Source: Gemmatimonadota bacterium (GTDB lineage Bacteria > Gemmatimonadota > Gemmatimonadetes > Gemmatimonadales > Gemmatimonadaceae). From it: a stretch of 42,164 nucleotides of DNA. Location: contig JAQBPV010000264.1 of NCBI GenBank assembly GCA_028287345.1, positions 1 to 42,164 of the forward strand. The letters are read 5' to 3'. Every line of letters starts with the position of its first letter. Positions within the stretch are counted from its first letter, which is position 1. The notes beneath the pieces were generated by a model. That model ran no database searches and had not been told where the DNA came from. It worked only from the letters and a program-made list of their open reading frames with translations. The position numbers and the translations under genes were made by a program. This document shows, piece by piece, positions 1-42,164 of this stretch.

Positions 1-1048
1 GCACGCTCACGCGATTGGCGTTGGCGTCGCCGGCCAGCGCGGTTCTCGACGGCCACAGGGATCGCGCGCCCAGGATTGCACCGGTCAGCAGCACGACGGC
101 CACCGACGCACTCAGCGCGAGCCGTCCTTTCGTCATACGACGGCGCGTGTCGTGCGCGCCCGAGCGATGGGCCAGGGTGTACGAGCGCGTCGCGCGGAAC
201 GTGGACGTCGCGCCTCCGCCGATCAGCGCCGCCTTGAACTCTCCCACCGAGGCGAAGCGATCCGCTGGCGTCTTCTCCATCGCCTGCATGATGATGTCTT
301 CCAGCTCCTGCGGAACCGCATTGCGCACGATGCGAATCGACGGCACCTGCTGCATCGTGTGCCGCGCCATGATCGTCATCGCGCTCTTGCCCTCGAACGG
401 CACCGAGCCCACCAGCATCTCGTAGAGCACGCACGCCAGGCTGTACATGTCACTGCGTCCATCGAGCTGCACGCCCGAGAATTGCTCGGGGCTCATGTAC
501 GTCGCCGTCCCGATCGACATTCCCGTCCCTGTCAGCCGATCGCTCTCGACGTCCTGCACCAGCCGCGCGATGCCGAAGTCGGCGACGACGGCGTGGCCGC
601 TCTGCAGCAGGATGTTCTCGGGCTTGATGTCCCGATGTACGATGCCCTGACCGTGCGCATACTCGAGCGCATCGGCCACTTCGCACGTGATCGTGATCGC
701 GTCGTCGATCGTGAGCTGTTGCACGCGGTCGAGTCGCTTGCGCAACGACTCTCCCGGGACATACGGCATCACGTAGTACAGAATGCCATTCGAGCTTCCC
801 GAATCGTACGCGGGAAGAATGTTCGGATGGCTGAGTTGCGCGGCGATGCGAATCTCGCGCTTGAAGCGTTCGCCGTCGATCGCGGAGCCGAGTTGCGGCA
901 GCAGCACCTTTACCGCGACTTCACGCTCGTGCGGAATGTCCTCGGCGAGATAGACAACAGCCATGCCGCCGCGTCCGATCTCACGAATGACGCGATATCG
1001 TTCAGGAAGCGCGCTCTGGAGCTCTTCAGTGTGCACTACGAATACCAT
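1..1048 (-). CDS. Serine/threonine protein kinase (3' end cut off by window)
   Basis: Hanks-type (PknB-like) kinase that phosphorylates proteins on Ser/Thr. The translated minus strand shows, in order, the glycine loop GRGGMAVVY near residue 25, the ATP lysine in VAVKVL, the catalytic loop HRDIKPEN, a DFG motif in VADFGIARL and the MSPEQ motif. After the catalytic domain there is a basic juxtamembrane stretch and one hydrophobic segment (ALSASVAVVLLTGAILGA), so the kinase is probably anchored in the inner membrane with a C-terminal domain outside; that domain lies beyond position 1. The start is the ATG at 1048 (MVFVVHTEELQSALPERY). An ATG at 1065 reads into a stop after 12 codons and is not the start. 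It is divergent from purD with about 94 bases between. The substrate cannot be told from sequence. Confidence 0.93.
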   Translation of the reverse strand, partial: MVFVVHTEELQSALPERYRVIREIGRGGMAVVYLAEDIPHEREVAVKVLLPQLGSAIDGERFKREIRIAAQLSHPNILPAYDSGSSNGILYYVMPYVPGESLRKRLDRVQQLTIDDAITITCEVADALEYAHGQGIVHRDIKPENILLQSGHAVVADFGIARLVQDVESDRLTGTGMSIGTATYMSPEQFSGVQLDGRSDMYSLACVLYEMLVGSVPFEGKSAMTIMARHTMQQVPSIRIVRNAVPQELEDIIMQAMEKTPADRFASVGEFKAALIGGGATSTFRATRSYTLAHRSGAHDTRRRMTKGRLALSASVAVVLLTGAILGARSLWPSRTALAGDANANRVSV

Positions 1049-1127
1049 CGGCAGGGGGGCCCATGGCTAAACTAGGGTTTTCCCCGCTCTCCGCCAGAGT
1101 TTTCTGAGAGGCGTTTTGCCCTCGGCC

Positions 1128-1133
1128 TATATT
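1128..1133 (+). promoter_or_regulatory. Possible -10 element for purD (near-leaderless)
   Basis: TATATT stands out in a GC-rich spacer. Its end is nine bases before the purD ATG, so transcription would begin about two bases before the start codon and the mRNA would be nearly leaderless. No Shine-Dalgarno sequence precedes the ATG, which fits. No good -35 element is visible, so this is a weak prediction. Confidence 0.3.
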
Positions 1134-1142
1134 GCTCGCCAT

Positions 1143-2480
1143 ATGCGCGTTCTGATCATTGGCGGCGGCGGCCGTGAACATGCCCTCGCCTGGAGACTCA
1201 AGCAGGAAGATTCGTCGCTCGAGCTGCTCGCGGCACCCGGCAATCCCGGGATCGCCGAGTTGGCGGAATGCGTGCCTCTTCGGGCCACGGATGTCGAAGC
1301 GCTGTTGACGCTTGCCACCGACCGCCGCGTGGATCTCACGGTCGTCGGGCCGGAGGCGCCGCTCGAGCTGGGCATCGTGGATCGCTTTCGCCAGGCGGGC
1401 CTCGCGATCTTCGGCCCCACGAAAGCGGCGGCCGAAATCGAGACGTCCAAGGCATTCGCCAAACAGTTGATGCTCGAAGACGCCATCCCTACCGCCCTCG
1501 CCGAGGTGCACACGGATGTCGTGCGCGCGCGCGATGCCGTACGGCGATTCGGCATGCCCGTCGTCATCAAGGCCTCGGGCCTGGCCAGCGGGAAAGGGGT
1601 GATCATCTGCAATTCACTCGACGACGCGGATCGTACGGTCGCGGACATTCTCGAGGGAAATCGCTTCGGCGCCGCCGGCGCCGAGGTGCTCATAGAAGAA
1701 TTCATGGAAGGCGAGGAATTGTCCGTGTTCGCCATCACGGACGGTGAATCGTTCGTGGTGCTGCCAGGACTTCAGGATCACAAACGCCTGCTCGATGGAG
1801 ATCGCGGCCCGAACACTGGCGGAATGGGCGCCTATCTCCCTGTGGCGGTGCCGATGCTGCCTGCGCGCGATCACACCGACGATGCTGCCACTCAGCGCGC
1901 GATGGCCGGTGTCATCATCGGCCAGACACTTCGCGCCATGTCGGCACGCGGGCGTCCCTTCACCGGCCTGCTGTACATGGGCCTCATGATCACGTCTCAA
2001 GGGCCGCGCGTCGTCGAATTCAACTGTCGCTTCGGCGATCCGGAAACGCAGGCGCTCATGCCGGTGCTTGGCATGGAGACGCGATTGCTCGACTTGTTTC
2101 TCGCCGTGGGCCGCGGTGAGGCGATCGAGGGCGCGGTCGCGGCGTCGGTCAGCGGCGCATGTGTCAGCACAGTGATCGCCGCCGCCAACTACCCCGACAC
2201 GCCGCGCCCCGCCGATCACATCTCACTTCCGCCACCGGAAGAGGGAATCGTCGTGTTTCACGCCAGCACGGCGCGAGACGAGGCGGGTCGCTTGACGACC
2301 AACGGCGGCCGAGTGTTCGCCGTCAGCGCCATAGGCGAGAGTGTCGAAGTCGCGGCGCAACGCAGCCTGGCGTACGCGAGGCGAGTCGAATTCGCGGGGA
2401 AGCAGCTGCGCACGGACATCGGCTGGCGCGAAATCGATCGCCAGCGAAAGAAGGCAAGTGCCCGAGCTCCCCGAGACTGA
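1143..2480 (+). CDS. purD: Phosphoribosylamine--glycine ligase
   Basis: GAR synthetase, second step of de novo purine synthesis: it joins glycine to 5-phosphoribosylamine using ATP, in the cytoplasm. The 445-residue protein has the N-terminal GGGGREHALAW dinucleotide-fold motif, the ATP-grasp segment IKASGLASGKGV, the acidic EEFMEGEELSVF strand and the family signature GDRGPNTGGMGAY followed by VEFNCRFGDPETQ. Length is normal (about 420-450). The ATG at 1143 is chosen because homology starts with MRVLIIGGGG; an upstream TTG at 1116 would only add nine unconserved residues. Its 3' end overlaps the mutM start by 23 bases, so the two are probably cotranscribed and coupled. Confidence 0.97.
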   Translation: MRVLIIGGGGREHALAWRLKQEDSSLELLAAPGNPGIAELAECVPLRATDVEALLTLATDRRVDLTVVGPEAPLELGIVDRFRQAGLAIFGPTKAAAEIETSKAFAKQLMLEDAIPTALAEVHTDVVRARDAVRRFGMPVVIKASGLASGKGVIICNSLDDADRTVADILEGNRFGAAGAEVLIEEFMEGEELSVFAITDGESFVVLPGLQDHKRLLDGDRGPNTGGMGAYLPVAVPMLPARDHTDDAATQRAMAGVIIGQTLRAMSARGRPFTGLLYMGLMITSQGPRVVEFNCRFGDPETQALMPVLGMETRLLDLFLAVGRGEAIEGAVAASVSGACVSTVIAAANYPDTPRPADHISLPPPEEGIVVFHASTARDEAGRLTTNGGRVFAVSAIGESVEVAAQRSLAYARRVEFAGKQLRTDIGWREIDRQRKKASARAPRD

Positions 2481-3285
2481 GACGATCGCTCGCGACCTCG
2501 ATCGCGAGCTGCGCGGCCGCGCCATTACGGAAGTCGTCGTTCGCAAGGGCGACGTCCTTCGCGAGGTGACCGCGGCGTCGCTGCGGAAGCACGTGCTCGG
2601 CGCCACGATCACGAGCGCCTGGCGCCGCGCCAAGTGCGTCGTTCTCGACTTGAGCTCGAGCGACCGCATCGTCGTGCAACCGCGCTTTACCGGAGCGCTG
2701 CTGCTGTCTGCCGGTCCGCTGTCCGAGAAGGAAGCGCCCTACTCCACCCTCCATTTCGCCCTCGACGACGGTCGCGACCTCCACTACCGCGACATTCGTC
2801 GCCTGGGCACCGTGTCGTTGATGTCGGCGGAGCGGTTCGAGGCATATGCCGGGGCTTTGGGCGCAGAACCTCTTGACCCAGCGTTCACACCGGCCCATCT
2901 ATCGGTACTTCTTCGGGGGTCGGGGCAGGCGGTGAAGAAGGTGCTCATGGATCAGCGAATGGTGGTCGGAATCGGAAACATCTACGCCAATGAGGCCTGC
3001 TGGCGCGCCGGGGTGGATCCGTCGCGCGCCGCTCGCGATCTCGCCGATGACGAGAGCCAGCGACTATACCAAGGTAGCGTCTCCGTCCGCACGGAGTCCA
3101 TCGCCGAGCGCGGCACGTCGTTTCGCGACTATGTGGACGCGTCGGGAGGAAAGGGCGGCTTCGAGCGACTGCTCGCCGTCTACGGCCGCGGCGGCGAACC
3201 CTGTCAACGCTGCGGCGCGCGACTGATCGAGACGCACGCCATCGACGGACGTACCACCGTGCTATGCGCGCGCTGTCAAAGGTAG
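2458..3285 (+). CDS. mutM: Formamidopyrimidine-DNA glycosylase
   Basis: Fpg/MutM removes 8-oxoguanine and formamidopyrimidines and nicks the abasic site (base excision repair). The N-terminus PELPETE carries the catalytic proline (residue 2) and glutamate (residue 3). The helix-two-turn-helix region reads MVVGIGNIYANEACWRAGVD, and the C-terminal zinc finger has CQRC near the start and CARCQR at the very end. Length is 275, normal for the family. The start is the GTG at 2458 because the initiator must be followed directly by Pro-Glu; longer upstream reading has no homology. It overlaps purD by 23 bases upstream and the UvrC-like gene by 22 bases downstream, so two DNA-repair genes are translationally linked here. 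Confidence 0.96.
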   Translation: MPELPETETIARDLDRELRGRAITEVVVRKGDVLREVTAASLRKHVLGATITSAWRRAKCVVLDLSSSDRIVVQPRFTGALLLSAGPLSEKEAPYSTLHFALDDGRDLHYRDIRRLGTVSLMSAERFEAYAGALGAEPLDPAFTPAHLSVLLRGSGQAVKKVLMDQRMVVGIGNIYANEACWRAGVDPSRAARDLADDESQRLYQGSVSVRTESIAERGTSFRDYVDASGGKGGFERLLAVYGRGGEPCQRCGARLIETHAIDGRTTVLCARCQR

Positions 3286-4451
3286 ACCTGCACCGCCCGC
3301 CCACGTCCGACGCGCAGCTCGCCACCATGCGCGCCGAGGTTCGCGCAGAGGCAAAGGACCGTCCTGGCGTCTATCGCATGCTCTCCGCCGACGGAGAGAT
3401 CGTATATGTCGGCAAGTCGAAGAAGCTGCGCACGCGGCTGTTGAGCTACTTTCGTTGTTCGTTCCCCGAGGACAAGGGCGCGCGCATCGTGCGCGAGGCG
3501 GACAAGATCGAGTGGGATTACACGCCCAGCGAGTTCGCGGCGCTACTCGAGGAGCTGCGACTGATCAAGCGCTTTCGCCCGCGCCTCAACGTCGCGATGA
3601 TGCGCGACGCGCGTCATTTCGCGTTCATCAAGCTCACGCGCGGCATTGCGCCAAAGCTGCTGGTCGTGCGTGGCGCGGGTGCCGAGGATGCGCAGATCTA
3701 CTACGGTCCCTTTCACGGCGCGCAGCGCGTCGGCGAAGCGGTGCGCGAGCTCAACGACGCGCTCGGCCTTCGCGATTGCCGGCTCGATCAGCCGATGCAC
3801 TTCGCTGATCAGCCGGAGCTCTTCCATCTGTATCCGCGCACACCCGGCTGCATCCGCCACGAGATCCGAAAGTGTCTTGGGCCGTGCGTCGGCGGGTGCA
3901 CGTCGTCCGAGTACGACGAACGCGTGCGGCTGGTGCGCAGTTTCCTCGACGGCGCGGACGATGGTCCGATGAATCTTTTGCGCGAAGAGATGATCGCCGC
4001 GAGCGAACGTCTCGAGTTCGAGCGCGCCGCGAGCCTGCGCGACAAGGTGCAGCGGCTCGAAGGACTGCGTGAACAGTTCATCAAGTTTCGTTTCGCTGTC
4101 GAAACGCTGTCGTTCGTGTATACGGTGCCTGGCTACGAGGGCGACGACCGTCTGTATCTCATTCGTCGCGGACGCGTGCGCGGCGAGTACGCGCTTCCTC
4201 GCAGCGAGCCCGACCGCGTGAGGCTGCTCGAGATGGTTGAAGACGTATTCAATCCCGTAGAGCGTGACACTGCGCAGGTGCCGTCGCACGAGATCGACGA
4301 GCTGTTGTTGTTGTCGTCGTGGTTCCGTCGTTTTCCCGCGGAGCTCGGTCGTTCGTGCGCGGCGAAAGCATTCGTCGCTGAGCCACCGCCGCTCGAATAC
4401 GATGCAGCGAATGATCCGATTTTCACATCCGCCGCAACGTCAGCGGCGTGA
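3264..4451 (+). CDS. UvrC-like GIY-YIG nuclease without RNase H domain
   Basis: The N-terminal half matches UvrC: a GIY-YIG nuclease domain (GVYRMLSADGEIVYVGKS near residues 35-55, with the catalytic-type Arg/Glu further on), the cysteine-rich UvrC stretch CIRHEIRKCLGPCVGGC, then a UVR domain (LLREEMIAASERLEFERAA) that normally binds UvrB. The protein ends at 395 residues whereas UvrC is about 600; the RNase H-like 5'-incision domain and the HhH tail are missing. In known proteins this layout resembles Cho or the UvrC half of epsilon-UvrC fusions, which cut only 3' of damage. No frameshifted remainder is seen downstream. The ATG at 3264 overlaps mutM by 22 bases; a later ATG at 3327 (MRAEVRAEAKDR) is possible. 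A full uvrC may exist elsewhere. Confidence 0.82.
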   Translation: MRALSKVDLHRPPTSDAQLATMRAEVRAEAKDRPGVYRMLSADGEIVYVGKSKKLRTRLLSYFRCSFPEDKGARIVREADKIEWDYTPSEFAALLEELRLIKRFRPRLNVAMMRDARHFAFIKLTRGIAPKLLVVRGAGAEDAQIYYGPFHGAQRVGEAVRELNDALGLRDCRLDQPMHFADQPELFHLYPRTPGCIRHEIRKCLGPCVGGCTSSEYDERVRLVRSFLDGADDGPMNLLREEMIAASERLEFERAASLRDKVQRLEGLREQFIKFRFAVETLSFVYTVPGYEGDDRLYLIRRGRVRGEYALPRSEPDRVRLLEMVEDVFNPVERDTAQVPSHEIDELLLLSSWFRRFPAELGRSCAAKAFVAEPPPLEYDAANDPIFTSAATSAA

Positions 4452-4535
4452 GTGTTGAGGGTCACAGACAAACTGGCGAGGCTCTTGCACATTGGGTGGT
4501 GGTCGCCCGATTCGCGGGCGCCAGCACAGCATACC

Positions 4536-4757
4536 ATGACGACTTCGTGGCAACCGACGACGCTGGTGCAGTGTGTCAGCGTAAAGCCGTGGCTGAGTTA
4601 TCCGGGCGGTGACGACGAGTCCGGCGGCTGTCACGACCTGACGCTCGGTCGCATCTACGAAATGCTTGGTGTCGAAGCGAAAGGTTCGTTCTATCGCATT
4701 CTCGACGATTCCGGCGACGACTTCCTCTATCCGGCGTCGCACTTCAAGGTCGTTTAG
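4536..4757 (+). CDS. Small conserved-looking protein, SH3-like
   Basis: A 73-residue soluble protein beginning MTTSWQPTTLVQCVSVKPW and ending in LYPASHFKVV. The pattern of short beta strands with KGSFYRILDDSGDDFLYP looks like a small SH3/KOW-type barrel seen in many short bacterial and phage proteins, but I do not recognise a named family. The ATG at 4536 is preferred to the TTG at 4452 because the intervening residues look non-coding. It ends tail-to-tail with the phosphoesterase gene, the two stop codons overlapping. Function unknown. Confidence 0.6.
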   Translation: MTTSWQPTTLVQCVSVKPWLSYPGGDDESGGCHDLTLGRIYEMLGVEAKGSFYRILDDSGDDFLYPASHFKVV

Positions 4758-5233
4758 TCGAGCGCGATCAGCTCGACCTCCGCGCGTCCCTCCACGATCC
4801 GCAGCAAGCCGACGGACGGGGATAGCTTGAAGCGGCGCGCGCCCGCCGCTCCCGGATTGACGACGAGCCGTGCATCCGCTCGCGTCACCAGTTGCTGATG
4901 CGTGTGTCCATACACGATAACATCCGCCGGATAGCGCTCGAGCAGGCGAGCGGGCGTTGGGCTGCCCACCTCATGGCCATGCGAGACATGAATGCTCAGG
5001 CCAGCGATGACGCGGTTGATCGCAGCCGACAGTCGGGGATCGTTCACCTCATCGGTGTTGCCATACACCGCGAACACCGGCGCGATCAGCTCCAGCTCGT
5101 CGAGTATCTCATCGCCGCCGACATCGCCCGCGTGGAGGATCAACTCGACGCCAGCGAAGGCCTGGTGAACGCCAGCGCGCAGCATGCCGTGCGTGTCGGA
5201 AATCAGGCCGATGAGATGCGAGCCTTCGCTCAA
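4754..5233 (-). CDS. YfcE/MJ0936-type metallophosphoesterase
   Basis: A 159-residue calcineurin-like phosphoesterase. The metal-binding motifs are all present: ISDTHG near residue 10, HAGD, GNTDE, a histidine in HGH, and GHTH near residue 115, followed by NPGAAGARR. Small proteins of this kind hydrolyse phosphodiesters in vitro; the biological substrate is usually unknown. The start is a TTG at 5233 overlapping the TGA of the ubiX-like gene in a TTGA arrangement. There is no ATG or GTG nearby that keeps the first motif intact, and the overlap suggests translational coupling. It is the last gene of the quinone cluster on this strand, although its own role need not be in quinone synthesis. Confidence 0.88.
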   Translation of the reverse strand: MSEGSHLIGLISDTHGMLRAGVHQAFAGVELILHAGDVGGDEILDELELIAPVFAVYGNTDEVNDPRLSAAINRVIAGLSIHVSHGHEVGSPTPARLLERYPADVIVYGHTHQQLVTRADARLVVNPGAAGARRFKLSPSVGLLRIVEGRAEVELIALD

Positions 5234-5841
5234 ACGTCGTCCGGGGACTCGCCCCACCGCTTGCCGAGCGAGTGTGCGACGTCGAGGTGATCGAGCACAC
5301 GCGCGACGACGAAGTCCACCATCTCGCTTATCGTCGTTGGCCGATGATAGAAGCCAGGACTGGCCGGCATCACGACCGCTCCGGCGCGCGTGATTCGCAG
5401 CATGTTCTCGAGATGAATGGCGCTGTAGGGCGTTTCGCGCGGCACGAGTACGAGCGTGCGGCGCTCCTTGAGCGCGACGTCCGCTGCGCGTTCCACGAGT
5501 GAGCGCGACGTGCCCTGGCTGATCGCGCTGATGGTCCCCATCGAACAGGGACAGATCACCATGCCACGATTGCGCGCCGAGCCAGACGCTGGCGCGGCAC
5601 CGCGGTCGCCGTCGTCGAACGACGTGACGAGTGCATCCCAACGCTCGGCACCGACGGTCATGCGGAGGTCCGCCTCGCTCATGACGTCGGTCTCCGTCTG
5701 CAACAACCGCAAGCCGTGCGACGACAGGATGAGCTGCACGGGTTGTCCTGCCACGAGCAGTTGTTCGAGTAGCCGCACGGCGTACGGTGCGCCTGATGCG
5801 CCCGTGATGGCCATGACGAGCGGCAGTACACCAACCGTCAT
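5230..5841 (-). CDS. UbiX-like flavin prenyltransferase (MqnM candidate)
   Basis: Makes prenylated FMN, the cofactor needed by UbiD-type decarboxylases, from FMN and dimethylallyl phosphate. The 203-residue protein begins MTVGVLPLVMAITGASGAPYAVRLLE, with the nucleotide loop TGASGAPY, the conserved VICPCSMGTISAISQG segment, and the VPRETPYSAIHLENM and MPASPGFYHRP motifs typical of UbiX/Pad1. The start ATG at 5841 overlaps the stop of the ubiA-like gene by four bases (ATGA). With the UbiA-, UbiD- and UbiE-like neighbours it most likely serves menaquinone synthesis by the futalosine route, where UbiX- and UbiD-type proteins are called MqnM and MqnL; that assignment is by context. Confidence 0.93.
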   Translation of the reverse strand: MTVGVLPLVMAITGASGAPYAVRLLEQLLVAGQPVQLILSSHGLRLLQTETDVMSEADLRMTVGAERWDALVTSFDDGDRGAAPASGSARNRGMVICPCSMGTISAISQGTSRSLVERAADVALKERRTLVLVPRETPYSAIHLENMLRITRAGAVVMPASPGFYHRPTTISEMVDFVVARVLDHLDVAHSLGKRWGESPDDV

Positions 5842-6800
5842 CGCAGCGACCAGTGCAGGTCGAACGATATGGTGCCAAGCAGCCGGCCGGCGAGCACGAA
5901 GGCGAACAGCGTGAGGCTGATGATGCCGTTCATCGTGAAGAACGCCGCGTCGAGTCGAGAGAGATCGCCGGACCGCACGAGCGAATGCTCGTACAGCAGC
6001 AGCGCCGTTGCGATGAGCACTCCCGCCCAGAACAGGTACGACGAAAGGTTGTCCCGCCCGAACATGGCGAGTCCAATCAACGTGAGGCACAGCACCGTGA
6101 TGACGTGCAAACCGCGCGCGATCATGATCGCACCGCGCTCGCCGAACGCCACCGGAATGGAGTGCAGCCCATTCGCCTTGTCGAAGGCGATGTCGGGCAG
6201 CGCATAGAGGATGTCGAATCCGGCGCCCCATGTGATCACCGTCGTCGCCAACACGCACAACAGCCACCACGGATGACTCCAGCGACCAGCAACGGCGAGA
6301 TAGCCACCCACCGGTGCGATCGACATGCCGATGCCGAGCACCACGTGCGCGAAGCGCGTGAACCGCTTGGTGTACGAATAGAAGAACACCCACGCCAGTG
6401 CGACCGGCGCCAGTTCGAGACACAGCGAATTCAGCGAGGCCGCCGCGCCGATGAACAGGAGCGATGCCAGCAGCACTGCAACCGACGCCTGACGCACCGA
6501 GAGCGCACCGCGTGGTATCTCGCGCATCGCCGTACGCGGATTCTTGCCGTCGTACTCGCGATCCACGATGCGGTTGAAGCCCATCGCCGCGAAGCGCGCG
6601 GCGGTGAATGCCACGATCGTCCACCCGACCGTTTCCAGCGTCACCGCATACTGATACGACGCGAGGATCACGCCGATCATCGCGAACGGAAGCGCGAATA
6701 CAGTATGCGGCAGCTTGACGAAGCTCGCATACGTCGAGAAGCGCGTCGCTCCCGCGAACGTCTGTCCTTCGCGCGGTGGCCGTTGCGTGGATTCAGTCAT
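5838..6800 (-). CDS. UbiA-family polyprenyltransferase (MqnP candidate)
   Basis: Integral membrane enzyme that attaches a polyprenyl chain to an aromatic acid. At 320 residues with about eight to nine hydrophobic segments it has the family size. The first aspartate-rich motif is N76-R-I-V-D80-R-E-Y-D84, and the second is DILYALPDIAFD near residue 200; both bind Mg-diphosphate. The start MTESTQRPPREG at ATG 6800 follows the ubiD-like stop by eight bases. The substrate could be 4-hydroxybenzoate (ubiquinone) or 1,4-dihydroxy-6-naphthoate (futalosine menaquinone). I favour the second because the methyltransferase next door is of the MenG/UbiE type and no ubiquinone hydroxylase is seen, but sequence alone does not prove it. 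Confidence 0.92.
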   Translation of the reverse strand: MTESTQRPPREGQTFAGATRFSTYASFVKLPHTVFALPFAMIGVILASYQYAVTLETVGWTIVAFTAARFAAMGFNRIVDREYDGKNPRTAMREIPRGALSVRQASVAVLLASLLFIGAAASLNSLCLELAPVALAWVFFYSYTKRFTRFAHVVLGIGMSIAPVGGYLAVAGRWSHPWWLLCVLATTVITWGAGFDILYALPDIAFDKANGLHSIPVAFGERGAIMIARGLHVITVLCLTLIGLAMFGRDNLSSYLFWAGVLIATALLLYEHSLVRSGDLSRLDAAFFTMNGIISLTLFAFVLAGRLLGTISFDLHWSLR

Positions 6801-6808
6801 CGCGTCGG

Positions 6809-8281
6809 TCACCCGATCCCGAGCTTTGGCCACATCGCGTCCACCGACCCCTTCGTCGCATCGTCCATCAGGATCACCGCCGGCCAGTCGCGCGTGAACC
6901 CTTCCTCGGGAAACTTCCGCGTTGCGTCGATGCCCATCTTCGAACCATAGGTGAACGCGCGCGACGAATGATCCAGCACGTCCATCGGCCCCATCGTGAA
7001 TCGGGTGTCGCGCTCGGGGTCGATGTTGTTGAGCGCCACCCACCACGCCTCCTGCGGGTTGCGCACGTCCACCCAGTCATCGACGATCACGAGCACTTTC
7101 GCCAGCGACATGAGCCCCTGCCCCCACATGGCGTTCATCACCTTGTACGCCTGTCCCGGATACTCCTTCTTGATGCTGACGAACACCAGGTTGTGAAAGA
7201 TCCCCTCGGCGGGCATGTGATAGTCCACGATCTCCGGGATCGTCAGCTTCAGCAGCGGAAGGAAGATTCGTTCCGTTGCATGCCCAAGGTAGAAATCCTC
7301 CATCGGCGGCCGGCCGACGATGGTGCACGGAAAGATCGGATCGTTGCGCATCGTCACCGCGGTGACGTGCACGAGCGGATACAGGTCGGCCAGCGAATAG
7401 AAGCCCGTGTGATCGCCGAACGGACCTTCCATCACCAGCGCTTCCGCCGGATCGATGTAGCCTTCGATGACGAAGTCCGCGTCGGCCGGCACCTCGAGAT
7501 CGCACGTGATCGCCTTCGCCAACTGAACCGGCTTCCGTCGCAGGAAGCCGGAAAAGATGAACTCATCGACGGTGGGCGGCAGTGGCGCGCACGCCGAGTA
7601 GATCGACGCCGGATCTGCGCCGATCGCGATCACCACTGGCATCTTCTCGCCACGCTCGGCCATCTCGCGCCAGTGCGCTGCGCCCACCTTGTGACGCTGC
7701 CAATGCATCGCGAGCGTGTTCTTTCCCATCTGTTGCACGCGGTACATCCCGACGTTGCGGATGCCGCGCTTGGGATCCCTCGTGATCACCATCGGCAGCG
7801 TGATGTACGGGCCGCCGTCTTCGGGCCAGCAGGTGAGGATCGGCAGCTTGTCGAGATCTACGTCGTCGCCGCGCCAGATTACCTCCTGGCACCGCGGTGA
7901 CGTCGTCATCCGCGGTGGAAACTTCGCCACCTCCATCAGCCTCGGCAGCATCGACAACTTGCCCATGATGCCTTCGGGCACCTTGAGGTCGAGCAGCTTG
8001 GTGATGCGGTCGCCGTGATCGTCCAACTTCTCGACGCCGAGCGACATCGCCATCCGGGTCATCGAGCCGTAGAGATTGATGCCCACGGGATACGCTGATC
8101 TCGTGCCGTCGCGAAGGATGACGTTCTCGAACAGGAGCGCAGGTCCGCCGCCGGGCATCTTCATCACACGATCGCTGATCTCGCAAAGCTCGAGATGCAC
8201 GCGCACGGGTTCCTTGATGCGAACGAGCTCGCCGGCTTCGTCGATGGCTTCTATGAAATCGCGGAGACTATCTAGTGACAC
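6809..8281 (-). CDS. UbiD-like prFMN decarboxylase (MqnL candidate)
   Basis: Decarboxylase dependent on prenylated FMN, removing the ring carboxylate after prenylation. The protein is about 490 residues and runs collinear with UbiD: a start region SLDSLRDFIEAIDEAGELVRI, the middle ITLPMVITRDPKRGIRN, the signature VMEGPFGDHTGFYS holding the catalytic acidic residues, and the C-terminal MGIDATRKFPEE. No ATG lies near the start of homology. The GTG at 8281 (reading VSLDSLRDF) fits best, while a TTG 13 codons upstream and a distant ATG at 8458 are alternatives. It is followed after eight bases by the ubiA-like gene. A 226-base spacer containing an inverted repeat separates it from the ubiE-like gene upstream. 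Confidence 0.93.
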   Translation of the reverse strand: MSLDSLRDFIEAIDEAGELVRIKEPVRVHLELCEISDRVMKMPGGGPALLFENVILRDGTRSAYPVGINLYGSMTRMAMSLGVEKLDDHGDRITKLLDLKVPEGIMGKLSMLPRLMEVAKFPPRMTTSPRCQEVIWRGDDVDLDKLPILTCWPEDGGPYITLPMVITRDPKRGIRNVGMYRVQQMGKNTLAMHWQRHKVGAAHWREMAERGEKMPVVIAIGADPASIYSACAPLPPTVDEFIFSGFLRRKPVQLAKAITCDLEVPADADFVIEGYIDPAEALVMEGPFGDHTGFYSLADLYPLVHVTAVTMRNDPIFPCTIVGRPPMEDFYLGHATERIFLPLLKLTIPEIVDYHMPAEGIFHNLVFVSIKKEYPGQAYKVMNAMWGQGLMSLAKVLVIVDDWVDVRNPQEAWWVALNNIDPERDTRFTMGPMDVLDHSSRAFTYGSKMGIDATRKFPEEGFTRDWPAVILMDDATKGSVDAMWPKLGIG

Positions 8282-8323
8282 GTATTGAAGTGGTGGCTGG
8301 GGCAGCAAGGAACAGCAACTGAC

Positions 8324-8487
8324 TGACTTGACATGTGAATTGAAATGAATTCGATCTCTGCGCCGATCCAGTGGAGCAGCGCAACAAGAAAAGCCTCTTC
8401 TTTTTCTTCGTCGCCGTGCTGACGAGGGTGCACCGCTTCTGCACCTGTCACGGAGCAAATTCCAACAAATTCACATGATTCAAGTCA
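8324..8487. repeat. Inverted repeat pair between ubiE-like and ubiD-like genes
   Basis: The arm at 8324-8341 reads TGACTTGACATGTGAATT. The arm at 8468-8487, read on the minus strand, is identical except for two extra bases (AT) after TGACTTGA. The 126 bases between them are unusually A/T-rich for this window and include an A/T-rich GAAAAAG-type tract near 8390-8407. No ORF with homology is present. The arms could be paired operators upstream of the ubiD-like gene or ends of a decayed miniature element. Confidence 0.6.
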
Positions 8488-8507
8488 TGGAAGTCGCCGA
8501 AGTGATG

Positions 8508-9263
8508 CTATGATGGCGTTTTCCGCCCAACATGAATCGCGGCGATCCCGAACGAGAGCGACTCCCATCGCACATCCGCGAACCCAGCGGCGCTCATGCG
8601 CGCCGCCAATTCAGGCTCGGCCGGAAAATGCGCCACTGACCGAGGCAGATACCGATACGCCGTGTGATGTCCGCTGATCAATCCACCGATCAGCGGCAGC
8701 AGATGATGAAAGTAGAAGTGATAAAACGTGCGTACGATTGTGGACCTTGGTGTGGTGAATTCGAGGATCACGAACTTTGCACCCGGCTTGAGCACCCGAT
8801 GCACTTCTCGCAACGCCACGTCGAGCGACGCCACATTCCGGATGCCGAATGCCACCGTCGCGCCGTCCATGCTGTCGTCTCGCAGTGGGAGCAACTGCGC
8901 GTCGGCACCGACCGGAGCCAATCGGTCCTTCGGCGCCTTGCCCATGCCGGCCTGCAGCATCGGCACCGCGAAGTCCGCTCCAACGATGAAGCCGCGAAAC
9001 CCCGGCTGCCGAGTCAACTCCGCACCGACGTCCAGTGTTCCCGCGCAGAGGTCGAGATACCGGCCCTCCGGCGCGCGCCCCCATTCGAGCACTCGAAGTG
9101 CCCGCCGGCGCCACATCCGATCGATGTTGAGGCTGAGCAGGTGATTGAGCAGATCATAGCGCGGCGCGATCTCCTCGAACACCGTCCGCACGTACGCGCG
9201 CTTCTCCGATCCACCTTCCGCAGCGAGCTCCGCGCGCCGTTCCTCCACCTCGGTCTGAGACAT
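8508..9263 (-). CDS. menG: Demethylmenaquinone methyltransferase (UbiE/MenG/MqnG type)
   Basis: SAM-dependent C-methyltransferase for the last step of menaquinone (or ubiquinone) synthesis. The 251-residue protein has the UbiE-specific YDLLNHLLSLNIDRMWR near residue 33, the SAM motif I YLDLCAGTLDVG, and the second UbiE signature RNVASLDVALREVHRVLKPG followed by VILEFTTP. The start is the ATG at 9263 (MSQTEVEERRAEL); upstream reading has no homology. It is divergent from the ECF sigma gene. In futalosine-pathway organisms the same methyltransferase family (MqnG) acts after the MqnP, MqnL and MqnM steps, all encoded just downstream on the same strand. Confidence 0.95.
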   Translation of the reverse strand: MSQTEVEERRAELAAEGGSEKRAYVRTVFEEIAPRYDLLNHLLSLNIDRMWRRRALRVLEWGRAPEGRYLDLCAGTLDVGAELTRQPGFRGFIVGADFAVPMLQAGMGKAPKDRLAPVGADAQLLPLRDDSMDGATVAFGIRNVASLDVALREVHRVLKPGAKFVILEFTTPRSTIVRTFYHFYFHHLLPLIGGLISGHHTAYRYLPRSVAHFPAEPELAARMSAAGFADVRWESLSFGIAAIHVGRKTPS

Positions 9264-9390
9264 TCGAGAAAGCTCGCCGGGCGCTACAGGCTGGGCAAGC
9301 ACGCGTCTGGTTTGCAGCGTGAGCCGCACATACTTTTCGGACTGCGCGACGAAAGCTCGACTCTGAGCTGCGCGGTCCCCGCTCTCCCTG

Positions 9391-9993
9391 ATGCTCCGCG
9401 CCCTCGACCTCGCCAACCTCCCCGATGCCGATGTCGTCGCCCTCGCCCTCGAGGGCCGCGACGCAGCGCATCGTGAGCTCATCAAACGATACGAGCGACC
9501 TGTCTTCTCGCTCGTCTTTCGTATGGTGCGCAATCGCGAGCTTGCCGAGGACCTGACGCAGGACACCTTCGTCAAGGTGCTCTCGCACCTGGACCGGTAC
9601 CGCACCGACTTCAAGTTCTCGTCCTGGCTGTTCAAGATCGCCAACAACGTCGCGATCGATCACCTCCGCCGGCGACAGCTCGACACCGTCAGCATCGATG
9701 GCTCGCCCCACGCCACCACCGCCGGCGAGGTGGACTCCTCCCGCTTCGACATCAGCGACGACTCCGAGAACGCCCTCGAGGAGATGGAGGCGAAGGAGCT
9801 GGGCTCGGCCATCGAGCGCGCCATCAGCGGCCTGCGCCCCGAGTACCGATCCTGCATCATGCTCCGCCACGTCGAGGGCCGCTCGTACGAGGAGATCGCC
9901 AGCACCCTCGACCTGCCGCTCGGCACCGTGAAGACCTATATCCATCGCGCCCGGCATGAGCTCCGCCGGGCGCTGGAGCATACCCGGGAATGA
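9391..9993 (+). CDS. ECF-family RNA polymerase sigma factor
   Basis: A 200-residue group 4 sigma factor. Region 2 runs from about residue 25 to 95 (LIKRYERPVFSLVFRMVRN, AEDLTQDTFVKVLSHLDRY, FSSWLFKIANNVAIDHLRR) and recognises the -10 element. An acidic linker follows, then region 4 (LRPEYRSCIMLRHVEGRSYEEIA, PLGTVKTYIHRARHELRRAL), which binds the -35 element. Both helix-turn-helix parts are intact. The ATG at 9391 fits the family start. The anti-sigma gene lies 73 bases downstream, so the pair is a regulator-inhibitor unit. A promoter matching the SigW-type ECF consensus sits between them and may be its own target. Confidence 0.95.
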   Translation: MLRALDLANLPDADVVALALEGRDAAHRELIKRYERPVFSLVFRMVRNRELAEDLTQDTFVKVLSHLDRYRTDFKFSSWLFKIANNVAIDHLRRRQLDTVSIDGSPHATTAGEVDSSRFDISDDSENALEEMEAKELGSAIERAISGLRPEYRSCIMLRHVEGRSYEEIASTLDLPLGTVKTYIHRARHELRRALEHTRE

Positions 9994-10024
9994 ACTTCCA
10001 CCCCGGGATCGTGATTTCTGCCGT

Positions 10025-10051
10025 TGAAACCAAGAACCCTCACCGCGCGTA
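10025..10051 (+). promoter_or_regulatory. ECF (SigW-like) promoter ahead of the anti-sigma gene
   Basis: TGAAAC at 10025-10030 is followed after 17 bases by CGTA at 10048-10051. This is close to the ECF pattern known from Bacillus SigW (TGAAAC, 16-17 bases, CGTA). It lies after the sigma-factor stop and 15 bases before the anti-sigma ATG. If used, it would give the anti-sigma factor and the three envelope genes downstream their own sigma-dependent transcript, an autoregulatory loop. Confidence 0.55.
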
Positions 10052-10066
10052 CAGGGTCCATAGCCC

Positions 10067-10648
10067 ATGAACCACAGACACCTCCTCCCCAACGAAATCG
10101 ACCTTCTGGTCGACGGCGAAGCCGGATTCGGCGTCGCTACGCTTCGTGCGCATATCGATGAATGCGCGGAGTGTCGAGAGCAGGTCGAGGACGCCCGGAT
10201 CGTCGTGGACGCGCTGGAAGCGCTGCCCCACTTCGCCCCGGACTCCCGGCTCGCCGACAGGGTCATGGCGCAGGTGCCGGTGTTCGTGCCGGCTCACGTG
10301 GCCGCGCGAGATTCCGTCGCCCGGTGGCTGCCTCGGGCCGCTCCGGCCCGCGCCGCTGCGGCGGCAATCTTCACCTCGGCGGCCGGCGTCCTCACGCTCG
10401 GCCTCATCTGGCTCGCCACGCAGGGCGACGCAGCTGTCTTCATCACCGGGTTGCTCGGCGACCGGCTCCGCGGTGCGGTGGTCGGAGCAGCGCGAGACCT
10501 GGCGGTTTCCCTTCTTGGCGAATCAGCGCTGGCCGCGCTGCAAGCCACCGGGGCAATCGGCATCTCCCTGCTGCTGGCTGGGTTCGTCCTCACTGCCTTT
10601 GGAACCGTCGCCGGCATCCGGCGACTGGCTGCCGCCGGCCGTCAGTAG
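10067..10648 (+). CDS. Membrane anti-sigma factor with zinc-finger domain
   Basis: A 193-residue protein whose first 50 residues form a ZAS/zf-HC2 anti-sigma domain: the zinc motif HIDECAEC (H-x3-C-x2-C) sits near residues 28-35 and an upstream histidine is available at the N-terminus. This domain normally clamps the ECF sigma factor. Two hydrophobic segments follow (about residues 100-120, AAAIFTSAAGVLTLGLIWLA; and 163-182), placing the protein in the inner membrane with the sigma-binding part inside. It follows the ECF gene and ends one base before the start of the bactofilin-like gene, so it belongs to the same operon. The release signal is unknown. Confidence 0.9.
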   Translation: MNHRHLLPNEIDLLVDGEAGFGVATLRAHIDECAECREQVEDARIVVDALEALPHFAPDSRLADRVMAQVPVFVPAHVAARDSVARWLPRAAPARAAAAAIFTSAAGVLTLGLIWLATQGDAAVFITGLLGDRLRGAVVGAARDLAVSLLGESALAALQATGAIGISLLLAGFVLTAFGTVAGIRRLAAAGRQ

Positions 10649-10649
10649 G

Positions 10650-11735
10650 ATGTCCGCCCGCAATCGCATATTGGTCACCGCGCTCCTTCTTTTTCCTGGA
10701 GCGCTGGTCGCTCAGGGCAGTGCCGCGAGCAAGACCGACCTGAACCGTGATCTCGAGCGCCTTTCCAAGGGCGAGGGAATCGTCGGCGTCCCATCCGCCG
10801 ACAGCGTGGCACCTGGCAGACGCACCATTCCCGCCAACTCCACCGTCCACGGCACTGTCGTCGCGCAGGGCCCCGTTGACGTCTTCGGACGAGTCGAAGG
10901 GACGGTCGTCAGCCTCCGTGGTGACGTCACCGTCCACAGGGGCGGCATCATCACGGGCGACGCACTGGCTGTTGGCGGCCGAGTGAATTCCGACAGCGGT
11001 CAGGTGCTCGGCGAGCTCCGCGCGATGACCGCCCTGCCGGTGGTCCTGAGCGTCGCGAAAGTCGTGGCCGATACGCGCAGTCCGGCGCAGCGCGCGGCCG
11101 ATGCGGCCCGCGTCGTCATCGGCTCATTCGCCATCTTGTTGATTATCGCGCTAGGCGTCCTGCTGTTCGCCGGACCCAACCTCGACGAGGTGGTCGCGAC
11201 AATCCAGCGACAGTTCGCCCGCACGTTCTGGTATGGGGTGCTCGGACAGCTCGTCGTACTTCCCGTGTTGCTGCTCGTCATCGTCGCGTTGGCGCTCACA
11301 ATCATTGGCATCCTGCTCATCCCATTCGCCATCGTCGCCTACGCCATCGCCTGCGCTGGCCTCGTGACGCTCGGATTCCTCGCGGTCTCGCGTCTGGTCG
11401 GCGGCGCCATCTGGCGCGGTGAGAACGCCTCGGCGCGCGCGCGCGCGCTTGGCGCAATGACTATCGGCGTCGCCGTCTTCTTCGTGTTGTGGCTCCTCGC
11501 GTCGCTGATGGTTTGGGCACCCCTCGCCTCCACAGTCGTCCGCGCGGCTGCCGTTGCCGTCACGTGGTCGGCGATGACACTCGGCCTTGGTTCGGCGATC
11601 ATTTCGCGCGCGGGCACGCATCGCCGTATCGCGAGCGGCATTCGGCCCGTCGAGCTCGCCGCCTGGCAGACCCCGACTCCAGTCGCCGGTGTCGTCGCTG
11701 CTCGGCGCACCGTCGGCGCTCGCGAGGCTCACTGA
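10650..11735 (+). CDS. Bactofilin-like polymer-forming domain fused to membrane helices
   Basis: A 361-residue exported or membrane protein. It starts with a signal-like segment (ILVTALLLFPGALVAQ). Residues about 65-125 then give a short right-handed beta-helix of the polymer-forming (bactofilin-like) kind: IPANSTVHGTVVAQGPVDVF, VEGTVVSLRGDVTVHRG. The second half has four to five strongly hydrophobic segments (for example VVLPVLLLVIVALALTIIGI). The translation begins at ATG 10650, one base after the anti-sigma stop, and ends one base before the next gene. By operon position it is a likely target of the ECF system at the cell envelope. The exact role is unknown. Confidence 0.75.
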   Translation: MSARNRILVTALLLFPGALVAQGSAASKTDLNRDLERLSKGEGIVGVPSADSVAPGRRTIPANSTVHGTVVAQGPVDVFGRVEGTVVSLRGDVTVHRGGIITGDALAVGGRVNSDSGQVLGELRAMTALPVVLSVAKVVADTRSPAQRAADAARVVIGSFAILLIIALGVLLFAGPNLDEVVATIQRQFARTFWYGVLGQLVVLPVLLLVIVALALTIIGILLIPFAIVAYAIACAGLVTLGFLAVSRLVGGAIWRGENASARARALGAMTIGVAVFFVLWLLASLMVWAPLASTVVRAAAVAVTWSAMTLGLGSAIISRAGTHRRIASGIRPVELAAWQTPTPVAGVVAARRTVGAREAH

Positions 11736-11736
11736 C

Positions 11737-12591
11737 ATGCGCTCGCTTCGAATGCTCGCCGCGCTCGTGTCGCTCGTGCCCCTGCCGGTGTTCGCGCAGA
11801 GTGCTCCCGCGTGGCGGACGGTCGACATCTCGCGCCAACTGCGCGACACGCAGCCGCAGCGCGTTCGCGTACAGTACGGCGCGGGGCGCGTCGACGTCCG
11901 CGGGACGAGCGATCCCTTCCTCTACACGATGCATCTGCGGTACGACGAGAATCGCTCGGTTCCCCTGCACCGCTACGACGCCGACCAGCGCACCGCGGCC
12001 CTTGGCCTCGAGTCGCGCGGCAGTGGCCTGCGCACCGCGTCGACCAACGGCGAATCGGGCGAGCTGCGACTCACCCTTCCACGCACGGTTCCACTCGACC
12101 TCGATCTCGAGTTCGGCGGCACACAGTCGGTGCTCGACCTGGGTGACATGTCGCTCCAGTCGGTGCGTCTCGAGTGCGGTGCGACGGACGCGATCCTCCT
12201 CTTCTCGCGCCTCAACCGTATCCGCATGCGCGACCTCGAGGTGAATGTCGGCGCGGCCGACTTCAGCGCTCGTCAGCTCGCGAACGCGAATGCCGACCAG
12301 ATTCGCGTGCGCGGCGGTGTCGGCAGCGTCGACCTCGACTTCAGCGGCACCTGGTCGCGCGACCTCACGGTGACGACGCGCCTCGTGCTCGGCAAGCTGA
12401 CGTTGCGCGTTCCTCCTGATGTCGGGGTGCGGGTCGAAGTCCAGCGTGTCGCCGCAGGGTTCGATCACGCCGGCCTGGAGAAGCGCGACGACGGCTGGTA
12501 TTCGCCGAATTACGACTCCGCGCCGTTCAAGCTCAAGGTGCGCGCCGAGACGCTGTTCGGGCAGATCGACGTGCAGCGCTCCACGCGCTGA
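11737..12591 (+). CDS. Exported DUF4097-like beta-repeat protein
   Basis: A 284-residue protein with a clear Sec signal peptide (MRSLRMLAALVSLVPLPVFAQSA). The rest is made of repeated short beta strands with a glycine and asparagine pattern (VRVQYGAGRVDVRG, LECGATDAILLF, VNVGAADFSARQLANA, VRGGVGSVDLDFSG) resembling DUF4097/LiaF 'toastrack' folds found in envelope-stress regulons. It starts at ATG 11737, one base after the preceding stop. No catalytic motif is seen. Its position after the ECF/anti-sigma genes suggests it senses or buffers surface stress, which is an inference. Confidence 0.72.
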   Translation: MRSLRMLAALVSLVPLPVFAQSAPAWRTVDISRQLRDTQPQRVRVQYGAGRVDVRGTSDPFLYTMHLRYDENRSVPLHRYDADQRTAALGLESRGSGLRTASTNGESGELRLTLPRTVPLDLDLEFGGTQSVLDLGDMSLQSVRLECGATDAILLFSRLNRIRMRDLEVNVGAADFSARQLANANADQIRVRGGVGSVDLDFSGTWSRDLTVTTRLVLGKLTLRVPPDVGVRVEVQRVAAGFDHAGLEKRDDGWYSPNYDSAPFKLKVRAETLFGQIDVQRSTR

Positions 12592-12625
12592 GACTGCTGG
12601 CCCGCGCCTTGCCCCGGTGCGGGGC

Positions 12626-13561
12626 ATGGTCATCAAGGGTTACAACGTCGTTCCACTGGTCAAGAAAACCTTCCGCGAGATCGGAGAGGATCGCATTCCG
12701 TCGCTCGCGGCGGAGACGGCGTACTACTTCTTCTTCTCGCTCTTTCCCCTCCTGCTGTTCCTCACGCCGCTGCTCGGCCTCATCGGCAACGGGCGCGAGC
12801 TCATGGAGGCGCTGCTGCAGCGTCTCTCGGCGACCATTCCTTCCGACGCGCTCTCGCTGCTGCGGCGCACGCTCACCGAGATCATCACCACGAGCGGCGG
12901 CGTGGGGATCATGTCCATCGGCGCGCTGCTCGCGGGCTGGTCAGGGTCGAGCATCTTCGGCACGCTGATGGATGCCTTGAACGTCGCATATGACGTCAGC
13001 GAAACGCGTCCGCGATGGAAGCGCATCGGGCTGCGACTCGTTTGCCTGTTCCTCGCCGGCGTGATCGTCCTCGGTGCGACGCTCGTGTTCCTCGAGGGCG
13101 GTCAGATCGCCACGTGGATGGGACACACGCTCCATCTCGGGGTCCTCGGGACGACGGTGTGGATGTTCGTGCAGACGGTCCTCGCGGTGCTGCTCATCGT
13201 CGCGCTGTGCATCACGCTATTCAAGCTGCTGCCCAATGTGCAGCAGCGGTGGCCGCACCTGATCATCGCGTCCGTCGTCACGACGGTGCTCTGGCTCCTC
13301 GCGACACTCCTCTTCCGCGTCTACGTGCAGAACTTCGGCGCGTACAACAAGACGTACGGCACCATCGGCGGCGTCATCGCCCTGCTGTCGTGGATGTACT
13401 ACACCATGCTGGTGCTGCTCGCGGGTGGTGAGTTTGCCTCCGAGCTGCATCACGGCAGTGGTGCGGTGGATCCACTCAAGGGGGCGATCTATCTTGGGCG
13501 GATCGTGTCCGATGAAGGGCCGGGTACGCCGTCGATGAAGAAATACAAGCAGGCGCATTGA
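12626..13561 (+). CDS. YihY/BrkB-family inner-membrane protein
   Basis: A 311-residue integral membrane protein with six hydrophobic segments and the YihY/BrkB landmarks: SLAAETAYYFFFSLFPLLLF near residue 25, GWSGSSIFGTLMDALNVAYD near 100, and the C-terminal GTIGGVIALLSWMYYTMLVL followed by GGEFASEL. The start is ATG 12626 (MVIKGYNVVPLVKK), since homology starts with the cytoplasmic helix; the frame is open further upstream but overlaps the previous gene. The molecular function of YihY is not settled; an old annotation as RNase BN is wrong. It is the last gene of the ECF-led group. About 250 bases with no recognisable feature follow. Confidence 0.92.
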   Translation: MVIKGYNVVPLVKKTFREIGEDRIPSLAAETAYYFFFSLFPLLLFLTPLLGLIGNGRELMEALLQRLSATIPSDALSLLRRTLTEIITTSGGVGIMSIGALLAGWSGSSIFGTLMDALNVAYDVSETRPRWKRIGLRLVCLFLAGVIVLGATLVFLEGGQIATWMGHTLHLGVLGTTVWMFVQTVLAVLLIVALCITLFKLLPNVQQRWPHLIIASVVTTVLWLLATLLFRVYVQNFGAYNKTYGTIGGVIALLSWMYYTMLVLLAGGEFASELHHGSGAVDPLKGAIYLGRIVSDEGPGTPSMKKYKQAH

Positions 13562-13810
13562 CTCTTGTCGCCTCGCGCTAGTCGCGCCGGCCCCGGTAAA
13601 CCAAGGGGAGCGATTATACGGATCCTACGGATGCGTGCCGGATTTGGCCCGCGTACGGGTGAGTTCCGCGCACCAGTGCCGGCCTTCAATCAAAAAAGAA
13701 ATTGCCCTTGTACTGGTCTGCGTCCAGAAGTCGGCCCGAGGTCTGATCCGGCAGTTGTCCGTCAAATCGGTCCAATCCGCTCCCGGCGGTTTCCGCTTTT
13801 CAGATGACCG

Positions 13811-14563
13811 TCAGGGATTGACGCGTAGAACCACACTGTCGCCGCGCGCCGCACCCAGCGTAGCCGCCGCCGACCCGTCGCGAACGGCAATCTCCACAAG
13901 CCCGCTCGACCCCACCAGCGCCACGATCTCACCGGACGCGACGTCGCCATAGGTGCGCCGCATCGGCATCGATCGGCCAGCTACTTCGATCGTCCCTCCG
14001 TGGCGCGCCACCAGGTTGGTCACGAGGTTGCCGAACCGATCGATCGTGATGATCGTGCCGGCGATTCCTCCATCGGGGCGTCGAGTCGCTTCGGAGGTCC
14101 GCCGCACGATGGGCGTTGTACACATCGTGCCGAGTGCGTCGAGCGACACGCCCTGCGCGAGCTTGGCCGCAGCGGGAGCGAAGACGTCCCGACCATGAAA
14201 GGTCGGCGCCGCCGACGCAGGAATCGAGAGCGAAACGCATCGCGCCCCGGGATGCAGCATCGCTGGCGAGAGAATGCCGTTGTCGGGCCCGACGAGGAAC
14301 CGGCCTTCGCTCTCCACCGCGAGCGCCGCGCGTGAACCGCCGACACCTGGATCCACCACGGCGAGATGCACCGTTCCCACTGGAAAGCGATGCCAGTACC
14401 GCGCGAGCGCCAATCGCCCACCTTCGACGTCGTGAGCGGAGACGTCGTGCGCGATGTCGATGAGCGCGCAGTCGGGCGCATTCGCCGCCAGCACACCCTT
14501 CATCTCGCCGACATAGCCGTCCGCAGTTCCGAAATCCGTGAGCAGCGTGATGATGCGCGTCAT
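13811..14563 (-). CDS. SAM hydroxide adenosyltransferase (DUF62)
   Basis: A 250-residue enzyme of the fluorinase-like family that splits S-adenosylmethionine with hydroxide to adenosine and methionine. Family landmarks are present in order: LLTDFGTADGYVGEMKGV at the N-terminus, VVDPGVGGSRAALAV, GPDNGILSPAM, TFHGRDVFAPAAA with the conserved His and Arg of the Asp-Arg-His set, and the C-terminal IDRFGNLVTNL. There is no fluorinase-specific insertion. ATG 14563 is 11 bases after the MATE stop, so it is the third gene of an mrp-MATE-DUF62 operon. Why cells hydrolyse SAM this way is not established. Confidence 0.92.
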   Translation of the reverse strand: MTRIITLLTDFGTADGYVGEMKGVLAANAPDCALIDIAHDVSAHDVEGGRLALARYWHRFPVGTVHLAVVDPGVGGSRAALAVESEGRFLVGPDNGILSPAMLHPGARCVSLSIPASAAPTFHGRDVFAPAAAKLAQGVSLDALGTMCTTPIVRRTSEATRRPDGGIAGTIITIDRFGNLVTNLVARHGGTIEVAGRSMPMRRTYGDVASGEIVALVGSSGLVEIAVRDGSAAATLGAARGDSVVLRVNP

Positions 14564-14574
14564 GCTCCTGGTCC

Positions 14575-15984
14575 TCAGGCGATGGACGTTCGCTTCCAGT
14601 TTCCGGCGCGCCAGATGATCATCATGCCCACCGCGCGCGCCATTGCCGTGAGCGCGATGGTCCACCACAGCCCATTGCTACCATACCGTGCCGCTGCCCA
14701 CGCCGCGACGGGAATTCTGAGCGCGGTGATCGACGTCGAGGTCAGCATCGGCGCCAAGGTGTGCCCCGCGCCGCCCAATGCGCCCTCGAGCACGATCTCC
14801 GTGCAGATGCCCAACTGGGAGAAGGCCGCGATGCGCAAATACTTCGCCCCTTCGGCGATGACCGCTGGATCGTGGCTGAAGATGGACGCGAACTTCTCGG
14901 GGATCAGCAGTTCGACGACACACGCGGCCACACCGAACAGGGTGCAAAACCCCACCGACAACCATCCTGCGCGCTCGGCGCGATCGGGCTTCCCCGCACC
15001 GAGATTCTGCCCGACGATGGCCGCTGTCGCCGCGCCGAAGCCCACGCCGATCATGAACAGCCAGCTCTCCACGCGATGACCGATGCCGAGTGCCGCGAGC
15101 GCCGGCGTGCCGAACTGCGTCGCCGTACGGGTGACCAGCACATAGATCAGCGAGAACACCACACCCGTCACCGCCGTCGGCAGACCGATGCGGACGACCT
15201 GCCGCATCGTTCGCCAATCGGGACGACCGAACTTCAGCACTCCGCGTCGCCCGACGATCGTCAGCCCGAGTGCGAAGGCAACCGCGCGCGTGCCGATCGT
15301 CGCGATGGCTGCGCCAGACATGCCGAGCGCGGGAATCGGGCCCCAACCGACGATCAGCACGGGATCGAGAAAGAGCGTGACACCCACCGACGCGCACAAC
15401 AGGAGAAATGGCGTCCGCGTATCGCCAGCCGCGCGGAACGCGGCGTCCACAGCGAAGAAGCCGAAGATCAGCGGTGCGCCGAGCAGATACGTCGCGAGGT
15501 AGCGGATGCCCAGCGCCGAAACCTCAGGCGGCGCGTGCATGATGCCGAACAGCTTCGGCAGCAGCGGAACGCCGACGATCGTACACAGCGCGCCGAGCAC
15601 CAACGCCAGCAACAGTGCATCTCCGGCGATGCGCGCCGCCTCGGGTGCGCGCCCCTCACCGTATCTGCGCGCCGCAACAGCGGTCAGTCCGACATTGACC
15701 ATCTCGGCAATCGAGATGAGCAGCCAGATCCAGAAGACCGAGGTAGACGCCGCGGCGAGTGCCGTTGAGCCGAGCCGCGTTCCGATCCAGAAGGTGTCGA
15801 CGGAAAAGAACAGCGTCATCAACAGCGACGACGCCACAGCGGGCAATGCGATCCGCGCGATGGTCTGCGGCAGCGGATCGTTGATGAGGTGCGCGGACTC
15901 CCACTCGCTGGTGACCGCGACCGTCGCCAATCCCTCGTGCGGCTCGAGCGGAAGCGAGCTGCCGAGGAGTTGGGATTCTTGCAT
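14575..15984 (-). CDS. MATE-family efflux transporter
   Basis: A 469-residue, 12-helix cation-coupled exporter of the NorM/DinF group. MATE hallmarks include ALPAVASSLLMTLFFSVDTFWIG in helix 1, the GDTRTPF turn (AAFRAAGDTRTPFLLL), GMSGAAIATIGTRAVAF, and the second-half repeat GLPTAVTGVVFSLIYVLVTR. It starts at ATG 15984 with a cytoplasmic tail of about 40 residues. It follows the mrp gene by eight bases. Substrates of MATE proteins (drugs, dyes, metabolites) cannot be predicted from sequence, and the neighbours give no strong hint. Confidence 0.93.
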   Translation of the reverse strand: MQESQLLGSSLPLEPHEGLATVAVTSEWESAHLINDPLPQTIARIALPAVASSLLMTLFFSVDTFWIGTRLGSTALAAASTSVFWIWLLISIAEMVNVGLTAVAARRYGEGRAPEAARIAGDALLLALVLGALCTIVGVPLLPKLFGIMHAPPEVSALGIRYLATYLLGAPLIFGFFAVDAAFRAAGDTRTPFLLLCASVGVTLFLDPVLIVGWGPIPALGMSGAAIATIGTRAVAFALGLTIVGRRGVLKFGRPDWRTMRQVVRIGLPTAVTGVVFSLIYVLVTRTATQFGTPALAALGIGHRVESWLFMIGVGFGAATAAIVGQNLGAGKPDRAERAGWLSVGFCTLFGVAACVVELLIPEKFASIFSHDPAVIAEGAKYLRIAAFSQLGICTEIVLEGALGGAGHTLAPMLTSTSITALRIPVAAWAAARYGSNGLWWTIALTAMARAVGMMIIWRAGNWKRTSIA

Positions 15985-15992
15985 GATGCCGA

Positions 15993-17099
15993 TCAGGCGG
16001 CTGTGAGGGCCTTCGCTGCCGCCGCCACTTGTGTCGCGATCTTCTCGAGCGCTCGCGCCGCCGATGATGTCGGATCGGATTCGACGATCGGAGCGCCTGT
16101 GTCACCGCCTTCCATCACCCGCGGATACAGCGGTACCTGCCCGAGCAGCGGAAGGTCGACTGTCTTGGCCAGTCGCTCGCCGCCGCCCGTGCCGAACAGC
16201 GCCGATGGCTTGCCGCAGTGCGGACACTCGAACCAGCTCATGTTCTCGATGATGCCGAGTACCGGCACTCCGACGCGCTGGAACATCTTCACGCCGCGCA
16301 ACGCATCACCGACGCTGACTTCCTGAGGCGTCGTGACGATGAGCGCACCGTCCACCAGAGTCGCTTGCACGAGCGACAGCTGGGCGTCGCCCGTGCCGGG
16401 CGGCATGTCGACGAACAGGTAGTCGAGCTGTCCCCATGCGACGTCGCCGAGGAACTGGTTGATGATCTTCATGACGATGGGGCCGCGCCAGATCGCCGGT
16501 TGATCGGGCTCGATCATCATGCCGAGCGAGATGATCTTCACGCCGTGTGCTTCGAGCGGGACGATTTTCTCGTTGATGACGGGCGGTTGGCCGGACACCC
16601 CCATCATTCTGGGAATATTGGGCCCATAAATGTCGGCATCCATCAGGCCGACGCGGGCGCCACTTCTCGCCAGCGACACGGCGAGGTTGACGGCGACCGT
16701 GGACTTGCCGACGCCACCCTTCCCGGACGACACCGCGATGATCTTGCCGAGGTTGGGATACTTCTTCGGTGTGGGCGCGGACGGACGCGCCGGGGCGGCG
16801 GGCGCCTGGTCCATCACCGGCAGTGGTGCGCGGCCGGGCTTCGGCGCGTCGGGAAGCTTCACCGGCTTGACCTCGAGTTGTACGTCGATCACGCCGTCGA
16901 TCTTCTCGATCTCCTGCCGCACCGTGCGTGCGAGCGCAGGATCATCGTCCTTGGTGAGCAACAGCGTGAGATGCACACGTCCGTCGGGCGTGGCGCCGAT
17001 GTCGCGCACCTGCTGCGTGGAGTAGACGTCCGCGCCGGTGCGCGTATTTCGTATCTGGGACAGCGTCTTGGCGACGCGCTCCTGGAGTGTCGTTGACAT
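15993..17099 (-). CDS. mrp: Mrp/ApbC-type Fe-S cluster carrier ATPase
   Basis: A 368-residue P-loop protein that holds and delivers [4Fe-4S] clusters to target enzymes. Residues 1-80 form a MIP18/DUF59 domain (TLSQIRNTRTGADVYSTQQV). A proline-rich linker follows, then the deviant Walker A GKGGVGKST at residues 126-134, MDADIYGPNIPRMMG, the switch region DMPPGTGDAQLSL, and the cluster-binding C-P-H-C (ENMSWFECPHCGK). All expected residues are present. It begins at ATG 17099 and leads a three-gene operon with a MATE exporter and a SAM hydroxide adenosyltransferase. It may mature Fe-S enzymes encoded elsewhere. Confidence 0.96.
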   Translation of the reverse strand: MSTTLQERVAKTLSQIRNTRTGADVYSTQQVRDIGATPDGRVHLTLLLTKDDDPALARTVRQEIEKIDGVIDVQLEVKPVKLPDAPKPGRAPLPVMDQAPAAPARPSAPTPKKYPNLGKIIAVSSGKGGVGKSTVAVNLAVSLARSGARVGLMDADIYGPNIPRMMGVSGQPPVINEKIVPLEAHGVKIISLGMMIEPDQPAIWRGPIVMKIINQFLGDVAWGQLDYLFVDMPPGTGDAQLSLVQATLVDGALIVTTPQEVSVGDALRGVKMFQRVGVPVLGIIENMSWFECPHCGKPSALFGTGGGERLAKTVDLPLLGQVPLYPRVMEGGDTGAPIVESDPTSSAARALEKIATQVAAAAKALTAA

Positions 17100-17452
17100 C
17101 CCGAAGAATAACTACCGTACGCAAACTCGCCGGCCTGAATTGGCCCCGGGGATCGGACCGTCATCAACAATCGCTCACCAGTCGAACTGGGCCGGGGCAC
17201 GGTCGACATCCGGTACGCCTGCCGTTGGCCGGACGAAACTCGTAAGAAAGGCTCGACAGCGTGCGCACGATCAATGTCATGCGCTCCCTGGGAGGATTGC
17301 TTTCTGCACGGTGAGCGTAGCCTTTTCTTACGCTTCGCGTCGAGCTTGACACTCCGAGCGTGGCGGCGCATCGTCTCCCGCAGCAACCCAACCTTTGGAG
17401 AGTTCATGCGCGCACGATGTTCGAGCGAAGCGGTGAAGGCGCAGCTGCCACA
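17100..17452. other. Intergenic region between mrp and serine hydrolase gene
   Basis: A 353-base divergent spacer with no convincing ORF. It must hold the promoters for the leftward mrp operon and the rightward hydrolase. I see a TTGACA hexamer at 17346-17351 on the plus strand but no good -10 at the right distance. The main structure is the inverted repeat entered separately at 17241-17332. Confidence 0.5.
17241..17332. repeat. Imperfect inverted repeat upstream of serine hydrolase gene
   Basis: CGTAAGAAAGGCT at 17241-17253 is complementary to AGCCTTTTCTTACG at 17319-17332, with a single extra T in the second arm. Flanking GCTCGAC/GTCGAGC bases extend the pairing loosely. The 65-base interior would form a large loop. 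It could be a regulatory hairpin or a remnant of a small element. Confidence 0.5.
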
Positions 17453-19060
17453 ATGAGGGCCCTCGCGCGAGGGCGCGCTGCGCGCCTCGCGCTGTGTGTG
17501 GTATGCGCGTGCATCCCCGCGCGCACCGATGCGCAGGCACCGCGCTCGAGCAGCATCGCACCGCCACCACAATTCGCCGATCCCGACCGCATCTCGAAGC
17601 TCAGCGCGGCCTTTCCCCAGATCGACCGCATGATGCGCTCCTTCACCGATCAGGCGAAGGTGCCCGGCATTGCATACGGTATCGTCATCGATGGACGACT
17701 CGCCCACATCGGAGTGGTGGGTCTGCGCGACGTGAAGGCGCGCGCGCCAGTGGACACCACGACGGTGTTTCGCATCGCGTCGATGACGAAGAGCTTCACC
17801 GCCGTCGCCATTCTGCAGTTGCGCGACGAAGGCGCGTTCTCGCTCGACGATCCGGCCGAACGTTATGTGCCGGAGCTCAAGAATCTGCGCTACCCCACCG
17901 GCGACTCGCCCAAGGTTACCATTCGCCACCTGCTCTCCCATTCGGCTGGTTTCCCCGAGGACAATCCGTGGGGCGACCAACAGCTCGCCGACACGGACGA
18001 CGAGCTGTCGCGAATGATCCGAGGTGGAATTCCGTTTTCGACGTCACCCGGCACGGCATACGAGTACTCGAACTACGGCTTCGCCATTCTCGGACGCATC
18101 GTCGCCAACGTGTCGAAGATGCCCTACGCGCGCTACGTCAACGAGCGCATCCTCCAACCGCTCGGCATGCAGTCCACCACGCTCGAGGTGCGGCACGTGC
18201 CCGCCGTGCTGCTCGCCCATGGATATCGTGGGCAGGACAATGCGTGGCTGGAGGAGAAGCAGCTGCCCGACGGCGCGTTCGGATCGATGGGTGGCGTGCT
18301 CACCACCGTGAGCGACCTAGGCAAATGGGTCGGCTTCATGCTCGACGCGTGGCCGGCGCGTGACGGCGCCGAACGCGGTCCGTTGCGCCGTTCGTCGCGG
18401 CGCGAGATGCAGCAGGTGACGCGCTTCAGCGGCGCCACAACGATTCGCGACTCCACCACCGGCGCACTCACGCTCAATGCTGGCGGCTATGGCTACGGAC
18501 TCGGCGTACGACAGACGTGCCTGTTCGCACTCTCCATTGCACACAGCGGCGGTCTTCCCGGTTTCGGTTCGCTCATGCGCTGGCTCCCCGACTATGGCGT
18601 CGGCATCGTTGCCATGGGGAATCTGACATACACGAGCTGGAGTCCGCTGAGCAATCAGGTGTTCGATCTCCTCGCCCAGACCGGTGGTCTGTCGGCGCGT
18701 GTGCCCCAGCCGTCGCCCGTGCTCAGCGAGATGCGCGACCAGGTGTCGCGGCTCGTGACGAAGTGGAACGACGCACTCGCCGACAGCATCGCCGCAATGA
18801 ACCTCTATCTCGACGAATCCAAGGAGCGTCGGCGCGCGGGTTTCGCCGCACCATGGATCAAGGACCGCGAAGGCTGCGCGAACGATGGACCCTTTCTCGT
18901 CGAGAATGCGCTGCGCGGCCGCTGGCGCATGCGTTGCGACAACGGCGACGTCCGCGTGAGCATCACGTTGGCGCCCACGGAGCCGGCACGAGTGCAGTTT
19001 CTCGAGGTCGCCCCCATGCGCCGCAACGAACCGCTCGCGCCAACGCCCGCATGTCGCTGA
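17453..19060 (+). CDS. Exported serine hydrolase, class C beta-lactamase fold
   Basis: A 535-residue secreted protein with a Sec signal peptide ending near ARTDAQA. The catalytic domain has the AmpC/DD-peptidase motifs S110-M-T-K113 (RIASMTKSF) and Y205-S-N207 (TAYEYSNYGF), with HLLSHSAGFPED between them. The third box is probably the HSGGLPGFGS stretch, giving HSG in place of KTG, as in many family VIII esterases and EstB-like enzymes. The C-terminal 100 residues form an extra domain. It may be an esterase, D-aminopeptidase or peptidoglycan enzyme; a true beta-lactamase is less likely. The ATG at 17453 gives the best signal peptide; ATG 17417 is an alternative. The gene stands alone ahead of threonine dehydratase. 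Confidence 0.88.
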   Translation: MRALARGRAARLALCVVCACIPARTDAQAPRSSSIAPPPQFADPDRISKLSAAFPQIDRMMRSFTDQAKVPGIAYGIVIDGRLAHIGVVGLRDVKARAPVDTTTVFRIASMTKSFTAVAILQLRDEGAFSLDDPAERYVPELKNLRYPTGDSPKVTIRHLLSHSAGFPEDNPWGDQQLADTDDELSRMIRGGIPFSTSPGTAYEYSNYGFAILGRIVANVSKMPYARYVNERILQPLGMQSTTLEVRHVPAVLLAHGYRGQDNAWLEEKQLPDGAFGSMGGVLTTVSDLGKWVGFMLDAWPARDGAERGPLRRSSRREMQQVTRFSGATTIRDSTTGALTLNAGGYGYGLGVRQTCLFALSIAHSGGLPGFGSLMRWLPDYGVGIVAMGNLTYTSWSPLSNQVFDLLAQTGGLSARVPQPSPVLSEMRDQVSRLVTKWNDALADSIAAMNLYLDESKERRRAGFAAPWIKDREGCANDGPFLVENALRGRWRMRCDNGDVRVSITLAPTEPARVQFLEVAPMRRNEPLAPTPACR

Positions 19061-19094
19061 CTATCTTCCGCAACAACCTCAACTCCAGGTATTG

Positions 19095-20054
19095 ATGCTG
19101 ACGCTGACGTTGCGCGACTACGAGGAAGCCCGGGCACGCATTGCCCCACACATCAAGCACACGCCGCTGCTGACGTCGCGGCAGCTGAGTGAATTGACTG
19201 GCTACGAAGTACGCCTCAAGGCAGAGAACTTCCAGACCGTCGGTTCATACAAGATCCGCGGGCCGCTGAACAAGTTCGCGCAGATGTCCGAGGAGGAGAA
19301 AAAGCGCGGCGTCGTCTGCTCCTCGGCAGGCAATCACGCGCAGGGCGTCGCTCTGGCGGCGCGCATCTACGGCATTCGTGCCGTCGTTTGCATGGCCACG
19401 AACGCCACCCCTGCGAAGATTGCCGCCACCAAGGGCTACGGCGCCGAGGTGGTGCTGCACGGCAATATCTGGGACGAGGCGAACGAGAAGGCCAAGGAGC
19501 TCGTGCGCGATGAAGGCCTGACCTACGTCCATCCCTTCGACGACGCGCAGCTCATCGCCGGCCAGGGCACCCTCGGACTCGAGATCGTGCAGGACTGGCC
19601 CGAGGTCGACGCCGTCGTGGTGCCGATCGGCGGTGGTGGGCTCATTGCCGGCGTATCGATGGCGATGAAGAGCTTCAACCCGAAGATCAAGGTCATTGGC
19701 GTCGAGTCGTCCGACGGCCCGGCGATGAAGGCGAGTATCGAAGCGGGCTCCCTACAGACGATCGATTGCCGCACCATCATCGACGGCCTTCGTGTCCGGC
19801 GGGTGGGTGAGCTCAACTTCTCCGTGGTGCAGCGTTTCGTCGACGATATCGTCACGCTCCCCGATCGCCAGATCTTCGACGCGATGTTGTGGGTGATGGA
19901 ACGGTGCAAGCTCGTCGTCGAAGGCGCGGCCGCGGCGCCTGTCGCTGCGCTCATGCAGGGGCTCGTGAAGCTGCCCGAGGGCTCACGCGTCGCCGCGGTG
20001 ATCTCCGGCGGCAACCTGAATCTCGACCAGCTGCGCGCGCTCTCGTGGAATTGA
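19095..20054 (+). CDS. Threonine/serine dehydratase, short form
   Basis: A PLP enzyme of 319 residues that deaminates threonine to 2-oxobutanoate (and probably serine to pyruvate). The PLP lysine is K53 in VGSYKIRGP. The substrate loop SSAGNHAQGVALAA, the phosphate-binding PIGGGGLIAG and the C-terminal ISGGNLNLDQL are all intact. There is no C-terminal ACT regulatory domain, so it resembles the catabolic TdcB or the short IlvA seen in many bacteria and would not be isoleucine-inhibited in the classical way. The ATG at 19095 is chosen over a TTG one codon earlier. It ends 19 bases before the fucosidase gene. Confidence 0.94.
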   Translation: MLTLTLRDYEEARARIAPHIKHTPLLTSRQLSELTGYEVRLKAENFQTVGSYKIRGPLNKFAQMSEEEKKRGVVCSSAGNHAQGVALAARIYGIRAVVCMATNATPAKIAATKGYGAEVVLHGNIWDEANEKAKELVRDEGLTYVHPFDDAQLIAGQGTLGLEIVQDWPEVDAVVVPIGGGGLIAGVSMAMKSFNPKIKVIGVESSDGPAMKASIEAGSLQTIDCRTIIDGLRVRRVGELNFSVVQRFVDDIVTLPDRQIFDAMLWVMERCKLVVEGAAAAPVAALMQGLVKLPEGSRVAAVISGGNLNLDQLRALSWN

Positions 20055-20073
20055 CGCCTCGCCATTGTCGTCG

Positions 20074-21432
20074 ATGAATCGACGTCATTTCGTTCGCGCT
20101 GGAGCGGCTTCCCTCGCTGCGGGGCTGGTGTCGTCGCGGATCCCCGCGATGCCCATGCGCCGAGTGCGTCCACTGCCCTCCGCGGAACAACTGCGATGGC
20201 AGCGTGACGAGCTCGCGATGTTCCTCCACTTCGGCGTGAACACCTTCACGGATCGCGAGTGGGGTGACGGGCGCGAATCGCCGGCGATCTTCAATCCGGT
20301 CAATCTCGACGCCCGGCAGTGGGCACGCTCTGCACGCGCGGGCGGGTTTCGCACTGTCATTCTCACGGCGAAGCATCACGACGGCTTCTGCCTGTGGCCG
20401 AGCGGCACCACGGACCACACTGTCGCGAAGAGTCCTTTCCGTGGGGGCAGCGGCGACGTCGTGCGCGAGATGGTCGATGCCTGTCGCGCCGAGGGCCTTC
20501 GGCCCGGACTGTATCTCTCGCCATGGGATCGCAACAACCCGGCGTACGGCAACTCGGCGCTCTACAACGATCTGTACAGCGATCAACTCACCGAGTTGTT
20601 GACGCGCTATGGACCGCTCGCCGAAGTCTGGTTCGACGGTGCCAATGGTGAAGGCCCGAACGGCAAGAAGCAGGTCTACGACTGGCCGCGCACGTTCGCC
20701 ATCGTGCGACGACATCAGCCGGGTGCCGTCATCTTCTCCGACGCCGGACCCGACGTGCGCTGGTGCGGCAACGAGAATGGCGCTGCCGGCGATCCCAACT
20801 GGTCCACCGTCGATTCGTCCATCGTCACGTATCCCGGCGCGAGTGGCGATGGCATCATCGACGCGTTGCAACACGGACACCCGGCTGGCACAGTGTGGAA
20901 GCCCGCCGAGTGCGACACCTCCATCCGGCCCGGCTGGTTCTATCATCCGGCCGAGAATACGAAGGTCCGGACGGTCGACGACCTCGTCGATCTCTATCAC
21001 CTGTCGGTGGGTCGCAATGCGAAGCTGTTGCTCAATGTGCCGCCAACGCGTGACGGTCTGCTTCACGACACCGACGTCGCTCGCCTCACCGCGTTTCGCT
21101 CGCAGCTGAACACACTGAAAGAGCCGAATGTCTCGACTGGTTCCGAGTCGACGTGGAAGGTGACAGGGGCTCGGACTGCTGAGTTGGAGATGACACTCGC
21201 AAGGCCGGAGACTGTGACTGCCGCGCGAATGGAGGAAGACATCACCAAAGGTCAGATCGTCGCGCGCTACTCGCTCCTGGGCGGCGACAGCGGTGCATGG
21301 CAACCGCTGTTGACCGGGACGACCATCGGCTTCGCGCGACTTCAGCGCTTCGCGCCGATGAAGGTGCGGCGTTTGAAGCTGGTGATCGAGGACGCCATCG
21401 ACGTGCCGGAACGGGTGAGCCTCACGGTGTAG
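20074..21432 (+). CDS. GH29 alpha-L-fucosidase, Tat-exported
   Basis: A 452-residue glycoside hydrolase family 29 enzyme that removes alpha-linked L-fucose from glycans. The catalytic (beta/alpha)8 domain shows MFLHFGVNTFTDREWGDG, the AKHHDGFCLWPS signature at residues 99-110, and the nucleophile Asp188 in AEVWFDGANG. The second half forms a small beta domain (LLLNVPPTRDGLLH, then a jelly-roll-like tail). The N-terminus MNRRHFVRAGAASLAAGL is a twin-arginine signal, suggesting export folded to the periplasm. ATG 20074 is used; a TTG at 20065 is the only earlier start. Together with the SASA esterase and GH3 enzyme 2-4 kb downstream it points to growth on plant or algal polysaccharides. Confidence 0.93.
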   Translation: MNRRHFVRAGAASLAAGLVSSRIPAMPMRRVRPLPSAEQLRWQRDELAMFLHFGVNTFTDREWGDGRESPAIFNPVNLDARQWARSARAGGFRTVILTAKHHDGFCLWPSGTTDHTVAKSPFRGGSGDVVREMVDACRAEGLRPGLYLSPWDRNNPAYGNSALYNDLYSDQLTELLTRYGPLAEVWFDGANGEGPNGKKQVYDWPRTFAIVRRHQPGAVIFSDAGPDVRWCGNENGAAGDPNWSTVDSSIVTYPGASGDGIIDALQHGHPAGTVWKPAECDTSIRPGWFYHPAENTKVRTVDDLVDLYHLSVGRNAKLLLNVPPTRDGLLHDTDVARLTAFRSQLNTLKEPNVSTGSESTWKVTGARTAELEMTLARPETVTAARMEEDITKGQIVARYSLLGGDSGAWQPLLTGTTIGFARLQRFAPMKVRRLKLVIEDAIDVPERVSLTV

Positions 21433-21497
21433 TGACCGCGATGCTGCGGCGCAGGTTGTGCCCCTGGAATCACACCGCCCGCCGGAGTCGAGGAATC

Positions 21498-21953
21498 ATG
21501 CTTCACCGCCGCATTCACCGCGTCATCGTGTTGGCTGCATTGCTGCTCCAAGCCAGCTGCAGCGCGATCACCGGAGCCGAGTCCGACTTCGAGCGCGCAC
21601 GAGCGCGTTGGACGTCACAGCGCCCCGCCGCGTACGACTATACGCTCAGGCTCTCGTGCTTCTGCGGCGGCGAGGTAACGCGTGCCGTCGTGATCGTCGT
21701 TCGTGGCAATCTCGTCGAAAGCCGTACCTACGCTGACGACGGCACCGGCGTTCCCGCGCAGTTCACCGGCGCCTTTCCGACGATCGACGGCATGTTCGAC
21801 ACGATCCAGAATGCTTTCGATCACCACTCCGCGCGTGTCGCCGTAACCTATGATCCCGCGCTTGGCTATCCCGTGAGCATCGCGCTCGACGGAGCAATCA
21901 ACGTCGCCGACGACGAAACCTCGTACACACTCAGCAATTTTCACGTGCGCTGA
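21498..21953 (+). CDS. DUF6174-like lipoprotein
   Basis: A 151-residue protein with a lipoprotein signal: hydrophobic IVLAALLLQASC ends in a lipobox cysteine at about residue 22. The mature part has the features of the DUF6174 group: a W-x-S/Q-x-RP-x-x-YDYTL start (RWTSQRPAAYDYTLRLSCFC), a conserved CFCGG pair, and FPTIDGMFDTIQNAFD followed by VTYDPALGYPVSIALDG. These small lipoproteins are of unknown function. It uses ATG 21498. Its stop faces the DUF1707 gene 16 bases away (convergent). Confidence 0.8.
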   Translation: MLHRRIHRVIVLAALLLQASCSAITGAESDFERARARWTSQRPAAYDYTLRLSCFCGGEVTRAVVIVVRGNLVESRTYADDGTGVPAQFTGAFPTIDGMFDTIQNAFDHHSARVAVTYDPALGYPVSIALDGAINVADDETSYTLSNFHVR

Positions 21954-21969
21954 CTGGGTGCATTGGACG

Positions 21970-22638
21970 CTAAGGCAGGTAGCGTCGAACGGCGTCCATG
22001 GCCGCCTCGAACTTCTTCAGCGTCCTCTTGCCCGGCTTCTGCACCTTGACCTCGACGCCACCCATGATCGCGAGGCCCGTGACACGCAGCACGGGCTGCG
22101 CAGGATCGAGCGCCGTTGCGTCACCAGCATTCGAACCGAAGCCACCCATCACCGCCGCACCGATCGTCTCCACGCGCACACCACGCGGAATGATGATCTC
22201 CACGCCACCCATGAATGCCGTGACGTCGATCTCCGTGATGCCTGGTGCAAACTTGGCGTCACGCAGGTCGATGAGTGCGCCTCCGAGCGCCGCCCACACC
22301 TTGAGCTCCCGCGGCACGAGCCAGCTGCCCGTACGCTCGGCGCCCCCCATGAAGGCGATCACCACGCCGCGGTTCGGAACGAGTGCCGATGGCGCGAGCA
22401 TCGGTGAATTTCCCGAATCCAGCTTGCGGCGGTCGAGCGCCGGCAGGTCTGCCACGAGTCCGTGCAGCTGCGCCGACGTTGGCGCGCCGTAGACCAGCGA
22501 CAACCGCTCCTCGAGCTCATCCATGCTCAGGTGATCCGCCGCGAAGTGCAGCGACAACTCCTGTGCGATGACCTCTCGTTCCTCGGCACCCGGGAGCCGC
22601 GGCGACAATTCGTAACTCAAGCTTTCAGGATGCTCCAT
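21970..22638 (-). CDS. DUF1707 plus LiaF-like cell-wall-response domain protein
   Basis: A 222-residue protein. Residues about 10-70 match DUF1707 (REVIAQELSLHFAADHLSMDELEERLSLVYGA...HGLVADLPAL), and residues 100-205 a LiaF-like C-terminal beta domain with the repeated MGG motifs (VIAFMGGAERTG, VTAFMGGVEIIIPRGV, AAVMGGFGSNAG, LAIMGGVEVKVQ). In Gram-positives this pairing is seen in proteins responding to cell-wall stress. No membrane segment is present, so it is probably cytoplasmic. The start is ATG 22638 because a good sigma-70 promoter lies at 22665-22692, downstream of the only other ATG (22737). Confidence 0.85.
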   Translation of the reverse strand: MEHPESLSYELSPRLPGAEEREVIAQELSLHFAADHLSMDELEERLSLVYGAPTSAQLHGLVADLPALDRRKLDSGNSPMLAPSALVPNRGVVIAFMGGAERTGSWLVPRELKVWAALGGALIDLRDAKFAPGITEIDVTAFMGGVEIIIPRGVRVETIGAAVMGGFGSNAGDATALDPAQPVLRVTGLAIMGGVEVKVQKPGKRTLKKFEAAMDAVRRYLP

Positions 22639-22664
22639 CGAAGTTCGCTGGTGGAAGTCATCCG

Positions 22665-22692
22665 ATATTAGGATCTCTCCCCGTCGAGTCAA
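22665..22692 (-). promoter_or_regulatory. Sigma-70-type promoter for the DUF1707 gene
   Basis: Read on the minus strand, TTGACT (22692-22687) is followed after 16 bases by TAATAT (22670-22665). This is the best sigma-70-like promoter I found in the window. Transcription would start near 22658, about 20 bases before the ATG at 22638. It excludes the longer reading from 22737. Confidence 0.6.
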
Positions 22693-22837
22693 GCAATTGT
22701 CCGTCGTCGTCGCATCGAGTGTTAAAGTTTCTGGCACTCATGCGCGCTTGCCCACCCCGTGCGCCGTTCGTATGCTAGTCAATGCAGCGCGCCGGCGCGC
22801 GAATGGCCTTCGCCCGGCTTTTCCATTGGAGGATCGC

Positions 22838-23338
22838 ATGAGAATTTTTGCACGCGCTTCCATCGCCATGACATTTGTGTTCGCGCTCGTTGGCGGACCG
22901 CGGCTTCACGCGCAGGACAGCGTGAAGGTCGAGCGTCCCAGCGGCGACCTCATCACGCGCGAACAGATAGAAGGTGTGAAGTCGTCCAATCTGCTCGACG
23001 TCATCGAAGCGCTCCACAGCAATTGGCTGCGCGAGCGCATGCCCACGCCACGCGATCGCGCCACGACGCGACTCGACACTAGCGGCAAGTCGCAGCAGTA
23101 CGTGGCGGAGAACAACGGTGCCGGCCGTTCGATGCCCGGTGAGAATGGCGGCATTCAGGTCTACATCGACGGCACGCGCGTCGGCGGCCTCGCTGAATTG
23201 AAGAACATCCGGCCCGGCGACGTCTACTCGGTTCGGCGCATCAACGGCGTCGATGCACAAGCACGATTCGGCATCGGTCACGGCGCTGGCGTTCTGTTCG
23301 TTTCGTCGGTGACCATGCGCACGAAGAGTCCGAACTGA
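22838..23338 (+). CDS. Exported protein with TonB-receptor plug-like domain
   Basis: A 166-residue protein with a Sec signal (MRIFARASIAMTFVFALVGG...LHAQ) and a mature part that looks like a lone plug domain of TonB-dependent receptors: LITREQIEGVKSSNLLDVIEAL near the start and IQVYIDGTRVGGLAELKNIRPGDVYSVRRINGVDAQARFG with the final GVLFVSS. There is no beta barrel, so it is not a transporter by itself. Such stand-alone plug-like proteins recur in Gemmatimonadota-type genomes, as far as I know; their role is unknown. A strong ribosome site (GGAGG) precedes ATG 22838. The stop TGA overlaps the likely CTG start of the next gene. Confidence 0.75.
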   Translation: MRIFARASIAMTFVFALVGGPRLHAQDSVKVERPSGDLITREQIEGVKSSNLLDVIEALHSNWLRERMPTPRDRATTRLDTSGKSQQYVAENNGAGRSMPGENGGIQVYIDGTRVGGLAELKNIRPGDVYSVRRINGVDAQARFGIGHGAGVLFVSSVTMRTKSPN

Positions 23339-24132
23339 CCGCGCGCCGTTACTTCCTCGTCGCCGCGCTCGGACTTGCGGCATGCGCGCGTGGGCCGGTT
23401 GCCCCAGCGCCCGAGCCGGCGCGCGCGTCGTTCCAGCTCTTTCTCCTCGCCGGACAGTCGAACATGGCTGGCCGCGGCGTCGTTGAAGACGACGATCGCG
23501 TCGTGAATCCGCGCGTCTTGATGTTCGATCGCCTGGAGACGTGGAAGGCCGCTGTCGATCCCGTGCACTTCGACAAGCCGAACGCCGGTGTTGGACCGGG
23601 CCGCAGCTTCGGCATCGCGGTAGCGAACGCCGACAGCACGATTCGCATTGGGCTCATTCCCACCGCCGTCGGCGGCTCACCGATCACGTCGTGGGAACCC
23701 GGTGTACTCGATCGCGCGACGCAGACGCATCCGTGGGACGACGCCATTGCACGCGCGAAGGCCGCGATGAAGGACGGAGTGTTGAAGGCAATACTCTGGC
23801 ATCAGGGTGAGTCGGACAGCAACGCCGAGGCGGCGCCGCTGTACGAGCAACGACTTCGCGCGTTGATCGAGCGCTTTCGTTCGGAGCTCGGTGACCCAAC
23901 CCTTCCGTTTCTCATCGGACAGCTCGGGCGCTTCGACGGCAAGCCGTGGGATGCGCCGCACATCGCTGTCGACTCCGTGCACCGCGCGCTGGCAGCGCAG
24001 ATGCCCAATGTCGCCTTCGTGTCATCAAAAGGGTTGAAGGACAAGGGCGACAACACGCACTTCACCGCGACGGGAGCGCGCGAGCTCGGCCGCCGCTACG
24101 CCGAAGCGTACTTACGGCTCGTGCAGCATTGA
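23335..24132 (+). CDS. SASA-family (DUF303) carbohydrate acetylesterase lipoprotein
   Basis: SGNH hydrolase of the sialate O-acetylesterase/CE6 acetylxylan esterase type, which removes acetyl groups from sugars. Block I is FLLAGQSNMAGRG with catalytic Ser42. Next come GGSPITSWEPG, the WHQGESDSN motif, and the catalytic Asp-His in DNTHFTATGARELG. No ATG, GTG or TTG exists in frame before an ATG (23464) that would delete the catalytic serine. The reading frame continues upstream through a lipobox (FLVAALGLAAC) to a CTG at 23335 that overlaps the previous TGA as CTGA, so a CUG start is inferred. The likely product is a 265-residue lipoprotein, cotranslated with the plug-like protein. Confidence 0.82.
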   Translation: MTARRYFLVAALGLAACARGPVAPAPEPARASFQLFLLAGQSNMAGRGVVEDDDRVVNPRVLMFDRLETWKAAVDPVHFDKPNAGVGPGRSFGIAVANADSTIRIGLIPTAVGGSPITSWEPGVLDRATQTHPWDDAIARAKAAMKDGVLKAILWHQGESDSNAEAAPLYEQRLRALIERFRSELGDPTLPFLIGQLGRFDGKPWDAPHIAVDSVHRALAAQMPNVAFVSSKGLKDKGDNTHFTATGARELGRRYAEAYLRLVQH

Positions 24133-24160
24133 GCCTCGATCAATTGCGGAGCACGAATCG

Positions 24161-26818
24161 ATGAACAGGACTGTCCGATCGCACGCATTCGCCCCGGTCA
24201 TTCTCGCGGCGTTCGCAATCGTGTCGATCACGAGCCATACGGCACTGGCACAGGCGCCGAAGCTTCCCTATCTCGACGAGGCCCTGCCCTTCAGCGCTCG
24301 CGTGGATGATCTCGTGGGCCGCATGACGCTCGCCGAGAAGGTATCGCAGATGAAGGACGTGGCGCCGGCGATCGATCGTCTCAACATTCCCGCGTACAAC
24401 TGGTGGAACGAGGGGCTGCACGGCGTCGCGCGCTCGGGGTTGGCTACGGTATTTCCGCAGGCCATCGGCTTCGCCGCCACGTGGGACGACAGCCTCGTCT
24501 TCCGCATGGCCACGGTCATTTCCGACGAATTCCGTGCGAAGTACCACGAATATCTCCGTCACGATAGTCACCAGCGCTATCAGGGCCTCACCATCTGGTC
24601 GCCGAACATCAATCTCTTCCGCGATCCTCGGTGGGGACGCGGACAGGAGACATACGGAGAGGATCCGTTTCTCAGCGGCCGCCTCGCCGTGCCGTTCATT
24701 CGCGGACTGCAGGGCAACGATCCGAAGTACTTCAAGACCATCGCGACGGTGAAGCACTTCGCGGTGCACAGCGGCCCCGAGTCGTCGCGCCACACCTTCG
24801 ATGCCGTAGTGACCGAGCGCGATCTCCATGAGAGTTACCTGCCGCACTTCGAGATGGGCATTCGCGAAGGCGGTGCCTACTCCCTCATGTGCGCATACAA
24901 TCGCATCGCGGGCCAGGCCGCGTGCGCGCAGGACGAGCTCGAGAAGGACATCCTCCGCGGCGAATGGAAATTCCCCGGCTACATCGTGTCCGACTGCGGC
25001 GCCATCGACGACATCTATCTCCGCCACAAGGTCGCGCCCACCGCCGCGGCGGCCGCTGCACTCGCCGTGAAGGCTGGCACTGATCTCGATTGCGGACGCG
25101 TCTATCCCAACCTCGTGGACGCCGTGCAACAGGGACTCATCTCCGAGGCGCAAATCGACATTTCGGTGAAGCGACTGTTTCTCGCGCGCTTCAAGCTTGG
25201 CATGTTCGACGCGCCCGAGAAGGTGAGGTGGGCACAGATTCCCTTCTCGGTGCTCGACCAGGATTCACACAAGAAGCTCGCGCTGCAGGTGACGCGCGAG
25301 TCCATCGTGCTGCTCAAGAACGCCAACAGCGCATTGCCACTGCGCAAGACGCTCGGCACCATCGCCGTCATCGGCCCCAACGCCGACCAGAAGCGCATGC
25401 TGCTCGGCAACTACAACGGTGAGCCGTCCGATGCCGTTACACCCCTTCGCGGCATTCGCGCGGCCGTCTCGGCGAACACGAAGGTGATCTACGCGCGCGG
25501 CTCCGACCTCGCTGACGACTTCCCGGTGCTCGACGCGGCCCCAGCGTCGATGTTCACCACGCCGGGTGCCACGCCCGGGCTGCGCGTGGAGTATTTCGCT
25601 GGTCAGAGCATGGATGGTGCACCGCTGTTCACCGCCACGGATTCGACGATCGACGTCGAGTGGGCGGATGGAGCGCCCCGCGCCGACATGAATCCCAATG
25701 ACTTCAGCGTTCGCTGGTCGGGCAGCATTCGTCCGCCGCAGACTGGTTCATACCGCTTTGGACTCAGCGGTACGATGAGGTTCCAGCTCTTTCTCGACGA
25801 CAGCGTCGTCGTTCGCTCGGTGTATGCGCAGCGCAACGGCGAGTTCCCCGATCCGCGCCCGGTGCAGAGCGCATCGATGCAGCTTGACGCGAACAGAAGC
25901 TATCGCATTCGCGTCGAGGCGCAGGAGACGTACGGTGATGCCCAGCTGCAGCTGATTCTCTCCGTGCCGCACGAGAGGCTCGAGGCAGAGGCGGTTGCCG
26001 CAGCACAGCAGGCGGATGCCGTCGTGATGGTATTGGGCCTCACCGCGCGGCTCGAAGGCGAGGAGATGCCGGTCGCGATCGATGGCTTCAAGGGCGGCGA
26101 CCGCACGCGCATCGATCTTCCTGCTGCGCAGCAGCGCTTGCTCGAACGCATTGTCGCCGTTGGCAAGCCGACGGTGCTCGTGCTGCTCAACGGCAGTGCG
26201 GTCGCGGTGAACTGGGCGCAGGATCACGTGCCGGCCATCGTCGAGGGCTGGTATCCGGGTCAGGCGGGCGGCACTGCGCTAGCCGAGGTGCTGTTCGGTG
26301 ACTACAACCCCGGGGGTCGCCTGCCCGTGACCTTCTATCGCGATACGACCGACCTGCCTCCCTTCGAGAACTACGACATGAAGGGCCGCACCTATCGCTT
26401 CTTCGCAGGAAAGCCGCTCTACCCCTTCGGCCACGGTTTGAGCTACACCACGTTCGCTTACGGGAAGCTTCGCACGAGCACGCCGACGCTGCCTGCCAAC
26501 GGTGCGGTCACGGTGAAGGTCGACGTGACGAATACCGGCAAGCGCACCGGCGACGAGGTGGTGCAACTCTACGTTCGCCACACGGCATCGAAGGTCTCGC
26601 GTCCCAACCGCGACCTTCGTGGCTTCAAGCGCATTACGCTGAAGCCAGGCGAGACGCGAACGGTGTCGTTCCCTCTAACGGCACAGTCGCTCGCATATTG
26701 GGACGCGACGACGCACGGCTGGATCGTGGAGAATGCGCCGGTGTCGTTGGAAGTTGGCGCATCGTCGGCAGACATCCGAGTTCGGCAGACGATTCAGATT
26801 GTTGGAAAAAGCAGGTAG
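24161..26818 (+). CDS. GH3 beta-glycosidase with PA14-like insert
   Basis: An 885-residue secreted glycoside hydrolase family 3 enzyme (beta-xylosidase/beta-glucosidase type). It has a signal peptide (ending ALAQA); the N-terminal barrel with NWWNEGLHGVARSG, DPRWGRGQETYGEDP and K198-H199; the nucleophile Asp278 in YIVSDCGAIDD; and the second alpha/beta domain from about residue 375. A PA14-like beta domain (about 475-610: LRVEYFAGQSMDG, PPQTGSYRFGLSGTMRF) is inserted in the second domain. A fibronectin type III-like domain ends the protein (VKVDVTNTGKRTGDEVVQLYV). NWWNEGLHG is typical of the xylosidase/arabinosidase branch. Two nearby carbohydrate enzymes on the same strand suggest a hemicellulose-use cluster. 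Confidence 0.94.
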   Translation: MNRTVRSHAFAPVILAAFAIVSITSHTALAQAPKLPYLDEALPFSARVDDLVGRMTLAEKVSQMKDVAPAIDRLNIPAYNWWNEGLHGVARSGLATVFPQAIGFAATWDDSLVFRMATVISDEFRAKYHEYLRHDSHQRYQGLTIWSPNINLFRDPRWGRGQETYGEDPFLSGRLAVPFIRGLQGNDPKYFKTIATVKHFAVHSGPESSRHTFDAVVTERDLHESYLPHFEMGIREGGAYSLMCAYNRIAGQAACAQDELEKDILRGEWKFPGYIVSDCGAIDDIYLRHKVAPTAAAAAALAVKAGTDLDCGRVYPNLVDAVQQGLISEAQIDISVKRLFLARFKLGMFDAPEKVRWAQIPFSVLDQDSHKKLALQVTRESIVLLKNANSALPLRKTLGTIAVIGPNADQKRMLLGNYNGEPSDAVTPLRGIRAAVSANTKVIYARGSDLADDFPVLDAAPASMFTTPGATPGLRVEYFAGQSMDGAPLFTATDSTIDVEWADGAPRADMNPNDFSVRWSGSIRPPQTGSYRFGLSGTMRFQLFLDDSVVVRSVYAQRNGEFPDPRPVQSASMQLDANRSYRIRVEAQETYGDAQLQLILSVPHERLEAEAVAAAQQADAVVMVLGLTARLEGEEMPVAIDGFKGGDRTRIDLPAAQQRLLERIVAVGKPTVLVLLNGSAVAVNWAQDHVPAIVEGWYPGQAGGTALAEVLFGDYNPGGRLPVTFYRDTTDLPPFENYDMKGRTYRFFAGKPLYPFGHGLSYTTFAYGKLRTSTPTLPANGAVTVKVDVTNTGKRTGDEVVQLYVRHTASKVSRPNRDLRGFKRITLKPGETRTVSFPLTAQSLAYWDATTHGWIVENAPVSLEVGASSADIRVRQTIQIVGKSR

Positions 26819-26875
26819 AGCTCAGCAGATTCTTCTTCTCCGAGTAAAGGAAAACGAGTTAGGGCCCGCTGTTCG

Positions 26876-27898
26876 TTATTCCGGCGCACCGAGAAAGACT
26901 CGCGCCCTTTCCACCACTTGATCGCGAACTGCCGACAACTCTCCGGTGATGAGCGCCCCGGACGCCTTCGCGTGCCCCCCACCACCAAACTCGCGCGCGA
27001 ACGCATTGACGTCCGTCCCGCCAATCGACCGGAACGACACCTTCACCTTTCCATGCCCAAGGTCGCGGAAGAACAGCGCCATCCGCGTCCCCGCGATGGA
27101 CCGCGCATGCTCGACGATCCCGTCGAGATCCTCCGCCTTCACCGCGTACTTCTCGAGCGCGTCGGCCTGCATTGTGAGCCACGTGAGACCGTGCGCCTCA
27201 TCCACCTGCAGCGTCGCCAACACGTCAGCCATCAGTCGCACACGCCCTGCCGGTGCCGACGCATAGATGCGCGTGTACATCTCCTCCGGGTCGACGCCGA
27301 GTGCAAGCAACTGCGCGGCGACGGCAAGGCAGCGCGGCGACGTGTTGCTGAACCGAAAGCCACCGGTGTCCGTGAGCATCCCCGTATACAGCGAACGCGC
27401 GACGTCCGGCGTGATGTCCCAGTCCAGCACCTGCGCGATGTCGAATACCAACTCCGCCGTCGCACATGCCGTCGTGTCGCTCAAGCCGCGCGGGCCCGCC
27501 GGATCGTCCGACGCAACGTGATGATCGATCACGAGCTTCGGCACCGTGAGCGCACGCACTGAGTTCGTGAGATGACCCAGCCGCTTCACGTCGCTGATGT
27601 CGAGCACGATGAGCAGGTCGATATCCTTCAACGCCTTCGATCCGCGCGACGTCAAGTTCTCGAACTCGCCGCCCAGCAGGAAGTCGAACATCTCCGGCCA
27701 TGGCGTCGGGTTCACGATGCGCGTCGCGAGCCCGTGGGCAACCAGCAGGCGCGCTAGCGCGCTCTCCGATCCGCACCCGTCGCCATCGGCATTGAGGTGC
27801 GTGCTGAGTGCCACCTTACGCCCGGCCACGAGCTCCGGCGCAAACTCCAGGATGGCCGCGCGGCGCGCGGCGGGAACGGTCAGCAGGTCAATCGTCAT
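26876..27898 (-). CDS. DHH-family phosphoesterase, NrnA-like
   Basis: A 340-residue phosphoesterase related to NrnA, which degrades short oligoribonucleotides (nanoRNA, pApA) and may dephosphorylate pAp. The metal-binding motifs are present in order: STHLNADGDGCGSE near residue 35, DISDVKRLG, the DHH triad in VIDHHVASDDPAG, and TGMLTDTGGFRF. The C-terminal DHHA1 domain has GGGGHAKASG. It starts at ATG 27898, just after a terminator hairpin for the upstream permease, so it probably has its own promoter. It is convergent with the GH3 gene, 57 bases apart. c-di-AMP breakdown is a possible additional role. Confidence 0.93.
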   Translation of the reverse strand: MTIDLLTVPAARRAAILEFAPELVAGRKVALSTHLNADGDGCGSESALARLLVAHGLATRIVNPTPWPEMFDFLLGGEFENLTSRGSKALKDIDLLIVLDISDVKRLGHLTNSVRALTVPKLVIDHHVASDDPAGPRGLSDTTACATAELVFDIAQVLDWDITPDVARSLYTGMLTDTGGFRFSNTSPRCLAVAAQLLALGVDPEEMYTRIYASAPAGRVRLMADVLATLQVDEAHGLTWLTMQADALEKYAVKAEDLDGIVEHARSIAGTRMALFFRDLGHGKVKVSFRSIGGTDVNAFAREFGGGGHAKASGALITGELSAVRDQVVERARVFLGAPE

Positions 27899-27912
27899 TT
27901 GGCTCTAAACGA

Positions 27913-27942
27913 GGAAGCGGCGCCCCGAGGGGCGCCGCTTCC
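27913..27942 (-). terminator. Strong hairpin terminator after the amino-acid permease gene
   Basis: A perfect 14-base stem, GGAAGCGGCGCCCC with its complement, closes on a two-base spacer. It starts 22 bases after the permease stop on the minus strand. The following T run is short (CGTTTAG), so it may be Rho-assisted. It separates the permease from the NrnA-like gene. Confidence 0.75.
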
Positions 27943-27964
27943 AAATGTAGTCGAGAGCCAGCGA

Positions 27965-29434
27965 TCAACCCACGTGATGGTCGGTTGCGCCGCGTCCGAT
28001 GTGCGAGTGGCTCTTGCTGTAAGCGAAGTAGATGACGAAGCCGAGCACCAGCCAGATCACGAGCCGGAGCCATGTGTCCTTCGGCAGGCCGGCCATCAGT
28101 CCAAGACAGCTCAGGATGCCGAGAATCGGCACGAGCGGAACGAGCGGCGTCTTGAATGCACGCGGAATCTCCGGCGAGCGCACGCGCAGGATCCACACGC
28201 CGGCGCAAACGATCACGAAGGCGAGCAGTGTGCCGATGCTGACGAGCTGGCCGAGCAGACCGATCGGGAACAGGCCGGCAACGATCGCGGCGATGGTGCC
28301 CGTGAGGATCGTCGTGATGTACGGCGTCTTGAACTTCGGATGCACCTTGCCGAAGATCGGCGGCAGGAGTCCGTCGTTCGCCATGGAGAAGAACACGCGC
28401 GGCTGGCCCATGAGCATCACGAGCACGACCGACGCGAGTCCGGCAAGTGAACCGATCTCGACGGCGTAGCGCAGCCAGGACAGCGAGGAGCCTGCCGCCT
28501 GGATCGCGACGAGGATCGGCGCGGGATCGTTCAGCTTGGTGTAGTGCACCATGCCCGTCATGACGAGCGCCATGAGGATGTAGAGCACCGTGCAAACGCC
28601 CAACGAGCCGAGAATACCGATGGGCATGTCGCGCTGTGGATTGCGCGCTTCCTGCGCCGCCGTGCTCACGGCGTCGAAGCCGATGTAGGCAAAGAAGATG
28701 ACACCGGCGCCACGCAATACGCCGCTCCATCCGAACTCACCGAAGTGTCCCGTGTTGGGCGGAATGAACGGATGCCAGTTCGCCGTGTTCACATACATGA
28801 ACCCGAAGCCGATCACCAGGAAGATGATCGCGATCTTCACGAACACGATGACGTTGTTGAAGCGCGCCGATTCCTTGATGCCTATGACGAGGATCACCGT
28901 CATCAGCGCGACGAGCACCATCGCGGGAATGTTCAGCGTTGCGCCCGTCCTGGAGAAGTTGTTCAGCGCGTCCACGGAGATTGGCGCGTCGGTCCACTGC
29001 GTGGGGATGACGATGTTGAATTCAGCCAGGAACTTCACGAAGTTTCCGCTCCAGCCCACCGCGACCGTCGCGGCGCCGAACAGATACTCGAGCATCAGGT
29101 CCCATCCGATGATCCATGCGACCAACTCTCCGAGCGTCGCATAGCCATAGGTATACGCCGAGCCCGCGATGGGTATCATGCTCGCGAACTCGGCGTAGCA
29201 GAGTCCGGCGAAGCCGCACGCGAGACCCGCGGCGACCATCGAGAGCACCACACCAGGGCCCGCGTACTGGGCGGCCGCATTGCCCGTGAGCACGAAGATA
29301 CCGGCACCGATGATCGCACCGATGCCGAGCAGCATCAGGTTGGTCGCGCTCAACGTGCGATTCAGGCCGTGTTCACCTTCGGCCGCGGCCTCGCGCTGAA
29401 GCACGGCGACACTCTTTCTCGACCACAAACCCAT
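27965..29434 (-). CDS. APC-superfamily amino-acid permease (CAT-like)
   Basis: A 489-residue integral membrane transporter with about 12 hydrophobic helices. The N-terminus carries the APC signature GIGAIIGAGIFVLTGNAAAQYAGPG after a short cytoplasmic tail, then ASMIPIAGSAYTYGYATLGE and GWDLMLEYLFGAATVAVGWS, and the central FFAYIGFDAVSTAAQEARNPQRD, which is typical of the YfnA/CAT branch. It probably imports neutral or cationic amino acids by proton symport, but the substrate is not certain. The ATG at 29434 (MGLWSRKSV) is preceded by a good GGAG ribosome site; a TTG at 29464 is less likely. It lies downstream of guaB, beyond a hairpin. Confidence 0.93.
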   Translation of the reverse strand: MGLWSRKSVAVLQREAAAEGEHGLNRTLSATNLMLLGIGAIIGAGIFVLTGNAAAQYAGPGVVLSMVAAGLACGFAGLCYAEFASMIPIAGSAYTYGYATLGELVAWIIGWDLMLEYLFGAATVAVGWSGNFVKFLAEFNIVIPTQWTDAPISVDALNNFSRTGATLNIPAMVLVALMTVILVIGIKESARFNNVIVFVKIAIIFLVIGFGFMYVNTANWHPFIPPNTGHFGEFGWSGVLRGAGVIFFAYIGFDAVSTAAQEARNPQRDMPIGILGSLGVCTVLYILMALVMTGMVHYTKLNDPAPILVAIQAAGSSLSWLRYAVEIGSLAGLASVVLVMLMGQPRVFFSMANDGLLPPIFGKVHPKFKTPYITTILTGTIAAIVAGLFPIGLLGQLVSIGTLLAFVIVCAGVWILRVRSPEIPRAFKTPLVPLVPILGILSCLGLMAGLPKDTWLRLVIWLVLGFVIYFAYSKSHSHIGRGATDHHVG

Positions 29435-29529
29435 CGGGAAGTCTCCGGAGAGCAGGTACGACAACGTCCGCGGCGTGGCGGACGACGTCGTTGGAGCGGG
29501 AGGAATTGTATACAGATGGCGGACCGCAA

Positions 29530-29553
29530 AACATCGCCGCGCGCGGCAATGTT
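29530..29553 (-). terminator. Hairpin after guaB
   Basis: On the minus strand AACATTGCCGCG pairs with CGCGGCGATGTT (one T/G pair), making a 12-base stem, followed by TTTTGCGG overlapping its end. It lies 11 bases past the guaB stop and before the permease gene. A Rho-independent terminator is the simplest reading, although the T run is short. Confidence 0.6.
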
Positions 29554-29563
29554 GTCAAGCAAC

Positions 29564-31652
<2,089 letters not shown>

Positions 31653-31664
31653 GCGTCTGCTCCC

Positions 31665-32150
31665 TTACGTGGGGTTGAAGCCCTCGCCCGACCCGCTGCC
31701 GGACGATGGCGCGGCGCTGCCGGCTGAGCCGGGTGCCGATGCTCCAGTCGCACCAGTCGTGCCGCTCGTTCCTGCGGGAGTCTCGCCAGTCGGTGTGATC
31801 ACCGAGTTCGCCGCCGACGTCGCGGCGTCAACCACGCGGCTGCCCGCCGACATCAGGTCGTTCGCCACCGACTTTCCGGCGGCCGCGGCCCCATTCAACA
31901 CGCCGACCGCCTTGTTCATGAGACTCATCGTCTCGGCAATGGCCGACGCGCTCACCTTCCCCGCCCGCAGCTTTTCCTCGACCGCGTCCGCGAACCGGGA
32001 CAGTGGATTTCCCGCCGCCGCCGTACCGGGCGTCTGACGCTCAGCGTATTTGGACTCGAGAAACTCGACGTAGTCGAGCACGTGATAGCCGCGCTCGTCG
32101 GAAAGAGTCTCGAGCTTCTGCAGCAGCTTGTCGCGTAGATATGCGTTCAT
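31665..32150 (-). CDS. Hypothetical protein with Ser/Gly/Thr-rich tail
   Basis: A 161-residue protein I do not recognise. The first 40 residues (MNAYLRDKLLQKLETLSDERG...VEFLESKYAER) look helical and like the DUF2281-type 'YDYVEFL' region of small antitoxin-like proteins. A helical middle follows (FADAVEEKLRAGKVSASAIAET, MNKAVGVLNGAAAAGKS). The last 50 residues are low-complexity (GTSGTTGATGASAPGSAG). There is no signal peptide or membrane segment. The start is ATG 32150; an ATG or alternative at 32171 adds seven residues. The gene is cotranscribed with the DUF1232 gene. Confidence 0.7.
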   Translation of the reverse strand: MNAYLRDKLLQKLETLSDERGYHVLDYVEFLESKYAERQTPGTAAAGNPLSRFADAVEEKLRAGKVSASAIAETMSLMNKAVGVLNGAAAAGKSVANDLMSAGSRVVDAATSAANSVITPTGETPAGTSGTTGATGASAPGSAGSAAPSSGSGSGEGFNPT

Positions 32151-32228
32151 TGGTTGCGCTCCAGTTGGCACGGTCGGAGTCTACAACAAGTTACGGCTGG
32201 TAGAGAGGGGCGGCTGCGCTGCGCGCTG

Positions 32229-32337
32229 CCTTATGGGGCGCTTCGCTCCGCTCGCTTATGGCGACTGCAACTGCAACAACGAATGCAGCGATGACGCTGG
32301 CTCTTGCCGTAAGTGAGCGAAGCGAGCGCCCCATAAG
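32229..32337. repeat. 28-base inverted repeat in spacer, plus a third partial copy
   Basis: The arm at 32229-32256 begins TTATGGGGCGCTTCGCTC. The arm at 32310-32337 is its reverse complement with three mismatches. A shorter direct copy of the second arm's core (GCGCCCCGTAAGCGAG) follows at 32368-32383. The 53-base interior is less GC-rich and includes short GCAACTGCAACAACGAATGC-like repeats. No ORF is supported here. It resembles a REP-like or interspersed intergenic repeat. Confidence 0.65.
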
Positions 32338-32341
32338 CAAA

Positions 32342-32365
32342 GAGCCGACGCTACCGCGTCGGCTC
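32342..32365 (-). terminator. Hairpin downstream of the M15 peptidase gene
   Basis: GAGCCGACGC and its exact complement GCGTCGGCTC form a 10-base stem with a TACC (minus strand GGTA) loop. It lies 46 bases beyond the peptidase stop on the minus strand and is followed by TTTGCTTATGG on that strand, a short T run. A terminator is likely. Confidence 0.6.
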
Positions 32366-32410
32366 GTGCGCCCCGTAAGCGAGGTCGTGCAGCGCCCACG
32401 CGCCCCAGCC

Positions 32411-33436
32411 TCACCCCTTCCAGCGCGACCGCTTGCCGCGCGCGTCGATGTGCAGATATGGGCTCGCGTACCGACGGCTCACGTACATCCCAAGGCCGCC
32501 CACGAGGTCGGGATGCTTGTCTTCGACCCGCTCCACCGCAAGCATGACCAGCAATTCGTCCGTCATGGTGATGCGCCCGTCGCCGTCCGCGTCGACCGCG
32601 ATATCAGCCGCGTCGCCGTACTGGTGACGGCTGTCGCTCGCGGCGCGCGGAACACGCGCGTTGTGCGACGGAGACCGGAAGCCGGAGTGCACGTCGACCG
32701 CGAAGTCGGGACGAACACCGCCGCCCAGATCGGAGAAGACGAGCTCCAGCTTGTCGAGCAGGCGCGGATTCAGCGCGACGTACTTGGGCCACTTGTCGCC
32801 CTGATCATCGTGCGTCACGAAGTCGGCGAGCTTGAGATGCTTCGTCACCTGAAGGTCGAGCATCTCGGGGCGCACTTCGACGAAGCCGTCTGGACGCTCA
32901 TGATTGCCGCGGCCGAAGCGCTCGGCGATGTAGGTCCCGATGCGATAGCCGTTCAGGGAGCCGGCCACCTTCTGATCGAAGGGCACGATGACGGCGAGCG
33001 TCGGCTCGGGGAGAATCTCACGCTCGGCTCCACGCACGAGCGCCAGGCGATAGAACCCCGGCTTTGCCGGTGCCGGCAGCGGTGCGGTGGTGAGCGCAGC
33101 GATCGGTTCCGCGGAGACGCTGTCGCCGTATGCGACCCACTGGTAGCCGAGTGAATCGACGGCACCAGTGAGGTCGATCGGGAAGTCGACGGCCTGTCGG
33201 GGAAGCGCGAAGCGCACCTTTACGTTGCCGCTGCGTCCAAAGGCATCAGACGCTGGCGTCGCCGCGAGGGTCGGCGCGGCGGACACCGCTTCGGCAAGGC
33301 GAGAGAAGGGCGCGGTCGGCATTGCGACCGAGGGGCGAAGGAACTGAATGGCGCCGAGCGTGGCGAGGCAGAAGAGCAATCCTGCGCCGATGACACCGAC
33401 GACACCACGAGGCTCGAGGGAGCGGTTGTCGCTCAC
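32411..33436 (-). CDS. Peptidase M15-like (DUF882-type) with EF-hand-like loop
   Basis: A 341-residue envelope protein with an N-terminal membrane anchor (GVVGVIGAGLLFCLATLGAI). The C-terminal 140 residues form a zinc D-Ala-D-Ala peptidase-like domain: DVHSGFRSPSHNARV, the zinc His and Asp in SRHQYGDAADIAVD, and the final zinc His in SPYLHIDARG. The segment DADGDGRITMTDE right after the zinc Asp has the spacing of a calcium-binding EF-hand loop. The middle (residues about 60-170) is an Ig-like/beta region. It likely cuts or binds peptidoglycan peptides. The start is GTG 33436 (MSDNRSLEPRG). Two palindromes lie upstream. Confidence 0.85.
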   Translation of the reverse strand: MSDNRSLEPRGVVGVIGAGLLFCLATLGAIQFLRPSVAMPTAPFSRLAEAVSAAPTLAATPASDAFGRSGNVKVRFALPRQAVDFPIDLTGAVDSLGYQWVAYGDSVSAEPIAALTTAPLPAPAKPGFYRLALVRGAEREILPEPTLAVIVPFDQKVAGSLNGYRIGTYIAERFGRGNHERPDGFVEVRPEMLDLQVTKHLKLADFVTHDDQGDKWPKYVALNPRLLDKLELVFSDLGGGVRPDFAVDVHSGFRSPSHNARVPRAASDSRHQYGDAADIAVDADGDGRITMTDELLVMLAVERVEDKHPDLVGGLGMYVSRRYASPYLHIDARGKRSRWKG

Positions 33437-33463
33437 AGCCGGACCAGGGTGCAGAGCTTCAGA

Positions 33464-33487
33464 GCGGCGCCGAGCGCTCGGCGCCGC
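33464..33487. repeat. Perfect 24-base GC palindrome
   Basis: GCGGCGCCGAGC is followed directly by its exact complement. It begins 28 bases upstream of the M15 peptidase GTG start, inside the probable leader. As RNA it would be a very stable hairpin; no T run follows on either strand, so a plain terminator is not certain. It could also be an operator or a recombination or repeat remnant. Confidence 0.65.
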
Positions 33488-33694
33488 GAATTGCTTTCAC
33501 ACATGTATGAACGACCCCTTGGCAACCGAACTAGGCGAAGACGGTGAAACACCGCCGCGCGAGCAAAGTGCCGGGTGACCGGGCGCTCGCGACAAGGAGG
33601 ATCCTCCGACGAGGCGGAGGGGCGTTTCTTACTGGAGCAAGATACTCAATCAGTAGACGAGTGGAACCCAGCGCGGCAACACGGATTCTTTGGC

Positions 33695-33712
33695 TGACTG
33701 ATCGATCAGTCA
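33695..33712. promoter_or_regulatory. Perfect 18-base palindrome, TetR-operator-like
   Basis: TGACTGATCGATCAGTCA is a full two-fold palindrome with the TGAC...GTCA ends typical of many TetR-family operators. No TetR gene or transporter is adjacent, and the nearest start in the right orientation is the M15 peptidase about 259 bases away. It may be an operator for a regulator encoded elsewhere or a relic of a lost regulator gene. Confidence 0.5.
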
Positions 33713-33811
33713 TGCTAGCTACCTTGGTTCGTTCTCGTCGGGCGGCGTGTCGAGCGGCGTACGGCGCGTCGTGGGGAGCGCCTCGCATACGCAGGCGGCT
33801 GCGCTGGTCAC

Positions 33812-34666
33812 CTAATAGATAAACACCGGCGTCCCGACCTCGACCATCCCGTACAGCGTGGCAATGTCCGCATTCCGCAGCCGAACGCAGCCATGGCTCA
33901 CCGACCGCCCAATGCTCTCCGGCTTGTCCGTGCCGTGCAGAGCATAGCCGTCGCCGAGCACGAGGCGGTGAGTCCCCAGAACGCCCTTGTACTTCCGCTG
34001 GGTAGACCCGTACGGCGGAATGATGATATTCCCGCCGGCGACGATCTCGCGGCCTTCCACCCCCGCTCCCACCGGCTCTTCCCGCCCATCGGCGTATCGC
34101 TTCACCACTTCGGTGCCGCGCACCGTGATCTGACTGCCATCGTTCGCAGCGACGCTTTGTCCGCGCTCCAGTCGCACGATCCCCAATCCGCGCTTCCGCG
34201 CCTGCTCCACGAAATGCCAGTCAGGCGGAACCCACGCTGGATCTTCTTCCTTCGCCTGCACGGTGAGTCGGCCGCGGGGCGTCTCGAACTTCCACTGCGA
34301 TCCTCCCGCTGCGCCGTCGAGCACCTTGCCACTGCCGGTCGCCACCTGTGTCGTGAACAGCACTTTGTCGCCCTGCTTGTACCAGAGCCGGTGGTCCTCG
34401 ATGCTGACGACGATATACGGCTTGTTGCTCGAGGCGGGGTCGCCGGTCTCGCTCGCCTTCGACGCGCTGTCTTCCAGCGCGCCGCTGCTCCTTTTCACGT
34501 CCTCGAGCAGTTGAAGATTGTCGTTGAACACCATGCGGCTCACGTCGCGCTCATGACGCTTGAGCGCGGTGCGCGCGAAGAGCGCGCTGCTCGCGACCAT
34601 CAGCAGCAGCACGGCGCCGATGAGGCCCCACGCAATCCACCCGCCGCTGCGAAAGAATTTCGGCAT
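33812..34666 (-). CDS. L,D-transpeptidase (YkuD domain)
   Basis: A 284-residue periplasmic peptidoglycan enzyme that forms 3-3 cross-links or attaches proteins to the wall. An N-terminal membrane helix (WGLIGAVLLLMVASSALF) anchors it. The YkuD domain fills the C-terminal half, with the catalytic site H244-G-T-D and S257-H-G-C260-V-R262 (IGRSVSHGCVRLRNADI); all catalytic residues are present. A coiled linker and a domain rich in charged residues (about 85-205) lie before it. It starts at ATG 34666, 17 bases after the stop of a related gene that has lost these residues. The two probably form an operon and perhaps a complex. Confidence 0.93.
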   Translation of the reverse strand: MPKFFRSGGWIAWGLIGAVLLLMVASSALFARTALKRHERDVSRMVFNDNLQLLEDVKRSSGALEDSASKASETGDPASSNKPYIVVSIEDHRLWYKQGDKVLFTTQVATGSGKVLDGAAGGSQWKFETPRGRLTVQAKEEDPAWVPPDWHFVEQARKRGLGIVRLERGQSVAANDGSQITVRGTEVVKRYADGREEPVGAGVEGREIVAGGNIIIPPYGSTQRKYKGVLGTHRLVLGDGYALHGTDKPESIGRSVSHGCVRLRNADIATLYGMVEVGTPVFIY

Positions 34667-34683
34667 CACTCCTCCGGGAACCG

Positions 34684-35448
34684 CTAGTAGAAGTACACTG
34701 CTACACCGGGCTTGAGATTCGGTGCGATCGCCTTGAGGTCGGCAGCACGCACGCGAATGGCGCCCGGGAGCACATATGAGGAATCGTTCAGTGGTCCAAC
34801 GCTCGGGAGCGAGTAGATGAGCGTACCTCCGTCGAGCAGTATGGCGGCGGGTCCGTAGGCACCCTTGAGACGAGTCTCGCCGGCGGGGATGCCGCGATCG
34901 CCGTAGACCCACGATGGAATCTCGGAAACCGAGCTTTCGTCGAGCAACCGCTCGACCGTGCGCTTTCCGCGCGGAGCGGCGATGTGCATCGTGTCTGCGC
35001 CAGTGCCCACGCGCTTCTCCGGACCGATCGTGATCGGCATCTCGCGGAGTAGTGCGCCGTCGCGCTCGAGGTACATGACGCTGCTGTCGATCGACACCGA
35101 GAGATGCAGTGCGGCATCCACTTTCGCCTGTCGCTTGAACAGCTCGACCATGATTTTCACCCGATTCTCGTTCTGCGCGAGAATCGCGTCCGTGCGCTTG
35201 CGCTCGAGCGTCGTCATCGAACCGCGAAGCTCCGCCGTCTGCCGCTGATAGCGGAAGTACTTCCGAAGCAGCCACGCGTCCGCCGCGAGGAAGAGCACCA
35301 CCGCGATGCTCATCGTGGCGACGATACCTGGGTAGCTGTGCCGGAACTCGCGCCATCCCTTGCGACGACGATCGGTGCGTTCGCGCGAGGGATCCTTGCG
35401 GCGACCTGGGTCCCAATCGTCGGGATGGATGTCTGGCGGGTTGGTCAT
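34684..35448 (-). CDS. Degenerate L,D-transpeptidase paralogue (inactive site)
   Basis: A 254-residue membrane-anchored protein (helix IVATMSIAVVLFLAADAWLL) with a coiled segment (about residues 65-105) and a C-terminal domain that aligns with the YkuD domain of the next gene. Its end, SSYVLPGAIRVRAADLKAI, corresponds to SVSHGCVRLRNADIATLYG, and VAVYFY to TPVFIY. The catalytic Cys is Ala230, the His-Gly pair is Pro-Gly, and the upstream catalytic His is replaced, while Arg232 is kept. It should be unable to catalyse transpeptidation by the known mechanism. The start is ATG 35448 (MTNPPDIHPDDWDPGRR); it is divergent from gpmI. Confidence 0.82.
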   Translation of the reverse strand: MTNPPDIHPDDWDPGRRKDPSRERTDRRRKGWREFRHSYPGIVATMSIAVVLFLAADAWLLRKYFRYQRQTAELRGSMTTLERKRTDAILAQNENRVKIMVELFKRQAKVDAALHLSVSIDSSVMYLERDGALLREMPITIGPEKRVGTGADTMHIAAPRGKRTVERLLDESSVSEIPSWVYGDRGIPAGETRLKGAYGPAAILLDGGTLIYSLPSVGPLNDSSYVLPGAIRVRAADLKAIAPNLKPGVAVYFY

Positions 35449-35581
35449 CGGTGTCGGAGGAGGTAGATGACTTCGAAGCAAGGGCAGTGCCGGGCCCAAC
35501 CATGCCGTGGTCGCCGCTTCGCCCGCCCAATACATTTCCACGCTCCCGCCAACATTCTTCCCTCACCCACATCAGCCCAGC

Positions 35582-37126
35582 ATGGCCTCAGCGTCTCGAC
35601 CCGCGCCCGTCGTCCTCCTCGTGCTCGACGGCTGGGGATACCGTGCCGAATCGGAAGGCAACGCGATCGCGATGGCGAACGTCCCCACGTGGGACAAGCT
35701 GTGGGCGAAGGCGCCGCACACGCTGCTCGAGGCGTCGGGCGAAGCAGTCGGTCTCCCCGCGGGGCAGATGGGCAACAGCGAGGTGGGACATCTCAACCTC
35801 GGCGCCGGCCGAGTGGTGATGCAGGACCTCGTGCGTATTTCGCACGCGATCAGAGACGGTGCCTTCTTCCGCAACCCCGCGTTCATCGCAGCGTGCGACC
35901 AGGTGAAGAAGAACAACGGCACGCTGCATCTCGTTGGCCTCATCGGCTCAGGCGGCGTGCACGCCATCGACACGCACCTGCTCGCACTGCTCGACCTCGC
36001 GGCGCGCGAGAAGGTGCCCCGTGTCGCCATCCACGCGCTGCTCGACGGACGCGACACGATGCCCCGCTCGGCGCTGGGATATCTCGTCGAACTGCTCTCC
36101 CACGCGAAGGGACGTGCCGTGCTTGCGAGCGTCGGCGGCCGCTACTTCGGCATGGATCGCGACAACCGGTGGGACCGCATCGAGAAGTGGTATCGCGCCG
36201 TCGTCGAGGGTACGGGTCCCAACGCCGCGGACCCGCTGACCCTGGTCACGGATGCCTACAACCGCAACGTCACGGACGAGTTCATCGAGCCCACGACCAT
36301 CGTGGATGAGAAGGCCGCGTCTCTCGCGCCAATGCGGGATGGAGATGCGGTGATCTGCTTCAACTACCGCTCCGATCGCATGCGGCAAATCGTGCGCGCG
36401 CTTACCGATCCCGACTTCAAGGGATTCGACGTCTCGCGTCGCCCGAAGCTCCTCGTGGTCACGATGACGCAGTACGACCAGACCTTCAACGCCCCGATCG
36501 CCTTTCCGCCGCAGTCGATGGCGCGCATCCTCGGCGAGGTGCTCTCGGCGGCTGGCCTGACGAATTTGCGCACGGCGGAAACCGAGAAGTACGCGCATGT
36601 GACTTACTTCTTCAACGGCGGCCTCGAGACTCCGTATCCCGGCGAGGAGCGGCGGCTGGTGCCAAGCCAGAAGGTGGCGACGTACGATCTGGCTCCCGAG
36701 ATGAGCGCATTCGGCATCACCGACGTGCTCACTTCGGCTCTGCGGGCTCGGGAGCATGATTTCGTTCTCTGCAACTACGCGAACGCGGACATGGTCGGAC
36801 ACACCGGCTCCATCCCCGCCATCCTCCAGGCGGTGGAGACGGTGGACCAGTGTCTGGCGCGTGTGGTTGCGGCGGCGGAGGAGGTCGGCGCACGCCTCCT
36901 CGTGACGGCGGACCATGGCAACTGTGAGATGATGATCGATCCGGCAACCGGTGGTCCGCACACCGCGCACACGACAAACCCTGTACCCTTCGTGATCGTC
37001 GACAGCGACGGCAGGCACGGCCTGCGCAATGGCGGAGCACTCTGCGACGTGGCTCCAACGATTTTGCGGCTGCTCGGACTCGAGCAGCCTTCAGAGATGA
37101 CGGGGCGCGACCTGCGCCTCACCTGA
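35582..37126 (+). CDS. gpmI: 2,3-bisphosphoglycerate-independent phosphoglycerate mutase
   Basis: Interconverts 3- and 2-phosphoglycerate in glycolysis and gluconeogenesis using two Mn ions. The 514-residue protein has VLLVLDGWGYR at the N-terminus, the catalytic serine in QMGNSEVGHLNLGAGRVV, LDGRDT, NYRSDRMRQI, the metal motifs NYANADMVGHTGS and TADHGNCEMM, and the C-terminal GGALCDVAPTILRLLG. Length is normal. The ATG at 35582 matches the family start; upstream codons are non-coding. It is followed by an outer-membrane-protein-like gene 21 bases later, on the same strand. Confidence 0.97.
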   Translation: MASASRPAPVVLLVLDGWGYRAESEGNAIAMANVPTWDKLWAKAPHTLLEASGEAVGLPAGQMGNSEVGHLNLGAGRVVMQDLVRISHAIRDGAFFRNPAFIAACDQVKKNNGTLHLVGLIGSGGVHAIDTHLLALLDLAAREKVPRVAIHALLDGRDTMPRSALGYLVELLSHAKGRAVLASVGGRYFGMDRDNRWDRIEKWYRAVVEGTGPNAADPLTLVTDAYNRNVTDEFIEPTTIVDEKAASLAPMRDGDAVICFNYRSDRMRQIVRALTDPDFKGFDVSRRPKLLVVTMTQYDQTFNAPIAFPPQSMARILGEVLSAAGLTNLRTAETEKYAHVTYFFNGGLETPYPGEERRLVPSQKVATYDLAPEMSAFGITDVLTSALRAREHDFVLCNYANADMVGHTGSIPAILQAVETVDQCLARVVAAAEEVGARLLVTADHGNCEMMIDPATGGPHTAHTTNPVPFVIVDSDGRHGLRNGGALCDVAPTILRLLGLEQPSEMTGRDLRLT

Positions 37127-37147
37127 CGTACCTCCCTTGAAGAGACG

Positions 37148-37846
37148 ATGAGAGAACGAGTGAAGGCATTGTTGTTCGGCGCCGTGGCGCTGCTGGCCGC
37201 GACGTCCGTGCAGGCCCAGGTGGGTCACGATCCCGCGAAGAGCCCGTACGCAGATCTCGAATACAGCCAGGAGCTCACGCTCCTCGGCGGCTATCTGCGC
37301 ACGCGCCACGACCCGGCGGACATCCTGCCAAAGAGCCGTCCGATGTTCGGGGTTCGCTATGAGGCCACGCTCACCGGGCCGCTCGCGATCAGTGCGGACA
37401 TCATCAGCGGCTTGGGGGAGCGGAACGTCGTCGATCCCAGCAAGCCAGTTGCAACGCGAAACAAGGGCACGCAGAGCAACGCGCTCGTGGAAGCCGACAT
37501 CGCAGCGGCGCTCAACCTCACCGGCACACGCAGCTGGCACAAGCTCGTTCCGCAGATTCGCGCGGGGCTTGGCCTCGTCAGAAGCGCCGCGAAGGACGAC
37601 TCATCCGGGTACGGGTTCGGCACCCCCTTTGCATTCACGTTCGGTGGCGGGGTGAAGTATGTGCCGGGCGGTCGTTTTCAGCTGCGCGCCGACATCACGG
37701 AGCGCGTCTTCAAGCAGACCTACCCTGATACCTACTACCGGCTCGCTTCGGACAACACGGCGGTACTGCCGACTACCACCTCGCGATCGTTCTACACGCA
37801 TCACGCCGCGCTGACGGTGGGCGTGTCCTACCTCTTCGCGCGCTGA
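37148..37846 (+). CDS. Predicted beta-barrel envelope protein
   Basis: A 232-residue protein with a Sec signal peptide (MRERVKALLFGAVALLAATSVQAQ). The mature part has many short alternating beta strands with aromatic ends (ELTLLGGYLRTRHD, FGVRYEATLTGPLAI, FTFGGGVKYVPGGRFQLRAD, AALTVGVSYLFAR), the pattern of a small outer-membrane beta-barrel of about eight strands. The C-terminal residues YLFAR lack the usual final Phe, but the last aromatic pair fits. I do not know its specific function. A weak GAAGAGA ribosome site precedes ATG 37148, and it may be cotranscribed with gpmI. Confidence 0.72.
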   Translation: MRERVKALLFGAVALLAATSVQAQVGHDPAKSPYADLEYSQELTLLGGYLRTRHDPADILPKSRPMFGVRYEATLTGPLAISADIISGLGERNVVDPSKPVATRNKGTQSNALVEADIAAALNLTGTRSWHKLVPQIRAGLGLVRSAAKDDSSGYGFGTPFAFTFGGGVKYVPGGRFQLRADITERVFKQTYPDTYYRLASDNTAVLPTTTSRSFYTHHAALTVGVSYLFAR

Positions 37847-37887
37847 GCCGACGGGCCGCCAAACACCCTATCGAAGGCGGCGATCCA

Positions 37888-38403
37888 ATGGCGCACGACT
37901 ACGAAGACATGCACAACATCGAGGGGCTCGACGACCGCGAGCTCCGCGACCTGGTGCGCGAGCAGCTTGCCGAGCACTCTGGACTGGACATCGATGACGT
38001 CACGGTGCTCGTCGCCGACGGCACCGTGACACTCTCGGGCCGCGTGGGCACCGATGGCGAGCGGCGCATCGCGGAGCACGTCCTCACCGACGTTCTGGGA
38101 ATCACGGAGTTCGTGAACGATCTCGTGATCGATCCCGTGCGGCGCGCTGAGAGCCCGGCGGCGATCGACGAACATCTCGTCGACGAGGAAGAGCGGAGCG
38201 GTACACTTCTCGGGGACGTCGCGGTTCCGTTCAGCTCCGAGGCGGAGCATCTCGCGGATGAATTCCAGGACGATGTTGCGGGGACCACGGACTACACGCG
38301 CGTCATGGAAGACGGCATGACGTGGAATCCTCCCGATGCGCCGACGCAGGAAGGAATGCTTGGTTCGGATGCTCGGCCGGAGGACATGGGGGGACGGCAC
38401 TAG
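37888..38403 (+). CDS. BON-domain protein
   Basis: A 171-residue soluble protein. Residues 15-80 form a BON domain (LRDLVREQLAEHSGLDIDDV, GTVTLSGRVGTDGERRIAEHVL, GITEFVNDLVIDP), the fold of OsmY-like proteins that bind phospholipid or interact with membranes. The remainder is acidic and low in order. No signal peptide is seen, so unlike OsmY it should stay in the cytoplasm unless secreted by another route. Such proteins are often stress-induced. It is 41 bases after the beta-barrel gene and precedes the repeat at 38409-38491. Confidence 0.83.
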   Translation: MAHDYEDMHNIEGLDDRELRDLVREQLAEHSGLDIDDVTVLVADGTVTLSGRVGTDGERRIAEHVLTDVLGITEFVNDLVIDPVRRAESPAAIDEHLVDEEERSGTLLGDVAVPFSSEAEHLADEFQDDVAGTTDYTRVMEDGMTWNPPDAPTQEGMLGSDARPEDMGGRH

Positions 38404-38408
38404 CGCAT

Positions 38409-38491
38409 CGACAGCAGGATGACAGCACGACAGGAGGATAGGAGTGCTCTATGTTGCTGTCATCCTGTCGCCCTGTCCTCCTGTCTTCCTG
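38409..38491. repeat. Interleaved inverted repeats with CCTGTC units
   Basis: Two different inverted pairs cross each other: A (38415-38427, CAGGATGACAGCA) pairs perfectly with A' (38455-38467), and B (38429-38438, GACAGGAGGA) pairs perfectly with B' (38476-38485). The order A-B-A'-B' would give a pseudoknot-like fold in RNA. The right half is a run of CCTGTC-type units. It ends four bases before the PTPS ATG (38496), so it would be in that gene's leader. Confidence 0.6.
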
Positions 38492-38495
38492 AGTG

Positions 38496-38921
38496 ATGCC
38501 TTCGTACCTCACCCGCCGGGTCACGTTCGCCGCCGCTCACCGTTATCGCATCTCCTCCTGGAGCGACGAGCGCAACGAGGCGACGTTCGGCCCGTGTGCA
38601 CGGCCGAACTTTCACGGCCACAGCTACGTCTGCGACGTCACTGTCACCGGTGACATCGATCCGGTGACGGGCTTCCTGGTGGACCTGCCTGCGCTGGACG
38701 CCGCGCTGCAGACCGAGGTCCGCGAACGATTCGATCATAGCAACATCAACCTCGACGTCCCCGAGTTCGGCGAGGGCGGCCTGATGCCCACCGGCGAGAA
38801 CCTCGCGCGGTTCATCGGGGAGCGCGTGCAGGCGAGGTTGGGAAATGCGATTCTGGTGACGCGGGTAGTCGTCGCCGAGGATCCGACGTTGAGTGCGACA
38901 TACGAGCCCGACCGTTCGTGA
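38496..38921 (+). CDS. 6-pyruvoyl-tetrahydropterin synthase-like enzyme
   Basis: A 141-residue T-fold enzyme of the PTPS/QueD family acting on dihydroneopterin triphosphate. The zinc histidines are H15 (FAAAHRY), H40 and H42 (NFHGHSY), and the catalytic cysteine is C34. The C34-x5-HGH spacing equals that of PTPS (CNNPNGHGH) and differs from the C-x3-HGH of QueD, so tetrahydropterin rather than queuosine chemistry is favoured, although it remains ambiguous. DHSNINLDVPEF and the final Glu in VVAEDPTLS complete the set. ATG 38496 is used (a GTG is at 38493). No other pterin or queuosine gene is nearby. Confidence 0.86.
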   Translation: MPSYLTRRVTFAAAHRYRISSWSDERNEATFGPCARPNFHGHSYVCDVTVTGDIDPVTGFLVDLPALDAALQTEVRERFDHSNINLDVPEFGEGGLMPTGENLARFIGERVQARLGNAILVTRVVVAEDPTLSATYEPDRS

Positions 38922-39013
38922 CGCGCGTGACTTTCATCGCCTTCGGTCGTGGTTGAAGACGAAGCGCGCGCGGGCAGTGGGCCTGCCGCTGGCCCTGTCG
39001 GATTCGAGCTCCC

Positions 39014-39778
39014 GTGTCGACCCTCTCCCCTCCACGTCAGGCCACCGTGCGCAGCGCGACGGCCGAGCAATTCGCGCCGGTGCTGCGCGTTCATGCCGCG
39101 GTGCTCGGCGACTGCACGCCCGCCGTCGATCCCGAGGTTGCGCGCAAGCGCATCGCGCAGGGTCAGGTGGCATACGACGCCCTCAAGATGCTCGCCTCGT
39201 GCGGGGACCTGGTTCCCCGGTTCATTCGCGTACTCGATGCCTTCGAGGTCGCAGGGTTCGTCTCGAACAGTGACCGTCGAGCGATACTCGACAGCGAGCT
39301 CGATGTGGATGACCTGGTGGCGGGCTGGTTCACCGGTGACCGCACGCCGCGCGACTGCCGGCGGCGCATCGCGCGTCAGGCAGCCATCGTCATCGGCAAC
39401 GCGCTGCTCCGCGCCGCCACCACTCGGGTTGGAGCGCCGTCGGTCTGGAAGACGTGGACGCGCGTCGTGTGCCCATGCTGCGGCGGATCACCGGACATCG
39501 CGCTCATCGAGCGTGGTGCAGAACGTACGCTCATCTGCGCGCGCTGCGATGCGCAGTGGCGTTCGCCGCGCGCGGGCTGTCTCGGCTGTGACATCGCGGA
39601 GTCGCCCGGAGTCGCTCGGATCGCCAACCCGCAGCTCGGCTACGTGCTCGTGATGTGCAGCGCGTGCGGCCGATTTCTCAAGGAGCGTCCGCGGCGCGGG
39701 CTGGACTCGCTGGTCGTGGAGCGTGCGATCACTGCGGAGCTGGACCTGGCGGCAGAGCAGCGAGGACTGCGCATCTGA
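39014..39778 (+). CDS. fdhE: FdhE-like formate dehydrogenase accessory protein
   Basis: A 254-residue cytoplasmic protein with the four paired cysteines characteristic of FdhE: CPCCGGSPDIALI, CARCDAQWRSPRAGCLGC (two pairs) and CSACGRFLKERPRRG, followed by the conserved helical tail LVVERAITAELDLAAEQRG. FdhE binds iron and formate dehydrogenase catalytic subunits and is needed for their activity. The start is GTG 39014 (MSTLSPPRQATVRSA). It ends with a TGA overlapping a likely mobA start. No formate dehydrogenase is in the window; it is presumably encoded elsewhere or just outside. Confidence 0.93.
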   Translation: MSTLSPPRQATVRSATAEQFAPVLRVHAAVLGDCTPAVDPEVARKRIAQGQVAYDALKMLASCGDLVPRFIRVLDAFEVAGFVSNSDRRAILDSELDVDDLVAGWFTGDRTPRDCRRRIARQAAIVIGNALLRAATTRVGAPSVWKTWTRVVCPCCGGSPDIALIERGAERTLICARCDAQWRSPRAGCLGCDIAESPGVARIANPQLGYVLVMCSACGRFLKERPRRGLDSLVVERAITAELDLAAEQRGLRI

Positions 39779-40404
39779 GCACTCGAACGGCCATCGCATC
39801 CTGCGTCGGCGTGCTGCTCGCGGGCGGCGCATCAAGTCGGTTCGGCGGGCTGCCGAAGGGGTTGGCCGTCGTGGAGGAAATGCGTATCGCTGACCGGATC
39901 CTTGCTGCGCTGCGCGGTGCGACGGATCGGCAGATCGTCGTGAGCAACGACCCTGCAGCCGACGACTGGTTTCCGAAGTTGCGTGTCGTCGAAGACGAGA
40001 TAGCGGGCCTCGGCCCGTTGGCGGGTATCGAGACCGCACTGCGCGCGGCCAAGGGCGCATCGGTGATCGTCGTCGCGTGGGACATGCCATTCGTCACGAC
40101 GCCCCTGCTGCGCGGCATGCGTGCGTTGGGTGAGATCGGCGCAGCGGCAGTCGTACCTGTACACGGTGATCCGCCGATTGCCGAAGCGCTGTGCGCCTTC
40201 TACTCGCACGACGCACTCGGCGCCTGCTCGGCATTGCTCGCCGAAGGTGAGCGCCGTGCAGGTGCGCTGTGGGAAGTCCTGCCGTCGGCGATGTCGATTC
40301 CGCAGCGCGTGCTCGTGGACCATGGCGATCCAGCGAAGCTCTTCCTGAGCGTCGACACGCCGGAACAGTTGGACGCGATCGGCGGAGAGATGCCTCGACG
40401 CTGA
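39775..40404 (+). CDS. mobA: Molybdenum cofactor guanylyltransferase
   Basis: MobA adds GMP to molybdopterin to make the bis-MGD cofactor used by formate dehydrogenase and related enzymes. The protein has the nucleotidyltransferase signature GVLLAGGASSRFGG near its start, then LPKG (the conserved lysine), AGLGPLAGIETAL, and VVAWDMPF with the metal-binding Asp, and ends DTPEQLDAIGG. The start is uncertain: a CTG at 39775 overlaps the fdhE TGA (CTGA); a GTG at 39811 would begin directly at the signature; an ATG at 39655 lies far inside fdhE. I chose 39775. The linkage to fdhE and moeA supports the role. Confidence 0.87.
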   Translation: MSTRTAIASCVGVLLAGGASSRFGGLPKGLAVVEEMRIADRILAALRGATDRQIVVSNDPAADDWFPKLRVVEDEIAGLGPLAGIETALRAAKGASVIVVAWDMPFVTTPLLRGMRALGEIGAAAVVPVHGDPPIAEALCAFYSHDALGACSALLAEGERRAGALWEVLPSAMSIPQRVLVDHGDPAKLFLSVDTPEQLDAIGGEMPRR

Positions 40405-40428
40405 GTTGCGCGCGAGGCATCTTTCGCC

Positions 40429-41967
40429 ATGCTCTCCGCCAATTCCCTGCGCTTCGCGCGCTGCTGTGTTCTCATGGTTGGCGTGGCCGGCTGCGCCGCG
40501 TCTTCCACATCGACGCCAACGACCGCGCCTGCGCCATCGACCTCTTCGTCGCGGGTCGCGCTCCGACAGTTCATCGATTCGCTCATCGACGTGCCGGAGT
40601 TCCGCAGCACCCACTGGGGCGTGCTCGTCGTCGATCCGGGACGTGGCGAGACGCTCTACTCTCGCAACGCCGACAAGCTGTTCATGCCGGCGAGCAACCA
40701 GAAGTTGCTCACCGGCTCCACGGCGCTCACGCAGCTTGGTCCGGAATATCGGTGGAGCACAACGGTGTTTGCGCGCGGCGCGCGACGCGATGGAGAGCTT
40801 GCCGGTGATCTCATCGTGCGCGGCAACGGCGATCCTTCCATGAGCGCGCATATGCAGAAGGGTGAGGCGCTCGCGCCACTTCGCGCCATCGCTGACTCGC
40901 TGCGTGCACATGGTGTGACGCGCGTGAGCGGCCAACTGGTGACGCAATCGCTGTTCACCGACGGGTCGCTTGGCTACGGCTGGTCGTACGACGACCTCGA
41001 CGAACCCTACTCTGCCGGCGTGGACGCGCTCTACTTCAACGAAGGGTTCACGGAGGTCGTCGTGTATGGGGGCGCCCGCGCGGGAGATCCGGTTCGTGCG
41101 ATCACGCGACCAGCTGCGACGTATCCTCGACTGATCGTTCGGGCAACGACCACCGAGCGGCTGGCGAACGGCACATCGGCTGCCGACACCACGGCATCGC
41201 GCGCCATCACGGTCGCTCAGGATTCGTCGCACATGGGCGTGCTCGTGACGGGCGCGGTCACGGCGGGAGACTCGGCGATAGTCGAGATCACGTTCCGCGA
41301 TCTACGCGCCGCGTACCTCGCCGCGCTGCGCGAGGCGCTGACGTCTCGCGGCATCACCGTAGCTGCCGAGCGCGCGGACGCGTCGTCCGTTCCGGCGACG
41401 ACGGTGGTCGATTCACTGTTCACGCTGCGCTCGCCGACGCTGCGCGAGGTGTTGCCTTTCTTCGAGAAGCCATCGCAGAACCAGATCGGTGAGATCCTCT
41501 TCAAGACGTTGGCGCTCGAGAAGACCGGCGTCGGACGCGCGGATAGTGCGTCGCGGGTGGTGAGCCGGCAGCTGATCGCGTGGGGCGCGCAGGCCGACGG
41601 ATTTGCCGTGCGCGACGGCAGTGGGCTGTCGCGGCACGACTACGTATCACCGCGCACGATCGTCACCGTACTCGACGCGATGCGGAAGTCGCCGGACTTC
41701 AGGACTTTTTTCGAAGCGCTGCCCATCGCCGGGGTGGACGGCACGATCCGGGCACGCATGCGCAACACCGCGGCGATGGGCAACGTCCATGCGAAGACGG
41801 GCACGCTCGACAAGGCGCGATCCCTCTCCGGCTACGTCACTACGGCCGACGGGCGCATGCTGGTCTTCAGTGCGCTGTGCAACAACTACGTCGTCCCAAC
41901 GCGCCGAGTGGACATGGTGAGCGACGCACTCGGCGTTCGGCTCGCGTCGATGCGGCTCGATCCGTAG
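40429..41967 (+). CDS. D-Ala-D-Ala carboxypeptidase/endopeptidase, PBP4 type
   Basis: A 512-residue S13-family penicillin-binding protein (DacB/PBP4). It begins with a lipoprotein signal and lipobox cysteine C22 (LMVGVAGC). The catalytic motifs are S89-N-Q-K92 (FMPASNQKLLTG), S-x-N (KPSQNQIGE near residue 345) and the KTG box (HAKTGTLDKARSLSG). The large domain insert between the first two motifs is typical of this family. It trims or cleaves peptide cross-links of peptidoglycan. It starts at ATG 40429, 25 bases after mobA. Its place within a molybdopterin gene group is not functionally explained. The stop is just before moeA. Confidence 0.93.
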   Translation: MLSANSLRFARCCVLMVGVAGCAASSTSTPTTAPAPSTSSSRVALRQFIDSLIDVPEFRSTHWGVLVVDPGRGETLYSRNADKLFMPASNQKLLTGSTALTQLGPEYRWSTTVFARGARRDGELAGDLIVRGNGDPSMSAHMQKGEALAPLRAIADSLRAHGVTRVSGQLVTQSLFTDGSLGYGWSYDDLDEPYSAGVDALYFNEGFTEVVVYGGARAGDPVRAITRPAATYPRLIVRATTTERLANGTSAADTTASRAITVAQDSSHMGVLVTGAVTAGDSAIVEITFRDLRAAYLAALREALTSRGITVAAERADASSVPATTVVDSLFTLRSPTLREVLPFFEKPSQNQIGEILFKTLALEKTGVGRADSASRVVSRQLIAWGAQADGFAVRDGSGLSRHDYVSPRTIVTVLDAMRKSPDFRTFFEALPIAGVDGTIRARMRNTAAMGNVHAKTGTLDKARSLSGYVTTADGRMLVFSALCNNYVVPTRRVDMVSDALGVRLASMRLDP

Positions 41968-41968
41968 C

Positions 41969-42164
41969 GTGACCGTCACGAGGCTGGACGTACACGCGGC
42001 GAGCACCCACATGCTCGCCGGTATTCGCCCGCTGTCGGCGGAGACGATTCCTCTCGAACAGGCGGCGGGTCGCGTGCTCGCGAAGGACGTGGTGTCGCCG
42101 ATCTTCCTGCCGCTGTTCGACAACTCGAGCATGGACGGATTCGCCGTGCGCGCCGAGGATGTGC
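41969..42164 (+). CDS. moeA: Molybdopterin molybdenumtransferase MoeA (5' part)
   Basis: Only the first 65 codons are in the window. They read as the start of MoeA: LDVHAASTHMLAGIRPLSAETIPL, then the hallmark GRVLAKDVVSPIFLPLFDNSSMDGFAVRAED, in which P-x-F-D-N-S-x-M-D-G-[FY]-A is the family signature. MoeA inserts molybdate into adenylylated molybdopterin. The start is a GTG at 41969, two bases after the stop of the PBP4-type gene. With fdhE and mobA it forms a molybdenum-enzyme assembly group. Confidence 0.93.
   Translation, partial: MTVTRLDVHAASTHMLAGIRPLSAETIPLEQAAGRVLAKDVVSPIFLPLFDNSSMDGFAVRAEDV

Follow-up and report, generated by a model that had tools for sequence, protein, structure and literature searches.

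An active-type L,D-transpeptidase and a catalytically degenerate paralogue of YkuD-like fold form a conserved gene pair in two families of Gemmatimonadetes

The window, by which we mean the whole stretch of 42,164 nucleotides analysed here, is contig 462 (JAQBPV010000264.1) of the assembly of a soil-type Gemmatimonadota bacterium, 6.1 Mb in 543 contigs. It contains two adjacent genes on the minus strand, 17 bases apart, an arrangement already described in a first-pass annotation of this DNA. The upstream gene (34684..35448, ATG at 35448) codes for a membrane protein of 254 aa with a YkuD-like fold and a degenerate active site (the dead copy), and the downstream gene (33812..34666, ATG at 34666) for a membrane-anchored YkuD L,D-transpeptidase of the active type with 284 aa (the live copy). 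A promoter scan of the locus gave no promoter-like match, so that the case for co-transcription rests on the short spacing; terminator-like sites numbered 4 against 1.6 expected. The frame of the downstream gene stays open across the entire dead gene, giving an ORF of 586 aa (33812-35572, minus strand) that is an effect of the high GC content and could mislead gene callers. The source genome has 7 YkuD matches in all (5 above the cut-off), with further ones on contigs C161, C276, C385, C520 and C8, and on C520 two of them adjoin each other.

The downstream protein reaches 90.4 bits against Pfam YkuD (E=2.1e-25, cut-off 23.4) and its catalytic motif SHGC is encoded at 33887..33898 (minus strand). 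H244, S257, H258, G259, C260 and R262 are invariant in the 26 rows of its family alignment (A4). By its score, the His and the SHGCxR motif it is classified, as the first-pass annotation had it, as a YkuD L,D-transpeptidase of predicted activity. The upstream protein stays below the same PF03734 cut-off (16.3 bits, E=0.016), and BLASTP between the two proteins aligns their YkuD halves only (best E=0.002, 26% over 69 aa). The comparison of family profiles with hhalign (A3 v A4) covers 219 columns that run from membrane helix to C-terminus, with a probability of 95.9 and E=6.4e-9, and pairs the downstream and upstream residues as C260/A230, H258/P228, G259/G229, R262/R232 and H244/Y212. The codons for L227-P228-G229-A230 (34759..34770, minus strand) are, according to the sequence and the profile alignment, the degenerate counterpart of SHGC. 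Read in this way, the window's upstream protein has retained the Gly and the Arg of the motif and has had its catalytic residues replaced, which agrees with what had been claimed about LPGA, the missing catalytic His and the Arg that follows.

The AlphaFold2 model of the upstream protein (27 sequences; mean pLDDT 82.7, pTM 0.58) has a low-confidence basic N-terminus, two helices (residues 40-77 and 80-110) and a beta-rich YkuD-like domain (115-254), with means of 83-96 for the ten-residue blocks of residues 111-254. The predicted membrane helix begins at about residue 40. In the model of the downstream protein (mean pLDDT 81.8) a long N-terminal helix is followed by a stalk of low confidence and a YkuD-type domain. 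The same layout of membrane helix, helical stalk and YkuD-type domain is thus predicted for both, and by hydropathy each of the two window proteins has a membrane-like stretch, in line with the shared helix of the first-pass annotation. Among the family copies described below it is found in 75/81 upstream and 73/81 downstream proteins (threshold 1.6, with the start codons of the relatives guessed). In a Foldseek search of the PDB with the upstream model, L,D-transpeptidases come on top (best 4lpq, E=1.3e-7; 79 matches at E<=0.001). Among the best 50 of the 79, YkuD or L,D-transpeptidase appears in the title of 47, the others being 1zat, 7o21 and 4xxt, and the TM-scores are 0.34-0.39 by query and 0.26-0.55 by target (rmsd 4.3-8.4 A). 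Foldseek and the hhalign match to the active family both point to the YkuD fold and away from an unrelated one. The upstream protein is therefore modelled as a recognisable yet altered YkuD fold; the earlier statement that the rest of the fold is kept stands for its YkuD character and is a little strong in its wording, given the low TM-scores. Searches of PDB sequences with the upstream protein or its profile gave no significant relative, no Pfam family was matched at E<=0.01 by any of 27 dead family members, and Pfam YkuD was matched at E<=0.1 by none of the four dead copies submitted from the second family introduced below. The dead copies are a protein family that Pfam misses.

The loss of the catalytic residues is not peculiar to the window. 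Among the named relatives of the upstream gene, 25/26 are titled as Gemmatimonadaceae, Gemmatimonadetes or Gemmatimonas. We assembled a family set of 81 loci, made up of the window and 80 fetched loci that were picked since both profiles matched nearby. One locus, L072 (CALQGY020000071.1), is labelled Candidatus Kuenenia stuttgartiensis and has the gene order of Gemmatimonadaceae, so it apparently comes from a mislabelled or contaminated assembly. The nucleophilic Cys is found in 0/81 upstream copies (one of them, L141, is frame-shifted at that column and is counted here as aligned), and its place is taken by S (36), A (30), T (4), N (4), Q (3), D (2), M (1) or E (1). Ala230, whose conservation the first-pass annotation had proposed to check, is consequently not conserved; the conserved feature is that Cys is missing. 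At the column of H244 we found Y in 70 copies, L and E in 3 each, V in 2, and A, S and H in 1 each. Pro228 is kept in 64/81, Gly229 in 80/81, Arg232 in 77/81 and Tyr212 in 70/81 copies. The live partners keep [LI]HG and SHGC[VI]R in all of the 80 that reach this region (one further partner ends at a contig edge). In fold, topology and the Gly and Arg of SHGCxR, the latter in most family copies, the dead copies are like the YkuD L,D-transpeptidases (PF03734; PDB 4lpq, 1y7m and 4a1i). They differ from these in lacking the Cys, in nearly always lacking the catalytic His and in scoring under the Pfam cut-off. Since Cys is absent from every upstream copy examined, its loss is not recent.

The dead domain itself is not uniform. 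Most of residues 171-195 are absent in 21/81 upstream copies, in which the old active-site loop is degenerate, and in one genus (g23) the domain is reduced further, with a recognisable copy preceding the active gene in 6/7 loci inspected (weakest profile match E=4e-6). The former active-site loop (215-232), with a mean entropy of 1.63 bits, and the first hairpin (1.64) rank with the better conserved parts of the dead protein, against 2.17 for the helical stalk. Five stalk positions (Y67, L74, R75, M78 and D87) are invariant in 27 dead sequences despite the lower mean conservation of the stalk. The active domain, at about 0.9-1.5 bits (0.89-1.49), is more conserved throughout than the dead one (1.6-1.9).

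One may also ask whether the upstream protein is dead at all or is still an enzyme, its active site having moved elsewhere. D222, S223 and Y225 are invariant in 27 aligned family copies. The YkuD/YafK scaffold can host other chemistry, as illustrated by Lpg1514, for which the accessible text of PMC13400389 describes serine-dependent beta-lactam hydrolysis with a serine outside the canonical site. We nevertheless consider this very improbable, given the variety of residues at the Cys position, the presence of S223 in 0/12 second-family copies (loop GP[LF][KA][DGES][AGTLV]) and its absence, as aligned, from the reduced copies. A new nucleophile at the Cys position itself was rejected, since the column holds eight different residues.

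Selection on the two genes was compared with the Nei-Gojobori method in 29 close locus pairs, which share loci and are thus not independent, and the median dN/dS was 0.12 for the dead and 0.10 for the active gene. The underlying set excludes 5/92 loci (truncated, frame-shifted or with odd starts) and also L174. As a value of about 1 would be expected for a pseudogene, the dead gene is under purifying selection, and so is the active one. The frame of the dead gene is open in the window, and neither of the marks of a pseudogene (relaxed selection and a broken frame) is seen there. The view of an intact gene kept by selection in spite of its dead site is supported by these values and by the tight linkage to the active gene described below. 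A decaying copy or a recent local loss could find some comfort in the frame shift of L141 (genome G186), which lies near the end of the gene and is either a sequencing error or decay, and in the shortened copies of some genera. Set against these are the loss of Cys in all examined copies of two families, the open frames of nearly all of them and the dN/dS of about 0.12, which leave this explanation with a negligible probability; a recent mutation or a pseudogene is rejected by the conserved Cys loss and the dN/dS.

The two genes are also tightly linked. Across 179 genomes of the family, 108 have both, 4 the dead gene only, 8 the active gene only and 59 neither (Fisher p about 2e-33, kinship ignored), so that the upstream family is found in 112/179 and the downstream orthologue in 116/179. 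These counts depend on how matches were read. The dead set leaves out 17/129 matching genomes with weak or unlisted matches, which include paralogous active Ldts and also genomes of g23 later shown to have reduced dead copies. The active set leaves out 22/138, which score no more than 230 bits and were taken for paralogues (273 bits is the lowest score retained), and G006, whose active fragment of 88 residues (75% identity) lies at a contig edge, was scored as neither. Most exceptions have a visible circumstance. The contig ends at the pair in two active-only genomes (G001 and G142), a reduced upstream copy is present in four (G164, G166, G168 and G173), no upstream dead copy was seen in G163, and the locus of the eighth, G174, is outside the inspected set. 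Two dead-only genomes (G007 and G082) end at a contig edge and the other two (G201 and G065) are 54% and 68% complete. Both genes are lacking from three genomes of the window's genus (G002, G004 and G009), so the two seem to be gained or lost together. When both are present they are adjacent and co-directional in 104/108 genomes, and on different contigs in the remaining 4. In all 81 family loci (80 of them preselected by both profiles) the dead copy lies directly upstream of the live one on the same strand; the search for the same two-gene arrangement in relatives, suggested by the first-pass annotation, has thus been answered in the affirmative.

On its upstream side the pair is bounded by a divergent gpmI-type phosphoglycerate mutase gene (35582..37126, plus strand), identified in the neighbour analysis and found in the same position in 24/26 named relatives; it is probably merely the boundary of the unit. 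Downstream, on the minus strand, lies a gene for an M15-type peptidase-like protein (32411..33436; Peptidase_M15_3, 25.5 bits against a cut-off of 23.2). Its SRHQYGDAAD and HID motifs are presumably the metal site. A match to this protein follows the pair in 23/26 relatives, and the other three contigs stop within about 300 bases of it. The window's M15 protein matches Peptidase_M15_2 (DUF882) under the cut-off, its best PDB sequence match is a muramoyl-pentapeptide carboxypeptidase (E=0.0098), and its identification as MepK was rejected (NCBIfam MepK 17 vs a cut-off of 185 bits). In many relatives (L058-L082) the transpeptidase gene and the counterpart of the window's M15 gene are separated by an extra M15-type gene; in its place the window shows a gap of 375 bases (33437-33811), which may be a scar. 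The gap contains two perfect palindromes, one of 24 bases, GC-rich and terminator-like on the plus strand, between the transpeptidase and the M15 gene (33464-33487), and one of 18 bases that is operator-like (33695-33712, TGACTGATCGATCAGTCA). A comparable neighbourhood exists in E. coli K-12, in which ldtD is followed by mepK, so that there an L,D-transpeptidase gene adjoins a gene for a peptidoglycan L,D-endopeptidase of the M15/DUF882 type, much as the window's family has an M15-type gene nearby, with the difference that the 7 kb inspected in E. coli contain no dead transpeptidase. According to the accessible part of PMC12729407, L,D-transpeptidases of this kind require donors with tetrapeptides, and the endopeptidase activity of MepK is L,D-specific. 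An M15 peptidase near an Ldt may accordingly serve substrate trimming or crosslink turnover.

When 395 genomes of the phylum were searched with the upstream profile, 12 that belong to another family of the class (f6, the second family) gave matches spanning almost its full length (E=2e-32 to 1e-43). Here the loci were picked by the dead copy alone, and in 12/12 it directly precedes, on the same strand, an active-type copy (FHG ... ASHGC). The dead loop reads GP[LF]....[KIMH]P[AG][ASG]F and none of the 12 has a Cys in the last 226 residues. Homologues that keep Cys, which would have contradicted the original interpretation, are therefore absent from both sets of loci, and the catalytic loss reaches beyond the window to its family and to the second family of the class. 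The position of H244 is occupied by Tyr in 8/12 and by His in 4/12 (L168, L169, L170 and L174), all without Cys, which tempers the picture of full catalytic loss. Counting the single His in 81 family copies, His at this position never occurs together with Cys. BLAST detected neither gpmI nor an M15 gene near the second-family pair, whether in 12 loci with mostly 1-2 kb of flank or in 5 whose flanks are about 4-11 kb long. What the two families share is thus the pair itself, and the case for counting the M15 gene in the core unit is weakened, although BLAST could miss a distant M15 gene. Weak profile matches occurred in 8 further genomes outside the family; the 4 that were fetched are active-type enzymes with [ST]HGC, and no dead copy lies near them within 4.4-4.5 kb.

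In a tree of 62 sequences, which includes 18/81 family pairs and 8/12 second-family pairs, the sampled dead copies of the two families, all of them full-length and none reduced, fall into a single clade (SH-aLRT 99), apart from 36 active sequences; both dead groups have long branches, so that attraction may play a part. Second-family live copies group with other paralogues (SH-aLRT 92), and the live copies of the window's family are not one group, so that the live partners of the two families need not be strict orthologues. Neither gene was matched in any of 24 genomes from two further families of the order, which are expected to be nearer relatives. The tandem of dead and live copies may be old, with intervening losses, or may have been transferred between families.

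We have then a pair whose dead member has lost the nucleophile in all examined copies, forms one clade in the sampled full-length copies, is under purifying selection, is linked to the active gene and has the same layout and fold. From these observations we infer a physical complex, its interface, its effect on activity and its substrate. The dead copy is probably a pseudoenzyme subunit that uses its membrane helix and stalk to bind the live transpeptidase, which it would regulate or position, and its maintenance next to the live gene in two families suggests a built-in partner. It might act as a scaffold, a regulator or a substrate-binding partner, the roles originally put forward. The two genes would give a hetero-oligomer built of two paralogues, one an active L,D-transpeptidase and the other a pseudoenzyme of the same fold; each would be anchored in the inner membrane by one helix, its YkuD domain lying in the periplasm. 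The partners would be held together by their membrane helices and the helical stalks next to these, and the dead domain may add to the contact with its first beta-hairpin, which even the reduced copies retain. In full-length dead copies the former active-site loop could have become a different, conserved surface; the reduction of this region in 21/81 copies makes a general role for the old loop impossible. The dead domain would position or gate the active domain or its peptidoglycan strand, and in this manner the place and timing of 3-3 crosslinks (or other L,D-transfers) would be controlled.

Several points weigh against a complex: linkage can arise from co-regulation alone, mean conservation is lower in the stalks than in the domains, the pair is missing from the 24 genomes of nearer families, and the live partner may not be the same orthologue in both families. 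A mean-field coupling analysis (88 pairs, Neff 57; 4 family loci and L174 excluded) gave 115 inter-protein pairs in the top 250 vs 1 for one shuffled pairing, with intra-protein top pairs unlike contacts and the same few columns recurring, and we read it as the split between families and base no conclusion on it. The dead copy could instead serve in the same pathway without touching the enzyme, as an adaptor or sensor that binds peptidoglycan or muropeptides, the linkage ensuring co-production. Contact is indeed not implied by linkage alone, and the well conserved former active-site loop of full-length copies would fit ligand binding. Copies with a reduced loop region still adjoin the enzyme and the membrane helix and stalk are retained, so that we hold this to be unlikely. 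A homodimer may also have turned into a heterodimer after the duplication, with one site lost at no gain and the dead subunit entrenched as a structural part needed for folding or dimerising. Gains of complexity without benefit after duplication have reportedly been modelled (PMC11066126), and paralogy across nearly the full length, the tight linkage and a dead domain still shrinking in several genera go in this direction. The dN/dS of the dead gene, almost equal to that of the active one, and a rebuilt loop conserved in full-length copies beyond what bare entrenchment needs make such an origin more doubtful still than that of a separate adaptor.

The pseudoenzyme subunit that we favour would have relatives in function elsewhere. 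For the layout of the pair the closest solved precedent appears to be Csd1-Csd2 of Helicobacter pylori, an active and a degenerate LytM/M23 peptidase that form a 1:1 heterodimer via helical domains, as given in the accessible text of PMC5053510. As in the window pair, whose two members are conserved together, these are paralogous cell-wall enzymes, one intact and one degenerate, and the helical region beside the catalytic-type domain that makes the solved dimer has a possible counterpart in our predicted stalks. Csd1-Csd2 are LytM metallopeptidases with a proven heterodimer, whereas the window pair is of the YkuD cysteine type and its heterodimer is a proposal. The same source describes EnvC and NlpD as degenerate LytM factors that activate amidases, with residues round the degenerate site of EnvC being important (PMC5053510). 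They illustrate a dead cell-wall enzyme domain as a regulator, as we propose here, and differ in having another fold, and targets of yet another, while the dead YkuD copy is a paralogue of its proposed target. A degenerate LytM amidase activator was rejected as the identity of the upstream protein, its fold being YkuD-like. AdoMetDC-prozyme of Trypanosoma brucei, in which a dead paralogue activates the live one through heterodimerising (PMC5201418 and PMC6221367, in the parts accessible), is an analogy of mechanism only, as enzyme and organism are unrelated to ours.

Our literature search found no dead partner of a YkuD enzyme among the matches listed (most subscription papers were out of its scope), and the few papers found on Gemmatimonad transpeptidases have none on a dead YkuD partner by title. 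To our knowledge, little is known about the control of L,D-transpeptidases at the protein level. LdtD of E. coli is described as controlled by transcription, translation and substrate and as interacting with PBP1B, and the accessible part of this 2025 review makes no mention of a dead paralogue as a control (PMC12729407). By analogy with EnvC and the amidases, or prozyme and AdoMetDC, we tentatively suggest, at somewhat less than even chances, that a dedicated YkuD pseudoenzyme subunit, shared by two families through descent with losses or through transfer, controls L,D-crosslinking. If true, these bacteria would have a regulator that is itself of transpeptidase fold and belongs to a protein family missed by Pfam, and the pair would be a natural and testable case of built-in control of L,D-crosslinking.
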